In this document: positions 1 through 64,000 of the stretch, piece after piece
Layout of the letters: every line of letters begins with the position of its first letter
How positions within the stretch are numbered: the first letter of the stretch is position 1
Assembly (NCBI RefSeq): GCF_946481145.1
Contig: NZ_CAMLMJ010000003.1
Coordinates: 124,001 to 188,000 of the forward strand
DNA length: 64,000 bases
Direction: 5' to 3'
From: an uncultured Sediminibacterium sp.
GTDB taxonomy: Bacteria > Bacteroidota > Bacteroidia > Chitinophagales > Chitinophagaceae
Program-made: the position numbers and the translations under genes
The notes under the pieces: model-generated
Seen by the model: only the letters and a program-made list of their open reading frames with translations
Database searches by the model: none
Told to the model about the DNA's origin: nothing

Positions 1-258
1 TTTCAGTTCATCTTTACATTTAATAAAAAGCAACACGGAACGAATACCCATATCCCATAACAATTTCACTTCTTTCACCGTAAGATCAAGCGACATACGG
101 TAGTACCCAGGCATTGACGCAATTTCTGTTTTTATATTTTCGCCTTTATCAATAAATAAGGGAGCAATAAAATCAGCCGGCGTCAATATCGTCTCCGCCA
201 CCATCGCACGAATGGCAGGTGATTGTCGGAGGATTCGGTTTCTTCTTTGAAGTTGCAT
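1..258 (-). CDS. hemB: delta-aminolevulinic acid dehydratase (porphobilinogen synthase), N-terminal part
   Basis: The reading frame runs off the left edge of the window, so only the first 86 residues are present. HemB condenses two 5-aminolevulinate molecules to porphobilinogen in the cytoplasm. The visible part begins MQLQRRNRILRQSPAIRAMV and continues through LTPADFIAPLFI and a conserved MPGYYRMSLD segment to GIRSVLLFI, the usual start of the HemB TIM barrel. The ATG at 256-258 is the natural start because the homology begins there. It is the last visible gene of a minus-strand run hemA-hemC-hemD-hemE-hemF-hemB, separated from hemF by a 72-bp gap that holds an inverted heptamer array. Identification rests on this N-terminus plus the heme context; the active-site lysines lie outside the window. 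Confidence 0.93.
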   Translation of the reverse strand, partial: MQLQRRNRILRQSPAIRAMVAETILTPADFIAPLFIDKGENIKTEIASMPGYYRMSLDLTVKEVKLLWDMGIRSVLLFIKCKDELK

Positions 259-273
259 AGTTTGTAAATTTAT

Positions 274-328
274 AGATGTCAGATATCAGATCGCAGATAT
301 ATTAAATCTGACATCTGCCATCTGACAT
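274..328. repeat. inverted heptamer array, TCTGACA type (hemF/hemB gap)
   Basis: Four tandem 7-mers (agatgtc, agatatc, agatcgc, agatata; 274-301) face three inverted 7-mers (atctgac, atctgcc, atctgac; 306-326). The arms are complementary, so a near-perfect hairpin with a very short loop can form. It lies 2 bp beyond the hemF stop codon. The same unit type recurs behind frr (17209-17342). A role in transcript ending or mRNA stability is only inferred. Confidence 0.85.
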
Positions 329-330
329 TT

Positions 331-1239
331 TTATACCCATTCCCCCGGATGCAAACAAGCCTGCAACAATTTCCATTCTTCAGATCCTTCGGCTGGTTGG
401 TGGTTGTAATCGAAACGAACGGTTGGTGGTAAGCTCATTAGAATACTTTCAATCCGGCCATTTGTTTTGAGTCCAAAGATAGTTCCTCTATCGTGTACAA
501 GATTGAATTCTGTATACCTGCCTCTGCGTATCTCCTGCCAGTATTTGTTTGCGGCGGTAAAGGTTGTTTTCTTTCTTTTTTCAATGATGGGTACATAGCT
601 ATCGATGAATGCGTAACCACATGCTTTGGCAAGACCCATCCAGAATTCAACCGTTTTTTTATCATCTGCACGCTGGTAATCATAAAATATGCCCCCAATG
701 CCTCTTCGTTCCATATTGCGATGCCAGTTAACGAAATAGTCGTCGCATTCTTTTTTGAATTTGGGATACAAAGTGATGTCGAATGAGTCGCATGCATCTT
801 TATATGTTCGGTGAAAGAACTGTGCATCTTCTTCAAAAAGATAATAAGGAGTCAGGTCTGTACCGCCACCAAACCATCTGTCGATTACTTCACCTGCTTC
901 ATTGTACAATTCAAACATGCGATAATTGCAATGTACAGTAGGAACAAACGGATTAAAAGGATGTATTACCAAACTCAATCCACATGCAAACCAACTGTGT
1001 CCGTTAATCTTCAGTTGGGTACGCATAAGGTCGGTAACTTCGCCAAATACGATGGATGTATTTACACCACCTTTCTCCAGCACGCTACCATTACTGATAA
1101 CCCTTGTTCTGCCTCCACCTCCTTCAGGGCGATCCCAGAGGTCTTCTTTAAATGTTGCTTTACCATCTGCCTTCTCCAGTGCAGTGCATATATCGTCTTG
1201 CAACTGGTGGATGAAGGATATCCATTGTTCTTTGATCAT
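331..1239 (-). CDS. hemF: oxygen-dependent coproporphyrinogen III oxidase
   Basis: HemF oxidatively decarboxylates two propionates of coproporphyrinogen III to give protoporphyrinogen IX, using O2. The 302-residue length is typical of the family. Characteristic motifs are visible: GGGGRTRVISNG (about 40-51), HPFNPFVPTVHCNYRMFE (93-110), WFGGGTDLTPYY (122-133), and near the C-terminus RYTEFNLVHDRGTIFGLKTNGR followed by ESILMSLPP. It starts with ATG at 1237-1239 and ends GEWV. It sits between hemE and hemB in the minus-strand heme run and has inverted heptamer arrays on both sides (274-328 and 1263-1351). The O2-dependent enzyme indicates aerobic heme synthesis. I see no truncation or missing key motif. 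Confidence 0.97.
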   Translation of the reverse strand: MIKEQWISFIHQLQDDICTALEKADGKATFKEDLWDRPEGGGGRTRVISNGSVLEKGGVNTSIVFGEVTDLMRTQLKINGHSWFACGLSLVIHPFNPFVPTVHCNYRMFELYNEAGEVIDRWFGGGTDLTPYYLFEEDAQFFHRTYKDACDSFDITLYPKFKKECDDYFVNWHRNMERRGIGGIFYDYQRADDKKTVEFWMGLAKACGYAFIDSYVPIIEKRKKTTFTAANKYWQEIRRGRYTEFNLVHDRGTIFGLKTNGRIESILMSLPPTVRFDYNHQPAEGSEEWKLLQACLHPGEWV

Positions 1240-1262
1240 AAGGTTGTATTGGTTAGTGAGGT

Positions 1263-1351
1263 GTGAATTGTCAATGGTGAATTGTCAATAGTTGATAGTA
1301 AAGTATATGATTTCAGCATACCCCATTCACCATTCACCATTGACTATTCAC
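1263..1351. repeat. inverted heptamer array, GTGAATT/GTCAATG type (hemE/hemF gap)
   Basis: Left arm 1263-1290 is gtgaatt gtcaatg gtgaatt gtcaata; right arm 1323-1351 is ccattca ccattca ccattga ctattca plus c. The arms are complementary around a 30-bp AT-rich spacer. The right arm overlaps the hemE stop codon: the TGA (1348-1350 on the minus strand) is the TGA of a tgaatag unit. Confidence 0.88.
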
Positions 1352-2379
1352 GCTTCATATCTAAACTCTTTAACTGCATCCACAAAAGCCCTTGCATGGT
1401 CAACGGGTACATTGGGTAGTATACCGTGGCCGAGGTTGGCTATATGTCTGCCCGGTCCAAATGCTTTGAGCATATCTTTTACTTCCTGTTGAATTACTGG
1501 AATGGGTGATAATAATTTAGCCGGGTCAAAATTTCCCTGGAGGGTAACATTATTACCTGCAAATTGTCTGGCTAGCGCTGGTTTAATACACCAGTCTATC
1601 CCCAATCCATGTGCGCCTGTTGCTGCCATTTGATCAAGACTATGCCATGCACCTTTGGCGAAAAGAATAGTTGGTGCTTCGTCTTTAACAGCCTGCACAA
1701 TTTGACGCATATATCGCAAAGAGAGGTTTTCAAAATCATGCGGACTTAATAACCCGCCCCAGCTATCGAACAACTGTACGGTATCTGCGCCGGCTTTTAT
1801 TTGTGCTTTCAGGTAGGCAATAGTGGTTTCGGTGATCATTTGAAGCAGTTGGTGAGCAAGTTCCGGTTGAGTATAACAGAATGCTTTGGCTTCATCAAAA
1901 GTTTTTGATCCCTTGCCTTGGACCATATAACAGAGTAATGTCCATGGAGCACCTGCAAAGCCAATTAATGGCACACGACCATTTAACTCCTGCTTAATTA
2001 GTTTGATGGCATCAAATACATAACCAAGTGTTTCATGAACATCGGGTACCCTAACACGGTTCATATCATTCACCGTTTTAATTGGATCGGGCAACACTGG
2101 TCCTTTGCTTTCTATCAGTTGCACTTCTAATCCCATTGCCTGGGGCACTACCAGGATATCTGAAAAAAGGATCGCAGCATCAACACCAATAATGTCAACA
2201 GGCTGTAAGGTAATCTCACAGGCGAGTTCCGGCGTCTGACAACGTTCAAAGAATCCATATTTTTCTCTCAAAACCATGTATTCAGGCAGATAACGGCCAG
2301 CCTGGCGCATCATCCAAACGGGAGTTCTTTCAGTTGTTTCACCACGAAGGGTGCGGAGGAGTAGATCGTTTTGTAGCAT
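1348..2379 (-). CDS. hemE: uroporphyrinogen decarboxylase
   Basis: HemE removes four acetate carboxyls from uroporphyrinogen III to make coproporphyrinogen III. The 343-residue protein carries the family signature [20 protein letters not shown] (about 25-44), with the substrate-binding Arg and the LPEY segment, and the second signature [18 protein letters not shown] (about 141-158). The C-terminal [20 protein letters not shown] is also standard. The ATG at 2377-2379 begins [14 protein letters not shown], the usual HemE start. The last codons read EFRYEA and the stop is supplied by the neighbouring heptamer array. It lies between hemD and hemF, and both flanking gaps contain GTGAATT-type arrays. 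Confidence 0.97.
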
Positions 2380-2399
2380 AGGCTTGTTGTGTGGGAGGC

Positions 2400-2485
2400 G
2401 TGAATTGTCAATGGTGAATTGTCAATAGATAGTACTACAAATTCTAAAGTCAATCCCTATTCACCATTCACAATTGACAATTCAC
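2400..2485. repeat. inverted heptamer array, GTGAATT/GTCAATG type (hemD/hemE gap)
   Basis: Left arm from 2400 (gtgaatt gtcaatg gtgaatt gtcaata); right arm 2458-2485 (ctattca ccattca caattga caattca c). The hemD stop codon TGA (2482-2484, minus) lies inside the right arm, so the array forms the end of the gene. Nearly the whole gap between hemD and the hemE start is array plus a 29-bp spacer. Confidence 0.88.
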
Positions 2486-3186
2486 GATCTCCTAAAGTGT
2501 TTTATCGCTTTTCTCACCAGTTCTTCTTTCCCTGGCGAGTTGGCGGTGATTATTTTATTATTGGTGTATTGTTTAATTGCTGTTGCGGTTGTTTGTCCAA
2601 TGGCGAATAGTACAGTTTGATCAACCACTTTATTTATACTGAAATAACTGTGAACGGCACTTGGACTAAAAAATATCACACCCTGGTAATAGTTTTCCAA
2701 TTTTTTCGGTAGGGGTATGGTTTTATAAACCACTACTTCATTCAGGTCAATGCCTGCTTTGGCAAGTTTTTCGGGTAGCTCGTCTCTGCGTTGATCTCCG
2801 CAAAAGAAAACGACTTCGTCGGTATCTTCATTTTCAATGATGAGGTCTGCCAGATCAGCGGCGCTGCCAGCGGTTCCGGCTATAGCATTTTCACCAAAAT
2901 AGTTTGTGATCAGTTCTGCTGTAGTATTACCCATGCAATAAATATTCCATTCAGGAACCTGTTCATCGAGCATGGTTATTACTGATTCAACGGCATTCAT
3001 ACTGGTGAAAACAACCGTGGCATATTGCAGCGCGGTTTGTTCCACTTCTTGTTGAACGTCTATATCCTGAATGGGTTCTGTATCAATAAATGCAATAGCA
3101 TTTAGTTGAATACCCGATTCAGCGGCTTCAGCTACCAGTGTTTTACTAACTGGTCTTGTACTTAATATGGAGTAATTAGCACTCAT
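2482..3186 (-). CDS. hemD: uroporphyrinogen-III synthase
   Basis: HemD cyclises hydroxymethylbilane to uroporphyrinogen III with inversion of ring D. HemD proteins diverge strongly, but this 234-residue protein has the two-domain layout expected, starting ILSTRPVSKTLVAEAAESGI, with VFTSMNAVESVI (first domain), YCMGNTTAELI (hinge), VFFCGDQRRDELPEKL and VIFFSPSAVHSYF with FAIGQTTATAI (second domain). The start codon overlaps the end of hemC by 11 bp, which supports co-translation and the assignment. The C-terminus is KHFRRS and the stop lies in an inverted heptamer array. Confidence comes from both motifs and position between hemC and hemE. Confidence 0.93.
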   Translation of the reverse strand: MSANYSILSTRPVSKTLVAEAAESGIQLNAIAFIDTEPIQDIDVQQEVEQTALQYATVVFTSMNAVESVITMLDEQVPEWNIYCMGNTTAELITNYFGENAIAGTAGSAADLADLIIENEDTDEVVFFCGDQRRDELPEKLAKAGIDLNEVVVYKTIPLPKKLENYYQGVIFFSPSAVHSYFSINKVVDQTVLFAIGQTTATAIKQYTNNKIITANSPGKEELVRKAIKHFRRS

Positions 3187-4150
3187 TTTTTCTAATGGCG
3201 CGAATAATTTCGGCGCCTCCTTTTTCTATGATTTCCCTGGCTGCTGTTTCTGCTGTTGAAATTGCTTTTTCAATGGATGTTTTATGGATCACCGCAATTT
3301 TTTGTTTGCCGTTGAGTGATAAAACATTTCCACGGAAAATAAATTCGTTGTTGGCCATCGTTGCCAATGCACTGATTGGCGTTGCGCATCCACCCATTAA
3401 TGCACGAAGAAAAGTTCTTTCTGCACTTGCGCAGATTGCAGTAGCTTCATGGTTGAGGGTTGCGCATTGTTCAAATATTTCTTGCTCATCTTCTCTGCAA
3501 ACAACCATCACAGCTCCTTGCGCAGGGGCAGGGAGCATCCAATCCAGCTCAATAGATTTTTCCGGTCTAAGGTTAATACGCTCTAATCCGGCAGCAGCAA
3601 AAATGGCACCTTGCCAGTTACTTTCTTCCAGCTTGCGTAAACGTGTATTTACATTACCCCTGAGATTATCAAACTGATGGTTCGGATACCTGTTCAGCCA
3701 CTGGGCTTTTCTTCTGACACTGCTGGTCGCAACTGTGAATGGTGAATGGTGAATTGTCAATGACTCTTCATTCACCATAGACCATTCACCATTCACGCAA
3801 CCAATTGCTTCAAGTATGGTGTCATCTTTGTAGACCAGTAAATCTTTATGAGATGCTCGTTGTAATACTGCTGCTTCCCTGATTCCCTTTGCGAGTTGAG
3901 TAGGAACATCTTTCATGGAGTGAACGGCAATATCAATTTTATTGCTTAGTAGCGCGGCATCGAGTGTTTTGGTGAAGATACCCTGTACGCCAATTTCATA
4001 TAAAGGAGTAACCAAGTCAATATCACCCTCACTTTTTATGTACACGAGTTCAGTAGCTATTCCTTTTTCTTCCAATAGCTTTTGTACCCATGTGGCTTGC
4101 CACACGGCTAACTGACTGTCGCGTGTACCTATTCTGATTACCCTGTTCAT
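3176..4150 (-). CDS. hemC: porphobilinogen deaminase with in-frame repeat insertion
   Basis: HemC (hydroxymethylbilane synthase) polymerises four porphobilinogens on a dipyrromethane cofactor. Visible motifs: IRIGTRDSQLAVWQA (5-19), HSMKDVPTQL (77-86), ATSSVRRKAQW (141-151), LRGNVNTRLRKLE, and RTFLRALMGGCATPISA with the Cys that binds the cofactor. The protein is 324 residues, a little over the usual 300-315. The excess is a stretch of about 21 residues (119-139, beginning VNGEWSMVNEE) with no HemC counterpart, encoded exactly by a heptamer inverted array at 3735-3796. It sits in a variable loop just before the TSSxRR motif, so the enzyme is probably still active. The gene follows hemA by 8 bp and overlaps hemD by 11 bp. 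Confidence 0.96.
   Translation of the reverse strand: MNRVIRIGTRDSQLAVWQATWVQKLLEEKGIATELVYIKSEGDIDLVTPLYEIGVQGIFTKTLDAALLSNKIDIAVHSMKDVPTQLAKGIREAAVLQRASHKDLLVYKDDTILEAIGCVNGEWSMVNEESLTIHHSPFTVATSSVRRKAQWLNRYPNHQFDNLRGNVNTRLRKLEESNWQGAIFAAAGLERINLRPEKSIELDWMLPAPAQGAVMVVCREDEQEIFEQCATLNHEATAICASAERTFLRALMGGCATPISALATMANNEFIFRGNVLSLNGKQKIAVIHKTSIEKAISTAETAAREIIEKGGAEIIRAIRKNEC
3735..3796. repeat. inverted heptamer array inserted in frame in hemC
   Basis: Four tandem units (gtgaatg gtgaatg gtgaatt gtcaatg; 3735-3762), a 10-bp loop, then caccata gaccatt caccatt cac (3773-3796). This is the same unit type that elsewhere occupies gaps between genes, here lying wholly inside hemC codons 119-139 without breaking the frame. 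Read on the minus strand it is free of stop codons. Confidence 0.92.
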
Positions 4151-4158
4151 GTATAGAA

Positions 4159-5367
4159 TTAATGACTTATGGTCATGAAATCGTTGATAGCCTCAATGTA
4201 ATGACAGCCTGGTTGATTCCTGCTGCGCATTTTTACTGCTACATTATTCACCACTTTTTGGATGGCTTCGGTATTAATATCGTTCGACACCCGCTGTGAA
4301 GTTAGAAACAATCCACAGGAATGCATATCGTGTAATTTTTGTTTGACCGCTTTGAGTACAGGTACATGACGGCGCTGACTGGTCCATTCAGCAAACTCAT
4401 TCATATATTGTTGAATGATGTTCATGGCTTTGGGCACTTCTGCCTTGCGCTTGCGGAGGGTTTGATCGTTGATTTTTGACAGGTCATCAACATTCGCGAG
4501 CACTATGCCTTGTTGATGCGCCAGTTGAGGATCTATATTATTTGGTATAGAAAGGTCGATCAGTATTTTCTGTGATCCGGTTCTAAGGTTAGCGGGAGTT
4601 AATACAGGGTTTTCAGCATTCGTTGCAACGATCACGATATCGGCACTGTTAACTTCCTCTGTAAGGTTATCCCAACTGGCATATTGCAGGTTCATTGAAG
4701 CGGCAAGTTCCTGGGCTTTTTCTGCTGTTCTGTTAATCAGGGTAATATTATTTGTATCGAGATAGTCTACCAGATTTTTACAGGTGTTGCGACCAATTTT
4801 ACCGGTTCCCAGTAAAACGATTTTTTTACCTTTTGTATCAACTATCTGTTGACGAATAAATTGAATGGCTGCAAATGAAACAGAAATGGTTCCGCCACTC
4901 AAGGCTGTTTCATTCTTGATTTGCTTGGAAGCCTGTAAAACGGTGTTGAATAGTCTATCGAGGAAGGCACCGATCATATTTCTTTCCCTGGCAAATTTTA
5001 CTGCGAGTTTCATTTGTCCAACAATCTCATAATCGCCTAAAATCTGTGAGTCTAAACCTGCCCCTACAGAAAAAATATGTTGTAATGCCTCTTTATCCTG
5101 TTTGATGTAGCAACGCTGCATAAATGTTTCGGCGTCACCCACGGTTACTTCGCAAAGTAACTGTATAAGGGTGGCAGCATCTGGTGCCAGACCATAAATT
5201 TCGGTTCTATTACAGGTGCTTAATACAAACAGCTCTTTTAATCCGATTTTGGCGGCCCTGTTAAGAATAGTATGGTATTGATCGGGATTAATAGCAAAAT
5301 GTCCACGGATGGCTGCATCCGTTTTTTTATAGTTAATCCCTGCAACAAAAAATTGTCCTTTCTCCAT
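4159..5367 (-). CDS. hemA: glutamyl-tRNA reductase
   Basis: HemA reduces glutamyl-tRNA(Glu) to glutamate-1-semialdehyde, the first step of the C5 route to heme. The 402-residue protein has the catalytic-cysteine motif LSTCNRTEIYG (Cys52), the conserved GAGLDSQILGDYEIVGQMK (about 107-125), the NADPH-binding Rossmann motif VLLGTGKIGRNTCKNL (about 184-199) and a C-terminal helical dimerisation region. The ATG at 5365-5367 begins MEKGQFFVAGINYKK, the usual start for Bacteroidota HemA. It is first in the minus-strand heme run and shares a 245-bp divergent region with hemH, where a TAnnTTTG box lies upstream of each gene. No glutamate-semialdehyde aminomutase (hemL) is present in the window. Confidence 0.97.
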   Translation of the reverse strand: MEKGQFFVAGINYKKTDAAIRGHFAINPDQYHTILNRAAKIGLKELFVLSTCNRTEIYGLAPDAATLIQLLCEVTVGDAETFMQRCYIKQDKEALQHIFSVGAGLDSQILGDYEIVGQMKLAVKFARERNMIGAFLDRLFNTVLQASKQIKNETALSGGTISVSFAAIQFIRQQIVDTKGKKIVLLGTGKIGRNTCKNLVDYLDTNNITLINRTAEKAQELAASMNLQYASWDNLTEEVNSADIVIVATNAENPVLTPANLRTGSQKILIDLSIPNNIDPQLAHQQGIVLANVDDLSKINDQTLRKRKAEVPKAMNIIQQYMNEFAEWTSQRRHVPVLKAVKQKLHDMHSCGLFLTSQRVSNDINTEAIQKVVNNVAVKMRSRNQPGCHYIEAINDFMTISH

Positions 5368-5407
5368 AATCTTTAGCGAACCTTATATATCGCCTTAAAT
5401 AAGTACG

Positions 5408-5415
5408 CAAAGGTA
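5408..5415 (-). promoter_or_regulatory. candidate -7 box for the hemA operon
   Basis: The minus strand reads TACCTTTG, an exact match to the Bacteroidota -7 element TAnnTTTG, about 41 bp before the hemA ATG. No well-spaced -33 TTG was found, so this is a motif match only. Confidence 0.55.
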
Positions 5416-5587
5416 TCTCGCATGGTTTCTTTAAAAACATGACAAACGTCATTACATTGTCATTTCTATGTCAGAATTTTATAGGAACGGTTGTTATTGC
5501 CCTATAAATTAAATCTGATGAACAGTTTACTTCGTTGATTATGCAAAATTGAAAGGGTAGAACTTTTTACAATGGTAATTGTTAGTC

Positions 5588-5595
5588 TACTTTTG
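5588..5595 (+). promoter_or_regulatory. candidate -7 box for hemH
   Basis: TACTTTTG fits TAnnTTTG and lies 17 bp before the hemH ATG, predicting a very short 5' untranslated region. The rest of the 245-bp hemA/hemH gap is AT-rich with no other clear feature. Confidence 0.55.
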
Positions 5596-5612
5596 CACAT
5601 TCAAACCGAAAT

Positions 5613-6641
5613 ATGGCAACAAATACGAAGCGCGCACTTTTATTGATGAATCTTGGATCTCCTGATTCAACGGAAGTGAAGGATGTTAGAAGATACCTGA
5701 ACGAATTTTTAATGGATGGACGCGTAATAGATATCCCATATCTCGTTCGTGTTTTATTGGTTAGAGGCATTATCGTTCCTTTTCGTGCCCCTAAATCGGC
5801 AGAAGCTTATAAGAGCGTCTGGACAAATGAGGGATCGCCCCTCATTGTTCTAACAAAACAGTTACAGCAGGCACTACAGCAAAAGATAAGTGAGCCGGTG
5901 GCCATTGCTATGCGGTATGGAAATCCATCCCCCAAACAGGCTTATGATGAACTGATGAAAGAAAATCCTGATTTGGAGGAAGTGGTATTACTCCCTTTGT
6001 ACCCCCACTATGCCATGAGCAGTTATGAAACGGCGGTGGAATATGCGAAAGAACACTATGAAAAAGGCAAATATGGTTTTAAACTTACTATCATAAAACC
6101 ATTCTATGACGATGCTGATTATATCGATGCGCTGGCACAATCCATGAAGCCTTATACGGAACAGGAGTATGATCATTTTTTATTCAGTTACCATGGTGTT
6201 CCCCAAAGACATATACGCAAAAGCGATACAACCGGCTGTCATTGTCTGCAGGTAAACAATTGTTGTGAAACGGCTTCTGCTGCTCATGCAACTTGTTACC
6301 GTCACCAGTTGGTGGTAACCACAAAACTGGTAGCAGAAAAATTAGGAATTCCCAAAGAAAAATACAGTATCTCATTTCAATCAAGATTGGGCAAGGGGTG
6401 GCTGGAACCCTTTACGGATAAGCGTCTGGAAGCTATGCCTGGTGAAGGCATTAAAAAATTACTGATAGCCTGTCCAGCTTTTATCAGCGACTGCCTGGAA
6501 ACCATTGAAGAGATAGGTGAGGAAGGAAAAGAAACTTTTATGCATGCCGGCGGCGAATCCTTTACCCTTATACCTTGTCTGAATACGCATCCTGCGTGGG
6601 TGGATACAATAATTAGGCAATTTGAAAATTTGAAAATTTGA
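5613..6641 (+). CDS. hemH: ferrochelatase
   Basis: HemH inserts ferrous iron into protoporphyrin IX (or coproporphyrin III in other pathways). The 342-residue protein begins ALLLMNLGSPDSTEVKDVRRYL and has the catalytic-histidine motif SYHGVPQRHIRKSD (His194), QSRLGKGWLEPFTDK and the C-terminal CPAFISDCLETIEEI with the acidic cluster. A Cys/His-rich segment CHCLQVNNCCETASAAHATC (about 211-230) is prominent; some ferrochelatases hold a 2Fe-2S cluster, but I cannot tell whether this one does. The last codons and the TGA stop (QFENLKI) are built from an octamer array that continues past the gene. It diverges from hemA and is followed by hemJ, so final heme assembly is transcribed apart from the early steps. 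Confidence 0.97.
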   Translation: MATNTKRALLLMNLGSPDSTEVKDVRRYLNEFLMDGRVIDIPYLVRVLLVRGIIVPFRAPKSAEAYKSVWTNEGSPLIVLTKQLQQALQQKISEPVAIAMRYGNPSPKQAYDELMKENPDLEEVVLLPLYPHYAMSSYETAVEYAKEHYEKGKYGFKLTIIKPFYDDADYIDALAQSMKPYTEQEYDHFLFSYHGVPQRHIRKSDTTGCHCLQVNNCCETASAAHATCYRHQLVVTTKLVAEKLGIPKEKYSISFQSRLGKGWLEPFTDKRLEAMPGEGIKKLLIACPAFISDCLETIEEIGEEGKETFMHAGGESFTLIPCLNTHPAWVDTIIRQFENLKI

Positions 6642-6765
6642 AAATGATGTATTATTTAATAGTAGGCTATATTTAGCATTAGGAAAAAGAGTGAAAATGA
6701 AAGTCCGTATCAATCTGCTTCATTTTCAAATTTTCAAATTAGCTCATTTTCAAATTTTCAAATTG
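6618..6765. repeat. inverted octamer array, AATTTGAA type (hemH/hemJ)
   Basis: Three tandem copies of aatttgaa (6619-6642) plus aatg end hemH. Five 8-mer slots at 6722-6761 (attttcaa, attttcaa, attagctc, attttcaa, attttcaa) plus attg precede hemJ in inverse orientation. The left arm holds the hemH TGA; the right arm holds the likely hemJ TTG start at 6763-6765. The 75-bp spacer between the arms shows no other feature. Confidence 0.85.
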
Positions 6766-7314
6766 TACAATTATCTCAAAGCCCTCCACATCATCTTCAT
6801 CGTAACCTGGTTTGCGGGGATGTTTTATATGCCGCGATTATTTATTTATGCAACTGAGGCAGGAGAGAAGGGTGAGCCGGAGCAATCTATTTTGAGGGCA
6901 CAGTTTGCTATTATGATGAAAAGACTGTGGTACGGAATTACCTGGCCATCGGCTATTATCACCTTAATAATGGGCCTGTCGGTCTTATTTCATGGCGGCT
7001 GGCATAAAACCCTTTTTGAGCCCGAAGGAAGGTGGTTATTGATAAAATTGGTTTTTGTCGTTCTATTGTACGCCTATCATCTTTCTCTTCACCGCATCTT
7101 TAAACAGGAAATTTCCGGGGTCTTTAAATACAGTTCTAACCAACTCAGGCTATGGAACGAAGTAGCTACGGTATTTCTGGTTGCCATCGTAATGCTGGTA
7201 TCTGTAAAACAAAGCATGAGCTTTTTGTGGGGATTGGCCGGATTATTCCTTTTTATCCTGGTTCTGATGGCTGCAATCCGCATCTATAAAATGGCCCGCA
7301 ACAGAAAGAAATAG
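6763..7314 (+). CDS. hemJ: protoporphyrinogen IX oxidase, HemJ type
   Basis: HemJ is the membrane protoporphyrinogen oxidase used where HemG and HemY are absent. The sequence YLKALHIIFIVTWFAGMFYMPRLFIY with the conserved His, Trp and Arg, plus RLWYGITWPSAI, is diagnostic. Four or five membrane segments are visible and the C-terminus is basic (RIYKMARNRKK). An ATG exists upstream at 6691, but translation from it would add 24 residues that only spell the octamer repeat (HFQIFKL twice). I therefore prefer TTG at 6763-6765, giving MYNYLKALHIIF, which matches the usual HemJ N-terminus. The gene directly follows hemH and completes the pathway to heme. Family assignment is strong; the start is uncertain. 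Confidence 0.9.
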   Translation: MYNYLKALHIIFIVTWFAGMFYMPRLFIYATEAGEKGEPEQSILRAQFAIMMKRLWYGITWPSAIITLIMGLSVLFHGGWHKTLFEPEGRWLLIKLVFVVLLYAYHLSLHRIFKQEISGVFKYSSNQLRLWNEVATVFLVAIVMLVSVKQSMSFLWGLAGLFLFILVLMAAIRIYKMARNRKK

Positions 7315-7479
7315 CCGATACCGGTTTTTTTGTGCAATTCCTGTCTTTTTTGTAACTTTATAGAATATATACCTATTTATATTTAATTGATAATCAATTA
7401 AATGTTTCTCATTTTCTATGCCAGATAGCGCATTTTTAGCATTCAGGCCTCGGCTTTAAGCATTCTCCCCTATATTACG

Positions 7480-7487
7480 TACCTTTG
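7480..7487 (+). promoter_or_regulatory. candidate -7 box for ileS
   Basis: TACCTTTG matches TAnnTTTG exactly, 58 bp before the ileS ATG. The intervening leader (7488-7545) contains gcctgataaggcgtttcaggc, which can form a small hairpin. A T-box is not evident. Nothing else recognisable lies in the 231-bp gap after hemJ. Confidence 0.5.
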
Positions 7488-7545
7488 CAGCCTTTAAAAC
7501 CTGCCTGATAAGGCGTTTCAGGCAAAGCAAGCAGATAGGAAATAT

Positions 7546-10500
7546 ATGAGTCTTAAATACACGGAATTTTCAGGATTGAACCTCCCGGCCATAGAAAAAG
7601 AAATACTGGCTAAATGGAAGGATGGACAGGCTTTCGAACAAAGTGTTTCATTGCGTGAAGGCAAAACACCATTTGTATTTTATGAAGGGCCACCCAGCGC
7701 CAATGGTATGCCCGGTATTCACCACGTTATTTCCCGTACGTTGAAAGACATGGTTTGTCGCTACAAAACCATGCAGGGTTTTCAGGTTAAACGCAAAGGC
7801 GGTTGGGATACACACGGATTGCCAGTTGAATTGGGTGTTGAAAAAGAATTAGGAATCACTAAAGAAGATATTGGTAAGAAAATTTCTGTTGAAGATTATA
7901 ACCAGAAATGTCGTGAGGCGGTAATGCGCTACAAAGATATCTGGGACGATATCACTACTAAAATGGGTTATTGGGTAGATCTGAACGATCCATACATAAC
8001 TTTTGATAATAAATACATTGAATCGCTCTGGTGGATTTTGAGTGAATTATATAAGAAAGGCTATCTCTATGAAAGCGTTTCTATTCAACCCTATTCTCCT
8101 GCGGCCGGAACCGGATTAAGTTCACATGAACTCAATCAACCTGGTACTTACAAAGATGTAAAAGATACCAGTGCCGTTGCAATGTTCAAAGCGATTAAAG
8201 ACAGCAAAACGGCCTTCCTTTTTGATGCAGCAGGTTCTGAAGAAGTGTTTTACATGGCCTGGACCACCACTCCGTGGACCCTCCCTTCCAATCTTGGATT
8301 AACAGTTGGACCAAATATTGATTATGTATTGGTTAGCACTTTTAATCCATACACACATCTTCCAGTGAATGTTGTATTGGCAAAAAACTTACTGGGCAAG
8401 TATTTTAAACCAGAAGGTGAGAATGGTGATTTTGCTGGTTATAACGCAGAAGTAAAATTATTGCCCTGGAAAATTATTACAGAATTTAAAGGTGCCGCAA
8501 TTGAAGGAGCTACTTATGAACAGTTACTTCCTTATGAAGCAAACGCACCAAAGGTTGTTGAAGAAATTACGCCCGGTGCTAAACCATTCCGCATATTGTG
8601 TGGTGATTTTGTAACAACAGAAGATGGTACAGGTATCGTACATACAGCGCCTGCATTTGGTGCGGATGACTATAAAGTTGGACAGAAATACAATATCGGT
8701 ATACTTACCATGGTTGACCGCGAAGGGAAATTTGTGGATGGACTGGGAGAATTCAGTGGCCGTTATGTAAAGAATTACAAAGACGATAAAGATTATGTGG
8801 ATGTAAACGTAGATATCTGCGTAAAACTGAAAAAAGAAAACAGGGCCTTCAAGGTTGAAAAATACGAACACAGCTATCCACATTGCTGGAGAACAGATAA
8901 ACCTATTCTTTACTATCCTTTAGATGCATGGTTCATCAAAACCACTGCTGTTAAAGACAGGATGGTAGAGCTGAATAAAACCATCAACTGGAAACCAAAG
9001 AGTACCGGTGAAGGACGTTTTGGTAACTGGTTGGAGAACATGGTAGACTGGAACCTGAGCAGAAGTCGTTACTGGGGAACTCCTTTACCTGTTTGGCGCA
9101 CAGAAGATGGCAGCGAAGAAATTTGTATCGGTTCAATCGAAGAACTGAATGAAGGTATCCGCAAAGCCAATGAAGTGTTAGGAGGCGATGTCAATAAAAA
9201 TTATTTGCACGAAGGTATTCTTGATTTACATAAACCTTATGTTGATGAAATAGTATTGGTAAGTGCATCGGGCAAACCAATGCACCGTGTACCAGATTTA
9301 ATTGATGTTTGGTTTGATAGTGGTGCTATGCCATATGCTCAGTGGCATTATCCATTCGAAAACAAAGAAATGATTGACCCCGCTCTTCCCTCTCCACACC
9401 GTGGAGAGGGCCAGGGTGAGGCGTTCCCTGCAGATTTTATTGCGGAAGGTGTTGACCAAACCCGTGGCTGGTTTTATACTTTACATGCGATAGGCGTAAT
9501 GTTGTTTGATAGTGTTGCATATAAGACTGTTGTGAGTAACGGATTGGTGTTAGACAAGAATGGCAACAAAATGAGTAAGCGCCTCGGTAATGTGGTGAAT
9601 CCATTTGAAACCATTGAAAAATATGGTGCAGACGCAACCCGTTGGTATCTGATTACCAATGCATCGCCCTGGGATAACCTGAAATTCGATATCGCAGGCA
9701 TTCAGGAAGTACAACGTAAGTTCTTTGGAACCTTATACAATACTTATCAATTCTTTGTGCTGTATGCTAATGTAGATGGGTTCTCTTTCAAAGAAGCAAG
9801 TTTGCCACTGGCTGAAAGACCTGAAATCGACAGATGGATTCTTTCTTCCTTAAATACCCTGGTTAAGAAAGTTACGGCTGCAATGGATGATTATGAACCT
9901 ACTATTGCAGGACGTGCCATTGAAGAGTTTGTAGATGAGCACCTGAGTAATTGGTATGTGCGTCTTTGTCGCCGTCGTTTCTGGAAAGGAGAATATGAAA
10001 CAGATAAGATTAGTGCTTACCAAACATTATATGAGTGTCTGGAAACCATTGTTAGGCTAATGGCGCCTGTTTCGCCCTTCTTTAGTGATGCAGTATTCCG
10101 TAACCTCAATGCCGTTACAGGAAGGTTTAGTGTTGCATCTGTGCACCATGCAGATTTTCCGGTGGCCAATGAAGCTGCAATAGATACTGTATTGGAAGAG
10201 CGTATGCAACTTGCACAGGATGTTTGTTCGCTGGTATTATCGCTTCGTAAGAAAGTGAATATCAAAGTACGTCAGCCATTACAGAAAGTGTTGATACCTG
10301 TGCTTAATCCGGCAATGAAACATCAGCTTGAGCTGATTGAGGACCTGATAAAAGCGGAAGTAAATGTGAAGGAGATGGAATATATCACCGACACAGAAGG
10401 AATTATCAAGAAAAAAATCAAGGCTAATTTCAAGGCACTCGGTACCAAACTGGGGGGCAAAATGAAAGCAGTAAGTGCATTGATCGCTGGTTTTAATCAG

Positions 10501-10932
10501 CAGGAAATTGCCACAATTGAAAAAGAAGGTCAAATTTTATTGAATCTGGAAGGTGAGCAGGTAGAAATCCTCCTGGGGGAGGTAGAAATAGCCGCTGAAG
10601 ACATTCCGGGATGGAGTGTGGCCAGTAAGGGAAGTCTTACGGTAGCGCTCGACATAACCCTTACCGACGAGCTGAAACAGGAGGGAGATGCCCGAGAATT
10701 CGTGAATCGGATACAAAATATCCGGAAAGACAGCGGTTTTGACCTTACAGACCGTATATTCGTGACCGTGCTTGAGGCAGAAAGCCTTAAGCCGTCTATT
10801 GTTAAGTATAACGATTATATTTGCCGCGAAATTTTGGCAGATGTCATTCAATGGGTGCCTGAAATAACCGATGGCATTGAAATTGAAGTAAATGACACAC
10901 TGCTGAAAGTGGTAGTAAACAAAAAAGGATAA
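7546..10932 (+). CDS. ileS: isoleucyl-tRNA synthetase with small in-frame palindrome insertion
   Basis: IleRS charges tRNA(Ile) and edits mischarged valine. The 1128-residue length is typical of the long Bacteroidota form. The class I signatures are present: PPSANGMPGIHHVISRTLKD (HIGH-like GIHH, about 57-60) and NKMSKRLGNVV (KMSKR at 675-679). The CP1 editing domain is in between, with TTTPWTLPSNLGL and a GTGIVHTAPAFGADDY segment. The anticodon-binding and C-terminal domains follow, without the short zinc-binding tail. Residues about 612-626 (PALPSPHRGEGQGEA) interrupt the conserved stretch YPFENKE...FPADFIAEGVDQTRGWFYT and are encoded by a CCCTCTCCAC palindrome. ATG at 7546 gives MSLKYTEFSGLNLPAIEKEIL, the usual start. 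The DksA-like gene begins 6 bp after the stop. Confidence 0.97.
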   Translation: MSLKYTEFSGLNLPAIEKEILAKWKDGQAFEQSVSLREGKTPFVFYEGPPSANGMPGIHHVISRTLKDMVCRYKTMQGFQVKRKGGWDTHGLPVELGVEKELGITKEDIGKKISVEDYNQKCREAVMRYKDIWDDITTKMGYWVDLNDPYITFDNKYIESLWWILSELYKKGYLYESVSIQPYSPAAGTGLSSHELNQPGTYKDVKDTSAVAMFKAIKDSKTAFLFDAAGSEEVFYMAWTTTPWTLPSNLGLTVGPNIDYVLVSTFNPYTHLPVNVVLAKNLLGKYFKPEGENGDFAGYNAEVKLLPWKIITEFKGAAIEGATYEQLLPYEANAPKVVEEITPGAKPFRILCGDFVTTEDGTGIVHTAPAFGADDYKVGQKYNIGILTMVDREGKFVDGLGEFSGRYVKNYKDDKDYVDVNVDICVKLKKENRAFKVEKYEHSYPHCWRTDKPILYYPLDAWFIKTTAVKDRMVELNKTINWKPKSTGEGRFGNWLENMVDWNLSRSRYWGTPLPVWRTEDGSEEICIGSIEELNEGIRKANEVLGGDVNKNYLHEGILDLHKPYVDEIVLVSASGKPMHRVPDLIDVWFDSGAMPYAQWHYPFENKEMIDPALPSPHRGEGQGEAFPADFIAEGVDQTRGWFYTLHAIGVMLFDSVAYKTVVSNGLVLDKNGNKMSKRLGNVVNPFETIEKYGADATRWYLITNASPWDNLKFDIAGIQEVQRKFFGTLYNTYQFFVLYANVDGFSFKEASLPLAERPEIDRWILSSLNTLVKKVTAAMDDYEPTIAGRAIEEFVDEHLSNWYVRLCRRRFWKGEYETDKISAYQTLYECLETIVRLMAPVSPFFSDAVFRNLNAVTGRFSVASVHHADFPVANEAAIDTVLEERMQLAQDVCSLVLSLRKKVNIKVRQPLQKVLIPVLNPAMKHQLELIEDLIKAEVNVKEMEYITDTEGIIKKKIKANFKALGTKLGGKMKAVSALIAGFNQQEIATIEKEGQILLNLEGEQVEILLGEVEIAAEDIPGWSVASKGSLTVALDITLTDELKQEGDAREFVNRIQNIRKDSGFDLTDRIFVTVLEAESLKPSIVKYNDYICREILADVIQWVPEITDGIEIEVNDTLLKVVVNKKG
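9385..9423. repeat. REP-like palindrome inside ileS
   Basis: A perfect 10-bp stem (ccctctccac 9388-9397 with gtggagaggg 9401-9410, loop acc) followed by ccagggtgagg. It is read through in frame as ALPSPHRGEGQGEA. I recognise the CCCTCTCC...GGAGAGGGCCAGGGTGAGG form as a palindrome type seen between genes in varied bacteria; here it is inside an essential gene. Confidence 0.8.
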
Positions 10933-10938
10933 AAGCGT

Positions 10939-11868
10939 ATGGCTACGAAAAAACCAGCTCCTAAGGCAGCTAAAAAACCGGCTCCAAAGGCAGCACCAGC
11001 CAAGAAAACAGCTTCTAAACCAGCACCCAAGAAAGCTGCTGTTAAACCTGCGCCTAAAAAGGCGGCTAAACCGGCTCCAAAGCCTGCTCCTAAAAAAGCG
11101 GCTCCTGCCAAAAAAGCAGCTAAGCCTGCGCCAAAACCTGCTCCTAAACCAGCAGCAAAAGCGCCTGTAAAAGCTACCAAGCCTGCGCCTAAACCCGCAC
11201 CGGCCCCGGTAAAAAAAGCGGCAGCTCCGGCAAAGCCTGCACCTAAAGCACCCGTTAAAGCAGCACCTGCCCCGGCAGCAAAACCTGTTTCAACACCATT
11301 GCCACCCATGAAAAAACCAGAGCCTAAGGGTCCACCTGCACCTCCTGTGAAACCAGTGCGCAAAGCACCGGAACCACTTAAAGAGGTAAAAGTGCCTAAA
11401 ACAAGCACCAAGTCGAGCGTTCCTTATCAGCCCGGATATACACCATTAGAAAAAAGAGTAGAAACTGTGAGAAATAACGAAACATTAGTGAAGTACAGTG
11501 ATGCGGACCTGAATGAATTCCGTGACCTGATCAATAAAAAACTGGAAGCTGCTAAAAAAGAGCTTACTTATTTACAAGGTCTTATTACCCGTAAAGATGA
11601 AATGGGTGGCGATAATGACGATGCCCGTTACATGACCATGGAAGATGGCAGTATGAGCATGGAAAGAGAGCAACTGAGCCAGATGGCCAGCAGGCAGATT
11701 ACTTACATCGATCACCTGGAAAAAGCCCTCATGCGTATCGAGAATAAAACCTACGGAATTTGCCGTGTTACCGGTAAACTCATCGATAAAGCACGCCTCC
11801 GCGCAGTACCTCACGCAACTTTGAGCCTGGAAGCAAAGCTTGGGTTGGTGAAGCCGAGTAGTGAATAG
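10939..11868 (+). CDS. DksA/TraR-family protein with long Ala/Lys/Pro-rich N-terminal tail
   Basis: Residues 1-130 are nearly pure Ala, Lys and Pro (KPAPKAA-type repeats), resembling histone-H1-like tails that bind nucleic acid. Residues about 150-309 resemble DksA/TraR regulators: a start segment YQPGYTPLEKRVETVRN, a coiled coil (DLINKKLEAAKKELTYLQGLI), an acidic tip GGDNDDARYMT, the returning helix, and the finger region YGICRVTGKLIDKARLRAVPHATLSLEAK. In that finger only the first of four zinc cysteines remains, so a zinc-free fold is likely. DksA proteins act in the RNA polymerase secondary channel; whether this one does is inference. It follows ileS by 6 bp, probably in one transcript. 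The final codons (SSE, stop) are formed by the edge of a heptamer array. A strong terminator follows. Confidence 0.88.
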   Translation: MATKKPAPKAAKKPAPKAAPAKKTASKPAPKKAAVKPAPKKAAKPAPKPAPKKAAPAKKAAKPAPKPAPKPAAKAPVKATKPAPKPAPAPVKKAAAPAKPAPKAPVKAAPAPAAKPVSTPLPPMKKPEPKGPPAPPVKPVRKAPEPLKEVKVPKTSTKSSVPYQPGYTPLEKRVETVRNNETLVKYSDADLNEFRDLINKKLEAAKKELTYLQGLITRKDEMGGDNDDARYMTMEDGSMSMEREQLSQMASRQITYIDHLEKALMRIENKTYGICRVTGKLIDKARLRAVPHATLSLEAKLGLVKPSSE

Positions 11869-12001
11869 TGTGAATTGACAATGGTGAATTGTCAATAGCA
11901 TTAATATAAAATAATAGAGGTCGCAAACTGCGACCTCTATTATTTTATATTAATGCTACCACGATCTACAGCCTATTCACCATTCACTATTGACAATTCA
12001 C
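11861..12001. terminator. nested terminator: 29-bp perfect hairpin inside heptamer arms
   Basis: The core is a perfect 29-bp stem (11897-11925 with 11929-11957) and a 3-nt loop, with tcgca/tgcga at the tip and an AT-rich base. It is enclosed by GTGAATT-type heptamer arms (left from 11861; right ctattca ccattca ctattga caattca, 11973-12000). It separates two convergent genes and can end transcription from both sides. Confidence 0.88.
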
Positions 12002-12002
12002 C

Positions 12003-13823
12003 CTATCTCACTTCCTGCATCTCCACCAACTTACGGTAAATACCTCCTTTTGCCAATAACTCATCATGTGTTCCTCTTTCGGCGATTTCGCCTTTTTGTA
12101 ATACGATTATTTCATCGGCATTACGGATAGTGGAAAGTCGGTGGGCTATGACGATGGAAGTTCTTTGCTGCATCATATTATTGATGGCATCCTGTACCAG
12201 TCTTTCACTTTCGGTATCGAGCGATGAAGTTGCTTCGTCAAGAATTAAAATGGGAGGGTTCTTAAGCACAGCACGGGCAATGGTTACACGCTGGCGCTCA
12301 CCACCGCTGAGTTTAGAACCTCTGTCACCAATATTCGTGTCGAAACCTTCTTCCTTATGCTGAATAAAATCATAGGCATTTGCCACACGTGCAGCCTGTT
12401 CAATATCAGGCTGGTTCACCTGATCCATTCCCAACGCAATATTATTGGCTATGCTATCATTAAAAAGTATAGGTTCCTGTGTAACAATACCCATCTGGTT
12501 GCGAACAGAATGCAGGGTATATTCTTTGATATTTACCCCATCTATCAGCAATTCACCACTACTTACATCGTGAAAGCGGGGAACAAGATCTGCCAATGTA
12601 CTTTTACCTGCACCCGATGATCCAACAAGTGCAATGGTTTTGCCTTTTTCAATTTTCAGGTTGATGTTTTTCAGAATAGTCACATCTTCATACATGAATG
12701 AAACATTCCTGAATTCAATGGAATGCTGAAAGTTCTCCAGTTTTTTCGCACCGGGGTTATCCGTAACAGTAACAGGAGCCTGCAATACTTCTTCGATACG
12801 TTGAATAGCAGCACTACCACGCTGGGCGCTGTAAAAGGAACCGGAAAGTGATTTAGCCGGATTAATGATCTGAGTAAAGAATACGATATAAGTAATAAAA
12901 CTTTCTGCTTTCAATCCCATTTGTCCATCAAGCACTAATTTCCCGCCAAACCAAAGTATACAAGACAATACCAATACACCCATGAATTCGGACATAGGTG
13001 AGGCGAGGTCTTTCCGGAAATTCATCTTGTTACGGATATGATTTAGGGCATTGTTGTTACCGATGAATTTGCTTTGTAAAATTTTCTCCGCATTAAATGC
13101 TTTGATTACGCGCAAGCCACCCAATGTTTCATCGAGAATGGACATCAATGTGCCCAGCTTTTCCTGTGATTCGGTTGACTGTTTTTTGAGAGAGCGACTA
13201 AGTCTGCCAATGATAAAACCAGTTAAGGGTAATAATACCAGTAGGAATAAGGAAAGCACCGGACTCAGTAAAACCAGCATTACAAGAATGATCAGGATAT
13301 TGAGTGGATCTTTGATCAATCCTTCAAGGGTACTCATCACGCTCCATTCTACTTCATTGGCGTCATTGCTCATTCTGCTGATGATATCACCTTTGCGTTG
13401 CTCTGTAAAGAAACCTATAGGTAACTCAAGAATCTTACCGTAGAGGTCGGCCCTGAGTTTGGTCATTACATAGTTACGCATAGGTGCCAGCACCCGAAAC
13501 GATAAGTAGGTAAAGAGATTTTTTAGGAATACAGACACGATGATGATACCACAAATGGTTGCCAATGCATAGATTTCACCGTACTTGATGATCAGTTGAC
13601 TGAGGAAATATTTGAAATAAATTAACACTCCATTGGCGCTGAGGGTAAAGTTGGGTTCAACATTTACCAGGTTCTCCTTATTAAACAGTAACTGTAGAAA
13701 AGGAGCCAGCATAGCTAGTGAAACCAATGAAAAAAGGATAGAAAACAGGTTGAAAAACAGGTATAATACAATGTTTCGCTTCTGGTTATGCAGGTAAAAG
13801 AGTATTCTCGAAAATCGCTTCAT
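12003..13823 (-). CDS. MsbA-like ABC transporter, fused permease and ATPase
   Basis: A 606-residue half-transporter that presumably works as a homodimer in the inner membrane, exporting lipid or another hydrophobic substrate. The N-terminal half has about six membrane segments and the motif YGKILELPIGFFTEQRKGDIISRMSNDANEVE typical of type IV exporters. The nucleotide-binding half has Walker A GSSGAGKSTL, the Q-loop VTQEP, the signature LSGGERQRV, Walker B ILILDEATSSLD and the H-loop IAHRLST. I place the start at ATG 13821-13823 (MKRFSRILFYLHNQKRN), since upstream codons add residues untypical for the family. It converges on the DksA-like gene and diverges from rbfA. Sequence alone does not separate lipid A flippase from other multidrug-type exporters. 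Confidence 0.9.
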   Translation of the reverse strand: MKRFSRILFYLHNQKRNIVLYLFFNLFSILFSLVSLAMLAPFLQLLFNKENLVNVEPNFTLSANGVLIYFKYFLSQLIIKYGEIYALATICGIIIVSVFLKNLFTYLSFRVLAPMRNYVMTKLRADLYGKILELPIGFFTEQRKGDIISRMSNDANEVEWSVMSTLEGLIKDPLNILIILVMLVLLSPVLSLFLLVLLPLTGFIIGRLSRSLKKQSTESQEKLGTLMSILDETLGGLRVIKAFNAEKILQSKFIGNNNALNHIRNKMNFRKDLASPMSEFMGVLVLSCILWFGGKLVLDGQMGLKAESFITYIVFFTQIINPAKSLSGSFYSAQRGSAAIQRIEEVLQAPVTVTDNPGAKKLENFQHSIEFRNVSFMYEDVTILKNINLKIEKGKTIALVGSSGAGKSTLADLVPRFHDVSSGELLIDGVNIKEYTLHSVRNQMGIVTQEPILFNDSIANNIALGMDQVNQPDIEQAARVANAYDFIQHKEEGFDTNIGDRGSKLSGGERQRVTIARAVLKNPPILILDEATSSLDTESERLVQDAINNMMQQRTSIVIAHRLSTIRNADEIIVLQKGEIAERGTHDELLAKGGIYRKLVEMQEVR

Positions 13824-13888
13824 ATTCAGGATAAAATCGGTAAAACACAGCAAAGTAACTAATTTTACCACCAATTAAAGCGATCAAC

Positions 13889-14272
13889 ATGGAAGAGGGA
13901 AAACGTCAAAGACAAGTGGCAGGGGCCATACAGGAATCAATGAATGATATTTTCAGACGGCTAAACCTGGCTATGATTGATGGCGGAATGGTATCTATCT
14001 CGTCTGTTAAAGTAACACCTGACCTTTTGGAAGCACGCATTTACCTGAGTCTTTTTCAGGTAAAAGACCAAAAGTCTGTGATGAAAACCATTGAAAGCCG
14101 TGCCTGGGAAATCAAAAAAGAACTGGCCGACAAAATGAAACATCAACTCCGCAGAATACCTGTTCTTCATTATTATCTGGATGATACATTAGATTATGTG
14201 TTTAAAATGGAGGAGATTTTTAAAAAAATTAATGAGGAGAAGAAAGATAACGGAGGTGACGGTAGTGAATAG
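13889..14272 (+). CDS. rbfA: ribosome-binding factor A
   Basis: RbfA is a small KH-fold protein that helps mature the 5' end of 16S rRNA in the 30S subunit. The 127-residue sequence begins MEEGKRQRQVAGAIQESMNDIFRRL and contains VSISSVKVTPDLLEARIYLSLF and LRRIPVLHYYLDDTLDYVFKMEEIF, matching the family along its length. ATG at 13889 is the natural start. The last residues (GDGSE) and the TAG stop come from the edge of a GTGAATA-type array. It is followed after 39 bp by an FtsX-like permease gene, an arrangement that fits a two-gene transcript. Confidence 0.95.
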   Translation: MEEGKRQRQVAGAIQESMNDIFRRLNLAMIDGGMVSISSVKVTPDLLEARIYLSLFQVKDQKSVMKTIESRAWEIKKELADKMKHQLRRIPVLHYYLDDTLDYVFKMEEIFKKINEEKKDNGGDGSE

Positions 14273-14297
14273 TCACCATTCACTATTCACCATTCAC
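14264..14297. repeat. short heptamer array, GTGAATA/CCATTCA type (after rbfA)
   Basis: A single left unit (gtgaata, holding the rbfA TAG stop) faces tcaccattcactattcaccattcac-type units at 14272-14297. It is a smaller, asymmetric version of the arrays seen elsewhere, directly before the next gene of the same strand. Confidence 0.75.
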
Positions 14298-14311
14298 CAA
14301 AACCCACAACA

Positions 14312-15517
14312 TTGAACTTCCTTTTTGCCTGGCGCTATTTTCGTTCCAAGAAATCTACCAATGCAATTAATATTATTGCATGGATCAGCGTTACGGCTAT
14401 TACTGTTGGATGTGCGGCACTTATCATTATTCTTAGTGTATTTAATGGATTTGAAGAACTGGTAAAAGGACTTTATACGGATTTCTACACCGATATTCGG
14501 GTTGCGCCTGCAAAGGGTAAAATATTAAAATTAGATAATGAACGCCTGCATCAAATTAAAGCAGTGAAAGGTGTGGCGGTGGTGAGTCTGGTTGCCGAAG
14601 AAAAAGCATTGCTTGTGAATGGCCCATATCAGGCCATTGTATTGGTGAAAGGAGTTGATGAGCAATATGCTTCTACCAATAAAATTACCGACCATATTAA
14701 GAGAGGAAAATATAATTTGGGTAATGCTGAATCTCCCCAAATTGTATTAGGCTATGGTATTGAAAATGCGATTGGTGCTGAGGTTGAACGATCTGTTTAT
14801 CCTCTCACACTTTATACACCCAACCGCAAAGCAAAGTTTAATTCTTTGGAAGGACTAAACGTGCAACAAATCAGGCCCTCGGGCACATTTCAGGTGCAAC
14901 AGGAGTTTGACAATAAATATGCATTTACCAACCTCGATTTTTTCAGGTATATGCTTAATATGAACAGCGATGAATACAGTGCTGTTGAAATTAAAGTGAC
15001 TGGAAAGGAAAATGAAGTAAAACAACAATTGCAACAATTGCTTGGCAAGGAATTTCTAGTGCAGACCAGGTATGAGCAGAATAAAAGTCTTTACGCGGTG
15101 ATGCAAATGGAGAAGTGGGTTATCTATGCTATCTTATCACTGATACTTGTTGTGGCAGCGTTTAACATGATTGGCGCATTAACGATGCTTGTATTAGAGA
15201 AGCAAAAAGATATTGCCGTATTGCAGGCAATGGGAGCTTCTCAAAGAAGAATACAATCTATATTTTTATCAGAGGGTTTATTGCTTGCAGGTGTTGGTGC
15301 CGCGTTAGGCATGTTGCTTGCAACATTAATTTGCTGGATACAAATTCGCTTTGAACCCATTAAACTGGGAGGCGATACATTTATTGTAAAAGCATATCCG
15401 GTAAAGCTCATCCTATCAGATTACCTGCTTGTACTTGTAACAGTAACTGCTATCGGTTTTATTGCCGCTTGGATTCCTTCGAGAAAAGCAAGTAAGCAGG
15501 AGTTGGCGTTGAAGTGA
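14312..15517 (+). CDS. ABC transporter permease, LolC/LolE (FtsX/MacB) type
   Basis: A 401-residue membrane protein with one N-terminal membrane segment (INIIAWISVTAITVGCAALIIILSVF), a large periplasmic MacB-core-like domain (about 45-270), and three C-terminal segments with the FtsX signature IYAILSLILVVAAFNMIGALTM and QKDIAVLQAMGAS. The family includes LolC/E, which move lipoproteins from the inner membrane, and this is the likeliest role. The ATPase partner is not adjacent. The start is a TTG at 14312-14314; the first residues NFLFAWRYFRSKKS are the standard N-terminus of LolC/E-like proteins, and no ATG is available. It follows rbfA and converges on the transketolase gene across a nested terminator. 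Confidence 0.92.
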   Translation: MNFLFAWRYFRSKKSTNAINIIAWISVTAITVGCAALIIILSVFNGFEELVKGLYTDFYTDIRVAPAKGKILKLDNERLHQIKAVKGVAVVSLVAEEKALLVNGPYQAIVLVKGVDEQYASTNKITDHIKRGKYNLGNAESPQIVLGYGIENAIGAEVERSVYPLTLYTPNRKAKFNSLEGLNVQQIRPSGTFQVQQEFDNKYAFTNLDFFRYMLNMNSDEYSAVEIKVTGKENEVKQQLQQLLGKEFLVQTRYEQNKSLYAVMQMEKWVIYAILSLILVVAAFNMIGALTMLVLEKQKDIAVLQAMGASQRRIQSIFLSEGLLLAGVGAALGMLLATLICWIQIRFEPIKLGGDTFIVKAYPVKLILSDYLLVLVTVTAIGFIAAWIPSRKASKQELALK

Positions 15518-15520
15518 GAT

Positions 15521-15631
15521 CAAAATTCAAAAGTCAAAATTCAAAAGTCAAAAAAAGAGAGCCGCTTATGAATAATAAGCGGCTCTCTTTTTTAAACGAT
15601 ATTTTTGAATTTTGACTTTTGAATTTTGACT
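15521..15631. terminator. nested terminator inside CAAAATT/CAAAAGT heptamer arms
   Basis: An 18-bp perfect stem (15551-15568 with 15576-15593) ending in a T run forms a bidirectional terminator between convergent genes. Outside it lie exact heptamer arms: caaaatt caaaagt caaaatt caaaagt (15521-15548) and their complement tttgaat tttgact tttgaat tttgact (15604-15631). Confidence 0.92.
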
Positions 15632-15634
15632 TCT

Positions 15635-16477
15635 CTAATAGTCCCCCAACGTTTCAGGCAATTGCGCCAAAGCTTTGGCTAATTGTTCGTCGCTTGGGGC
15701 GATGCCGTGCCATTCGTGGCTGCCTTCCATGAAGTCTACACCTTTGCCCATCGCTGTTTTCATGAGTATGCAGATGGGCTTACCCTGGCCGGTCATTGAT
15801 TTTGCTTTATCCAGAACTGCAACAACATCATCCATATCATTGCCATTCATTTCGAGAACGGTCCAGTTAAATGCTTTGAATTTATCGTGCAAGCTATCCA
15901 GCGCCAGTACTTTACTGGTTGGGCCATCGATTTGCTGACCGTTCCAATCGATGGTAGCAATCAGGTTATCTACTTTATTATGGGCAGCAAACATTACTGC
16001 TTCCCAGATTTGTCCTTCCTGTAATTCGCCATCACCATGCAAAGAAAAAACGAGGTGAGGGTCGTTATTGTATTTTTTGGTAAGTGCAGCACCGATTGCC
16101 ACACTCATACCCTGACCCAGTGAACCACTAGCAATACGTACACCTGGTAGATGATCGTGAGTGGTTGGGTGGCCCTGCAAACGGGTATTCAGCTTGCGGA
16201 AGCTAGCCAGCTCTTTCGCGTCGAAATAACCAGAACGCGCCAATACGGAATAATAAACAGGAGAAATATGTCCGTTAGAAAGGAAAAACAGGTCTTCCCC
16301 CACACCATCCATTTTAAACTGGCGGTCGTGCTTCATGGTATGAAAAAACAGGGCGGTTAAGAAATCGGTACAACCCAATGATCCACCGGGGTGTCCGCTT
16401 TGTACGCCATGTACCATTCTTACGATGTCGCGCCTGATCTGTGAGGCCGCTGACTGGAGTTCCTGGATGCTTGCCAT
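15635..16477 (-). CDS. transketolase, N-terminal (TPP-binding) subunit
   Basis: This 280-residue protein is the thiamine-diphosphate-binding half of a split transketolase, acting in the non-oxidative pentose phosphate pathway. It contains SGHPGGSLGCTDFLTALFF (about 27-45), HDHLPGVRIASGSLGQGMSVAIGAALT and the Mg-TPP motif HGDGELQEGQIWEAVMFA with the following N. The C-terminal pyrimidine-binding half that such split enzymes need is not next to it, nor elsewhere in the window. The end (QLPETLGDY) is normal for split N-subunits, so this is not a truncation. ATG at 16475-16477 starts MASIQELQSAASQIRRDIVRMV. It diverges from frr; heptamer arrays flank it on both sides. Confidence 0.92.
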   Translation of the reverse strand: MASIQELQSAASQIRRDIVRMVHGVQSGHPGGSLGCTDFLTALFFHTMKHDRQFKMDGVGEDLFFLSNGHISPVYYSVLARSGYFDAKELASFRKLNTRLQGHPTTHDHLPGVRIASGSLGQGMSVAIGAALTKKYNNDPHLVFSLHGDGELQEGQIWEAVMFAAHNKVDNLIATIDWNGQQIDGPTSKVLALDSLHDKFKAFNWTVLEMNGNDMDDVVAVLDKAKSMTGQGKPICILMKTAMGKGVDFMEGSHEWHGIAPSDEQLAKALAQLPETLGDY

Positions 16478-16509
16478 AGTATGGTTTTAATAGTGGTGCG
16501 AAGATAAAG

Positions 16510-16591
16510 GTGAATTGTGAATTGTCAATGGTGAATTGTCCAATGTGCATACATGTTCTGATTCATTGGCCATTCACTATTGACAATTCAC
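16510..16591. repeat. inverted heptamer array, GTGAATT type (divergent tkt/frr region)
   Basis: Left arm gtgaatt gtgaatt gtcaatg gtgaatt gtc (from 16510); right arm ccattca ctattga caattca c (to 16591). Unlike most copies this one lies between divergent genes, so it is not explained as a terminator. Confidence 0.85.
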
Positions 16592-16609
16592 TATTTCCTC
16601 CTAATTCAT

Positions 16610-16617
16610 TAGTTTTG
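16610..16617 (+). promoter_or_regulatory. candidate -7 box for frr
   Basis: TAGTTTTG fits TAnnTTTG, 18 bp before the frr ATG and just outside the heptamer array, which would then lie immediately upstream of the promoter. Confidence 0.5.
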
Positions 16618-16635
16618 CCCACTTAAAATGCTACT

Positions 16636-17199
16636 ATGTCAGAAGAGCTGGATTTAATACTCGCCGATACGGAAGATAATATGGGTAAAGCCATCAATCA
16701 CCTGGAAACGGAACTCACCAAAATACGTGCTGGTAAGGCTAATCCTACCATGTTGGATGGTATTGCGGTGGATTATTATGGCTCACCAACACCGATTAAC
16801 CAGGTTGCTAATATCAGCGTACTGGATGTACGTACCATCAGCATACAGCCATGGGAGAAAAATATGCTTGCCGCTATTGAGCGTGCTATTATGGCTGCCA
16901 ATATTGGCATTACTCCTCAAAATGATGGAGTGCAGTTACGTTTGTTTTTACCACCATTAACCGAGGAAAGAAGAAGAGAACTGGTGAAAAGAGCAGCCGG
17001 TGAGGGAGAACATTCAAAAGTAGCCATCCGTAATATTCGTCGCGACGCCATTGAGCAAGTAAAAAAATTACAAAAAGATGGTCTAAGTGAAGATGCCGCA
17101 AAAGATGCAGAAAAATCTATCCAGGATGTAACAGATCGGTTTATATCACTGGTAGACAAACACCTCGCGGCAAAAGAAAAAGAAATGATGGCGGTTTAG
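16636..17199 (+). CDS. frr: ribosome recycling factor
   Basis: RRF splits post-termination ribosomes together with EF-G. The 187-residue length and full-length match are standard: a helical start (MGKAINHLETELTKIRAGKANP), the conserved IAVDYYGSPTPINQVANISV, ISIQPWEKNM, IGITPQNDG, LRLFLPPLTEERRRELVKRA and IRNIRRDAIEQVKKLQKDGLSEDAAKDAEKSIQDVTD. ATG at 16636 begins MSEELDLILADTEDNM. The gene usually follows pyrH, which is not here. A hairpin terminator wrapped in TCTGACA-type heptamers follows the stop. Confidence 0.97.
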   Translation: MSEELDLILADTEDNMGKAINHLETELTKIRAGKANPTMLDGIAVDYYGSPTPINQVANISVLDVRTISIQPWEKNMLAAIERAIMAANIGITPQNDGVQLRLFLPPLTEERRRELVKRAAGEGEHSKVAIRNIRRDAIEQVKKLQKDGLSEDAAKDAEKSIQDVTDRFISLVDKHLAAKEKEMMAV

Positions 17200-17208
17200 A
17201 TATTTGTA

Positions 17209-17387
17209 TGTCAGATGGCAGATGTCAGATTTTTATCGCTGATGTCGGATTTAGGAAGAAATAATTTGAGGGTTGCGAAATTGTTCGCAACCTTTTTTCG
17301 TAAATAAATCTGACATCTGCAATCTGACATCTGCAATCTGACATCCTCAAATTTCAAATCAGACATCCTACATCAGATATCAGCCAT
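17209..17387. terminator. frr terminator inside TGTCAGA/ATCTGAC heptamer arms
   Basis: The core ggttgcgaa (17271-17279) and ttcgcaacc (17284-17292) followed by six T is a classical terminator for frr. Before it stand tgtcaga tggcaga tgtcaga (17209-17229); after it five exact heptamers atctgac atctgca atctgac atctgca atctgac (17308-17342), then looser copies up to the next gene's stop. Confidence 0.88.
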
Positions 17388-17389
17388 TT

Positions 17390-18262
17390 TTATGTTTTGT
17401 TTTTATTCACCAGATATACTCCGCATAGTATAATGCCGAGGCAGGCAACTTGTAGTATGGTAATGCTTTCGCCGTCTAGTAGTCCCCAGAACACTGCAAC
17501 GAATGGGATGCCATAGGTAACCATCGAAGCAAAGAGGGTGCCTGCACGTTTTACCAGCATATAAAAAATGATGGAGGCAATTGCGGTTCCAAAAACACCG
17601 AGAATAAAGGAAGCGCCTGTGGCTTTAACAACACTGGCATCCGTTAAATTAAGCTGAAGATAACCCGTAAAGTATAAAATGATAACAGATGGAGTTATAA
17701 GGAAAACAAATGCCAGTGAAGCAATATTCAGAGAACCCACTTCCCGCATATGTCTGCCAACCATATTTACATTTATGCCATAACAAAGTGTGGCGAGTAA
17801 TACCAGCGCAGCATAGGATAAATTATTAAAACTCACTTCTTTTCCGGAAAGCATCAGCAGGCATAGACCAATAAATCCAATCACTACGCCGATGATTTTT
17901 GTGCTGCTGGCTTTTAACTGAAAAAAAGAAATACCGACCAGTATGGTAAATAAGGGCGTTAGCGCATTTAAAATGCCGGCAAGGGAGCTGTCTATCTGGG
18001 TTTCTGCAACACAAAAAAGATAAGCCGGAAAAAAGTTACCCAATAATCCAGAAAGTACTACCAGCAACCATTTATTCCTGGGTATCTGTCTTAATGCCTT
18101 AAGTGCAAACGGTGTGAGAACCAGTCCTGCACTCAAAATCCGGATAGAAGCTACCTGGTATGGAGAAAGTACGCGCATGCCTTCTTTCATCAGGATGAAA
18201 GAGCTACCCCAGATTAAAGAAAGTGCAATAAATATCCCCCAATTAAGCAGTTTGTCTTTCAA
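17390..18262 (-). CDS. EamA/DMT-family transporter
   Basis: A 290-residue inner-membrane protein with about ten hydrophobic segments in two related halves, the layout of EamA (drug/metabolite) transporters. It begins MKDKLLNWGIFIALSLIWGSSFILMKEGMRVLSPYQVASIRI; the WGSSF motif after the first segment is typical. The second half has LVLLATLCYGINVNMVGRHM. Substrates of such proteins (metabolites, amino acids, drugs) cannot be read from sequence. The gene converges on frr and is divergent from the PPK2 gene; nothing nearby suggests its cargo. Confidence 0.88.
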   Translation of the reverse strand: MKDKLLNWGIFIALSLIWGSSFILMKEGMRVLSPYQVASIRILSAGLVLTPFALKALRQIPRNKWLLVVLSGLLGNFFPAYLFCVAETQIDSSLAGILNALTPLFTILVGISFFQLKASSTKIIGVVIGFIGLCLLMLSGKEVSFNNLSYAALVLLATLCYGINVNMVGRHMREVGSLNIASLAFVFLITPSVIILYFTGYLQLNLTDASVVKATGASFILGVFGTAIASIIFYMLVKRAGTLFASMVTYGIPFVAVFWGLLDGESITILQVACLGIILCGVYLVNKNKT

Positions 18263-18345
18263 GGCTTCGTTTTTGTAAAGGTGAGGTTTTTGAACGAGTT
18301 ATTTTCAATCTACGAAATGGCGGTTTATAGGTGTTGCGTATGATG

Positions 18346-18412
18346 GAACACAGATTATCATGATTTTCAAGATTTATCATGATAGATCTTGAAAATCATG
18401 ATAATCCCTGTT
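18346..18412. repeat. perfect 21-bp inverted repeat in the eamA/ppk2 gap
   Basis: Arms 18353-18373 and 18386-18406 are exact reverse complements (starting gattatcatgatt), with a 12-nt spacer; gaaca/tgttc extend the pairing outward. It stands in the 340-bp divergent gap between eamA and the PPK2 gene. The rest of the gap (18413-18602) is AT-rich; I see no convincing promoter or RNA in it. Confidence 0.85.
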
Positions 18413-18602
18413 CTATTAATAACAGACAAGCATTAACAACAATCAAATAATTATACATAGCTGGTTTGCCGGCCTAAATATTTTACCCTTAATAGCAGAA
18501 AGCCTAAAACACTCACCAATCAAGGCTTGCAGCCAGATACCCTGATAGCAATGAAATAGATCTAACGATAAAGGTTAACTTTAAAGAACTAACTTTCTAC
18601 CT

Positions 18603-19343
18603 ATGATACAACTCAATAAAATCAGCACCCGTGCTCCAAAAAATTTGAATAAAGAACGAATAAAAGCCAAAACGGCCAAAATGGTAGCAGAACTCGATGA
18701 ACTGCAGAATTTATTGTTTGCGGAAGGGAAACATTCAGTTCTGATCGTAATACAGGGAATGGATGCCAGCGGGAAAGACGGTTCCATCCGTAATGTATTT
18801 GGTAATATGAACCCGCAGGGAGTTACTGTTAGTTCTTTCAAAGCTCCTACTGCTGAAGAATTATCGCACGATTTTTTATGGCGTATTCATAAACATGCAC
18901 CTGCAAAGGGAATGATTCAGATATTTAACCGGTCTCATTATGAAGACATCCTAATCACCAGGGTACATAAATGGTGTACCGATCAGCAGGCAAAGGAAAG
19001 GATGCGTGCTATCAATGATTTTGAATGGTTGCTTACCAAACATAACCAGACTCATATCCTTAAATTCTATTTACATGTTTCCCCAGAGGAGCAGAAGCAA
19101 AGGTTAACGGAACGACTTAGTGACCCTCAGAAGCAATGGAAATACAATGAAAAGGATTTTGAGGAAGCCAAACTCTGGAAGGAATATATGAGGGTGTATG
19201 AAGACTGTTTCAACCAGTGTAATAAAATACCCTGGACCATCACCCCGGCCGACCAAAACTGGTACAAGGAATATATATTGGCGAGTGCCTTGCATGGTTT
19301 GTTGAAATCATTGAATATGCGGTATCCGGGATTAAAGAAATAG
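18603..19343 (+). CDS. polyphosphate kinase 2 (PPK2) family protein
   Basis: PPK2 enzymes transfer phosphate between polyphosphate and nucleotides, usually making NDP or NTP from polyphosphate. The 246-residue protein has a P-loop GMDASGKDG (52-60), the substrate segment GNMNPQGVTVSSFKAPT, WRIHKHAPAKGMIQIFNRSHYEDI (Walker B/lid region) and a helical lid KQRLTERLSDPQKQWKYNEKDFEE. The length and the single domain fit the short PPK2 classes (I or III); class cannot be fixed without alignment. ATG at 18603. It stands alone 55 bp before mscL on the same strand. Confidence 0.92.
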   Translation: MIQLNKISTRAPKNLNKERIKAKTAKMVAELDELQNLLFAEGKHSVLIVIQGMDASGKDGSIRNVFGNMNPQGVTVSSFKAPTAEELSHDFLWRIHKHAPAKGMIQIFNRSHYEDILITRVHKWCTDQQAKERMRAINDFEWLLTKHNQTHILKFYLHVSPEEQKQRLTERLSDPQKQWKYNEKDFEEAKLWKEYMRVYEDCFNQCNKIPWTITPADQNWYKEYILASALHGLLKSLNMRYPGLKK

Positions 19344-19398
19344 GCTTTTTCTTTTCCGGTAATTTATTTATTTTCATCACTCACCAAACTAACACATT

Positions 19399-19830
19399 AT
19401 GGGAATGCTCAAGGAATTTAAAGAGTTTGCCATGCGGGGCAATCTGGTAGATATAGCAGTGGCTTTTGTAATGGGAGCCTCATTTGGAAAAATTGTCACT
19501 TCATTTGTAGACGGGGTGGTTATGCCGGTTGTAGGGATGTTAACCGGAGGAGTTGATTTTAATGACAAAGTGTTGGTACTTAAAGAGGCCGTTGCAGAGG
19601 TTAAAGACGCCAGTGGAGCAGTTATTACCAAAGCAGCAGACGAGGTATCTATTAAATATGGCAGTTTTATTACCAATGTATTAGACTTTATAATAGTGGC
19701 TTTTGTAGTGTTTCTGGTAATTAAAGGAATCAATAAAATGAAAGCCCCTGCAGAACCATCAGCCCCAGCCGGACCTTCAGAAAGTGAGAAATTGCTGGCG
19801 GAAATACGGGATTCTTTGAAGAAGGTGTAG
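19399..19830 (+). CDS. mscL: large-conductance mechanosensitive channel
   Basis: MscL is the homopentameric emergency valve that opens under hypo-osmotic stress. The 143-residue protein has the N-terminal amphipathic helix MGMLKEFKEFAMRGNLVDIAVAFVMGASFGKIVTSFVDGVVMP with the first membrane segment and pore glycines, a periplasmic loop (about 50-82), the second segment NVLDFIIVAFVVFLVIKGINKM, a proline/alanine-rich linker and a C-terminal helix SESEKLLAEIRDSLKKV. ATG at 19399. The gene lies between the PPK2 gene and scpA. An octamer array and a GC-rich terminator follow. Confidence 0.96.
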   Translation: MGMLKEFKEFAMRGNLVDIAVAFVMGASFGKIVTSFVDGVVMPVVGMLTGGVDFNDKVLVLKEAVAEVKDASGAVITKAADEVSIKYGSFITNVLDFIIVAFVVFLVIKGINKMKAPAEPSAPAGPSESEKLLAEIRDSLKKV

Positions 19831-19831
19831 G

Positions 19832-19905
19832 AGAGTCGGAAAGACCGGAAGACCGGAAGTCCGGGAGAAGATTCTGCTGACTTTCGGACTTTCGGTCTCC
19901 GGACC
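19832..19905. repeat. inverted octamer array, GACCGGAA type (after mscL)
   Basis: Left arm 8-mers gtcggaaa gaccggaa gaccggaa gtccggga (about 19834-19865) face ctttcgga ctttcggt ctccggac (about 19881-19904). The same unit type appears before tsaE (54060-54194). It begins 2 bp after the mscL stop. Confidence 0.83.
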
Positions 19906-19925
19906 CCAAAGTGGATAACTATTAC

Positions 19926-19961
19926 CCCCTTCGGATACAAATAAGCTCCGAAGGGGTTTTC
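19926..19961 (+). terminator. mscL terminator
   Basis: A 10-bp stem (ccccttcgga 19926-19935 with tccgaagggg 19947-19956) followed by tttt. It ends only a few bases before the presumed scpA start at 19963. Confidence 0.85.
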
Positions 19962-19962
19962 T

Positions 19963-20814
19963 TTGCAGCTAAAGCATGAACCAGTGAATACAGCGAGTTA
20001 TCAGATTAAATTAGACCAGTTCGAGGGCCCATTCGACCTCCTTTTGTTTTTTATTGAAAGGGATGAACTGGATATCTATAATATTCCTATTACCAAAATC
20101 ATCCAGGATTTCCTTGATTTTATACACCAGGGAGAAAAACTGAATATTGAACTCAGTAGTGAGTTTATTCTTTTCGTTTCTACGTTAATGCGTATTAAGG
20201 CGCGATTATTATTACCACGCAAAGAAATAGATGCTCAGGGTAATGAAATAGATCCTCGTCAGGAACTGATCGATAAAATCCTCGAATACAAGAGATTCAA
20301 GGAAGCTGCTGTTCAGATGGCTGAAATGGAAGCCATGCGTATGCTGATGGTAAAGCGTGGTAACCTGCAGAAAGAGTTGGCCGAAATAGGTGAAGATGCT
20401 TCTGAAGGTACCGAGATACAGAACATCACCATGTTCAAGCTGATGAAAGCTTTTGAAAAAGTGATGCAACGTGTGCACGATCGCCAGAACAAACCAGTAC
20501 ACACCGTAGTTCGTTATAACTACACCATGGAAGGCAGCCGTGATTACATGCTCGATTTTGTAGCAAAAGAAAAAACGGTGGCTTTCGAAAAAGTTTTTGA
20601 ACAATGTAACGATCGCATACATGCCATCTTTTTATTCTTATCTATCCTCGAACTTACCCAACAGAAATTCATGAAACTGATGGTAGCTGAGGGTAAGAAT
20701 AATTTTATTGTAGAATGGAATGAACATAGGGAAGAAGAATTGAAGGAAGAAGGACTTACCGACGAAGACTTCACCAATACTTTCACCGACGATCCAGTAC
20801 CCACAGAAGAATAG
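19963..20814 (+). CDS. scpA: segregation and condensation protein A
   Basis: ScpA is the kleisin subunit that bridges SMC heads with ScpB in chromosome condensation. The 283-residue protein has the family start YQIKLDQFEGPFDLLLFFIERDELDIYNIPITKI, then FILFVSTLMRIKARLLLP, a long helical middle, and a C-terminal winged-helix part (FLSILELTQQKFMKLMVAEGKNNFIVEW). No ATG is available in frame upstream of the homology; TTG at 19963 or GTG at 19984 must serve, and I list the former. Its 3' end overlaps the convergent L,D-transpeptidase-like gene by 32 bp. scpB and smc are not in the window. Confidence 0.93.
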   Translation: MQLKHEPVNTASYQIKLDQFEGPFDLLLFFIERDELDIYNIPITKIIQDFLDFIHQGEKLNIELSSEFILFVSTLMRIKARLLLPRKEIDAQGNEIDPRQELIDKILEYKRFKEAAVQMAEMEAMRMLMVKRGNLQKELAEIGEDASEGTEIQNITMFKLMKAFEKVMQRVHDRQNKPVHTVVRYNYTMEGSRDYMLDFVAKEKTVAFEKVFEQCNDRIHAIFLFLSILELTQQKFMKLMVAEGKNNFIVEWNEHREEELKEEGLTDEDFTNTFTDDPVPTEE

Positions 20815-21349
20815 GTTTTTTACTTTGTGTGATATACTTACTCAGTAAACCAAGAAAGTAAGGAGATACAGTCGGGCATCCCTGACTATTCGGTATCTGA
20901 TTGGGATATGATTCTTTATCCGGAATACTGCTATGCGCATGTAATACTACCGACCGTTTAAATGCATTGTTATTGGTACTGTCGAGCCCAAATAGCTTAT
21001 ATGATTTTCCAAACAAGCCATAATATTGAGGGCCAATTTTATACTTTCCTTTTGAACTGCATTCAGATCCAGGTTGGTTTGAATACCTGACATCTGATAA
21101 ATAATATTCCCTGCAAGAACCGTGTGTTACCATGCCAGCATTTAATATGCTATCCTTCAAAATGTCGTAAATAAAAAAACGTTTTTTGCCATTATGAAGC
21201 TGGAGATCAACAAGAAAACAAAATCTGTCTTCCATTTTTTGTTGCTGAATAAAATTTTTTATAGTCGGTTGCAGATTTGCGAACCTTGTTTGAGCGGAGA
21301 GTAGCGTAAAAAGCAAAATTGCTAAGGCTACTAATCTTAAGCGAAACAT
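20783..21349 (-). CDS. murein L,D-transpeptidase catalytic-domain-like secreted protein
   Basis: A 188-residue protein with an N-terminal signal peptide (MFRLRLVALAILLFTLLSAQ). The rest resembles the YkuD_2 type of L,D-transpeptidase-like domains: a conserved LHAHSS segment (His137/His139) and NSQGCPTVS with the putative catalytic Cys158 in an SxGCP motif. Such enzymes act on peptidoglycan cross-links in the periplasm; activity here is inferred from the His/Cys pattern. It lies downstream of dxs on the same strand, beyond a hairpin, and its stop lies inside the 3' end of convergent scpA, so both messages overlap by at least 32 bases. Confidence 0.85.
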   Translation of the reverse strand: MFRLRLVALAILLFTLLSAQTRFANLQPTIKNFIQQQKMEDRFCFLVDLQLHNGKKRFFIYDILKDSILNAGMVTHGSCREYYLSDVRYSNQPGSECSSKGKYKIGPQYYGLFGKSYKLFGLDSTNNNAFKRSVVLHAHSSIPDKESYPNQIPNSQGCPTVSPYFLGLLSKYITQSKKPILLWVLDRR

Positions 21350-21392
21350 TTTTTTCTATAAAAGATGATCGCTCTTGTTTATTCCATAAAAA

Positions 21393-21438
21393 AATCTGTG
21401 AATCTGTGGCAAAAAAATAAGCCACAGATTCACAGATT
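21393..21438. terminator. dxs terminator built of AATCTGTG octamers
   Basis: Two exact tandem octamers (aatctgtg, 21393-21408) plus gc face gc plus two inverted octamers (cacagatt, 21423-21438), giving a perfect stem of 17-18 bp over a 10-nt A-rich loop. It lies 12 bp beyond the dxs stop. It is the shortest member of the array class. Confidence 0.85.
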
Positions 21439-21449
21439 AGCAAAGATAT

Positions 21450-23381
21450 TTATCCTAAGAGTACTGTTGTATTAACGGTATCTTTTACTAATGTGCGAAC
21501 TGCATCAGCAATTCCCAGTGCATCATAATTACATTCTCTGTGTAATTCTTTTGGTGTACCATGTTCTACCAGCCTGTCTGGGATACCGAGTATGGTTACA
21601 TCGGCTTTGTAACCGTATTTATTCATGAATTCCAGTATGGCAGAACCAAATCCACCTACAACTGTTCCATCTTCTACAGTTACAATCTTGTTGTATTTAC
21701 TGAATGCTTCGTGTAATAAATCTTCATCAATTGGTTTAACAAAACGAAGATCATAATGGGCAGGGTCGATGCCTTCGGTTCTTAGTTCACGGATGGCAGC
21801 GGTTGCAAAATTGCCGGGATGACCAAAGCTTAATATGGCCACATCTCTACCATCTTTTATTTTTCTTCCCTTACCAATCTGCACTTCTTCAAATGCCGTT
21901 CTCCATTCAGCCATTACACCTTCACCACGAGGGTAGCGAATGACGAAAGGATAGTTTGTTTTTTCCAGTTGGGCTGTGTACATCAGGTTGCGTAATTCCT
22001 GTTCATTCATCGGAGCACTCACAATTAGGTTGGGAATACAACGGAAATAAGGAATATCATAACAGCCATGGTGTGTAGGTCCATCTTCACCTACTAATCC
22101 GGCACGGTCTAAACATAGTACCACCGGTAATTTTTGTATCGCCACATCATGCACTACCTGGTCATAAGCACGTTGCATGAATGAGGAGTAAATATTACAG
22201 AATACCCGCATGCCTTGCGTTGCCAGTCCGGCACTGAGGGTAACGGCATGTTGTTCACAAATCCCAACATCAAAAGCTCGATGCGGCATTTTCTCCATCA
22301 TAAATTTTAAAGAAGAGCCACTAGGCATAGCTGGGGTAACCCCCATTACTTTATCATTTAGTTCAGCCAGCTCAATCATGGTATGTCCAAAAACATCCTG
22401 GTATTTTGGAGGCTGAGGGGCATCGATTTTCTTTTTATAAATCTCTCCGGTAACCTTATCGAACAAACCGGGGGCATGCCATTTGGTTTGGTCTTTCTCT
22501 GCCAATGCATATCCTTTACCTTTCGTAGTAATAATATGCAACAGCTTCGGCCCTGGTATTTCTTTCAGGTCTTTGAGGGTATCCACCAGTTTGGTGATAT
22601 TATGTCCGTCAATAGGACCAAAGTAGCGAATCTTTAATGCTTCGAATAGATTACTGCTTTTGCTCACCACACCTTTTACGCCTGCCTCCAGTTTAGAAGC
22701 CAGGTCGCGGCTCAGGTTTTTGCCCACAGGGAGTTTCCCAAGCAGGTTCCAAACCTCATCCCTTACTTTATTATAGGTAGGGGAAGTGCTGATATCTGTA
22801 AGGTATTCTTTTAAAGCGCCCACATTGGGGTCGATACTCATACAGTTATCGTTGAGGATAATCAGCATATCACTGTCGGCCACTCCAGCATGGTTCATGG
22901 CTTCGAATGCCATACCTGCCGTCATAGAGCCGTCTCCGATAATAGCCACTGATTTGCGGTTTTCACCTTTATATTTAGCTGCCATGGCCATGCCGAGGGC
23001 CGCTGAAATAGAAGTCGAAGAATGTCCAACCCCAAAAGTATCAAACTCACTTTCCGACCTTTTTGGGAAACCGCTCAGGCCTTTGTATTTACGGTTGGTA
23101 ATAAACTGGTCTCTGCGTCCGGTGAGTATTTTATGTCCATAAGCCTGATGACCCACATCCCATACTAATTGATCGTAAGGTGTATTGTACACATAATGAA
23201 GGGCTACGCTCAATTCTACTACTCCCAGACTGGCAGCAAAATGCCCTCCGTGAACGCTAACGACATCGATGATATATTGTCTCAATTCATCGCAAACCTG
23301 ATGCAATTGCTCTCTGGAAAACCTTTTCAGGTCGTCGGGATGATTGATCTGGCCTAATAATTTGCCTGGTATGATCTCCAT
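21450..23381 (-). CDS. dxs: 1-deoxy-D-xylulose-5-phosphate synthase
   Basis: DXS condenses pyruvate and glyceraldehyde 3-phosphate to start the MEP isoprenoid pathway. The 643-residue protein is full length: HGGHFAASLGVVELSVALHYVY, DVGHQAYGHKILTGRRD, the Mg-TPP motif AIIGDGSMTAGMAFEAMNHAG, GPIDGHNI, then the pyrimidine domain FDVGICEQHAVTLSAGLA and DRAGLVGEDGPTHHG, and the transketolase C-terminal domain (VTVEDGTVVGGFGSAI). ATG at 23379-23381 begins MEIIPGKLLGQINHPDDLK. It supplies the C5 units that GGGP synthase (45078-45833) and quinones use. It diverges from the LytS-type kinase gene. Confidence 0.97.
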   Translation of the reverse strand: MEIIPGKLLGQINHPDDLKRFSREQLHQVCDELRQYIIDVVSVHGGHFAASLGVVELSVALHYVYNTPYDQLVWDVGHQAYGHKILTGRRDQFITNRKYKGLSGFPKRSESEFDTFGVGHSSTSISAALGMAMAAKYKGENRKSVAIIGDGSMTAGMAFEAMNHAGVADSDMLIILNDNCMSIDPNVGALKEYLTDISTSPTYNKVRDEVWNLLGKLPVGKNLSRDLASKLEAGVKGVVSKSSNLFEALKIRYFGPIDGHNITKLVDTLKDLKEIPGPKLLHIITTKGKGYALAEKDQTKWHAPGLFDKVTGEIYKKKIDAPQPPKYQDVFGHTMIELAELNDKVMGVTPAMPSGSSLKFMMEKMPHRAFDVGICEQHAVTLSAGLATQGMRVFCNIYSSFMQRAYDQVVHDVAIQKLPVVLCLDRAGLVGEDGPTHHGCYDIPYFRCIPNLIVSAPMNEQELRNLMYTAQLEKTNYPFVIRYPRGEGVMAEWRTAFEEVQIGKGRKIKDGRDVAILSFGHPGNFATAAIRELRTEGIDPAHYDLRFVKPIDEDLLHEAFSKYNKIVTVEDGTVVGGFGSAILEFMNKYGYKADVTILGIPDRLVEHGTPKELHRECNYDALGIADAVRTLVKDTVNTTVLLG

Positions 23382-23557
23382 GCAGACTGGGATTTAAATG
23401 TAAAAGTACGTTTTTAGTCGTAAGTAAGTTCTGGTGATTCGTTAAGAAACAGCCGTAATTAAAGAAGGTTCGTCGACCCGCAACATTATTTTGCACCAAA
23501 CAACTCCGGTATTTGCCTTTAATCAAAAATCAGGGGTTTACGGCGTAGCTTTCCTGC

Positions 23558-23565
23558 TATATTTG
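23558..23565 (+). promoter_or_regulatory. candidate -7 box for the LytS/LytTR operon
   Basis: TATATTTG fits TAnnTTTG and ends 7 bp before the ATG at 23573, which would make the transcript nearly leaderless. Motif match only. Confidence 0.45.
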
Positions 23566-23572
23566 TTGATAC

Positions 23573-24637
23573 ATGAGGACGAGCAAAACTACATTATACT
23601 GGTGGTGCCAGTTTGGAGGCTGGCTGTTCTATGGTTTAACCATGGTCTTCTTTGCCTTTATATTCAAGGACCGTACCGGAGATATTAGCGAAATCTTTTA
23701 TTACAGACTGATCATTACCACCGTGTTGGGATTGGTTTTTACGCATTTATTGCGTGAATTCGTAATCAGCATGGAGCTAAGGCCACCCATTCAAATCAGT
23801 AAATGGTGGCTTTTAACAACAGTAATTCTCACCATTATTGTGTTGTATAGCCTTTGTAACAGTGCTATAGTAGAATGGCTGGGTTATTATGATCATGCCA
23901 ATAAAGCATCCATCGCCAAAAGATTCCTCTCAAACCTGATTTTTGATTCACCCATGATATTGGTTTGGGTATCGATTTATTACATTTGGCATTATGTTGA
24001 GCTTGGAACCAAGAGTGAGATCCAGAAAGTAAAGCTGGAAAGCCTGGTTAAGGAGCTTGAATTGAAAACGATTAAATCGCATATCAACCCGCATTTTATC
24101 TTCAATGCATTGAATAGTATCAGGGCATTGGTAGATGAGAACCCGAACAGGGCCCGTACCGCAATTACTGAACTGAGTAATATATTACGGAGTAGTATGC
24201 AGGCTGAAAAACTGGAAACAGTGCCTTTTGAAAAGGAATTGAATATTGTGAAGGATTATCTGGCATTGGAACATATTCGTTTTGAAGATAGATTGAATGT
24301 GGAGTATGAAATTGATGAAGATACCCTGGACCAGCCTGTACCACCTATGATGTTACAGACCCTGGTAGAAAATGCGATTAAGCACGGTATTGGTAAGCAA
24401 AAAAATGGTGGCGTGATTAAAGTAATTTCCGATTACCGGGATGACCACCATGAACTTATTATCCGTAATACCGGACAGTTGAATAATAATGCCAGTAACG
24501 ACGGATTCGGAATTAATAGTACCCGAAACAGACTGAAACTATTATTCGGCGGAAAAGCTAACTTTGAAATCAAGGACATTGGAAACAATATGGTGGAAGC
24601 CACTGTAAAAATGCCCGTACAAACCGTTTATTCTTAA
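23573..24637 (+). CDS. LytS-type sensor histidine kinase
   Basis: A 354-residue inner-membrane kinase. Four hydrophobic segments (about 10-32, 43-62, 78-98, 125-145) form the sensor part without a periplasmic domain, followed by a short coiled coil and the His_kinase domain: LKTIKSHINPHFIFNALNSI with phospho-acceptor His170, then an HATPase domain with LQTLVENAIKHGI (N box) and DGFGINSTRNRLKLLFG (G box). ATG at 23573 matches the hydrophobic start MRTSKTTLYWWCQFGGWLFYG. The LytTR regulator follows after 21 bp, so the two form a standard two-component pair. The signal is unknown. Confidence 0.93.
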   Translation: MRTSKTTLYWWCQFGGWLFYGLTMVFFAFIFKDRTGDISEIFYYRLIITTVLGLVFTHLLREFVISMELRPPIQISKWWLLTTVILTIIVLYSLCNSAIVEWLGYYDHANKASIAKRFLSNLIFDSPMILVWVSIYYIWHYVELGTKSEIQKVKLESLVKELELKTIKSHINPHFIFNALNSIRALVDENPNRARTAITELSNILRSSMQAEKLETVPFEKELNIVKDYLALEHIRFEDRLNVEYEIDEDTLDQPVPPMMLQTLVENAIKHGIGKQKNGGVIKVISDYRDDHHELIIRNTGQLNNNASNDGFGINSTRNRLKLLFGGKANFEIKDIGNNMVEATVKMPVQTVYS

Positions 24638-24658
24638 TTCTATATAATAATCTGAGCT

Positions 24659-25390
24659 ATGGCTATCAAAGCAATCATTATTGATGATGAAAGACTTGCA
24701 CGAAATGAGTTAAAGAAATTATTGCAGGATCATGCTGATATAGAAGTTATTGAGGAAGCTGCTAATGTGGATGATGGGATCGAAAAAATCGAAACCCTCA
24801 ATCCTGATTTGATTTTCCTTGATATTCAAATGCCGGGCAAAACAGGGTTCGACCTGCTTGCCGAAGTAGAAAAAGCTCCTAAAGTAATTTTTACCACTGC
24901 TTATGATGAATATGCCATCAAAGCATTCGAAGTAAATGCACTTGATTACCTGCTAAAACCCATTGAACCCAAGCGTCTTTCAGATGCCATTCAAAAACTA
25001 CAGGCTGAAATGTTCAAAGAATCAGCCGGTATTAATGGCGTTAACAGAGGCCCACTTACCGAACTCGACCAGGTATTTGTAAAAGACGGTGAACGTTGCT
25101 GGTTTGTGAAACTTGGTGAAATCCGCTTGTTTGAAAGTGTTGGTAACTACGCTAAAGTATTCTTCGGTACCAACAAACCCCTTATCTTAAAATCTTTGAA
25201 CGCACTGGAAGAAAGACTTGACGACAGAATGTTTTTCCGTGCCAACAGAAAACATATCATTAATCTCCGCTGGATTGAAAAAATTGAACCATACTTCAAC
25301 GGCGGTCTCCTCGTAGACCTGAAAGGCGGCGAAAAAATAGAAGTAAGCCGCAGACAGACGGTTAAGTTTAAAGAAATGATGAGCTTGTAA
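24659..25390 (+). CDS. LytTR-family response regulator
   Basis: A 243-residue regulator. The receiver domain (1-118) has the acidic pair IIDDE, phospho-acceptor Asp55 in LIFLDIQMPGKTGFD, TTAYDEYA and Lys100 in LLKPIEP. The C-terminal LytTR DNA-binding domain (about 140-243) includes VFVKDGERCWFVKLGEIRLFESVGNYAKVFF and FFRANRKHIINLRWIEKIEPYFNGG. It is phosphorylated presumably by the kinase encoded 21 bp upstream. Targets cannot be inferred. A GTGAATT-type array starts right after the stop codon, before the M28 peptidase gene. Confidence 0.95.
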   Translation: MAIKAIIIDDERLARNELKKLLQDHADIEVIEEAANVDDGIEKIETLNPDLIFLDIQMPGKTGFDLLAEVEKAPKVIFTTAYDEYAIKAFEVNALDYLLKPIEPKRLSDAIQKLQAEMFKESAGINGVNRGPLTELDQVFVKDGERCWFVKLGEIRLFESVGNYAKVFFGTNKPLILKSLNALEERLDDRMFFRANRKHIINLRWIEKIEPYFNGGLLVDLKGGEKIEVSRRQTVKFKEMMSL

Positions 25391-25391
25391 A

Positions 25392-25492
25392 GTGAATTGT
25401 GAATGGTGAATTGTCAAATAAAGAGAATTGACCATTCACCATTGACCACCCACATCTCACCATAAATTCACCATTGACCATTCACAATTGAC
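25392..25492. repeat. heptamer array, GTGAATT type (before the M28 peptidase gene)
   Basis: Left units gtgaatt gtgaatg gtgaatt gtcaaat; then two successive right-arm blocks (ccattca ccattga, and again ccattga ccattca caattga). The array fills the whole gap between two same-strand genes, and includes a TTG in frame with the peptidase that is not a credible start. Confidence 0.82.
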
Positions 25493-25505
25493 ACCCCCCA
25501 TCAAA

Positions 25506-26801
25506 ATGAAAAAATATTTCTTACTATTTGCCATCCTCACCACAGTAGCGGTTTCTGCGCAGGACGTTGAAAAATTAATCAGCATGAGTGAGGTTGAACG
25601 TATTGAACGCACTCTCTCTTCTGATGAAATGGAAGGCAGACGCACTTTTACCAAAGGAATTGATAAGGCTGCTGCTTTTATTGCAGATGAGTTTAAAAAA
25701 ACCGGCCTGAAAACCTGGAACAATAGCGGCTCATACCTGCAACAATTTGCAATGGTTCGTCCAAAATTCATCAGTGTTGCTGCAAGCATAGGCGGTGTTA
25801 GTTTAGATAGCAGAGATGTGATTGTGGTAACCTGTCAACCTGAAATAAACATCACCGAAAAATCTGGCTACGAAAAGGTAAAAATTAGCGCAGGTACTAA
25901 TCTTATTTCGGAAGCAAGGAAATTGCTTACGGCCAATAAGAATTATGTGGTGATTGTTGATACGAGTCAGGCTAAAAATTTCAGTACACTTACAAGACTA
26001 AAATCTACCATCTTTAAAACAGACAAGAATGTTGTTTTTATATTGGCTGCAAATGATCCGGCAAGTTTTAGTGTAAACTGTAAACATGAAATCACTGAAA
26101 TGCCATTGGCAAATGTGGTAGGAGTGTTGCCTGGGAAAAGTAAGAAAGACGAGTATGTAATTTTCTCCGGCCATTATGATCACCTGGGTGTGGTGAGCAA
26201 AGACAGGAACGGTAATGTATTAACCGATTCTATCTTCAACGGTGCTAATGATGATGCAGCAGGAACTACGGCTATGATGGTTTTGGCACAGTATTTCAAA
26301 AAAGTAAATAACAACGAACGTACATTGATTTTTGCTGCATTCACAGCAGAAGAAGTGGGCGGCTTTGGCGCCACTTATTTTTCTCGCCAATTCGATCCGG
26401 CAAAAGTAATGGCCATGTTCAATATTGAAATGATTGGATCAGAAAGTAAATGGGGCAAGAATTCAGCATTCATTACTGGATTTGAGAAAACAGATATGGG
26501 TAAAATTTTGCAAGCTAACCTGGCCGGAACTGATTTTACTTTTTATCCTGATCCTTATACTGAGCAAAACTTATTTTATCGTTCAGACAACGCCACCCTT
26601 GCCCGTTTAGGTGTTCCTGCGCATACAATTTCTACCACTAAAATAGACGTAGACCCTTATTACCATAAAGCAACTGATGAATTCAGTACCATTGATATAG
26701 ACAATATGACCCGTATCATTCGTGCTATTGCACTTAGTTCGAGAGGTATTGTAAGTGGAAAGGAAACGCCTACAAGGGTGGATACATCTGATTTGAGATA
26801 A
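25506..26801 (+). CDS. M28-family metallopeptidase, secreted
   Basis: A 431-residue protein starting MKKYFLLFAILTTVAVSAQ, a Sec signal peptide. The C-terminal two thirds is a M28 zinc aminopeptidase domain: SGHYDHLG (first zinc His), NGANDDAAGTTAM (bridging Asp), AFTAEEVGGFG (catalytic Glu pair), NIEMIGSE and a late HKATDEFSTID segment with a zinc His. A PA-like insertion may occupy about 95-205. It likely trims peptides in the periplasm or outside the cell. I start at ATG 25506, since earlier codons translate the heptamer array. It converges on porP over a shared terminator. Confidence 0.92.
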   Translation: MKKYFLLFAILTTVAVSAQDVEKLISMSEVERIERTLSSDEMEGRRTFTKGIDKAAAFIADEFKKTGLKTWNNSGSYLQQFAMVRPKFISVAASIGGVSLDSRDVIVVTCQPEINITEKSGYEKVKISAGTNLISEARKLLTANKNYVVIVDTSQAKNFSTLTRLKSTIFKTDKNVVFILAANDPASFSVNCKHEITEMPLANVVGVLPGKSKKDEYVIFSGHYDHLGVVSKDRNGNVLTDSIFNGANDDAAGTTAMMVLAQYFKKVNNNERTLIFAAFTAEEVGGFGATYFSRQFDPAKVMAMFNIEMIGSESKWGKNSAFITGFEKTDMGKILQANLAGTDFTFYPDPYTEQNLFYRSDNATLARLGVPAHTISTTKIDVDPYYHKATDEFSTIDIDNMTRIIRAIALSSRGIVSGKETPTRVDTSDLR

Positions 26802-26818
26802 ACGATATTAGACCAAAT

Positions 26819-26854
26819 AAAAAAAGTAGCCCACCAAAATGGGCTACTTTTTTT
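26819..26854. terminator. bidirectional terminator between M28 gene and porP
   Basis: A perfect 13-bp stem (aaaaagtagccca 26821-26833 with tgggctacttttt 26840-26852), with A and T runs on both sides. The porP stop codon touches its right end. Confidence 0.92.
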
Positions 26855-27893
26855 ATTTCCAGGGGCATGGTATTGGATTAGCCCTTTTTTGTGGCGATCG
26901 GAAGATTAATGAAAATTCGAAGGTTTTTAATGGCCCAACAAAATTTTTACTGTTCGACATGTTTACATCATAACTAATACCCCCCTGTACATTTCCGTAT
27001 ACAAGTCCCAGATAAGGTATTACAGCCTCATTTTGTCTGTACCAAACACCTGTATTAATAATTGTGGGTTGTTCATTAGAAGCATCGCCAATGATATTGC
27101 CAAGGTTTATACCTGCAGTATAACTATTGACACTTTTCTCTGTTACAAACATAATGTTTGCATTAAAGACTGCTCTATCAGAAAGAAAAGTTTGATAGTT
27201 GGCATTGATATTATAACGCGGTGGATCTAATTGATTGGGGTCTTTTAATGCAGATCTTGCGGTTCTGACAAATCTGTAACCGGCAAAGCCTATATCAAAA
27301 CTTGAGCGATCGGTGCGATAAGTATAATTGATGCCAGCAAAAGCCGCATAATAAGGTTTAATACTATTTAGATAAGGTTCATCTGTAGGAAGTGTTCTGT
27401 TGAATCCGGCAGAAGATAATTGTTGCGCAAAACTAAGTTGGGAAAAGTCAATAAGTGTATTGGAATAAGACCCTCCCAAACCAACAGATAAGCCATGCAT
27501 ATCATCCTGGTCAAGACTAACATGGGAACTTACGGCAAGGTTAAATGAATTGCTTTTGTATGCACCGCCTAATCCATAATCTTGTAAGAAGAAGATACCC
27601 CCGCCAATATAGTTTTGATCATTGTCTTTTTGTTTGAATAACCTGCCATCAAAAGAAAGCGAAGTAGTATTCAAAGGTTCAACTCCAGACGCGATCCATT
27701 GATTGCGGCGTAATGCCATAATACGCCAGTCGGCATCACCATTACCAGCCAAGGCTGGGTTAACTGTAAGTGGTGAAGCATAGAATTGAGAAAAAATAGG
27801 ATCCTGTGCATGCAATGTTTGTACACTGCTAAATAAGATTGCAAGGATAGCGCAATACTTTCTAAGCGATATTTTATTATAGCGGTAGATCAT
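26853..27893 (-). CDS. PorP/SprF-family type IX secretion membrane protein
   Basis: A 346-residue outer-membrane protein of the PorP/SprF family. The N-terminus has a signal sequence (CAILAILFSSVQTLHAQ), then the family-defining DPIFSQFYASPLTVNPALAGNGDADWR and alternating beta strands to a C-terminal FEFSLIFRSPQKR. SprF proteins are needed for secretion or surface attachment of the giant adhesin encoded just before them; here the ATG overlaps the end of the 2143-residue gene by 4 bp (ATGA), so translation is probably coupled. This pairing strongly suggests that the PorP serves that one substrate. It ends within a strong bidirectional terminator. Confidence 0.93.
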   Translation of the reverse strand: MIYRYNKISLRKYCAILAILFSSVQTLHAQDPIFSQFYASPLTVNPALAGNGDADWRIMALRRNQWIASGVEPLNTTSLSFDGRLFKQKDNDQNYIGGGIFFLQDYGLGGAYKSNSFNLAVSSHVSLDQDDMHGLSVGLGGSYSNTLIDFSQLSFAQQLSSAGFNRTLPTDEPYLNSIKPYYAAFAGINYTYRTDRSSFDIGFAGYRFVRTARSALKDPNQLDPPRYNINANYQTFLSDRAVFNANIMFVTEKSVNSYTAGINLGNIIGDASNEQPTIINTGVWYRQNEAVIPYLGLVYGNVQGGISYDVNMSNSKNFVGPLKTFEFSLIFRSPQKRANPIPCPWK

Positions 27894-30800
27894 CTTAATA
27901 ATAATGTTTGTCCGGTTCTTTGAACAAGTGATCCATCTTCAGCAACACCTACAGTTACCCAGATATAGATACCCATTGGTTGTTTTGTTCCATTAAAGGT
28001 TCCATTCCAACCTTCATCATGGTTTTTGGTTTCAAACATGAGTTGGTTAAACCTGTTATACACTTTGAAATACTTAAATTCTTTTATGCCAGATAAATAA
28101 ACAAATAATTTATCGTTGATTCCATCACCATTTGGACTGAAAGATTTCGGGATCATTATGTCGACTAATTTATTATCGAATACCCTTACAAGGAGCGAAT
28201 CTCTTGTAATACATCCTGCCGGAGATATCAATTCAATTGCATATTGCTGTGTGGTTGTGTAATTAAAGAGTACCGATCGGCTATTAGGTCTGTTAATTCC
28301 CCATGATGGTGTCCATCGATACCTGTATCCTGGAATGTCTCTTATCTCAATTGGAAGTGGCACTGTTTTATAAGCACTTACTGATGGCATATTTACCCCC
28401 GGTATCGGAATGTGAATATCAATGATACTATCCATGGAAGTAGGTGTAGCCGGACAGTATAGCTGACTGGCAGTTAATCTTATTTCATGGTTACCTCCGA
28501 TGGTGTATATGTTCTCTGCATTATAACTGTTTTGAATATTGGTATTGCCGAATTCCCATTTCCAAACAATTGGTCCGGTAGTATTTGTGTCGGTTAGATT
28601 GGTGAAATGAACAGGTGTATTTATACAATACGTATCATACATGAATTTTAAAATCGGCTGATTTATTTTTATCAGTGTAATACCCTGCGATAAAGTATCA
28701 ACACAACCATATTGGTTTGTCATCACCGCATTATATCTGCCAGGAATTCCTGTTTCAAGGGAATCGCCAATGGCTCCATTTATAGCCGATCCGTTATGTG
28801 TCCATTGATAAGTTAATTGTTGAGGCGAAGTAATAAATAAAGTATCTGAGATGTTATTACACAAGTAAATTCCCCTTCTGGTATTCATTGTACCAACAGG
28901 TAGCGGATTGATGATCTGTGTAAATCGAATAGTATCTTCATTATTAAAACATGCACCCTGCCTGAAATTGGTGAAAGATAAAACCCTGGTATCAGCAACA
29001 GATGCAGGAACCGGGAAAGCATATGGGTTTGTATTTACACCGGCAACATTCACTATTGGACCATTATTATCCCAATAACTAAAACTCCAAGGGGCATTTC
29101 CTGCAAAATTCATATTCAGGGTATCAAATGGGTATCTGCAAATCACAGAATCTCCTGTTATGATAGCTCTTGGTTTGGGAAGAACCCGAACTGTTGCGGT
29201 AAATATATTACTATTACATCCAGTATTTTTTGCTACAACTGTATAGGTCGCTGTTCCATTTGCAAAAGTGTTATTGTATAATACTTCACTAACAGATGGC
29301 TGTTGAAATATAGCATTGCTTATACCTGTAACGCTATTTGCTGGCGCAACTGTTGGTAATGTCCAGGTATAAGTTGTTCCGGGTGGTGCATTAACCGGAC
29401 TTATATTAAAAGCTGTGCCACTGCATATTTCAGCATTTTGATTTGATATTGCTGGTAATTGAGAACCAACATGAGCTGTAACTGTGAATGGATTTCCGAC
29501 ACAGAACCCGGCAGTTGGGGTAACGGTATATATTAGTCTGGCAGGACTATTAGTAGTATTAATTAAGGTCTGGAATATACTGGCTGAAGAAGTATTTTGA
29601 GCTGTTGAACCGGTGATGGCACCAAAAGGAATCGCTGTTGGGTTTGTCCATGTATAGCGGGTATTGGCGGGCACATTCGTTGGTACTATTGATATCGACG
29701 CACCTGTGCAAATAGTATCTACAATATTATTGATTATTGGAGTTGGGTTCACTTGTGTTGTTAAGGTAAAATCATTTCCATTACATCCATTAAATGATGG
29801 TGTTACGGTATAGACTGCGGTGTTTACAACATTATTGGTGCTGCTTAATACCTGACTAACAGCAGTTTGTCCAACAGACTGGGCACTTCCACCAGAAAGT
29901 GAGTTAAATGGACTAATCAATGGATTTCGCCAGGTGTAGGTAGTACCGATAGGCGCGTTGTTTGCAGCAAAACTAAATGCTGAACCACTACATACATTTG
30001 ATAAAACCTGATCAGTAATAACCGGAATTGGTTGAACAGATACTGCAAGTGTAAATGGAGTTCCCTGGCATCCGTTTGCTACTGGTGTTATCGTATAACT
30101 TGCGATAGATGTATTGATGGTTTGATTTACCAATGTCTGATTGATGACAGACACTCCAGCAATTTGCGCTGCTCCCCCAGTTAATGTTCCACCTGGGTTA
30201 TAAGTAGGGTTACCCCATGTATATAGTGTATTAGCAGGTACATTGGCAGGTGAAAAAGAGAATGGTACATTACTGCAGCTTGATAAGGTCTGGTTATTTA
30301 TTGCAGGCGTAGGTTTAATTTGAAGTGCAACAGTTTGCTGACTTTGACATCCATTTGCTGATAATAAATAATTGTAAACAACTGGCACCTGATTAAGCGA
30401 ATTGTTGACCAAAACTTCAGCAGGGTTATTATTTCCTGTTGCAGCTCCATTATTTATAAATGCCTGTAATGCTCTTGTCCAGGTAAAGGAAGTACCAGCT
30501 ACATTTGAGGTAGGGAAATAATTGAAAGTATTTCCCGAACAGATATCTGGTGCATTTGATACACTGGTTAATACAGGTATTGGATTTACAGTAACAGTAA
30601 TATTTTGTGTATTTGTACAACCTTCTGTAGTTGCCAATGTATAAACATAAGTAACATTCAGTGGTGTATTGGAATTATTTACCAATACTTCATTCAAGTT
30701 ATTAGCACCAGAAGCCGCTGGATTATTTATACCCGTAACTACCGCTCTCGTCCAGTTGAATGTTGCTGTAGAAGGAGTATTGCTTGTTGGTACGTAAGTG

Positions 30801-33800
30801 AATGCTGTATTACTGCAAATAGCTGCAGGAGTTAATGAACTGCTTAGTTGTGTTGCAGGATTTACTGTAAGGTTTACAGTGAAATTATTTCCGGCGCAAG
30901 CGCCAGTAATCGGAGTAACTGAATACTGAGCCTGTACTGGTACATTACTCGTATTCGTTACAAATTGAGATACAGAAGTTACGGGTGCAGATTGTGACAC
31001 AGCACCTGCAACAGTTCCATTAGGGACAATTGTTGGGGTTGTCCAGGTATATGATGTACCGTCAGGCACTGGAGTTGGACTTACTGAAAATGAATTACCC
31101 GAACAAACAGTTGCATTGATGGTAGCTATGGAAGCTTTTGGATTAACAGGTACAGTAACTGTAAAATTATTACCGGTACAGCCATTAGCAGAAGGTGTTA
31201 CGGTATATACTGCAGAAGAAGTTGCGTTCGTAATATTGGTAAGTGTTTGCCCAATACTGGTTCTTCCTGCTTCAGCTATAGCTCCTGACAAGGAAGACAA
31301 TGGTGTTACTACTGCATTTCCCCAGGAATAAATAGTATTTGATTGTATACCAACTGGTGTATAATTAAATGATGCTCCACTGCATATAGCAGGTAAGGTG
31401 ATATTTGCCGCTACAGGAATCGGATTTACCGTAACCGATACCGCAAATGGAATACCTGCACATCCATCAGCATTGGGTGTGACTGTATAGGTTAGTACTG
31501 CAGGATTTGCAGAAGTATTAAATAACTGTTGACCGATACTACCCACAAGATTTCCGGTTGTGCCTCCTGTAATTATTCCTGCCGGCGAGCTAACCGGAGA
31601 ACCCCAGGAATACAAAGTATTTGTTGGAACATTATTAATGGTTGTTGTAAAACTGGTATTACTGCAAATCGTAGAAACCTTGTTCGTAATTGCTGGTGTT
31701 GGTTTAACTACAACATTAACTACTTGCGTATTTGAACAACCGTTTACTAACGTGGTATAGGAGTAGGGTACTGTTATTGGAGCTACAGTAGTATTAAACA
31801 GGAATTCATTTGCCGAACCTGTTCCTGCTGAACTACCATTGCTTATCCCATTTACAGCCGTTCTGCTCCATTGAAAAATAATCGATCCCCCAGTTGTAGG
31901 TGAAGTAGGGTTATAAATAAAATTACCTTCACTACATATATCTGCAGGGGTTAAAGTACTGCTGAGCTTAGGTGTAGGGTTAACCACAACTGTTACATTT
32001 TCATTGTTGCTGCATCCGCCGGCAGTTACTAGATTATATGCATATACGACCGAAATAGGACTATTTGTGGTATTGATTAATGCCTCATTTGGATTATTTG
32101 TTCCGGAAGCAGCAGCATTTGAAATACCTGCTACAAATGCCCTTGACCAGTTAAACTGGGTAGTTGAAATGGTATTGGACGTGGGTACATAACTGAATTG
32201 CTGGTTACTACATACAGGTGCAGGTGTTAATGAACTGCTGAGCGCTGTAGTAGGATTAACAGTTGCAGTAATAAAATGTGTATTGGTACAGCCCAATGAT
32301 GTTATCGAAATGGCATATTGCACATTTACAGGAGTAGTAGTACTGTTGATCAGGGTTTCATTAATTGCACTACCTGTTCCTGTGGTGGCCGTATTTGTAA
32401 TTCCGGCAGCAGCATATCTGCGCCATGCGAAACTAGGTGCATTTGCGCTTGTAGTTGCTACATAGTTGAATAGTGTACCACTGCATACCGGAGCTGGTGC
32501 AAAAGAACTGTTTAATGGAATACTTGGAGGTGCTACGCTAGATACATTTACGGTTACCGTAAAATCGCTACCTAAACAACCATTGGTACGTGGAGTAACA
32601 GTGTATGTTGCTGTTGCTATTGATCCGGTAACATTATTCAGTGTTTGGCTTACATATTGTGATTCTATTGACTGGGCATTACCTCCTGTTATAGCCAATG
32701 ACGGACTAATAACCGGAACACCCCATGTATAAGTTGTACTGGCTGGTGCACCTGCGGGGTCGTGAGAAAATGCTTGTCCATTGCATATATTTTCGGTACC
32801 TGGTGCAATATTTGGAATTGGACTTACCTGTACAAATACATTCTGGATATTATTACAACCCGTAACTGTATTTAATAGGGTGTATGTATAGGGAAGTGTA
32901 ATAGCATTAAGTGTATTATTATTTAAGGCTTCCTGCGGATTATCACTACCTGTAGCCGCACCATTCGTAATACCAGCAACTGCGGCCCTGCTCCAGTTAA
33001 AAGTAATGTTCGATTGCAGTGAAGTAGGATTGTAGTTAAAAGTAGATCCGCTACATACCGTATTCAAATTTGCAGAGCTGCTTAATTGCGGTCTGGGATT
33101 TACCAAAACATTGAAGCTTTGGGTGTTAATACATCCGGCTGCATTAAGTGTAAATTCATAGGTAACAGTTGCAGGGGTAGTTGCCGTTGTATTTACCAAA
33201 ACTTCATTGATATTACCACTGCCTAAACCGCCACTAGGACTGATTCCCGCTACTGCAGCCCTGCTCCAGGTAATAGAAGTGCCGCCTAGAGATGAAGTAG
33301 GGTTATAAATAAAAGACGTGCCACTGCATCTTACATCATTCGATGTACTACTGCTTAAATTTGGTATTGGCTTAACATTCATTGTTATTGCCTGAGTATT
33401 CGTACAGCCAGTAGCAGTGCTTTGCAAATTGTAATTGTAGGTAACCGGAACATTTGCTAATGTAGTATTGATTAAAGTTTCATCAGGACTATTACTTCCT
33501 GTTGATGCTGCATTTGAAATACCTCCTGTTAAACTTCTGGTCCAGGTGAAGTTTATATTTGATTGGGTAGAACTTGGTGTATATGAAAATTGGGCTCCAC
33601 TACAAACATCTGGCGGGGTTAATGAGGAGTTGAGTGTTGGTAAAGGATTAACAACTACTGAAACAGTTTGGTTATTAACGCATCCATTTGCTGTAAGGGT
33701 GTATATATAATTAGATGTAAGTGAAACATCAGATGTATTCGTCAATGCTTCACTAACACTGCCTGTTCCATTATTTGTATTTGGTAAAATATTTACTACC

Positions 33801-34321
33801 TGTGATCTGTTCCACGCAATTGTTGTTCCTGCCGTTGCACTGCTTGCAGCATAAATAAATGTTTGTCCGCTACAAATATTTGCAGTTGCCGTGCCACCGC
33901 TCAATCGGGGTAGGGGATTTACCGTTACTTCTAAAGTGAAAGTGGTATTATTTGATGCCTGAACATTATACGTAACAGTTGCTGGGTCACTTGTATTATT
34001 AGTAAGTGTTTGAATAACTCCGGTTTGCGGAGTAGCTTGTGGTGTGGCATTAACTGATCCTGCAGGGTTAACAGTTGGAACACCCCATGTATAGGTTAAT
34101 GAACTTGAAGCAGCAGGTGGTTTGAAATCAAACGATTGTCCGCTGCAGATAGTTAAGGTATGTTGTGAAAATGCAGCATTACCTGCAAATACAAATAATA
34201 AAATAATCCAAATTCTTGTACAGGGCACAAGAATCCATTGGCCTTTTCCAGATTGCGCAGTTCTCATAAGGTTATAGTATCGGTTGCTTCTGTTTTGGTT
34301 GTATTTATTTAGGTAACCCAT
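27890..34321 (-). CDS. giant T9SS substrate with about 18 PKD-like repeats and gliding-type C-terminal domain
   Basis: A 2143-residue surface protein. A hydrophobic export signal (IWIILLFVFAGNAAFSQ, about 37-53) is followed by about 18 copies of a roughly 90-100-residue unit, each starting with a motif like ICSGxxFxYxP and then TYxW or FxWxRA and ending TVxVNPxP. Two unit flavours alternate irregularly (TYTWGxP with a longer loop, and FNWSRAxVxGI). After the repeats come a PKD-like domain (VWKWEFGNTNIQNSY) and a C-terminal gliding-motility/CHU_C sorting domain with SFSPNGDGINDKLFV and GWNGTFNG. Such domains direct export by the type IX system. ATG 34321 is listed; ATG 34267 would give a more usual signal-peptide length. 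Its 3' end overlaps porP by 4 bp. Function, perhaps adhesion, is inference. Confidence 0.93.
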   Translation of the reverse strand: MGYLNKYNQNRSNRYYNLMRTAQSGKGQWILVPCTRIWIILLFVFAGNAAFSQHTLTICSGQSFDFKPPAASSSLTYTWGVPTVNPAGSVNATPQATPQTGVIQTLTNNTSDPATVTYNVQASNNTTFTLEVTVNPLPRLSGGTATANICSGQTFIYAASSATAGTTIAWNRSQVVNILPNTNNGTGSVSEALTNTSDVSLTSNYIYTLTANGCVNNQTVSVVVNPLPTLNSSLTPPDVCSGAQFSYTPSSTQSNINFTWTRSLTGGISNAASTGSNSPDETLINTTLANVPVTYNYNLQSTATGCTNTQAITMNVKPIPNLSSSTSNDVRCSGTSFIYNPTSSLGGTSITWSRAAVAGISPSGGLGSGNINEVLVNTTATTPATVTYEFTLNAAGCINTQSFNVLVNPRPQLSSSANLNTVCSGSTFNYNPTSLQSNITFNWSRAAVAGITNGAATGSDNPQEALNNNTLNAITLPYTYTLLNTVTGCNNIQNVFVQVSPIPNIAPGTENICNGQAFSHDPAGAPASTTYTWGVPVISPSLAITGGNAQSIESQYVSQTLNNVTGSIATATYTVTPRTNGCLGSDFTVTVNVSSVAPPSIPLNSSFAPAPVCSGTLFNYVATTSANAPSFAWRRYAAAGITNTATTGTGSAINETLINSTTTPVNVQYAISITSLGCTNTHFITATVNPTTALSSSLTPAPVCSNQQFSYVPTSNTISTTQFNWSRAFVAGISNAAASGTNNPNEALINTTNSPISVVYAYNLVTAGGCSNNENVTVVVNPTPKLSSTLTPADICSEGNFIYNPTSPTTGGSIIFQWSRTAVNGISNGSSAGTGSANEFLFNTTVAPITVPYSYTTLVNGCSNTQVVNVVVKPTPAITNKVSTICSNTSFTTTINNVPTNTLYSWGSPVSSPAGIITGGTTGNLVGSIGQQLFNTSANPAVLTYTVTPNADGCAGIPFAVSVTVNPIPVAANITLPAICSGASFNYTPVGIQSNTIYSWGNAVVTPLSSLSGAIAEAGRTSIGQTLTNITNATSSAVYTVTPSANGCTGNNFTVTVPVNPKASIATINATVCSGNSFSVSPTPVPDGTSYTWTTPTIVPNGTVAGAVSQSAPVTSVSQFVTNTSNVPVQAQYSVTPITGACAGNNFTVNLTVNPATQLSSSLTPAAICSNTAFTYVPTSNTPSTATFNWTRAVVTGINNPAASGANNLNEVLVNNSNTPLNVTYVYTLATTEGCTNTQNITVTVNPIPVLTSVSNAPDICSGNTFNYFPTSNVAGTSFTWTRALQAFINNGAATGNNNPAEVLVNNSLNQVPVVYNYLLSANGCQSQQTVALQIKPTPAINNQTLSSCSNVPFSFSPANVPANTLYTWGNPTYNPGGTLTGGAAQIAGVSVINQTLVNQTINTSIASYTITPVANGCQGTPFTLAVSVQPIPVITDQVLSNVCSGSAFSFAANNAPIGTTYTWRNPLISPFNSLSGGSAQSVGQTAVSQVLSSTNNVVNTAVYTVTPSFNGCNGNDFTLTTQVNPTPIINNIVDTICTGASISIVPTNVPANTRYTWTNPTAIPFGAITGSTAQNTSSASIFQTLINTTNSPARLIYTVTPTAGFCVGNPFTVTAHVGSQLPAISNQNAEICSGTAFNISPVNAPPGTTYTWTLPTVAPANSVTGISNAIFQQPSVSEVLYNNTFANGTATYTVVAKNTGCNSNIFTATVRVLPKPRAIITGDSVICRYPFDTLNMNFAGNAPWSFSYWDNNGPIVNVAGVNTNPYAFPVPASVADTRVLSFTNFRQGACFNNEDTIRFTQIINPLPVGTMNTRRGIYLCNNISDTLFITSPQQLTYQWTHNGSAINGAIGDSLETGIPGRYNAVMTNQYGCVDTLSQGITLIKINQPILKFMYDTYCINTPVHFTNLTDTNTTGPIVWKWEFGNTNIQNSYNAENIYTIGGNHEIRLTASQLYCPATPTSMDSIIDIHIPIPGVNMPSVSAYKTVPLPIEIRDIPGYRYRWTPSWGINRPNSRSVLFNYTTTQQYAIELISPAGCITRDSLLVRVFDNKLVDIMIPKSFSPNGDGINDKLFVYLSGIKEFKYFKVYNRFNQLMFETKNHDEGWNGTFNGTKQPMGIYIWVTVGVAEDGSLVQRTGQTLLLR

Positions 34322-34730
34322 GCATTTATTAGGGTTATCCTTAAGACCTTTTGCATTTTATAAATGCAGCCTGAAAATTCTGTTCAACTTCATTATTCTT
34401 ACAAAATCTTAACTGATGCATCGGGGGCGCATCTATAAAGAACAGATAATCAAGCAAAAGGACATACAAGATAGGCGGAACGTCTCAGACAATCAAGGAG
34501 AATTGTATTAAAAAAAAGCCACCATACACTTTTTACCAGGTTTAAACGGCTTTAAAATGATGGCAGCTAGCTATATTGTTGGTTATCAAATATTTAGAAG
34601 GAGGAAGTTTTATGGGTATTTTTTATATTAAATTTTAATTGCATTTAATTATTTTACCAATGGCTTTCTTAAACGACTATCTGCTTAATGTAGGTTAGGC
34701 TAATAGCAAAAACTGTCAACAAGTATTTTA
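34322..34730. other. 409-bp intergenic region between mscS and the giant T9SS gene
   Basis: Both neighbours are on the minus strand, so the region holds the end of the mscS message and presumably the promoter of the giant gene. A weak minus-strand hairpin (gccatca with tggtggc, then eight T; 34509-34568) may terminate mscS. A palindrome-like tgcattttataaatgca lies about 30 bp before the giant gene. No TAnnTTTG box, RNA gene or reading frame of note was seen. Confidence 0.5.
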
Positions 34731-35588
34731 TCAAACACTCGCCTGATGCACCACCCTTTGCGGAAACGGAATCTCAATACCTTCCTCGTCAAATACCTGT
34801 TTAATTCTTTTTCTTAGCTCTCCGGTAACATCCCACTTTTTATGCGCCGGCGTTTCACCAATTATTTTTATGTCAATTGATGAATCGCCAAACTGATCAA
34901 TCCGCAAAAACTGTGGCGCTTTTAAAATCGAGTCTTTCCATAATGGATCTTCTGCCATTTCATTACCAATGCGGTTTACTACTTCGATTACATGGTCTAT
35001 TTTACAGTTATAGGAAACTCCAACATTTATATTTACCCTTGAAAAATATTTAGAGTGATTAGAAACGCGTTTCACTTCACCATGTGGAATATGATGCACC
35101 GTTCCATCCAAATCTCTCAAAGTAGTGAGTCGCAAACTAATGTCTTCCACTAATCCACCTGTACCATCCAGGTTCACTATATCTCCAATGCGGTACTGAT
35201 TTTCAAGAATAATAAAAAAGCCTGATATCAAATCCCGGATAAGGTATTGTCCGCCAAAACCTAAAGCAAGTCCGATAATACCTGCACCGGCAAGAATTGG
35301 CGCAATTGGCACACCTAGTTCTTGTAATATAATAAGTGCACCCATCGCCAGTATAACAATTCTAGCGGCCCAGCTAAAAATGCGGGTGAGTGTATCTTTT
35401 CTTTTTCTCTCAGCTTCACTGTTTATTTCTGCGTCTTTTACAATGCTAAGCATAACAAGCCTGCGAATAAATACGATCACATAACGGTGCAATAGCCAGG
35501 CAATTAATCCAATAAGAATAATCCTGATGCCATGCGACAAAAACCATGGCCAAAAATTATTCAGCCATTCTGTGAAATGACGATTCAT
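34731..35588 (-). CDS. MscS-family small-conductance mechanosensitive channel
   Basis: A 285-residue inner-membrane channel protein. Three membrane segments are visible (about 13-30, 68-86, 92-115); the last is the glycine/alanine-rich pore helix APILAGAGIIGLALGFGGQYLIRDLISGFFIILENQYRIGDIVNL, which is the MscS signature. A beta domain (VEDISLRLTTLRDLDGTVHHIPHGEV) and a C-terminal alpha/beta domain ending in IPFPQRVVH follow, as in short MscS proteins. ATG at 35586-35588 gives MNRHFTEWLNNFWPWFLSHG. The upstream APC permease gene on the same strand is 139 bp away. With mscL at 19399 the window holds both osmotic valves. Confidence 0.94.
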   Translation of the reverse strand: MNRHFTEWLNNFWPWFLSHGIRIILIGLIAWLLHRYVIVFIRRLVMLSIVKDAEINSEAERKRKDTLTRIFSWAARIVILAMGALIILQELGVPIAPILAGAGIIGLALGFGGQYLIRDLISGFFIILENQYRIGDIVNLDGTGGLVEDISLRLTTLRDLDGTVHHIPHGEVKRVSNHSKYFSRVNINVGVSYNCKIDHVIEVVNRIGNEMAEDPLWKDSILKAPQFLRIDQFGDSSIDIKIIGETPAHKKWDVTGELRKRIKQVFDEEGIEIPFPQRVVHQASV

Positions 35589-35727
35589 ACAATAAATGAT
35601 TTAAATAGATGCGCAAGCAGTCGAAATAACTACACATCAGATGAACAATAAACTCAGGGGAAAAGATGCAGTTTGAACTGCTTTAGGAACTATAAAGGTA
35701 CAAAATTTTTAGCAATACCCCAAGCCG

Positions 35728-37467
35728 CTACAGCACCAATCGCACACCACCCAGTTCCTCAACACGATAGCTGAATTTTTCACCGGGTGAACTAATGAAC
35801 ATAAAATTCTTAGGAACATTCCATTCCTTACTCAATTCATCAATCAATGCTGGTCCGAATATGCCCTGAATTGTGATATACTCCATTTTAACATCCGGAT
35901 AAGCTCTGTCAAGTACTTCAAAATCCTGCATAAATTTTTCGGGAACAGGTTGGTGTTCTGCCAACACGGTTACTATGCGAATTTTTCTGGTAATTTCATT
36001 TTCCTGCAGGTAAATCATCACTTTATTTAGCGTGGCTATATCATCTCCCTTTGAAAAGAAAACAAAATCCTGCTCATGTAATTTATTGAGAAACTTATTG
36101 ATCACTATATGACTCAGCAAGGAAAACTTTCTAAGTTTGGAAGTTACTGTTTTTAATATGCTTAGTACAAATTCCATAATATGGTTTCTGTTCAGCATCG
36201 CATAAATCAATAACAGTGAAGGAATAAAATATTGCAGGAATACCACGAGGTATTCAGGCCTGAGTTTTACATTCCCATATAACCCAATAGCAATACCGGT
36301 TAATGCAATAATAACCAAAGTAGGAGATGCATATTCCGGACGGGGAAGCCTGGCTCTCCTGATTTTCAGGATCAGGTTACCCAAACCAAAAAAGAACATT
36401 ACCAGTAAGAATGAAATGGTATACACGCCTGCTAAAGGTCCCAGTTCACCACTCGTTACAAGTAATACGGAAACACATAAGAGAAAGAATACGATCAGTA
36501 TTCGATAACTGCTTCCTCTACGATTTTCTTTTAAGAGGAATTGGGGAAGTATTCTGTCTAAGGTCATTCTTCGTATCAAACCATTTACACCAACAAAAGA
36601 AGTGAGCACAGCACCACTCAATACGAGCACTGCGTTAATGGAAATGATCGTAGCGAATAATTGTCCGCCAGTTAAACTGGCTATATGACTTAGCAAAGAT
36701 TGCTGGTGCAAGTCTACTTCCGAAACAGGCATTACCCCGATGGCTAATAATGCAATTAGCGGATTTAATATCGACACTGCCAGCCACATATTTCTCAATG
36801 TTTTTGGAAATACACCTCTTTGCTGCTCTTCCACAAAATTGGCAGAGCTTTCAAAACCTGATATGCCTAAAAGTGCAGCACTGAATCCGAAGAAAAGAGC
36901 CGTGGCCAGACTACCTCCACGGACAGGCAGTGAAAAATTTTCAATGAGCGTACCGGTACCGTGGGTAAATAAAAAATAACAGGCACTTATTACCAGCAAT
37001 GCCATACATATCATGTGGATGATAAAGATCACCAACGCAACAATTGCACTCTCAGAAATACCTGATATAGTAAGACACAGAAAAAAGAACAACAATACGA
37101 ATGTTGCGGTCATAATATTAATCTGTGGCAGGCTATGGTGGAGGTAATGCATGGCTTCACTGGCCGATATTACTGCTGTGGCCATATAGGAAAGAATGGT
37201 AAGACAGGCAGCAACTGATGCATTGCTTTTTGTCGTTGTATTTAAGAGTACATTATATGCCCCTCCATTTAACGGTAATGCGCCTACTACTTCTCCATAA
37301 ATTTTTCTGAATAAGAATAATATGCCCGCAACAAATAACAAAGCTATCCAGGCGTATTGTCCGGCCATGGCAATGGTAATAGCTGAAACATATAAGCAGG
37401 ATGAAGTAATATCATTGCCACAAATGGCTGTTGCCTTCCATGTATTTAATTTTTTGGTAGTAGACAT
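35728..37467 (-). CDS. APC-superfamily amino-acid permease with C-terminal soluble domain
   Basis: A 579-residue transporter. Residues about 1-435 contain about twelve membrane segments, with TSSCLYVSAITIAMAGQYAWIALLF and the conserved GEVVGALPLNGGAYNVLLNTT near the N-terminus and GISGFESSANFVEEQQRGVFPKTLRNM in the middle, as in amino-acid/polyamine permeases. Residues about 455-579 are soluble, with an alternating beta/alpha pattern (DFVFFSKGDDIATLNKVMIYLQ, KIRIVTVLAEHQ) that looks like a USP-like or similar regulatory domain. The substrate is unknown. It lies 36 bp behind the MocA-type gene and may be in the same transcript with glycerate kinase upstream. Confidence 0.88.
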   Translation of the reverse strand: MSTTKKLNTWKATAICGNDITSSCLYVSAITIAMAGQYAWIALLFVAGILFLFRKIYGEVVGALPLNGGAYNVLLNTTTKSNASVAACLTILSYMATAVISASEAMHYLHHSLPQINIMTATFVLLFFFLCLTISGISESAIVALVIFIIHMICMALLVISACYFLFTHGTGTLIENFSLPVRGGSLATALFFGFSAALLGISGFESSANFVEEQQRGVFPKTLRNMWLAVSILNPLIALLAIGVMPVSEVDLHQQSLLSHIASLTGGQLFATIISINAVLVLSGAVLTSFVGVNGLIRRMTLDRILPQFLLKENRRGSSYRILIVFFLLCVSVLLVTSGELGPLAGVYTISFLLVMFFFGLGNLILKIRRARLPRPEYASPTLVIIALTGIAIGLYGNVKLRPEYLVVFLQYFIPSLLLIYAMLNRNHIMEFVLSILKTVTSKLRKFSLLSHIVINKFLNKLHEQDFVFFSKGDDIATLNKVMIYLQENEITRKIRIVTVLAEHQPVPEKFMQDFEVLDRAYPDVKMEYITIQGIFGPALIDELSKEWNVPKNFMFISSPGEKFSYRVEELGGVRLVL

Positions 37468-37503
37468 GCAGGAGATTAATAAATGAAAACGAATTCCAAT
37501 AGG

Positions 37504-38880
37504 TTATAAATGTACATCTTCAATTGTTCTGAGCTGACGGCTTCTTTCAGCCGCAAAAGCCATTAGATGACTCTCTACTGATACTTCAATAGATGAACTG
37601 AGTAATTCTTTCTTTTGTTGGTAAACAGCCTGCACCCAGTCTTTAACCAGTCTGTGATCACCGCCGCCATGCGCATCTGTTTTTAAGCTCCAGGATGTTT
37701 GTTTGCGGGTTTTGAAATCTGTCAACACAAAACTTTCCATATCTCCAATGATATCACCGGCAGAACCCATTATTCTTGTGCGCCGACCCTCATAAGAAAC
37801 ATGAGCTTCCATTGAAAAAGCAGCAGTAACACCATTTTCAAAAAGCATATTCACAGTAAGATGATCTGGCTGATCATTATCCATTCGGTACACGCAACGA
37901 CCATAATCGGTTGTCTTTAATTGTTCGAGAATATGCTCCCCCCAATCTTCATTCTCTGCAGGAGGATCGAATACATATAGTCTTTTCCTGTCCCGATAAT
38001 AAATCTGTATGGCAGAATAAGGGCAGTTGCCTTCAACTTTACAGCCATCTGTACAACGCTCTGTACTGCCTGAAGGTGCATTTCTGTTAGTGAACCAACT
38101 GAGGTTGCCAAAACAGTGTACGTCGTGTACTGGATTATTTACGAGCCAGCGAATGATATCTGTATCATGTGAAGATTTAGCAAGGATAATTGGTGTTGCA
38201 TTTTTACTGTTGCGCCATTTACCCCGAACATAGGAGTGACTCATGTGAATATGTTCAATTGGCTCCATGTGTTGTATGCTGATGATGTTGCCAATTAATC
38301 CGGCATCAATTACTGCTTTTAACTCTCTGAAATAAGGGGAATAGCGTAAAACATGACAAACACCTACGATTCTGCCGGTGTCATTTGCTTTCTTCAAAAT
38401 TGCACGGCATTCTTCCTCAGTTGGCGCAATGGGTTTCTCCAATAAAACATCATAACCAGCGTCAAGTGCTGCCAAACAAGGCTCAGTATGTAATTGATCG
38501 GGAGTAGCTATGATAACCGCATCAGCAAATTTTGGTTGTTGAAAAATTTCCCTCCATTCTTTGAAACAAAGTGATGCTGGTATTTCATGGTCTTCCGATG
38601 TCTTAAGTCTTCTTTCAGTTGAAAGGTCTGCAACCGCCACTATTTTAAGCTCATCCGGATTTTCAATTGCATAATCTGCATATATAGTTCCGCGATGTCC
38701 TGCACCAATTAAAATGGCTTTCACAGGCTTGCGTATTTGAATGTGTAAGGGGTTGTGAAATACGTCATCTTCGAGTCCGAAAATGCCAGCAATTTCTTTC
38801 CATCCTAAAGTGGCCGTTTCTTTGAGTAAACTGAAAGGTCTTAATATTTTTCTGGAAGCAATGAATTGTCTTAATGACAT
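37504..38880 (-). CDS. Gfo/Idh/MocA-family NAD(P)-dependent oxidoreductase
   Basis: A 458-residue dehydrogenase-like protein. The Rossmann motif VKAILIGAGHRGTIYADYA starts only at about residue 53, followed by VVAVADLSTERR, VIIATPDQLHTEPCLAALDAGYDVLLEKPIAPTEEEC with the EKP catalytic lysine, and a C-terminal domain with SSHDTDIIRWLVN (His). A cysteine-rich stretch CTDGCKVEGNCPYSAIQIYY is present, as in some sugar-acting members. The first 50 residues (MSLRQFIASRKILRPFSLLK...) are an unusual extension; it is open without stops and no better internal ATG exists near 52. Substrate, probably a sugar or polyol derivative, is not determinable. Neighbours are an APC permease and glycerate kinase. 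Confidence 0.88.
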   Translation of the reverse strand: MSLRQFIASRKILRPFSLLKETATLGWKEIAGIFGLEDDVFHNPLHIQIRKPVKAILIGAGHRGTIYADYAIENPDELKIVAVADLSTERRLKTSEDHEIPASLCFKEWREIFQQPKFADAVIIATPDQLHTEPCLAALDAGYDVLLEKPIAPTEEECRAILKKANDTGRIVGVCHVLRYSPYFRELKAVIDAGLIGNIISIQHMEPIEHIHMSHSYVRGKWRNSKNATPIILAKSSHDTDIIRWLVNNPVHDVHCFGNLSWFTNRNAPSGSTERCTDGCKVEGNCPYSAIQIYYRDRKRLYVFDPPAENEDWGEHILEQLKTTDYGRCVYRMDNDQPDHLTVNMLFENGVTAAFSMEAHVSYEGRRTRIMGSAGDIIGDMESFVLTDFKTRKQTSWSLKTDAHGGGDHRLVKDWVQAVYQQKKELLSSSIEVSVESHLMAFAAERSRQLRTIEDVHL

Positions 38881-38937
38881 CTATCTATCAAATTTTATAG
38901 TTTGGCAATTATATTTTTAGTCATAGGCTTAATCCGT

Positions 38938-40257
38938 CTATTCTATCAAAACAATAATAATGTCCATTACATTGGTTAGTGTTGGACCAGTTTTAAGTAA
39001 GCCATCTGTTTGTTTAAAGAATGAATAAGCGTCAAAGTTTTCATAGTACTGCAAGGGGTCTAGTCCTTTTTGAACCGACATAGCGATGATATGTACGTCT
39101 GCTATAGCTCCTGCGGCATCTGTTGGACCGTCTGTGCCATCTGTCCCTGCTGCCAGAAAACAAATAGAAGTAGTATCAGTATTACTCCTTGCTTTCATTT
39201 CCAGCAATGCGGCAAGTGCTAAATGCTGGTTTCTTCCTCCTGTTCCTTTTCCTGTAACCTGAACGGTTGTTTCGCCACCTGCCAGGATACAGAGTGGTAG
39301 TGGGCTTGAATAATTTTTGCAATAGCGCATCAGTGCTGTAGCAAACTCACCTGCATCCCCTTTCAATGGTTTACCAAAGCGTTGAACATGGTAGTTTAAT
39401 GCTTCAGCCTTCGCTTCGGCTGCCATCAAAGCTTTTTGGTTATTTCCAATAATGATATTATGGTTAATCTTAAGTATTGGATTATTTTCTTTTACAGTTT
39501 CCGGTAATAGCCCCCTTAATCCATTTTCAAAATAGGCTAGAATTTCCGGTGAAATCTGTTTGGTGAGATCGTATTTTTCGAGCACCAGTAATGCATCTGC
39601 AAAACTGCTTTGATCGCCAGTTGTTGGTCCGCTGGCAATCACTGATAAATCATCACCAGGTACATCAGATAAAATTAAACTATACCATTTGGCAGCAGGC
39701 GCATATTGTAAAAGTTGACCGCCTTTAATACCAGATAAATGTTTGCGTACACTATTGTTTTCTTCAATATCGCATCCACAGGTTAATAGTAGTTCAAATA
39801 TTTGAAATACATCTTCCTGTTTTAACATTGGGGGAATATCTGTCCAGAGTGAAGAAGCGCCCCCGCTCAGCAAACAAAAAACAATATCATCTTCTTTTAC
39901 TTCTTTTAGTAAATCAAGTGTTTGTTTAACTGCAGCAATACTTCGCTGGTCTGGCATTGGGTGACCTGCTTCTAAACAATTTATAAAATCAAGTGGTACT
40001 TTATGTTGGTCTTTGGTAGTAATTAATCCTTTAAAAATCCGGTTACCTAATATTTTTTCGAGCGCACCAGCCATTGCTGCCGAGGCTTTTCCTGCACCTA
40101 TCACAAATATTCTTTGCTTATCACTTAACTGAATGGAATGGTCTTCAATTTTTAACAGACCATCGTTAAACTGCACATACTCCTTTATTAACCTGGAAGG
40201 ATGTACTGCATCAAGTGCAGCTTGTAAGATAGATATGGTACTTTGTTTACCGGGCAT
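38938..40257 (-). CDS. glycerate 2-kinase (GckA/MOFRL type)
   Basis: A 439-residue protein of the two-domain glycerate kinase class that makes 2-phosphoglycerate (or 3-phosphoglycerate in some members). The N-terminal DUF4147 domain has FVIGAGKASAAMAGALE (about 50-66), EAGHPMPDQRS and FCLLSGGASSLW. The C-terminal MOFRL domain has LCILAGGETTVQVTGKGTGGRNQHLALAAL and AAGTDGTDGPTDAAGA. ATG at 40255-40257. It is first in a minus-strand group with a MocA-type oxidoreductase (57 bp gap) and an APC permease (36 bp gap). An oxidoreductase next to glycerate kinase hints at hydroxyacid or sugar catabolism, but this is inference. Confidence 0.93.
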   Translation of the reverse strand: MPGKQSTISILQAALDAVHPSRLIKEYVQFNDGLLKIEDHSIQLSDKQRIFVIGAGKASAAMAGALEKILGNRIFKGLITTKDQHKVPLDFINCLEAGHPMPDQRSIAAVKQTLDLLKEVKEDDIVFCLLSGGASSLWTDIPPMLKQEDVFQIFELLLTCGCDIEENNSVRKHLSGIKGGQLLQYAPAAKWYSLILSDVPGDDLSVIASGPTTGDQSSFADALLVLEKYDLTKQISPEILAYFENGLRGLLPETVKENNPILKINHNIIIGNNQKALMAAEAKAEALNYHVQRFGKPLKGDAGEFATALMRYCKNYSSPLPLCILAGGETTVQVTGKGTGGRNQHLALAALLEMKARSNTDTTSICFLAAGTDGTDGPTDAAGAIADVHIIAMSVQKGLDPLQYYENFDAYSFFKQTDGLLKTGPTLTNVMDIIIVLIE

Positions 40258-40413
40258 AATGATATGATACAGGAATGATTAGCAATCATCTGCCCAGGTT
40301 GATAGTAAAGTTCGGAAACAATTGGGGTTTAAACACGTAAAATCTGGAAAGGTTGTCCAAAAGTTTAACAAAAATCACGAAATTACTTGCTGCATTGTAA
40401 TAATGTTACACTA

Positions 40414-41295
40414 ATGAACAGGAGAATATTAATCATACTGGTCTTTTCACAATTAGTTATAATCACTTGTTATGCACAGCATAGCTATTTAAAGGAAATA
40501 CAAGTATGGAAAAAAGAAAGATTAACAGAATTGAAGTCTGAGAATGGGTGGCTAAACCTTACAGGGTTGTTTTGGCTGAAAGAAGGTCGCCAGAGTTTTG
40601 GTGGTAGCCAACATGATAGTATTCAACTGCCTATTCCTTCTTTTCCTGCAGAAGTTGGCTATTATGAGAAGCGTGGAAATCAGGTAAAGCAGGTGCTGCA
40701 GAAAAATATCAACATTAAAGTAAATGGTTTGTTTAAGCAGGAGGCAGTTATTTACAGTGAAAGTTTTACAAAACAACCTGAGTTGAGTTTTGCAAATTTC
40801 AGGTGGACATTTATCAGAAGAGAGGATAAAATCGGGATTCGATTTCGCAATCTCGAAGCACCAGCAGTTAAGGCTTTGAAGGAAATTCCCTGTTTTGATA
40901 TAGATACCGTTTTTCGTGTAAAGGCAAAACTTGCGCGACCACTGATTCCTCAATCTATTCCGATTGAAAATGTATTAGGACAAATAACCATGCAGTTTTC
41001 TCCTGGTAAATTGTCTTTTACCATTGATGGGAAAAAATACGTACTTGATGCACTTGCAGAAGGAGATAAACTATTTATTCTTTTTGGTGATGCTACCAGC
41101 GGGAAAACCAGTTACGCAGCTGGTCGTTTTGTGTATGCAGATTTTCCTGGTGAAGATGGGGTAACCATTCTTGATTTCAATAAATCAATTAATCCGCCCT
41201 GTGCATTTACACCCTTTGCAACCTGTCCATTACCACCTGCGCAAAATATATTACCTATTGCCATAAAAGCAGGTGAACAAAAACCCGGTTCGTAA
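40414..41295 (+). CDS. DUF1684-family secreted protein
   Basis: A 293-residue protein with signal peptide (MNRRILIILVFSQLVIITCYAQ). The remainder matches DUF1684: YLKEIQVWKKERLTELKSENGWLNLTGLFWLKEG near the start and the family end NPPCAFTPFATCPLPPAQNILPIAIKAGE with two conserved cysteines. In between, GRFVYADFPGEDGVTILDFNKSINPP is also typical. No biochemical role is established to my knowledge. I start at ATG 40414 because the signal peptide begins there, rather than at an earlier TTG. It is convergent with the next gene, with only 4 bp between stops, and there is no recognisable terminator between them. Confidence 0.88.
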   Translation: MNRRILIILVFSQLVIITCYAQHSYLKEIQVWKKERLTELKSENGWLNLTGLFWLKEGRQSFGGSQHDSIQLPIPSFPAEVGYYEKRGNQVKQVLQKNINIKVNGLFKQEAVIYSESFTKQPELSFANFRWTFIRREDKIGIRFRNLEAPAVKALKEIPCFDIDTVFRVKAKLARPLIPQSIPIENVLGQITMQFSPGKLSFTIDGKKYVLDALAEGDKLFILFGDATSGKTSYAAGRFVYADFPGEDGVTILDFNKSINPPCAFTPFATCPLPPAQNILPIAIKAGEQKPGS

Positions 41296-41299
41296 CTAA

Positions 41300-41971
41300 T
41301 TATTTCCTGATCAATTGTCTGATAGATACCAGATGTGCAAAAAGCACGGCAGGTACTATAAAGCCAGGTAAAAGAATATAAGGGAAATAGGTTAACCCAA
41401 TATTTGGCTGTTCAAAACCAAAACGTTGAAATGGCGTTGGTACGGATAATATGCCATGGTATGCAATGTTGAAGAGCAAAGCCAGGCAGATAATATTCCA
41501 TGTTAGCAGAATGTTTCTAGACCAAGTTTTTCTTCTATATCCATAATAGACAACCAGGGGTGCGGAGAGTCCGGAGATAATATCGAAATTAATACCTTCA
41601 AAAGTCATAAGCTTCGGAACCAATCCCGCATTAAATAAAAGGAGTAAACATATCTCTACCGGCACCCTAACTGTATGCAACCAGGTAAGCCATTCAGTAT
41701 TAAGTGTGTCAATGTAGTTCCTTCCTTTCGCACTAATAAAAAGGAGAGCAATGCAAAGTATGGGAGGAGCTAATAAAGCCATCATTCTTGGGGGCAGAGT
41801 ATTGGTTACTGTATAAAAACCGGTAGACGCAATGAGGCTTTGAATTATGAGCCAGATCAATAAAATAGTAATGGGTATACGCGCATTTTTAAAAGTGCTT
41901 CCCAAAAAAAACAAGGTAAGTATAACGGTAATACTAAAAATAATAGAAAGGTATAATGGTGCAGGTGCCAT
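41300..41971 (-). CDS. uncharacterised integral membrane protein
   Basis: A 223-residue hydrophobic protein with about six or seven membrane segments: YLSIIFSITVILTLFFLGS, IPITILLIWLIIQSLIAST, PRMMALLAPPILCIALLFIS, VEICLLLLFNAGLVPKLM, ISGLSAPLVVYYGY, NILLTWNIICLALLFNIAYH and a final PYILLPGFIVPAVLFAHLVSIRQLI. I recall proteins of this kind in Bacteroidota without known function; I cannot name a family. The segment LTFEGINFDI-like (KLMTFEGINFDIISG) is the most distinctive soluble stretch. It stands between two unrelated genes, converging on the DUF1684 gene and with a 117-bp gap before the pentapeptide gene. Confidence 0.75.
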   Translation of the reverse strand: MAPAPLYLSIIFSITVILTLFFLGSTFKNARIPITILLIWLIIQSLIASTGFYTVTNTLPPRMMALLAPPILCIALLFISAKGRNYIDTLNTEWLTWLHTVRVPVEICLLLLFNAGLVPKLMTFEGINFDIISGLSAPLVVYYGYRRKTWSRNILLTWNIICLALLFNIAYHGILSVPTPFQRFGFEQPNIGLTYFPYILLPGFIVPAVLFAHLVSIRQLIRK

Positions 41972-42088
41972 AACCCAATAGTTTATACAAAGGAAATAAT
42001 CATTTTCAAATTGTCACAGTACTTTATTTCAATGGTGAGGAGCTATGTCGAAAGAATATATGTGTTGTATGAATGGAAATTAACAAGG

Positions 42089-42664
42089 TTATGGTTCAAT
42101 GATCAGGTCATATTTTGCGAGCAAACCATTTATGGCATTTGCGGAGAAAAGCGCTTTTTTAAGTTTGTTTTTTTCCGGGTCAATAATAAATCCAAAAGCC
42201 TCTCTGAAATCAGCTTTAGAAAGATCTGTTGCCTCAAAACGGGCATTGCTGAAGTTTGATCCGGAAAAAACGGCACTGGTAAGAATGGTATTTGAGAAAT
42301 CTACTTCGGTAAGATTGCAGTTTTTGAAAACTGTTTCGGGCATTTTACGTTGGAAAAAATTGGAGTAGGTTAACTGACAGTTTTCGAAACCGATACTGAA
42401 CATAATTGGGTGGCAATGTTCAAAATCAATTCCCATCATTTTACAATCGATGAACTTTACATTGCTGAATGAGGTATTGATTAGCTTAATACGATCGAGA
42501 TTACATTGTTGAAAGGTGCAATCGATGAACCTAAAATCAGTGAGGTCTGATCCACTAAAATTACTATTCAAAAAACGGCATCCTTCATAAGTACCGGATG
42601 ACAATTGCACAGTTTCTGCTGAATCGAATGTGTATAGCTGGTCTTCGTAATAATTGCCCTGCAT
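42089..42664 (-). CDS. pentapeptide repeat protein
   Basis: A 191-residue protein made mostly of pentapeptide repeats with a central Phe or Leu (CRFLN SNFSG SDLTD FRFID CTFQQ CNLDR ...), continuing in two blocks (about 29-90 and 95-155) that should form a right-handed beta helix. The C-terminal part, FGFIIDPEKNKLKKALFSANAINGLLAKYDLII, is a typical closing helix of this family. Functions of pentapeptide proteins range from gyrase protection to scaffolding; nothing here decides. It lies downstream of the flotillin gene on the same strand beyond a terminator. Confidence 0.9.
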   Translation of the reverse strand: MQGNYYEDQLYTFDSAETVQLSSGTYEGCRFLNSNFSGSDLTDFRFIDCTFQQCNLDRIKLINTSFSNVKFIDCKMMGIDFEHCHPIMFSIGFENCQLTYSNFFQRKMPETVFKNCNLTEVDFSNTILTSAVFSGSNFSNARFEATDLSKADFREAFGFIIDPEKNKLKKALFSANAINGLLAKYDLIIEP

Positions 42665-42681
42665 AGGGTTGTATTTCAGAT

Positions 42682-42714
42682 AAAAAAGAAAGGCAACAAA
42701 AATGCTGCCTTTCC
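42682..42714 (-). terminator. terminator after the flotillin gene
   Basis: On the minus strand an 11-bp stem (gaaaggcagca with tgttgcctttc, one G-U pair) over an A/T loop is followed by a T run. It separates the flotillin gene from the pentapeptide gene. Confidence 0.85.
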
Positions 42715-42724
42715 TTAAAGAGAT

Positions 42725-44245
42725 TTATTTGGCATCTGAATTTGTTTCAGATTTAGTATCAGTTGCTTCCTTCGCGTCAGCCCCTTTTAGATAGGTAGGC
42801 AGGTTAAGTCCAGCCATGTTAAACAGGTCATTTAAAGGAGGAACTGTTTTCATCATATTCGAAACAAAATTCGCAGTTGATGAACTGTTGTTTTCATTTG
42901 TACCACTACCGGAATCCCAAACAGTAATTTTATCAATTTTAATATTTTTAACTGCTTCTACCTGGGTTTTTACGAGCTCTGGTAATTTTTCAATTAGCAA
43001 CAACTGGAATGCTTTTGTAGGATCACCGCCTGCAGCTGCAACTACTTCTTTATAACCCTCAGCCTGTTTGGTTAAGATTTCATACAAGCCTTTTGCTTCT
43101 GCTTCCATTTTAGCATAAATGGCATCTGCTTCACCTTTTGCATTCTCTCTGATTCTTTCTGCTTCTGCCTGTGCTTCTATGATAGCACGTTGTTTTGCAA
43201 TTTCTGCCGGAATTACAATATTGGCTATTTGTGTGGAACGCTCTCTTTCTGAACGTGCCAATTCTGCTTTTTGTTCTGCCACATATGCTTCTTCCAGCGC
43301 TTTTGCCTGCTGAACTTTTTCGGCAGTAACAGCTACCCTTAGTGATTCTGCTTCTTTCTCTCTGCGCAATGCTTCTGAATTGGCAATAGCAATTTTGGCT
43401 TCATTTTCACCTTTAATAGCAATAGCGTTGGCTTCAGATGTTTTGATACGTGTATCTCTTTGTGCCTCAGCTTTACCAATGGCTTCATCTTTAACAGCAG
43501 ATGCAATGCTGATTTCTTTGTCTTTTTGTGTGATTGCAATCTTAACATCTCTATCTCTGTGTGTCTCAGCAATCTGTGTGTCTTTTTCTCTGTCGGCAAG
43601 TGCCTTACCTGTTTCACCAATTTTCTCCTGCTCGGCCACACTTACTTTGGCTTCGTTAATCGCTTTAGCTGCAGCTTCCTTACCCAACGCCTCAATATAG
43701 CCAGACTCATCCTTAATATCGGTTACGTTAACGTTGATCAGCTTAAGACCAATTTTCTTTAATTCGCTATCTACATTTTTAGAAATATTGTCCAAAAATT
43801 TATCCCGATCAGAGTTGATTTCTTCGATTGTCATGGTGGCAATAACCAGACGTAACTGACCAAACAAAATGTCTTTGGCTAATTCCTGAATTTGTTCAGA
43901 AGTAAGTCCAAGCAATCTTTCAGCAGCAGTATTCATACTCTCTGCTTCTGTTGAAATAGCAATGGTAAAACGACAGGGCACATCAACACGAATATTCTGT
44001 CTGCTTAATGCATTGGTGAGGTTTGCTTCAATAGACAGTGGTTTCAGGTCAAGGAAAGCATATCCCTGAATTACGGGCCAGATAAAGGTACCACCACCGT
44101 GTACGCATTTAGCGGAACTGCCACCTGTTTTACCATATACTACGAGAATTTTGTCTGATGGACATCTTTTATACCTTGCAAGCAATGCAGAGATGGTTAC
44201 AAACAAAACAATAACGCCAACGACTATTATTACGATCGGAGACAT
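42725..44245 (-). CDS. flotillin-family (SPFH) membrane scaffold protein
   Basis: A 506-residue protein with an N-terminal membrane hairpin (MSPIVIIVVGVIVLFVTISALLARY), an SPFH/band-7 domain (about 30-200; GGGTFIWPVIQGYAFLDLKPLSIEANL, VDVPCRFTIAIS, LKLINVNVTDIKDESGYIEALG) and a long Ala/Glu/Lys-rich coiled coil (about 195-400) as in bacterial flotillins (FloT/YuaG). The tail after 440 is Asn/Ser-rich. Flotillins organise membrane microdomains. It follows the NfeD-like gene by 1 bp, the same pairing as in Bacillus (yuaF-yuaG), which supports a joint function. Confidence 0.94.
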   Translation of the reverse strand: MSPIVIIVVGVIVLFVTISALLARYKRCPSDKILVVYGKTGGSSAKCVHGGGTFIWPVIQGYAFLDLKPLSIEANLTNALSRQNIRVDVPCRFTIAISTEAESMNTAAERLLGLTSEQIQELAKDILFGQLRLVIATMTIEEINSDRDKFLDNISKNVDSELKKIGLKLINVNVTDIKDESGYIEALGKEAAAKAINEAKVSVAEQEKIGETGKALADREKDTQIAETHRDRDVKIAITQKDKEISIASAVKDEAIGKAEAQRDTRIKTSEANAIAIKGENEAKIAIANSEALRREKEAESLRVAVTAEKVQQAKALEEAYVAEQKAELARSERERSTQIANIVIPAEIAKQRAIIEAQAEAERIRENAKGEADAIYAKMEAEAKGLYEILTKQAEGYKEVVAAAGGDPTKAFQLLLIEKLPELVKTQVEAVKNIKIDKITVWDSGSGTNENNSSSTANFVSNMMKTVPPLNDLFNMAGLNLPTYLKGADAKEATDTKSETNSDAK

Positions 44246-44246
44246 A

Positions 44247-44819
44247 CTAAAGAGATTTAACGATTAAAATATTATTATTTTCCAGTCTTGTTACAACAAC
44301 AGTTTTTCCAGATGCAATCGTTTCGTTGTCGGTCATAGCATCCAACTCATGAACAGATCCTTTGACACTGATCAGTACTTTTCCTCTTCCGTTCATTTGA
44401 CCAGGAATAGAAAGATATACTTCTCCATTTTTTCCAACGGTATCAGTTAGTTTGAAGGAATTGTCTTCAGATAATTTTTGCAATTGTTTGATAACATAAA
44501 AAAACAGCAGCACAAATAGTACACCTACTAACACGGATAAACCAATCAATAAACCTGTTGACCCGATTGTATTGTAGAATGAGATACCTGTCCAGCTAAC
44601 ACCTAATAAAAAATTGATGAGGTTTCTTAGTGTAAATAATTGGAAGGGCATTTCTCCATCTTCAAGATTACTATCGAAATCGGCTTCCACGCCTTCTCCC
44701 GCATCTGCGCCAGCAAAAGTCATGATGGTTTGAACGAGAAAGATCAGGCTGGCCGGAATAGCTATAAACCAAAAGGTTTTCAGTAGCAGTGGCATATTTT
44801 CAAAAAATTCCATGCGCAT
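44247..44819 (-). CDS. NfeD-like membrane protein
   Basis: A 190-residue protein with about three membrane segments (LLKTFWFIAIPASLIFLVQTIM, LRNLINFLLGVSWTGISFY, TGLLIGLSVLVGVLFVLLFFYVI) and a C-terminal OB-fold NfeD domain (GKNGEVYLSIPGQMNGRGKVLISVKGSVHELDA...IASGKTVVVTRLENNNILIVKSL). NfeD proteins of this short type partner with flotillins; the next gene, 1 bp away, is a flotillin. An acidic insert (EGVEADFDSNLEDGEM) lies between the first two segments. ATG at 44817-44819; a nearby internal ATG at residue 3 is possible. A 258-bp gap with a heptamer array separates it from the GGGP synthase gene. Confidence 0.9.
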   Translation of the reverse strand: MRMEFFENMPLLLKTFWFIAIPASLIFLVQTIMTFAGADAGEGVEADFDSNLEDGEMPFQLFTLRNLINFLLGVSWTGISFYNTIGSTGLLIGLSVLVGVLFVLLFFYVIKQLQKLSEDNSFKLTDTVGKNGEVYLSIPGQMNGRGKVLISVKGSVHELDAMTDNETIASGKTVVVTRLENNNILIVKSL

Positions 44820-44978
44820 TTATTTTAATCAAACAATAGGATTTCAATAATTTTTAAATAAGTCGCAATAGCTGACGATTTCTTACAATGCAATTCAATA
44901 ATCAATGAAACAGTGCATTATTATTTACACAAAACAAGGGGGGATTTGAAAATACAACTTTTTAGGTAATAACGAGCA

Positions 44979-45076
44979 TCCATAGTCCATAGTCCATAGT
45001 CCATGGTCCATGGTCAATGGTCAATGGTTTATGGTTTATGGTTTATGGTCTATGGTCTATGGACTATAGACCATAA
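44979..45076. repeat. tandem heptamer array, TCCATAG to TCTATGG
   Basis: Twelve exact 7-bp units in unbroken register: tccatag x3, tccatgg x2, tcaatgg x2, tttatgg x3, tctatgg x2 (44979-45062), then actatag and accataa. Successive blocks differ by one or two bases. Several units are complementary to others in the array (ccatag with ctatgg), so a hairpin can form. It lies just beyond the stop codon of the GGGP synthase gene. The rest of the gap to the NfeD gene (44820-44978) is AT-rich and shows nothing else. Confidence 0.9.
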
Positions 45077-45077
45077 A

Positions 45078-45833
45078 TTAAATACTAATAAAGCTGCTGT
45101 GTACGGCCGCGCTCATTTCTTTAATAAGGGAAAGGTCTTTTTCGATTGCGTTGCCAACCACAATAACATCTGCTCCGGCTTTACAATTCAGGTAGGCTTT
45201 TTCCGGATCTGTAATACCACCTCCGATGATGAGGGGGGCTTCGATATGGCGTGCCACTTTTTCTATCATGGCTTCTGAGATAGGGCGTTTTGCACCACTT
45301 CCTGCATCCATATAAATCAGCTTCATGCCAAGCATTTCACCGGCCATAGCGGTGCACATGGCTATTTCATTTTTATCGGCTGGAATAGGTGTTGCATTGG
45401 AAATATAGGAAACGGTTGTGGGTGCACCACCATCAATAACCATATAACCGGTGGGCATGATCTCCAGACCGCTTTTTTTCACAAATGGTGCGCTGATTAC
45501 GTGTTGACCAATCAATAATTCCGGATTACGGCCAGAAATGAGTGATAGGTATAAAAGAGCATCTGCATATTTACTAACCTGAGAAGGGGAGCCGGGGAAC
45601 AATATCACAGGAATATCGCAGGCGGCTTTGATCTGCTGGATACATTCATCAAGATGGCTGGAAATAACCAGACTACCGCCCACAAAGAAATAATCCACTT
45701 TTGCTTCAACGGCTAAAGTGACCAATTGGTCAATATTGCCGCCATCAACCTTATCGGGGTCGATGAGCACAGTAAATGATTTCCTGCCGGAACGCTTTCT
45801 TTCTGCCAGTTGTTGATATAAATCCTGCTTCAT
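45078..45833 (-). CDS. geranylgeranylglyceryl phosphate synthase family protein
   Basis: A 251-residue TIM-barrel enzyme of the GGGPS/PcrB family, which attaches a prenyl chain to sn-glycerol-1-phosphate through an ether bond, a reaction known from archaeal lipid synthesis. Visible motifs: FTVLIDPDKVD (16-30 region), VDYFFVGGSLV, CDIPVILFPGSPSQVS, the conserved GYMVIDGG, KLIYMDAGSGAKRPIS and PLIIGGGITDPEKA with VVVGNAIEKD. Bacteroidota members of this family have been reported; whether this one uses geranylgeranyl diphosphate, and what the product is for, cannot be read from the sequence. ATG at 45831-45833. It diverges from the ribonucleotide reductase. Confidence 0.9.
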   Translation of the reverse strand: MKQDLYQQLAERKRSGRKSFTVLIDPDKVDGGNIDQLVTLAVEAKVDYFFVGGSLVISSHLDECIQQIKAACDIPVILFPGSPSQVSKYADALLYLSLISGRNPELLIGQHVISAPFVKKSGLEIMPTGYMVIDGGAPTTVSYISNATPIPADKNEIAMCTAMAGEMLGMKLIYMDAGSGAKRPISEAMIEKVARHIEAPLIIGGGITDPEKAYLNCKAGADVIVVGNAIEKDLSLIKEMSAAVHSSFISI

Positions 45834-45966
45834 TCAGTATCAGATAGATGCTCCTGCAAAAATGCAGAAAAGTTTTTGTTTAAGATGCTAAACAACTGAT
45901 TGTTTCGCATTTATTTGAAAGATAATGTGTTGGGGTAGTCCCGCAGCCCGGTTTTCCGGTTTTTTT

Positions 45967-46080
45967 TGTGGGAAAATAACTACAGGATTTACGAAAAAAT
46001 CCCGATTCAACAAACCAAAAGCCCAAAAAATCTTTCCCACAATCGGGGATATTGGCGGAAAGTCAGCCCTGAACAGGGCT
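45967..46080 (+). ncRNA. candidate structured leader (pseudoknot plus hairpin) of the RNR gene
   Basis: Within the 380-bp gap before nrdJ, tgtgggaaa (45967-45975) pairs exactly with tttcccaca (46033-46041), and atcccgatt (45999-46007) inside that loop pairs with aatcggggat (46041-46050, one bulge), which follows directly. This crossing order is an H-type pseudoknot with two nearly stacked 9-bp helices. A perfect hairpin agccct-gaac-agggct (46065-46080) follows. The remaining leader (46081-46213) shows no clear structure. It does not match the B12 riboswitch as I know it. A regulatory role is inferred only from structure and position. Confidence 0.45.
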
Positions 46081-46213
46081 ATGAAAAAATCCACATTCTT
46101 TATTCACAAGCTGTGCATATTTACGGCCTTGGTTTATCAGAATGGAAAGATATTTTCGTCAACCGCTTAACCCGCAGGGCCCATTAAATAACCGCTAAAA
46201 CCAGAACCGCTTT

Positions 46214-49200
46214 ATGGCTACTACCCGCTCTAAAAAAGGCTTGCAATTCGGGCGTCGCTTCACAAAAGAAGGCGTTAGCCCCTACGATCAGTTTGAATAT
46301 GATTACAGAGATAGTGTAATCAAGAACCCCAATGGAGAGAAAGTATTTGAGATGAATAATGTGGAGGTTCCCAAGCAATGGAGCCAGATAGCTACTGATA
46401 TTCTCGCGCAAAAATATTTCCGTAAAGCCGGTGTGCCTCAACCAGATGGCTCTGTTGGTCGTGAAACAAGTGTAAAACAGGTTGCCCACCGTATGGCTCA
46501 TTGTTGGCGCGTATGGGGCGAACGTTATGGATATTTCGCTTCAGAAAATGATGCGCAGATATTTTATGATGAGCTGGTGTACAGTATCCTTAACCAGGCC
46601 TGTGTGCCCAACTCACCACAATGGTTCAATACCGGACTTCATGAAGTTTACGGTATTACCGGTAAACCGCAGGGCCACTACTATGTAGATGCCAAAGACG
46701 GTAAGCTGAAAAAATCAAGTAATGCCTATGAGCGCCCGCAGCCACATGCATGCTTTATCCTGAGCGTTAGCGATGATCTTGTTAACGAAGGGGGTATCAT
46801 GGATCTGTGGACCCGCGAAGCCCGTATTTTTAAATATGGCTCTGGTGTTGGTACCAATTTCTCTCAGATCCGTGGCGGCGGAGAAAAACTGAGCGGTGGT
46901 GGTACTTCAAGTGGTTTAATGAGCTTCCTGAAAATTGGTGACCGTGCGGCAGGTGCCATCAAAAGTGGTGGAACTACCCGTAGGGCGGCTAAAATGGTGT
47001 GTCTGGATCTCGATCACCCAGAGATCATGGAATTCATCAACTGGAAAGTAGAAGAAGAAAAGAAAGTGGCAGCACTCGTTGCCGCTGGTTATGATAATAG
47101 CTACGAAGGTGAAGCTTATGCGACTGTATCCGGACAAAACTCCAATAACTCTGTTCGTATACCTAATAGCTTCTTCAAAGTATTGGAAGAAGGTGGCGAC
47201 TGGGAACTGAAAGCACGTACCGATGGCCGTACCATGAAAAAAATACCAGCTCGTGAAGTTTGGGAGAAAATCTCCTATGCTGCATGGCGCTGTGCTGACC
47301 CTGGTACCCAATACGATACTACCATCAATGAATGGCATACCTGTCCGAAAGGAGGACGCATCAATGCATCTAATCCTTGCTCGGAATATATGTTCCTCGA
47401 CAATACAGCATGTAACCTTGCCTCTATCAATCTGCGCAAGTTTCATGATGATGATACCAATATTTTTGATGTAGCCGGATTTGAATACACAACACGTTTG
47501 TGGACCACCGTACTGGAGATTTCCGTATTGATGGCTCAATTCCCTTCAAAAGAAGTTGCACAGCTTTCTTATGACTACCGTACACTGGGTCTTGGTTTTG
47601 CCAACCTGGGTTCAATGCTGATGGTAAGCGGTATCGCTTATGATAGCGAAGAAGCACGTGGTATTGCCGGAGCTATTTCCGCAATCATGACAGGTGTAGC
47701 TTATAAAACTTCTGCTGAAATGGCTTCATTCCTTGGTGCTTTTGATAAGTACGAAGAGAATAAAGAAGATATGTTACGCGTTATGCGCAACCACCGCGCA
47801 GCTGCTTACGATGCAGATGAAGCTTATGTTGGACTGGAAATCAAACCACAAGGTATCAAGGCGAAATATTGTCCTGATTACCTGCTGAAAGCAGCTACCA
47901 AGGCATGGGATGATGCAGTACAACTTGGGGAGCAACATGGATATCGCAATGCACAAACAACTGTTATCGCACCTACCGGTACCATCGGTCTGGTAATGGA
48001 TTGTGATACAACAGGTGTTGAGCCAGATTTTGCACTGGTTAAATTCAAGAAACTATCTGGTGGAGGATATTTCAAAATCATTAACCAATCTGTTCCACAG
48101 GCACTTAAAAACCTGGGATACAATGAAGCAGAAGCTACAGCCATTGAAAAATATGCAGTAGGTGCCGCTTCATTTGAAGGTGCTCCCTTCATTAACAATG
48201 AATCATTGGCTCAAAAAGGATTCACAGCAGAAGAAATCGCCAAACTGAATGGCGCTGCTAAATCTGCTTTTGAAATAGGATTTATTTTCAACAGGTTTAC
48301 ATTGGGCGACGAGTGTATGCAGCGTTTGGGCTTCAAAGAAGAACAATATGCTGACTGGAGCTTTAACCTGCTCGAATCACTCGGATTCACCGAAGATCAG
48401 ATCGATGCTGCTAACGACTATGTATGCGGTACTATGACCATCGAAGGTGCTCCATTCCTGAAAGAAGAACACTTGCCTGTATTTGATTGCGCCAATAAAT
48501 GTGGTAAGAAAGGAGAGCGTTATATTCATGCTTACGGACATATCCGCATGATGGGTGCCTGTCAGCCTTTCCTGAGTGGTGCGATTTCTAAAACCATTAA
48601 CCTTCCACACGAAGCAACTGTTGAAGAAATTGCTGATTGTTATATGCTTAGCTGGCAGTTGGGTCTTAAAGCCAATGCGCTTTACCGTGATGGTTCAAAA
48701 CTGAGTCAGCCTTTAAGCAATAAGTCTGATAAGAAGAAAAAAGACGACGCAGAAGGAGATAAAGAAGCAACCGCTGAAGAAGCAACACCAGTTGCTGAAA
48801 CTGCCTCAAATATTGTAGACCTCAGCCAGTTAACAGTTGATGAATTACTGGAAGAAGTACAGAAACGCATGAATGCTTCTACTGATACCAAACTGAAACG
48901 TCAGTTGTCTACCATCGTTGAGAAAAAATCACTGCCTGCTAAACGCCGTGGTTTTACACAAAAAGCAAAAATCGGTGGACAAGTTCTCTTCCTTCGCACA
49001 GGAGAGTATGCAGATGGTACATTGGGTGAAATATTCATCGACCTGGCCAAAGAAGGTTCAACACTCCGTAGCTTCATGAACTGCTTTGCAATTGCAGTGT
49101 CTGTAGGCCTGCAGTATGGCGTTCCTTTAGAAGAGTTCGTAGAGAAATTTGTATTCACTAAGTTCGAGCCATCAGGTATGGTAGACCATCCGAATATTAA

Positions 49201-49588
49201 AACAACTACTTCATTGGTAGACTTTGTATTCCGTGCATTGGCTTATGAATACCTCGGTAGAACCGACCTGGTACATGTGCTCGATAGACCAACCATTGGC
49301 AATACAGGTGACGATGATGGAGATGCTACATTGCTGGGTAAACCAGAATTAAGCAGTGTTCGCGTTACCGCGCCTTCTGCAAATGCTACACCAGCAGCCC
49401 AACCACAAAAATTACAAAGAGCAGCAGCTCCTGTAAAAGCTGAGTCTGGTGGACTTGATGCTGTTAATGCTGCAGCGAAAAATATGCAGAGCGATGCTCC
49501 TGCATGTAATACCTGTGGACATATCACCATCCGCTCAGGTACCTGTTACAAATGCCTGAACTGTGGTAACAGTATGGGATGTAGTTAA
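46214..49588 (+). CDS. nrdJ: adenosylcobalamin-dependent (class II) ribonucleotide reductase
   Basis: An 1124-residue reductase that makes deoxynucleotides using B12 instead of a di-iron subunit. Visible: an N-terminal segment with RGGGEKLSGGGTSSGLMSFLKIGDRAAGAIKSGGTTRRAAKMV (nucleotide and effector region), NPCSEYMFLDNTACNLASINL (active-site Cys), YRNAQTTVIAPTGTIGLVMDCDTTGVEPDFALVKFKKL in the barrel, a TSCPD-like domain (GEYADGTLGEIFIDLAKEGSTLRSFMNCFAIAVS, about 925-1010) and a C-terminal Cys-rich tail CNTCGHITIRSGTCYKCLNCGNSMGCS that probably carries reducing equivalents. A low-complexity linker (Lys/Asp/Glu/Ala-rich) lies near 835-865. ATG at 46214. A hairpin terminator follows. No nrdB or nrdR is present. 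Confidence 0.95.
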   Translation: MATTRSKKGLQFGRRFTKEGVSPYDQFEYDYRDSVIKNPNGEKVFEMNNVEVPKQWSQIATDILAQKYFRKAGVPQPDGSVGRETSVKQVAHRMAHCWRVWGERYGYFASENDAQIFYDELVYSILNQACVPNSPQWFNTGLHEVYGITGKPQGHYYVDAKDGKLKKSSNAYERPQPHACFILSVSDDLVNEGGIMDLWTREARIFKYGSGVGTNFSQIRGGGEKLSGGGTSSGLMSFLKIGDRAAGAIKSGGTTRRAAKMVCLDLDHPEIMEFINWKVEEEKKVAALVAAGYDNSYEGEAYATVSGQNSNNSVRIPNSFFKVLEEGGDWELKARTDGRTMKKIPAREVWEKISYAAWRCADPGTQYDTTINEWHTCPKGGRINASNPCSEYMFLDNTACNLASINLRKFHDDDTNIFDVAGFEYTTRLWTTVLEISVLMAQFPSKEVAQLSYDYRTLGLGFANLGSMLMVSGIAYDSEEARGIAGAISAIMTGVAYKTSAEMASFLGAFDKYEENKEDMLRVMRNHRAAAYDADEAYVGLEIKPQGIKAKYCPDYLLKAATKAWDDAVQLGEQHGYRNAQTTVIAPTGTIGLVMDCDTTGVEPDFALVKFKKLSGGGYFKIINQSVPQALKNLGYNEAEATAIEKYAVGAASFEGAPFINNESLAQKGFTAEEIAKLNGAAKSAFEIGFIFNRFTLGDECMQRLGFKEEQYADWSFNLLESLGFTEDQIDAANDYVCGTMTIEGAPFLKEEHLPVFDCANKCGKKGERYIHAYGHIRMMGACQPFLSGAISKTINLPHEATVEEIADCYMLSWQLGLKANALYRDGSKLSQPLSNKSDKKKKDDAEGDKEATAEEATPVAETASNIVDLSQLTVDELLEEVQKRMNASTDTKLKRQLSTIVEKKSLPAKRRGFTQKAKIGGQVLFLRTGEYADGTLGEIFIDLAKEGSTLRSFMNCFAIAVSVGLQYGVPLEEFVEKFVFTKFEPSGMVDHPNIKTTTSLVDFVFRALAYEYLGRTDLVHVLDRPTIGNTGDDDGDATLLGKPELSSVRVTAPSANATPAAQPQKLQRAAAPVKAESGGLDAVNAAAKNMQSDAPACNTCGHITIRSGTCYKCLNCGNSMGCS

Positions 49589-49645
49589 TCGTTGGTCAGC
49601 GACCAACCATGGATGAAAAGATAAAATTTGTTAGTAAATACAAAG

Positions 49646-49678
49646 AAAACCGCCTGCTGATTTCAGCGGCGGTTTTTT
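49646..49678 (+). terminator. nrdJ terminator
   Basis: aaaaccgcc(t)gctga pairs with tcagcggcggtttt across a 3-nt loop (one bulged base), then T run; 58 bp after the nrdJ stop. Confidence 0.88.
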
Positions 49679-49690
49679 GTTTAAGATCAA

Positions 49691-49705
49691 TGCGGCGAAG
49701 GATAC
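49691..49705 (+). repeat. upstream copy of the GCGAAGGATAC motif
   Basis: tgcggcgaaggatac resembles tgcgacgaaggat at 50250-50262 and cgcaacgaaggatac at 50354, which lie on the far side of the GIY-YIG gene. It is a likely partial repeat end flanking that gene on the left. Confidence 0.5.
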
Positions 49706-49772
49706 GTCAGTGGTTGAGACTACGCCTGGTTCGTATTGCTCTTCTGTAGTTTTATACACTAAACCTTTTACG

Positions 49773-50057
49773 ATGATAAAACAAGGATATGTGTATATAT
49801 TAACGAATCCATCCAAAACCATGCTATATGTTGGTGTTACATCCGATCTTATAAAACGAATATGGCAGCACCAACAGAAAATACATGATAAAAGTTTTAC
49901 TGCTAAATACAATATTCATTTATTGATTTATTATGAAACCTATGATTTAATTGTAGATGCTATTAGAAGAGAAAAAGAAATCAAAGGATGGAGCCGAAGT
50001 AAAAAAGAAATACTGATAAAAGGAAAGAACCCTAATTGGGAAACCCTGCAAATCTGA
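49773..50057 (+). CDS. small GIY-YIG nuclease-domain protein
   Basis: A 94-residue protein that is a lone GIY-YIG domain, of the UPF0213-like type. The variant motif is GYVYILTN...MLYVGVTSDLIKRIWQH (VYI and YVG; putative catalytic Arg29), followed by FTAKYNIHLLIYYE and AIRREKEIKGWSRSKKEILI (catalytic Glu68 or Glu69). Such domains cleave DNA. I start at ATG 49773, as upstream codons have no homology. The stop TGA (50055-50057) touches a 206-bp nested palindrome (50057-50262), and a matching motif stands upstream at 49691. This resembles a mobile palindrome with its own nuclease, but mobility is inference. The upstream neighbour is the nrdJ terminator. Confidence 0.88.
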   Translation: MIKQGYVYILTNPSKTMLYVGVTSDLIKRIWQHQQKIHDKSFTAKYNIHLLIYYETYDLIVDAIRREKEIKGWSRSKKEILIKGKNPNWETLQI

Positions 50058-50262
50058 TCCTTCGTCGCAATTTCCGACTTCGTCGGAACGCTCCTCTGGA
50101 TGACGCCGTGAGTGATAATAAAAAGCTGTGGGGGAGGGAGAGAAAAAGTTGGGTGCCGTGCACCCCAACTTTTTCTCTCCCTCCCCCACAGCAGTACACA
50201 CACCCTGACTCGTCATCCAGAGGAGCAGTAATAACCGCAGGTAATTACATGCGACGAAGGAT
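50057..50262. repeat. 206-bp nested palindrome behind the GIY-YIG gene
   Basis: Three concentric perfect inverted repeats: atccttcgtcgca (50057-50069) with tgcgacgaaggat (50250-50262); gctcctctggatgacg (50090-50105) with cgtcatccagaggagc (50211-50226); and a 26-bp core (50125-50150 with 50167-50192, starting gctgtgggggaggg), closing further through ggtgc/gcacc to a cgt loop. A further small stem, tccgacttcgtcgga, sits at 50073-50087. The core is purine-rich on one strand. It fills most of the 397-bp gap before the DM13 gene. Confidence 0.93.
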
Positions 50263-50353
50263 ATCCACTCTTTTTACCTTTCGGAAAATCATCCTTCTAA
50301 AGATTCAGAGCACTCTTTTTGGAACTGTGAAAAGTACGATACAGACTGGAAAT

Positions 50354-50370
50354 CGCAACGAAGGATACGA
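50354..50370 (+). repeat. downstream copy of the CGAAGGATAC motif
   Basis: cgcaacgaaggatacga repeats the outer end of the palindrome (tgcgacgaaggat) about 90 bp farther on. With 49691 and 50250 it makes three direct copies around the GIY-YIG unit. Confidence 0.5.
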
Positions 50371-50454
50371 ATGTCATTTCGCACTAACTTAACGAATTTG
50401 CAAATCCTTGTAAGGCCATCCCCAATCCCTCGTCTACCCGGCAAATTGCCGGAT

Positions 50455-50889
50455 ATGAAACTCGTGGTAAGTGTTTTTTTTGTGGTCATTGGCTTGTTGG
50501 CCTGCACCAAAGAAAGCGATGCACTCAAAGCAGGTTTACAAAGTAGCATACCCAATGCTGCTAATCCATCTGTACAACAAGTGTTAAAACGAGGCTTATT
50601 ATACCCTACATCAGGAATTCAGGTAATGGGGGTGGCAAAAATTATTCAGCAGCCTTCAGGGTTGCAGGTGCAATTAGATAGTTTCTCTGTTAGCACTGGT
50701 CCGGATCTAAAAGTATACCTTGCACGTACTGCTGCACCAGGAAATCACCTGAACCTTGGTAACCTGCAATCAAATAGCGGCACCCAGTATTACCGCATTC
50801 CAACTGGAACTGATTTGTCGCTTTATCCGTATGTATTAATTCATTGCCAACAATATAATCATCTCTTTAGCTATGCAAGTCTTCAATAA
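50455..50889 (+). CDS. DM13-domain lipoprotein
   Basis: A 144-residue protein with a lipoprotein signal (MKLVVSVFFVVIGLLACTKE; lipobox Cys17). The rest is a DM13 domain: VMGVAKIIQQPSGLQVQLDSFSVSTGPDLKVYLARTA, LNLGNLQSNSGTQYYRIPTGTDLSLYPYVLIHCQQYNHLFSYASL, with the conserved Cys in IHCQQ. DM13 domains have been proposed to act in electron transfer; that is not proven here. I start at ATG 50455, two bases after a small ccggc/gccgg hairpin that could affect initiation; earlier codons translate repeat sequence. It overlaps the next gene by 17 bp, so the two are co-transcribed. Confidence 0.86.
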   Translation: MKLVVSVFFVVIGLLACTKESDALKAGLQSSIPNAANPSVQQVLKRGLLYPTSGIQVMGVAKIIQQPSGLQVQLDSFSVSTGPDLKVYLARTAAPGNHLNLGNLQSNSGTQYYRIPTGTDLSLYPYVLIHCQQYNHLFSYASLQ

Positions 50890-51787
50890 AAAACAACTCA
50901 TTTTACTTTTCTCTTTTACAATCGTTATTGCAACGAACCGATTGGCGGCACAAGGTTGTAGTGATGCAGGTTTTTGTACCATTCCATTACGTCCGGCAGC
51001 TGCCAGTAAAAACAGTATCCAAACAGAGTTTGCCTATTTAAGGGGAGAGGAAAATACTAATCTGCTTAATTTCTCTGTGAGTTATTCCAGACAAATTTCA
51101 AAGAGCCTGCAGTGGGACAATAAACTTGTACTAGCTTATGTAAATGGCAGTTACGGGTCAGTGTTTAACCTGGGAGATATTTATTCAACCCTTCGCTATG
51201 GCGTTAAAACATCCGGAGGTAAAACCGTTCATTTGTTAGGAGGCGTGAAAATTCCTTTTAATCAGTCGAACCAGAAAATTAAAAACGTATCACTCCCAAT
51301 GGTATACCAAACCAGTTTGGGTACTTACGACCTGATAGTAGGCGCGGCTTTCCCTGCGGGTAAACTGGATATGAATGTCGCCTTTCAATTACCTGTTGTT
51401 CAACAAAACAGGAATAGCTTTATTAAAGAACAAGCTCCTTTACCAGGGGATTTTCCTTCCACAAATCTTTTTCGCAGGAAAGCAGATGTATTATGGAGAG
51501 TTGGTTATCCTTTACAATCAAAATCATCAAAATGGAAATTCAATCCCAATGTTTTAGCAATTGTTCATTTGGGTGAGGATAGTTACGAAAATGTGTTTGG
51601 TAATAGGGTGAATATTAAAGGATCATCGGGACTTACACTAAATGCCAATCTGCAGATAAGTCATCAAATCAATCAGCGACAATCATTGCAGTTGAGTCTG
51701 GCAGCTCCTTTTGTGGTGCGTGATACAAGACCTGATGGACTTACCCGTTCACTGGTAGCATCTGTAGCTTATCAGTTTGGATGGTAG
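50873..51787 (+). CDS. putative outer-membrane beta-barrel protein
   Basis: A 304-residue protein with a signal peptide (LILLFSFTIVIATNRLAAQ) and a mature start GCSDAGFCTIPLRPA. The body is rich in alternating beta strands (NLLNFSVSYSRQISKSLQWDNKLVLAYVNG, TVHLLGGVKIPF, DLIVGAAFPAGKLDMNVAFQLPVVQ, LTLNANLQISHQINQRQSLQLSLAAPFVV) and ends VASVAYQFGW with a terminal aromatic, as outer-membrane barrels do. I cannot name the family. It starts inside the 3' end of the DM13 lipoprotein gene, so both likely act together at the cell surface. It is convergent with the copper ATPase; a link to copper or redox handling is speculative. Confidence 0.75.
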   Translation: MQVFNKKQLILLFSFTIVIATNRLAAQGCSDAGFCTIPLRPAAASKNSIQTEFAYLRGEENTNLLNFSVSYSRQISKSLQWDNKLVLAYVNGSYGSVFNLGDIYSTLRYGVKTSGGKTVHLLGGVKIPFNQSNQKIKNVSLPMVYQTSLGTYDLIVGAAFPAGKLDMNVAFQLPVVQQNRNSFIKEQAPLPGDFPSTNLFRRKADVLWRVGYPLQSKSSKWKFNPNVLAIVHLGEDSYENVFGNRVNIKGSSGLTLNANLQISHQINQRQSLQLSLAAPFVVRDTRPDGLTRSLVASVAYQFGW

Positions 51788-51822
51788 ATAATATTATTAT
51801 AGGTCGACAATTTAAGATTGCG

Positions 51823-53946
51823 TTATGCCACTTTCTTAAAATTCAGTCTTACAGAATTCACAGCTAGTACCACATCACTCAAGCCCATTACTAAGGCACC
51901 GATGGTAGGATTCAGGTAACCAAGGGCCGCAACAGGTATGGCAACAACATTATAGGCAAATGCCCAAAAAAGGTTTTCCTTGATGGTTATATAAGTGTGT
52001 TTGCCCAATCCGAGTGCCATTGGCAGATTTTTTAATCCATGATTCATTAATACTACCTGAGCACTCTGCATGGCAACCTGTGTAGCATCACTTAGTGAAA
52101 TACCAACTGTGGCTTTTGCAAGAGCTGGGGCATCGTTTATGCCATCACCAACCATGGCTGTTGGAATTGCAGCATTAAATGCAGCAATTTTTTCCAGTTT
52201 CTGTGCCGGACTTTGTTCTGCTATGATTGTATCGATGCCAAGTTGTTTGCCTACTTTTTCACATTTCTCAAGTTGGTCACCACTTAATAAAATGGTTTTT
52301 ATTCCCTTTGATTTCAATGCACTAATTACTGCGAATGATTCCTGTCTTATTTCATCGGCAACATCGATCCAACCAAGTAGTTTATCGTTACGAAGGATAT
52401 ATACATTGTGGGTGTTATCGGTTGTAAATTCGCCGGCTACTTTAAATGAACCTGCGATATAGGTATTTCCTGTTTTATCTGTTGCTTTCATGCCCAATCC
52501 TTTCACTTCCTCAATGCTTGCCCATCTCAATTCATCTTTGGTTTTCCAGTTACGTGATATCGCATTCGCGATCGGGTGGTTGGAATATTTTTCAAGTGAA
52601 TAAGCTATACGTTGAAAGGATTCTTCTGTTTCTGCTTCATCACTTACAGAAAATCCAACAATATTAAAATGTCCAGTGGTAAGGGTACCAGTTTTGTCGA
52701 ATACAACTTGCTTTATGTCTTTGAAAATTTCCAGACTTTTCGCATTCTTAAATAAAATGCCATTTCTTGCGGCACGTCCTAATCCAACAGCAATAGCTGC
52801 AGGTGTAGCAAGTCCCATTGCACAAGGACAAGAAATAACTAATACCGCAATTCCCCTCAACAGGCTGGCGCTGAAAGAAGTATCTGCAAGGAAATAGTTT
52901 GCAAGTACGGTTATGAGGGCAATACTCACTACTGCCGGAACAAAGATGGCACTTATTTTATCGGCCAGTTGTTGAACGGGTGGTTTCTCTGTTTGCGCTT
53001 CTCTTACCAGTTTAAGTATATTGGATAATACCGTGTCTTCTCCTACCGCGGTAACATAGGCTTTTATGGTTCCGTTTTCAATGATACTTCCACCAATCAG
53101 GTGGTCTTTCATTTGTTTGAATACGGGAACACTTTCTCCTGAAATAATTGCTTCATTTACCTGCGCTTCTCCCCAAAGAATTTTGCAATCCATAGGTACC
53201 TGTTCGCCACTTTTAATCAATAGTAAATCTCCTACTTTGAGACTGGTACTTTCAACCGGAAAAATATGTTCCTGGTGTTGGTCATCGTAGGCAATCATAT
53301 TGGCCATGGACTTCTGTGTAATGGCCAGTTTTTTTAATGCTGCTTGTGTTGTTTCAACGGAACGGTCTTCCATCCAGTTTCCGAGAAATACCAGGGTAAT
53401 GATAGTTGCTGCAGTTTCATAAAATAAAAATTCTTCTGCACGACCAATTAGGGTACCATATAAACTATATCCAAATGCAGCTACTGCACCTAGTGCAATC
53501 AATACATTCATATTGGGAATACCCTTCCAGATACTTTTAATGGCGCTTCTGCCAAAGAAATCCATCCCAACCAGAAATACCGGAATGGTAAGTCCCAATT
53601 GTACATAAGGATTCATCAACACATGAATATGCACACCTGGTATCATGTGTACCATTAATGGGGCAGTAAATACAAAACAAAACCAGAATCTTTGTAAGTG
53701 GGAGGAGAATAATTTTTTAGGCTTTTCAGTTGAATCTGCATCGTTGTTTACAACATGGTAGCCTAGTCCATCGATGCCTTTTGCAATATCTTTTGTAATC
53801 GTTTCTTCCGGTGCTTCAAAGCTAACGTCACCACCAATAAAATTTACTTTTACATTTTTCATGCCCTTTCCTTCCAGGTACTTATTTACGGTAAGGGCAC
53901 AATTGGTGCAGGTCATTCCTTCTACTTTCCATTTCACTTGTTCCAT
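51823..53946 (-). CDS. copA: copper-translocating P1B-type ATPase
   Basis: A 707-residue pump that exports Cu(I). One N-terminal heavy-metal domain has GMTCTNCALTV (Cys pair at about 12 and 15; residues 1-70), followed by eight membrane segments, the actuator motif SGESVPV, the CPC metal site ISCPCAMGLATPAA in segment six, phosphorylation motif DKTGTLT, the SNHPIANAI (HP) motif, VKGLGM, and the hinge MVGDGINDAPALAKA. ATG at 53944-53946. The window shows no copper chaperone or CopY-like regulator beside it. It diverges from tsaE, with an octamer array in between. Confidence 0.94.
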   Translation of the reverse strand: MEQVKWKVEGMTCTNCALTVNKYLEGKGMKNVKVNFIGGDVSFEAPEETITKDIAKGIDGLGYHVVNNDADSTEKPKKLFSSHLQRFWFCFVFTAPLMVHMIPGVHIHVLMNPYVQLGLTIPVFLVGMDFFGRSAIKSIWKGIPNMNVLIALGAVAAFGYSLYGTLIGRAEEFLFYETAATIITLVFLGNWMEDRSVETTQAALKKLAITQKSMANMIAYDDQHQEHIFPVESTSLKVGDLLLIKSGEQVPMDCKILWGEAQVNEAIISGESVPVFKQMKDHLIGGSIIENGTIKAYVTAVGEDTVLSNILKLVREAQTEKPPVQQLADKISAIFVPAVVSIALITVLANYFLADTSFSASLLRGIAVLVISCPCAMGLATPAAIAVGLGRAARNGILFKNAKSLEIFKDIKQVVFDKTGTLTTGHFNIVGFSVSDEAETEESFQRIAYSLEKYSNHPIANAISRNWKTKDELRWASIEEVKGLGMKATDKTGNTYIAGSFKVAGEFTTDNTHNVYILRNDKLLGWIDVADEIRQESFAVISALKSKGIKTILLSGDQLEKCEKVGKQLGIDTIIAEQSPAQKLEKIAAFNAAIPTAMVGDGINDAPALAKATVGISLSDATQVAMQSAQVVLMNHGLKNLPMALGLGKHTYITIKENLFWAFAYNVVAIPVAALGYLNPTIGALVMGLSDVVLAVNSVRLNFKKVA

Positions 53947-54059
53947 AATCTGTCGTTTTCAGATGAATCAATCACAATACAAATTTACCAAATTGCTGAA
54001 GGTGGGTCTTTCGAATTGAGAAGAATATTATTACATCGATGTTGCAGATGAGGTTGACT

Positions 54060-54194
54060 GAAAGTCCGGAAGTCCGGGAGACCGGGAGCAGAATTATTTA
54101 ATAAGAGGTATCAGTGAATAACAGCTTACAAATTGTTTTTGCAACCTATAGACAAAAAATTTCTTCCCGACTTCCGGACTTTCGGACTACCGGA
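54060..54194. repeat. inverted octamer array, AGTCCGGA type (copA/tsaE)
   Basis: Left units agtccgga agtccggg agaccggg (about 54063-54086); right units, in perfect register, cttcccga cttccgga ctttcgga ctaccgga (54163-54194). The spacer is 75 bp of AT-rich DNA. It lies between divergent genes, directly upstream of the tsaE promoter box. Same unit type as after mscL. Confidence 0.87.
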
Positions 54195-54206
54195 CTTTTT
54201 CCCCCG

Positions 54207-54214
54207 TACATTTG
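54207..54214 (+). promoter_or_regulatory. candidate -7 box for tsaE (leaderless)
   Basis: TACATTTG fits TAnnTTTG and ends 4 bp before the ATG at 54219, so transcription would start at or next to the start codon. Confidence 0.5.
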
Positions 54215-54218
54215 CATT

Positions 54219-54641
54219 ATGGATGCAATTTTTGGACTTCCGCAAATTGAGCAGGTAGCAAAGGCTTTGTGGAAAGAAGGCAAAAAAAATAAAGTGTGGG
54301 CATTTCATGCCGATATGGGTTCTGGTAAAACAACTTTTATTCATGCCTTATGTACGTATTTGGGCGTAACAGACGCGATTAGTAGTCCAACATTTGCCAT
54401 TGTGAACCAATACCAGAGCAAAGAGGCGGGAGTGTTATTACACATGGATTGGTATCGGTTAAAAGATGAGGAGGAAGCTATTATGGCTGGAATTGAAGAC
54501 CAGCTACTCAGTAACCAGTATTGTTTTATCGAATGGCCTGAAAAAGCTGCTGGACTTTTGCCTGACGATACTTTTCATGTATACATTCAACTGCTGGATG
54601 CTGCAACAAGACGATTATATACCGATGCAGAAGCAATTTGA
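54219..54641 (+). CDS. tsaE: tRNA threonylcarbamoyladenosine biosynthesis ATPase TsaE
   Basis: TsaE is the ATPase that works with TsaB and TsaD to make t6A in tRNAs that read ANN codons. The 140-residue protein has Walker A HADMGSGKTTFIHAL, the switch segment SSPTFAIVNQY, and HMDWYRLKDEEEAIMAGIEDQL and CFIEWPEKAAGLLP, all diagnostic. I start at ATG 54219 (MDAIFGLPQIEQVAKALW); an in-frame ATG at 54114 would add 35 residues translating the octamer array. It is followed after 63 bp by alanine dehydrogenase, an order I recall from other Bacteroidota. Confidence 0.95.
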   Translation: MDAIFGLPQIEQVAKALWKEGKKNKVWAFHADMGSGKTTFIHALCTYLGVTDAISSPTFAIVNQYQSKEAGVLLHMDWYRLKDEEEAIMAGIEDQLLSNQYCFIEWPEKAAGLLPDDTFHVYIQLLDAATRRLYTDAEAI

Positions 54642-54704
54642 TGCTGACAGGAAATACGTTAACTTTATCTTTCTCTAAAACCATACATTAAGCAATCTGT
54701 ACGC

Positions 54705-55919
54705 ATGGCAACCAGTAAACCTTCTATTAGCGCTTCTTTTTCGTATGAAACCCTTGAAGAAACACTGGATATAAAACCCCAGGGAGCGAAATTACATATC
54801 GGTATTCCGAAAGAGATTGCCTTCCAGGAAAACCGTATTGCTTTAACGCCTGATGCCGTGGGTGTACTTGTTTCCAATGGACACCAGGTGGTTGTTGAAC
54901 ATAATGCAGGAGTGGGTAGTCATTATTCTGATAAGGATTATGCAGAACTCGGAGCCACTATTGTGTACGATAGAGAAAGTATATTCAAATGTCCCATACT
55001 TGTAAAAAGTGCTCCACCTGTAGCAGAAGATATGCCTTTGTTGCAGATGAACCAGACCATTGTTTCTCCCATACATTTATCTGCTTTACGCAAAGAGTAT
55101 ATTGAGAAGATGATGGAAAAAAAAGTGACCGCTTTGAGTTTCGAAAATTTTAAAGATGAAAGCGGTACTTATCCGATTGTAAGAAGTATGAGTGAAATAG
55201 CAGGTAGTGCCGTAATGCTTATTGCTGGTCAGTACCTGAGTAGTTTCAATAAAGGTAAGGGTGTATTATTAGGAGGTATCAGTGGTATTCCTCCAACCAA
55301 AGTGGTGATTGTAGGGGCAGGTATAGTGGGTGAATTTGCAACCAGAAATGCACTTGCATTAGGTGCTTCAGTTAAAGTATTTGATAACAATGTTTATCGC
55401 TTAAAACAATTACAGAATAATTTAGGGCAGCGTATCTGGACCAGTGTGCTGGAGCCTCGCATTTTATCGAAGCAGTTAAAGACCTGTGAAGTAGCTGTTG
55501 GTGCACTTAGCAATGAATATGGCCGGGCGCCTGTGGTCATTACCGAAGAAATGGTAGCAGCAATGCGTCCGGGCAGTATAATTATAGATGTGGCCATTGA
55601 TAGGGGTGGATGTTTTGAAACAAGCGAATTAACCAGTCATGAGCATCCCACTTTTGTAAAGCACGATGTAATTCATTATTGTGTACCGAATATACCCAGT
55701 GGTTTTGCAAGAACAGCCAGTCAGGCAATCAGTAATGTACTTATGCCATTAATGTTGTCGATCAGTGATGAAGGTGGTTTGGAAGAAATGGTATGGCATA
55801 ATTTTAACCTTCGTGAAGGTATTTATATGTTCAAGGGTGCGCTTACTGATTTTTATATCAGTCAAAAATTTGACCTGAAGTTTACTGATTTGAATTTGTT
55901 GATAGCCAGCAGAAGATAG
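54705..55919 (+). CDS. ald: alanine dehydrogenase
   Basis: Ald interconverts L-alanine with pyruvate and ammonia using NAD. The 404-residue protein has the AlaDh/PNT N-terminal domain (HIGIPKEIAFQENRIALTPDAVGVLVSNGHQVVVEHNAG, about 31-70) with Lys and Arg of the substrate site, VKSAPP, and the Rossmann motif TKVVIVGAGIVGEFATRNALALGASVKVFDNN, followed by IIIDVAIDRGGCFETSE and the final VPNIPSGFARTASQAISN. A 30-residue N-terminal extension (ATSKPSISASFSYETLEETLD) precedes the domain. ATG at 54705. The partner tsaE lies 63 bp upstream; a RidA gene converges 1 bp from the stop. Confidence 0.93.
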   Translation: MATSKPSISASFSYETLEETLDIKPQGAKLHIGIPKEIAFQENRIALTPDAVGVLVSNGHQVVVEHNAGVGSHYSDKDYAELGATIVYDRESIFKCPILVKSAPPVAEDMPLLQMNQTIVSPIHLSALRKEYIEKMMEKKVTALSFENFKDESGTYPIVRSMSEIAGSAVMLIAGQYLSSFNKGKGVLLGGISGIPPTKVVIVGAGIVGEFATRNALALGASVKVFDNNVYRLKQLQNNLGQRIWTSVLEPRILSKQLKTCEVAVGALSNEYGRAPVVITEEMVAAMRPGSIIIDVAIDRGGCFETSELTSHEHPTFVKHDVIHYCVPNIPSGFARTASQAISNVLMPLMLSISDEGGLEEMVWHNFNLREGIYMFKGALTDFYISQKFDLKFTDLNLLIASRR

Positions 55920-55920
55920 T

Positions 55921-56358
55921 TTATTGGCTCTTTGGCAGGTGTGCAATCACTTCAATCTCCAGCTTTGCCTCAGGCATATACAACCTGCTAATCTGCACCC
56001 AGGTAGCGGCAGGATAATCGCCTTTATACATTTTCTTCCTGGCTTCATTGTGCAATTTCATTGCTTCAATATCAGTGGTGTAAAGATTTTCTTTCACTAC
56101 ATTTTGAAGCGTAGCACCAAAATGCGCCAGGCCTTTTTCAATGGTTTGGTAAATATTTTGAATACTCTTTGGGGTAATTTCGGTAGCTACTGTTCCGGAA
56201 ACATATAAAACATTATCCACTTTCACTACCTGTGCATATCCTGCTGTAGTATCCTGTTCGCGACCAAAATGAAATTTCTTTTTTTCTATTGTTTGTCCAT
56301 GTGCAGAAAGCACTGAGATCGAGAGAAGAATGAATAAAGAAAGCATGACCTTTTTCAT
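55921..56358 (-). CDS. RidA-family protein with signal peptide
   Basis: A 145-residue protein: a signal peptide (MKKVMLSLFILLSISVLSAHGQ) followed by a Rid/YjgF/UK114 domain (AQVVKVDNVLYVSGTVA, IQNIYQTIEKGLAHFGATLQNVVKENLYTTDIEAM, YPAATWVQISRLYMPEAKLEIEVIAHL). Cytosolic RidA hydrolyses reactive enamines; the active-site Arg of that group (before the conserved Val/Thr near the end) is not obvious here, and the secreted location suggests another role. It lies 1 bp from the alanine dehydrogenase stop, in the convergent direction, with no terminator visible between. Confidence 0.88.
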   Translation of the reverse strand: MKKVMLSLFILLSISVLSAHGQTIEKKKFHFGREQDTTAGYAQVVKVDNVLYVSGTVATEITPKSIQNIYQTIEKGLAHFGATLQNVVKENLYTTDIEAMKLHNEARKKMYKGDYPAATWVQISRLYMPEAKLEIEVIAHLPKSQ

Positions 56359-56425
56359 AACTTGTATTTGAAGTAAGTTAATCAGTTTTCTGAAGCTTCA
56401 GGAGGTTTCTTCTGTTGTTAATAGT

Positions 56426-57628
56426 CTATTTAGGAAAACTAATCTTTCCCATACTAACAGCGGGTATACCATTTCTGCCTGCGCCCAGTTTAACTTCACC
56501 GCCACAAATAGCTTCATTGGCAAGTATGGCAAACAAAACCGCTTCTTTGGCATCTGGATTAACATCCAGTTCTTCTGTATTCCTGAAGTTTATACCAGGA
56601 AGCTGCTCACGTACATGTTGCATAAGTAAGGGGTTATGCATACCGCCGCCACTTACGTAAACAATAAAATTAGTATCGCCATTCATGCATCGTTTCATGG
56701 CATCAACAATCATATCAGCAGAAAAACGATTCAGCGTTGCCATAATATCTGCAGGGGAAAGCATTGTTTCTCCAGCGCGTTGTTGTGCTTCTGACAAGTA
56801 GGTAAGGTTAAATAATTCCGGTCCTATGGTTTTAGGAAACTCATTGGTGAAAAAACTATGTTCTTTGAGTGCGTTGAGTAATGCAGTGCTGATATTTCCT
56901 TGTCTGGCAATTGCGGCGTCTGCATCATAATATTTCCCGGGATAATTTTCCTGTATATAAGCATCCATTAATGTATTGCCTGTACCGACATCTGTACTGA
57001 ACACTGCATTGGCATCGAGGCTGGATGGGAGATATGTGAAATTAGCTATACCTCCAATATTCAGCATGATCCTGTTTTCCTGTTTACTGCTGAATATCAG
57101 GTAATCGCCATACACGGCAAGGGGTGCGCCCTCACCACCGGCGGCCACGTGTTTTTGTCTGAAATCGCTGAGGGTAATAATGCCGGTGGAAACTGCCAGA
57201 TGGTCACCATCTCCAATCTGTAAAGTAGCATTATCAAATTCATCATCAGGATGAAGAAATTTTGGGGCATGGTAAATAGTTTGGCCATGACTAGCCACCA
57301 AATCGACCTCTTCTGGCGAAACCTGCCATTTTTCAAGACAGGAAAGGATGATTTTGGCATGTTCACGGGCTACCCACGCATTGAGTAAGCATACTTTTTC
57401 CAGGTCGACCTGCCGTTTAGAAAAAATAGACTTTATATGGTCTTTAAATGCAGCGTTATAGGAAACCGTATCAAATGCAAGCAATTGCAGGTTTGTTTCC
57501 ATGCCTTTACCGGAGAAACGGCATAAAGCCACGTCTAACCCATCAACAGAAGTACCGCTCATCAAACCTATAATGGTTCTTTCAGGCTTATTTGCAATTT
57601 TATAGAGTGCTGTTATATTCTGGTTCAT
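56426..57628 (-). CDS. anmK: anhydro-N-acetylmuramic acid kinase
   Basis: AnmK phosphorylates and opens 1,6-anhydro-N-acetylmuramic acid released in cell-wall turnover. The 400-residue protein has the ATP-site motif TIIGLMSGTSVDGLDVALCRFSG (about 18-40), VDLVASHGQTIYHAPKF with the catalytic Asp region, MLNIGGIANFTYLP and the sugar-binding FSTDVGTGNTLMDAYI, and ends VSMGKISFPK, matching the family throughout. ATG at 57626-57628. It diverges from a DeoR-type regulator gene and a SusC/SusD pair; the 107-bp divergent gap has several TGCA-type repeats (gcagttttctgca, tgcatgaaattgcag on the other strand) that might be an operator. Confidence 0.95.
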   Translation of the reverse strand: MNQNITALYKIANKPERTIIGLMSGTSVDGLDVALCRFSGKGMETNLQLLAFDTVSYNAAFKDHIKSIFSKRQVDLEKVCLLNAWVAREHAKIILSCLEKWQVSPEEVDLVASHGQTIYHAPKFLHPDDEFDNATLQIGDGDHLAVSTGIITLSDFRQKHVAAGGEGAPLAVYGDYLIFSSKQENRIMLNIGGIANFTYLPSSLDANAVFSTDVGTGNTLMDAYIQENYPGKYYDADAAIARQGNISTALLNALKEHSFFTNEFPKTIGPELFNLTYLSEAQQRAGETMLSPADIMATLNRFSADMIVDAMKRCMNGDTNFIVYVSGGGMHNPLLMQHVREQLPGINFRNTEELDVNPDAKEAVLFAILANEAICGGEVKLGAGRNGIPAVSMGKISFPK

Positions 57629-57735
57629 GGGTTTAAATTAGACTTAAAAACGCAGTTTTCTGCAATTTCATGCAAGAAATTTTTGGAAATACGCAAGTTC
57701 CTGCATTAATTTTAGGACAATATATCCATGCTGCT

Positions 57736-58479
57736 ATGCTGAAAACCGAACGACAAGCTTATATACTGCGTCAGATTGACTTGCATAATCGTATACTTTC
57801 TTCTGATTTAAGTAATGAAATAAATGTTTCCGAAGATACGATTCGCCGCGACCTTAATGAACTCGCGGAAATGGATAAAATCATCAAGGTTCATGGGGGC
57901 GCATTGTCTAAATCTTTTCACAGTTCTTTTCTGAAATCTGATGTATACAAGGCCGATAGTAAAAGACTTATCGCGCAAAAAGTGGTGCCGCTGATTCGCA
58001 ATAACATGTTTATTCTTACAACCGGAGGAACGACCATTATTGAAATGGCAAGATTGCTTCCGGCAGATTTGCATGCAACATTTTTTACAGGAAGTATTCC
58101 TGCGGCTCACGAGTATGCGCAGCATCCAAACATTGAAGTTATTTTTCTGGGTGATAAAATTTCTAAAAGCTCTCAAATTGCGGTTGGGGGAGAAGCAATC
58201 TCAAAAATTAGTGGCATTAAAGCCGATCTGTGTATCATGGGTATTAATGCTATTGATGAAACGGGTGTAACAGACAACGATTGGGAAGTTATACAAGTAA
58301 AAAAAGCGATGATACAAGCCGCAGAAAAAACAGTTGTGTTGTCCATAGCAGAGAAAGTAAATACCCATCAGAAATTAACCATTTGTGGTTTGAGTGAGAT
58401 TGATACTATGATAACGGAATTAGATCCAGCAAATCCGCTGTTCGAAAGTTATAAAAAACAAGGCATTACTATTTTGTAA
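57736..58479 (+). CDS. DeoR/GlpR-family transcriptional regulator
   Basis: A 247-residue regulator. The helix-turn-helix is at the start: MLKTERQAYILRQIDLHNRILSSDLSNEINVSEDTIRRDLNELAEMDKIIKVHGGAL, where SEDTIRRDLNEL is the family signature. The C-terminal DeoR sensor domain has ILTTGGTTIIEMARLLP and a final LTICGLSEIDTMITE, which binds sugar phosphates in this family. I start at ATG 57736; upstream codons add 22 residues without homology. It diverges from anmK and is 20 bp before susC, so it could control both, perhaps in response to an amino-sugar phosphate; this is inference from order. Confidence 0.9.
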   Translation: MLKTERQAYILRQIDLHNRILSSDLSNEINVSEDTIRRDLNELAEMDKIIKVHGGALSKSFHSSFLKSDVYKADSKRLIAQKVVPLIRNNMFILTTGGTTIIEMARLLPADLHATFFTGSIPAAHEYAQHPNIEVIFLGDKISKSSQIAVGGEAISKISGIKADLCIMGINAIDETGVTDNDWEVIQVKKAMIQAAEKTVVLSIAEKVNTHQKLTICGLSEIDTMITELDPANPLFESYKKQGITIL

Positions 58480-58499
58480 TCATCTATAAACGCTGAAAT

Positions 58500-61400
58500 A
58501 TGAAAATTACACCGCTTATGAAGCCGGGTAGTGTTAAAGGAGCTATATTATTACTCCTAACTACGCTGCTAACGGCTGCCGGTATGGCGCAAGTGCGCAT
58601 ATCCGGTAAAGTTACCGCAAAAGGAGGTACTGCTGTCGAAGCTGCTTCCGTAATCGTCAGAGAAAACAGTACTGGTACAGCAACCGATGCTACCGGGGCA
58701 TTTAGTTTTACAGCCACACTAAAGCCTGGTACTTACACCATCGTTTTCTCCAGTACCGGTTACAAAACCACCCAATCTTCTTTAACCGTAAGTGCAGGTA
58801 ACAACAGTTATACCGTTAATGCAGAACTTGCCGAAGACGTTTCAAAACTCGATGAAGTTATCGTTACAGGTAACTCTCAGGGAACTACCCGTCGTCAATT
58901 GGGTAGTTATATCAGCTCTGTTAGTGCTGAGGATCTGAATAAAGGAGCAACAGGTAACGTTCTTGCAGCTTTACAAGGTAAGACTGCCGGTGCGCAGATT
59001 TCCCAGAACTCTGGTGATCCTGCTGGTGGACTTTCCGTTCGCCTGCGTGGTATCAGTTCTATTTCTTCTTCTTCAGAACCCTTATATATTATCGATGGAG
59101 TGATTGTAAACAATGCTACCAATCGTGTTACCAACACTTCCGGAAACTATGATGGAGGAAACTTTGTAGGAAGTATTGGTCAGAGTAGGTTGGTTGATAT
59201 TAACCCGAATGATATCGAACGCATAGAGGTATTGAATGGTGCCGCTGCAGCAGCTATTTATGGTAGCCGTGCTAATGCGGGTGTGGTACAGATATTTACC
59301 AAGAAAGGTAAAAGCGGTGCGCCTTCTGTAAGTTTTTCAACCAGCTTTACCAACAGTAACCTGCGCAAAAAGCTGGCCGTAAACCAGGCCCCAACCAAAT
59401 TTGGTGGCCCTACTGATGGTCCGGGTGCATTTACACAGGACATTCTTTCTCCTGCTGTAACCACTACTACGCCAGTAACCAGGTACGATTACCAGGATTA
59501 TATTTTCAGGAACGCGAATGGTACAGATAATAATATCTCTATCAGCGGTGGAACGGATAAGACTAAGTACTACTTATCTGGTTCTTATTTTTATAACCAG
59601 GGTATTGTTAGAAATACCGATTTCCAACGCTATAGCTTCCGCAGTAATATTGAACAGGTTTTAAATAAGTGGGCAACTATGAACCTTGGTTTAAACTATG
59701 TGAACAGTACTGCAAATGAAAAACCCGATGGTAACTCATTCTTCTCCCCAATGAACTCTGTTACCATTATTGGTAACTTCCACAACATCTGGCAGAGAGA
59801 TGCCCTGGGTAATATCCAGGCAGTAGGTGAACGTGGTCGTGCAAATCCTGTTTCTGTGATTGAAGACATTAAACAGCGTCAAACCACCAATCGCTTAATT
59901 GCAAATATGGGATTGAAACTCAGACCTATCAACGGTTTAACGGTAGACTACACAATGGGTATTGATAACTATGCTCAAAATGGTACTACCTATATTCCAC
60001 CTTTTGCCTATAACGTAAGTACGGCATTCTTTGGTGGAGGTCCTTCACTTGATCCTACCCAAAATGGTTATGCAAGTACTGGTAATAACAGCTTCTTTGC
60101 TATTAACCATGACTTGAATGCAACTTATAGCAGAAATATTACCAATAACATCAACTCAGTTACTCAGGTAGGGTTCTCTCAGCAATACGAGAAGAATAAT
60201 TATTCATTATTACAGGGAAGAGGTCTTGCTCCGTTTGTAAGAACCGTGAATGGTGCCAGTACAATTCTGGGTGGTGTTGATGAGCGCAGTGAAATTTCTA
60301 TTTCTGGTGCTTATGTGCAACAGAACTTTAAATACAGAAACCAATTTTTCGTCACAGGTGCTATGCGTGTGGATGGTTCTTCTGTATTTGGTAAAAACCA
60401 GCGTAACCAAACCTATTACAAAGCAAGTGGTAGCTATGTAATTTCAGGTACTGATTTCTGGGCTAAATCTTCTGTTTCAAAATGGTGGGATTTATTTAAA
60501 GTACGTTTAGCGTATGGTGAGAGTGGTAACCTTACAGGTATCGGAGCCTATTCAAGGTTTAACACTTATAGCTCATCATCTTACCTTGGAAGAACAGCAT
60601 TAAACTCTAGTGGTACTCTGGCAAATGAAAATGTAAAACCTGAAAGACAACAAGAAGTTGAATTAGGTTTTGACCTTTCGTTCCTGAATAACAGATTAGG
60701 CTTAACAGTAAATATTTACAACAAGAAAGTAAAAGACCTGTTGATCAACCGTTTCATAGCTCCAACTTCAGGCTTCGGAAGTCTGTTGGATAATTTCGGT
60801 TCTTTGGAAAACAAAGGATATGAAATCGTATTAACAGGTACACCAGTTGCTAAAAGAGATTTAAATTGGAACATCACCGGTATCTTTAACCATAACCGTA
60901 ATAAAGCGGTTCGTATTGGTCAGGCACTTACCTTGTTAAGTACCAATGCTGGTGCACCAGTTGCAATTATTGAAGGCCAGCCAGTAGGAGTATTTTATGG
61001 TACCTTCTTTGCACGTAACGCTGATGGAACTGAGTTGAAAAATGCAGGTGGTATTCCTCAAACAGAAAGAGGTGTTCAAAACAGTGCTCTTTCTTATACT
61101 ACCGGTAGAACAGCAGGTTTGCCAAGTGGTGCCGTATTACGTAAGGTAATTGGTGATCCGAATCCAGATTACACAGCAAGCTTAGTGAATGAGCTTACCT
61201 ATAAGAAACTCAGCCTTCGTGTTCAGATTGATGCGGTACAGGGTGTTGATGTATTCAATGCTGATTTCCGTACCCGTCAGGGTGTTGGTAATGGTACCGT
61301 TGCTGAACAGGAGCATCGTGGTGTATTACCTCGTGGTTATATCAGTGGTATTTATGCCATCGAAGAATGGAGGGTTGATAATGGAAGCTATACTAAACTT

Positions 61401-61616
61401 CGTGAACTTTCATTGAGTTACAACTTTGGTAAAATAAAAGGATTCAGCGATCTGAGTATCAGTCTGAGTGGCCGTAACCTGATCAGTTGGGATAATTATA
61501 AAGGCTATGATCCTGAAGTGAATGCTGGTGGACAAAGCACCATTCTTCGCGGAATTGATTTTGGTGCTGTGCCTATTCCACGCACATTCAGTTTTGGAAT
61601 CCAGGCTAAATTTTAA
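58500..61616 (+). CDS. SusC/RagA-family TonB-linked outer-membrane protein
   Basis: A 1038-residue TonB-dependent transporter. The N-terminus has a signal sequence (GAILLLLTTLLTAAGMAQ), a carboxypeptidase-regulatory-like domain (VRISGKVTAKGGTAVEAASVIVRENSTGTATDATGAFSFTA), a TonB-box region (LDEVIVTGNSQG) and a plug with SVRLRGISSISSSSEPLYIIDGVIV and IERIEVLNGAAAAAIYGSRANAGVVQIFTKKG, followed by a large beta barrel ending IPRTFSFGIQAKF with the terminal Phe. SusC proteins form the channel part of SusCD nutrient importers. It sits 20 bp behind the DeoR-type regulator and 18 bp before susD. No glycoside hydrolase is linked, so the substrate (glycan or peptide) is unclear. Confidence 0.95.
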   Translation: MKITPLMKPGSVKGAILLLLTTLLTAAGMAQVRISGKVTAKGGTAVEAASVIVRENSTGTATDATGAFSFTATLKPGTYTIVFSSTGYKTTQSSLTVSAGNNSYTVNAELAEDVSKLDEVIVTGNSQGTTRRQLGSYISSVSAEDLNKGATGNVLAALQGKTAGAQISQNSGDPAGGLSVRLRGISSISSSSEPLYIIDGVIVNNATNRVTNTSGNYDGGNFVGSIGQSRLVDINPNDIERIEVLNGAAAAAIYGSRANAGVVQIFTKKGKSGAPSVSFSTSFTNSNLRKKLAVNQAPTKFGGPTDGPGAFTQDILSPAVTTTTPVTRYDYQDYIFRNANGTDNNISISGGTDKTKYYLSGSYFYNQGIVRNTDFQRYSFRSNIEQVLNKWATMNLGLNYVNSTANEKPDGNSFFSPMNSVTIIGNFHNIWQRDALGNIQAVGERGRANPVSVIEDIKQRQTTNRLIANMGLKLRPINGLTVDYTMGIDNYAQNGTTYIPPFAYNVSTAFFGGGPSLDPTQNGYASTGNNSFFAINHDLNATYSRNITNNINSVTQVGFSQQYEKNNYSLLQGRGLAPFVRTVNGASTILGGVDERSEISISGAYVQQNFKYRNQFFVTGAMRVDGSSVFGKNQRNQTYYKASGSYVISGTDFWAKSSVSKWWDLFKVRLAYGESGNLTGIGAYSRFNTYSSSSYLGRTALNSSGTLANENVKPERQQEVELGFDLSFLNNRLGLTVNIYNKKVKDLLINRFIAPTSGFGSLLDNFGSLENKGYEIVLTGTPVAKRDLNWNITGIFNHNRNKAVRIGQALTLLSTNAGAPVAIIEGQPVGVFYGTFFARNADGTELKNAGGIPQTERGVQNSALSYTTGRTAGLPSGAVLRKVIGDPNPDYTASLVNELTYKKLSLRVQIDAVQGVDVFNADFRTRQGVGNGTVAEQEHRGVLPRGYISGIYAIEEWRVDNGSYTKLRELSLSYNFGKIKGFSDLSISLSGRNLISWDNYKGYDPEVNAGGQSTILRGIDFGAVPIPRTFSFGIQAKF

Positions 61617-61634
61617 TCCTAAAAAATTACTTGT

Positions 61635-62930
61635 ATGAAAAAGAGTATTCAAATATCACTATATACAGGTCTTGCGGCTGTGCTGTTAACAACAGCAGGC
61701 TGTAAAAAAGACTTCAGTAACCCGAATGCGGCTACATCAGACCAGGTATTCAGTTCTGCTAAAGGACTGGCTGGTATTGTCGTGGGCCTGCAAAGAACCT
61801 ATGCATCGAATGTTGCTTATGGCATGTCTGATGCTACTGGTTTAATTACCAATGAAACCCTGTTAATGAATCCGGGTAATACCTCTGAGTTTCAGTTCAG
61901 TACAGGGGGTGCAGCCGTAGATGGAACCAATGCATTACTGGGTAATGTTTGGACCACAGCTAACAAGATTATTTTTGATGCAAACAATGTAATCAATGCG
62001 GCTGCAAAACTTTCAGACAAAAGTTATGCAAGCGGATTAATTGGATATGCAACCGTGTATAAAGCTTTATCAATGGGCTGTTTATCCAGCTTCTGGGAAA
62101 AAGTGCCTGATACTGTAGGTACTGCCACTACTACTTTCTCAGACAGAACAGTTGGATTTACCAGGGCTATTGCTGCAATCGATAAAGCGCTCGCTGCAAT
62201 CAGTGCCAATGCAATTTCTTCGGCTTTTGCTGCTGATGTGCCGGTTGGTGTAGATATTGTAAACACCCTCTATGCATTGAAAGCACGTTATTCATTGTTT
62301 GCAGGTAATTATGCTGCCGCATTGGCTGCTGCTAATGCGGTTGACCTTACCAAGCGTTCAGTTATGAATTTTGAAGCAGCAAACCCCAATCCGATTTTTA
62401 ATTCGGTAACATCTACCAATAACGTGTATCAGCCTTTGGATTCCACACTTGGACTACCAACAGCCATTGCACCTGATTTGGCAGATAAACGCATCCAGTT
62501 CTATACCGTTATTAATGCAACAATTAACCCTCGTTTCAGGTTGAATGGTTTCTGGAATACGGCAACTGCAGCTATTCCATTGTACTATCCTGGAGAGATG
62601 ACCCTGATTAAAGCGGAAGCCTATGCACGTCAGGCGACACCTGATCTGGTAAATGGTATTCTTGAATTGAATAAAGTTGTTACCAAAAAAGCCGCCAACG
62701 ATCCACTGGGTATTGGTGCTGATCTTGGTCCGGTAGCTCCGGCAAGTGCAGCTGAATTGCTAACACAGATATACCGCAATCGTTGTATCGAACTTTATTT
62801 GTCTGGTATGAAATTGGAAGATATGCGTAGATTCGGAAGACCTAACAGCGAAAGAAAAAGGAATCTTTTCCCTTATCCTTTCCGTGAAAGAGACAGCAAT
62901 CCGAATACACCTCCTGACCCTGCTTTCTAA
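61635..62930 (+). CDS. SusD/RagB-family nutrient-binding lipoprotein
   Basis: A 431-residue surface lipoprotein with a signal and lipobox (YTGLAAVLLTTAGCKKDFSNPNA; Cys23). It has the TPR-like helical pattern of SusD: a central AAKLSDKSYASGLIGYATVYKALSMGCLSSFWEKVPDT, YALKARYSLFAGNYAAALAAANAVDL, and the late LTQIYRNRCIELYLSGMKLEDMRRFGRP and PYPFRERDSNPNTP. SusD caps the SusC channel and captures substrate. It is 18 bp downstream of susC, and a strong terminator ends the transcript. The protein is on the short side for SusD (usually 450-550), with no sign of truncation. Confidence 0.94.
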   Translation: MKKSIQISLYTGLAAVLLTTAGCKKDFSNPNAATSDQVFSSAKGLAGIVVGLQRTYASNVAYGMSDATGLITNETLLMNPGNTSEFQFSTGGAAVDGTNALLGNVWTTANKIIFDANNVINAAAKLSDKSYASGLIGYATVYKALSMGCLSSFWEKVPDTVGTATTTFSDRTVGFTRAIAAIDKALAAISANAISSAFAADVPVGVDIVNTLYALKARYSLFAGNYAAALAAANAVDLTKRSVMNFEAANPNPIFNSVTSTNNVYQPLDSTLGLPTAIAPDLADKRIQFYTVINATINPRFRLNGFWNTATAAIPLYYPGEMTLIKAEAYARQATPDLVNGILELNKVVTKKAANDPLGIGADLGPVAPASAAELLTQIYRNRCIELYLSGMKLEDMRRFGRPNSERKRNLFPYPFRERDSNPNTPPDPAF

Positions 62931-62947
62931 TTAAGAAAGGTAGCGAT

Positions 62948-62979
62948 AAAGGCCCCGGCTCATTGAGCCGGGGCCTTTT
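62948..62979 (+). terminator. terminator of the SusC/SusD operon
   Basis: A perfect 14-bp stem (aaaggccccggctc with gagccggggccttt) with a 3-nt loop and T run, 18 bp after the susD stop. Confidence 0.95.
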
Positions 62980-63054
62980 CTTTACAATGCGGTATGTATT
63001 GATAATCATTTAATTGCCTATCTTACAAGATCAATTAAAATTCAATATACAATC

Positions 63055-64000
63055 ATGATTCGCTCCTTACCCCTTCGATTATATTCTGGCCTAGGTATTG
63101 CAGTGTTACTGGTTTTTATTGTAGGCTTTGTTACCATTGATTCCTTAGACAAGCAAGCGAAAGAATCAGATACGGTTCGACATACCCATCAGGCTATTTC
63201 TTATGTAAGGGATATACGCTTTTCAATAATGCAAATAAGGGGAAGCAGAAGGGCTTATTGGGTAACAGGTGCTTCAAAAGATTTAGATGCTTACGAAAGC
63301 GGATCCGGTTTTATACCTGTTCGGATCGTTGACCTACGCGATCTGGTAAAAGATAACCCGATTCAGGTTCAAAATGTTATCCGACTTGATTCAATGGTTA
63401 CTGACTTATTAGGATACTGGAAAAGAGAAGGTGTGATTACTCCAAAACTTTCAACCGAAAACTTTAAGGAAATAGTACTTCAGGAAGAGAAAAAACTCTC
63501 CTCCTTATATATTCAGATTGAATCAATTAAAACAGTAGAAGAAGGCTTGCTTATTCAAAGGGAAGAAATCGTTGCAGGATATATTAAAAGAACCAAACTT
63601 ATTCTATATATAGGGATCAGTGTATTGATGATTGTTGTTTTATTACTGATCAATGCAGTTATACAAACCCTGAAAAGCAGGTACAAAGCCGGCCTTCGAT
63701 TACAGGCAAACCTGGAAGAAACGGAGAAGATCAATAAAATGGCCCAGGAAAAGAATTGGGTATTGGAAGGCATGAGTTATATCAATAATCGTTTACAGGT
63801 GGTTGATAGCTCAAGTGAACTGGCTCACCGGATTATTACAGCCCTTGTTCAATACCTTGAAGTTCCCTCCGGCGTTATTTATTTTGTTGATGATGATGGA
63901 ACAAAATTAATTACAGCAGCTTCAGTTGCCGTTAGTGGTTCCTCAAAAAAATCATTTACGATTGGAGAAGGCATTGTTGGTAATGCCGCTTATGCAAAAA
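63055..64000 (+). CDS. CHASE3/GAF-domain sensor protein, N-terminal part
   Basis: The frame starts at ATG 63055 and is open to the right edge (315 residues visible). There is a membrane segment (about 9-28, YSGLGIAVLLVFIVGFVTI), a helical periplasmic sensor like CHASE3 (about 30-185; ISYVRDIRFSIMQIRGSRRAYWVTG), a second membrane segment (about 186-205, LILYIGISVLMIVVLLLINAV), a linker helix and the first part of a GAF domain (ELAHRIITALVQYLEVPSGVIYFVDDDGTKLITAAS, FTIGEGIVGNAAYAK). Most such proteins go on to a histidine kinase, but that part is outside the window, so kinase activity is a presumption. The terminator upstream isolates it from susD. Confidence 0.85.
   Translation, partial: MIRSLPLRLYSGLGIAVLLVFIVGFVTIDSLDKQAKESDTVRHTHQAISYVRDIRFSIMQIRGSRRAYWVTGASKDLDAYESGSGFIPVRIVDLRDLVKDNPIQVQNVIRLDSMVTDLLGYWKREGVITPKLSTENFKEIVLQEEKKLSSLYIQIESIKTVEEGLLIQREEIVAGYIKRTKLILYIGISVLMIVVLLLINAVIQTLKSRYKAGLRLQANLEETEKINKMAQEKNWVLEGMSYINNRLQVVDSSSELAHRIITALVQYLEVPSGVIYFVDDDGTKLITAASVAVSGSSKKSFTIGEGIVGNAAYAK

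Follow-up and report, generated by a model that had tools for sequence, protein, structure and literature searches.

The hemC gene in the 64-kb stretch of DNA analysed here (the window) contains an inverted array of heptamer repeats in frame; the array is real, is common to relatives and lies at sites that recur among them. By the names of its nearest HemC proteins and loci, the window derives from a relative of Sediminibacterium in the Chitinophagaceae, whose members live in soil and fresh water. In being tandem and dispersed in many copies, the heptamer arrays agree with heptameric simple sequence repeats. The reading we favour, at a probability of roughly 0.55, is that a heptamer class dispersed in many Chitinophagaceae takes over permissive loops, either by colonising them or by overwriting them, that its units are homogenised in situ and to some extent across the genome, and that selection filters the copies. 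We infer the spread of the arrays from comparison of sequences, no change in an array having been observed directly.

The ORF call, Pfam, homologues and solved relatives all identify hemC, on the minus strand at 3176-4150, and its 324-aa product has both porphobilinogen deaminase domains (PF01379, 5.3e-69; PF03900, 1.1e-12). The array totals 62 bp (3735-3796) and consists of two 29-nt inverted arms, both of period 7, with 86% complementarity and a 4-nt spacer. Read on the plus strand, arm 1 (3735-3763) is GTGAATG GTGAATG GTGAATT GTCAATG A, and arm 2 (3768-3796) is made of CATTCAC units. On the minus strand arm 2 reads GTGAATG GTGAATG GTCTATG GTGAATG, which gives VNGEWSMVN, with TCT in the position where a pure GTGAATG array would read TGA. 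The initial annotation had described an in-frame, stop-free array in codons 119-139, and ORF, repeat and inverted-arm analysis bear this out: on the minus strand the array makes up these codons with zero stops and zero frameshifts. Residues 119-139 are VNGEWSMVNEESLTIHHSPFT, immediately N-terminal of VATSSVRR, in which we take TSSVRR to be the cofactor-site motif.

Arrays of the same kind were also said to fill gaps between genes, and they do so at six sites of the window, three of which have a 14-mer, GTGAATTGTCAATG, in common. This 14-mer has four copies in the window, in hemC (3749) and in the arrays at 1263, 2400 and 16517, and a single occurrence in the 2.53 Mb of loci L001-L170. Two-armed GTGAATT/ATTCACC arrays lie at 1262-1358, adjoining ORF 1348-2379, and at 25386-25492, between ORFs 24659-25390 and 25488-26801, and a two-armed GTGAATT/ATTCACA array at 2400-2490 separates ORF 1348-2379 from the ORF downstream of hemC (2482-3186). 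The other sites hold two GTGAATT-type arms around a long palindrome (GCATTAATATAAAATAATAGAGGTCGC...) at 11870-12001, between ORFs 10939-11868 and 12003-13874; an ATTCACC array at 14263-14310, between ORFs 13889-14272 and 14312-15517; and a GTGAATT array at 16505-16542, between ORFs 15635-16477 and 16636-17199.

The window has further repeats. An inverted pair of another heptamer type (TCAAAATTCAAAAG / TTTTGAATTTTGAC) at 15515-15558 and 15598-15636, between convergent ORFs, is perhaps a terminator. An additional heptamer type, AATCTGACATCTGC, occurs at 297-330 and 17308-17345, and period-8 arrays (AATTTGAA / ATTTTCAA; CTTCCGGA) occur at 6619-6645, 6722-6764 and 54163-54197, the last within ORF 54114-54641. 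A long mixed array at 44970-45080 has CCATAGT, CCATGGT, GTCAATG, GTTTATG and GTCTATG units adjacent to one another and looks as if heptamer types interconvert within one array.

The HemC loop before ATSSVRR is a hot spot for arrays and is not private to the window genome. All 120 HemC homologues among the matches listed (8000 scored) have a segment at the array site, which rules out a private insertion and contradicts the earlier expectation that sister species would lack the segment. Most of these segments are heptamer-like, although the homologues were compared as proteins only and some segments (for example, that of P0091) are not clearly heptamer-derived. The homologue P0002, 95% identical overall, has DHGPWTMDH (CCATGG type) where the window's HemC has the ATTCAC type; of the nearest loci, L001 has the same array type as the window and L002-L004 have the CCATGG type.

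For the comparison of loci, hemC came from named records (best 80 of 159 matching stretches) and from a further sample of 195 family genomes, of which 153 had a match and 90 were used; as these were mainly the best-scoring genomes, the sample leans towards the window's relatives. The matches of G041, G024 and G050 have one in-frame stop each within the matched stretch. From 171 loci including the window, 12 duplicates and 10 loci without a recognised motif were removed, leaving 149 for loop scoring. A period-7 score of at least 16/21 at lag 7 was reached by 29 of 149 hemC loops and by 4 of 2244 equal-length windows elsewhere in hemC. The 142 loci placed in a tree comprise 70 with short array-less loops (19 residues or fewer, 17 being commonest), 38 with long loops without a recognised array and 34 with a repeat. 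At 34 residues the window's loop is indeed longer than the short array-less loops, but relative to their commonest length the gain is about 17 residues, not the 21 first proposed. The 29 high-scoring loops have 22 to 42 residues, except for two TTCGAA loops of 15 and 17; TTCGAA arrays in hemC loops add no length. Given the 38 long loops without a recognised array, some of which (for example, L008 and L017) look like decayed arrays, loop length alone is no marker of arrays. An array census of 159 loci (2.43 Mb, 2189 ORFs) gave 158 arrays, of which 59 are intergenic, 58 are at ORF edges, 32 are in the hemC stretch (28 in scored loops, with L021, L027 and L140 not scoring in the loop and L089 outside the loop scoring) and 9 are internal to other ORFs, some of them doubtful (L011, L163).

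Different repeat words occupy this same site. The ATTCAC/GTGAAT type is the most frequent, ACTCAC is found in L097, L082 and L083, CCATGG in L002-L004, TTCGAA in L023 and L102, and GTTGACA in L020 and L134. Palindromes of the form CCCCTTTAGGGG stand in frame in the hemC loops of L110 and L139, plus L020, and the loop of L094 has a GC-rich hairpin within an ATTCAC array. In a quick tree of 142 of the 149 scored loci, built with the loop left out and with loop labels assigned by hand, sisters carry different repeats (L097/L139, SH-aLRT 99; L014/L020, SH-aLRT 100), and the window's group combines ATTCAC and CCATGG rows (96, 99). The tree requires 43 changes for all nine labels, 'short' and 'long' included, and 21 for array versus no array.

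Arrays also occur inside other enzymes. Beyond hemC we covered 80 stretches around dispersed array sites, in which overlaps (L179-L181) count a few sites twice, L180 and L207 are hemC, and L172, L205 and L208 lie near an N-terminus and may reflect a wrong start. The GTGAATK clusters of G013, G010 and G014 are intergenic in 20 cases, at an ORF edge in 8 and inside ORFs in 16 (two of them hemC). With hemC excluded, the CCATGG sites of G003 divide into 15 intergenic, 6 at ORF edges and 4 inside ORFs, and the TTCGAAA sites of G012 and G087 into 13 inside ORFs and 1 intergenic. In G012 each of the 12 exact TTCGAAA sites is coding: 11 fall in ORFs that match a Pfam family, and the remaining one, to judge by its position, is in hemC. 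Since coding sequence makes up about nine tenths of a bacterial genome, the TTCGAAA type shows no avoidance of genes. Pure TTCGAAA and pure CCATGGA arrays are both stop-free on both strands, and the CCATGGA type is mostly intergenic in G003 although equally stop-free.

The host ORFs, which we name on the assumption that Pfam families and general knowledge identify them correctly, include RsmB- and RsmF-like methyltransferases, UbiD, a Mur ligase, a P-type ATPase, ArgH-like lyases (Lyase_1), an IleRS-like class I tRNA synthetase, dihydroorotate dehydrogenase (DHO_dh), an OTC-like carbamoyltransferase (OTCace), a BioD-like AAA_26 protein, a RibF-like FAD synthetase, an Fmt-like formyltransferase and a methylmalonyl-CoA mutase fusion; the internal sites L193, L197, L213 and L232 were outside the Pfam search. 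A CopA-like ATPase has a two-armed array at residues 443-476, exactly between the stretches that align with the solved relative 3j09 (7-441 and 476-741), and dihydroorotate dehydrogenase has an 8-residue excess at its array relative to the solved relative 1f76. A side observation concerns the genome of the Niabella ginsengisoli locus, in which the ORF L210:2517-4028 has class I tRNA synthetase catalytic and leucyl editing pieces flanking a DUF559 endonuclease-like domain, as if a homing-type domain lay inside leuS.

In ArgH, a lag-7 score of at least 16/21 was found in 8 of 27 covered loops, three fragments that do not cover the loop (L277, L278, L280) being left out, and in 0 of 465 windows from the rest of the gene. 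A loop length of 25 is common to 8/8 array loops and 17/19 others, the exceptions being one loop of 24 and that of G002, which has 32 residues and units split by 7 additional ones. The types are ATTCGAA (G012, G087), ATTCACG (G151, G001), ATTCACC/A (G003, G004, G010) and ATTCAAA-like (G186). G010 and G013 are both Lacibacter by their hemC loci, and the ArgH of G010 (IAATIDHSQFTIDEGI, array) aligns with that of G013 (IAATIELGSFIIEEGI, no array) without a gap. For RsmB, 7 of 29 loops reach 16 at lag 7, and the control windows are less clean than those of ArgH (7/416 reach 15, maximum 19). A loop length of 26 is seen in 6/7 array loops and 12/22 others, with the types ATTCGAA (G012, G087), ATCCGAA (G154), AAAAGTC/TCACTTT (G151), ATTCACT/C (G013, G010) and ATTCAAA-like (G191). 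Arrays in ArgH, and most of those in RsmB, overwrite a loop without altering its length. The initial description of the array as 'inserted' fits the added length in HemC but is incomplete, because the ArgH and most RsmB arrays replace a loop that already exists.

The hemC type matches the rest of the genome for some types (CCATGG, TTCGAA), not as a universal rule. Matches were counted, hemC copies included, in 30 genomes picked to span loop types, a non-random and phylogenetically non-independent set. For CCATGGWCCATGG, G002, G003 and G004, whose hemC loops are of the CCATGG type, have 23, 34 and 17 matches per strand, and the remaining 27 genomes have 0-4. For TTCGAAATTCGAAA, G012 and G087, with hemC loops of the TTCGAA type, have 21 and 11, and the remaining 28 genomes have 0-1; its reversed control matched 30 times in G070, 15 per strand, so this genome may have an AAAGCTT-type heptamer array. 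For CCCCTTTAGGGGANNGGG the counts are 18, 11 and 19 in G011, G148 and G125, which have the palindrome in hemC, and 0-16 in the other 27 (G154 having 16). The CCCCTTTAGGGG palindrome family, which also stands in frame in hemC loops, is common to many genomes (15/30).

Two other words behave differently. Among the 30 genomes, GTTGRCA tandems (GTTGRCAGTTGRCA) are not specific to genomes with that hemC type and are commoner in genomes without it: G011 and G132, the two that have it, show 4 and 2 matches, three of the four in G011 overlapping and being hemC itself by position, whereas G003, G004, G163 and G186 show 31, 14, 14 and 13. ATTCACG tandems (ATTCACGATTCACG) were expected in G151, G191, G001 and G002, and this failed for the first two, G151 having them only in argH (2 overlapping matches) and G191 only in hemC (3). 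G001 and G002 have 4 and 3, one each in argH. Although it lacks an array in its ArgH, G177 has 19, and G085 and G005 have 7 and 5. The ATTCACG arrays of G151, G191, G001 and G002 are therefore not copies of an abundant genome-wide type and, together with the GTTGRCA counts, this indicates that homogenisation is at least partly local. GTGAATK tandems are present in 14/15 genomes of array-bearing hemC loci and relatives, in 15/25 further family genomes and in 3/21 genomes behind other named loci (5, 2 and 1 matches). Among these 21 genomes they are absent from Chitinophaga sp. CF118, Puia dinghuensis, Deminuibacter soli, Segetibacter koreensis and Chitinophagaceae bacterium LY-5, so the type is not universal in Chitinophagaceae. 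G070 has 19 GTGAATK tandems, yet its hemC loop is short and array-less, which shows that a hemC array is not obligatory.

In the reading we favour, the hemC array is one copy of a class of period-7 repeats, often paired as inverted arms, that lie mostly between genes and also in frame within permissive loops of conserved enzymes. Template switching or short-homology conversion at replication would seed new arrays at short unit-like stretches. Slippage and the process known as quasi-palindrome correction would then homogenise the units in situ, and part of the homogenisation would draw on other arrays of that genome. Purifying selection would retain only copies that preserve the frame, avoid stops and are located in loops that tolerate them. 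A putative example is the loop preceding ATSSVRR in HemC, which would have been repeatedly colonised and retyped. The array most likely has no function for HemC and is tolerated selfish or mutational DNA. In the phase that would give TGA, coding arrays have GTCAAT 13 times and GTGAAT 0 times; an open frame by definition excludes GTGAAT there, and the informative part is that this phase is filled by GTCAAT. In the other two phases GTGAAT is found 31 times and GTCAAT 13 times, and in intergenic and edge arrays 95 and 49 times.

A purely local origin is a possible, if doubtful, account: each coding array would have grown in place, through 7-nt slippage and quasi-palindrome correction, from a seed that arose by chance; loci would exchange nothing, and the likeness of arrays would reflect a shared mutational bias. 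The confinement of exact ATTCACG tandems to one gene each in G151 and G191 speaks for it, the argH array of G010 begins at a CCATTGA stretch also present in the congeneric G013 (ACCATTGA), and ArgH arrays come without a change in length. However, bulk CCATGG and TTCGAA tandems are found only in genomes with those types in hemC, the 14-mer that hemC shares with three of the window's intergenic arrays hardly occurs outside them, and inverted arms are not produced by slippage alone. It is unlikely that a genome's coding and intergenic arrays are instead rewritten in concert, in place and at constant length, to its own heptamer by a trans-acting templated process, which could use, for example, a templated polymerase or short ssDNA that anneals at the replication fork. 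If this were true, the hemC, argH and rsmB loops would be re-edited to a new word whenever a lineage changes type.

We regard it as decidedly unlikely that loops receive insertions of a mobile palindromic element akin to RPEs, MITEs or REPs and moved by a transposase such as a Y1 RAYT. Copies are dispersed, have inverted arms and stand in frame in unrelated genes, 28 of 35 genomes have a Y1_Tnp (PF01797) match, and in G163 (contig C40, 99238-99627) 40 nt separate such a match from a GTGAATG tandem. Against this, neither length nor core is constant among the copies, ArgH arrays add zero length, and G087, G151, G191 and G154 have coding arrays without a Y1_Tnp match (some are drafts, in which the gene may be missing), so a Y1 transposase is seemingly not needed. 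A RAYT as a required factor is thus not supported.

The heptamer class of the favoured reading resembles several known systems. The available parts of PMC10969869 describe Rickettsia palindromic elements (RPEs) as palindromic repeats of about 150 bp, in ten described families, that stand in frame in many unrelated conserved genes and are tolerated by the protein. The arrays here are likewise in frame in many unrelated protein genes. For the addition of residues to the host protein the picture is mixed: HemC (34 versus 17 residues) and the CopA-like ATPase show a gain, whereas 8/8 ArgH array loops have the common length. Unlike RPEs as described there, with their size and family consensus, the hemC array has 62 bp, copies vary in unit number and type, and arrays are apparently retyped between relatives and in ArgH overwrite rather than insert. 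By analogy, heptamer arrays seem to act like RPEs, and they are not RPEs. The RPE parallel in the initial annotation is supported as an analogy because conserved enzymes of related genomes hold in-frame arrays, but RPEs are not the sole other case: the abstract of PMC6649704 reports perfect coding palindromes of up to 284 bp in Nematomorpha mitochondria, whose arms encode conserved protein regions. Those, too, are inverted repeats within working protein genes, whereas the arms here are short heptamer arrays in variable loops.

Known bacterial heptamer repeats share the 7-nt unit and the dispersion. Excerpts of PMC4692102 and PMC4679880 give GGGAATC in Xanthomonas, sometimes in inverted pairs, GGGGA(C/T)T in Nostoc, and TAACTGA in Beggiatoaceae, Cyanobacteria and five Bacteroidetes, with some repeats intragenic and one unit pair near the purC gene end in a Bacteroidetes strain (PMC4679880). 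In these excerpts, unlike here, each group has one named unit, mainly intergenic. The REP/BIME/REPIN repeats with RAYT are also dispersed palindromes outside genes, with REPs being 20-40 bp long and GTAG- or CGTC-tagged in the available text of PMC3733652; the arrays here showed no fixed palindrome, and genomes without a Y1_Tnp match, some of them drafts, also have coding arrays. We found no report of heptamer arrays within Chitinophagaceae genes among the open-licence PMC papers searched, and no same-site heptamer retyping in enzyme loops in the accessible parts of the RPE, heptamer-repeat and Nematomorpha papers above.

That the extra residues serve HemC, through selection on the protein, is very improbable. 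The loop adjoins the TSSVRR motif and, in an alignment of 26 HemC sequences picked from the best hits, W123 is invariant and V119, N120 and G121 are nearly so. However, 70/142 tree rows have short array-less loops, and loop residues are replaced wholesale when the heptamer changes. An AlphaFold2 model of HemC (mean pLDDT 84.2) places the array in a low-confidence stretch, between helix 110-115 and strand 139-141, that is mostly coil, with block pLDDT values of 59 and 68 and values below 50 at residues 127-130; this agrees with the loop location proposed at the outset.

Regulation of hem genes by an RNA hairpin in the hemC mRNA is even harder to credit. The window's hairpin is very stable: the folding energy of 82 nt is -40.5 kcal/mol, whereas 200 shuffles average -18.55 (sd 2.83), which gives a z of -7.76, so the structure is not due to chance. 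Across loops, an arm pairs better with its own partner than with an arm taken from another genome (permutation 0.0008, with relatedness still included). However, with shuffles that preserve single-base make-up only, z is below -3 in 13/36 array loops and 2/70 array-less loops, many array loops being near zero and those of L007, L010, L013, L018, L107, L114 and L137 above -1, and 108/142 tree rows, outgroups among them, have no array. A conserved RNA element as a general feature is thereby ruled out, and the hairpin is not the selected feature. An assembly or sequencing artefact, for which no supporting point was found, can be dismissed, since array-bearing hemC loops occur in five separate records named as strains rather than MAGs (L006, L010, L018, L052, L071) and the window's protein cluster P0001 has 12 member sequences on 3 contigs at 99% identity.

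Repeats that change within essential enzymes illustrate how DNA of selfish or mutational origin can turn into protein, here far from the reduced genomes of Rickettsia. The same HemC, ArgH and RsmB loops carry different words across species, some of them cultured, which makes the origin of repeat-derived protein segments directly testable; the within-genome likeness of dispersed repeats is likewise testable in harmless bacteria such as Lacibacter.
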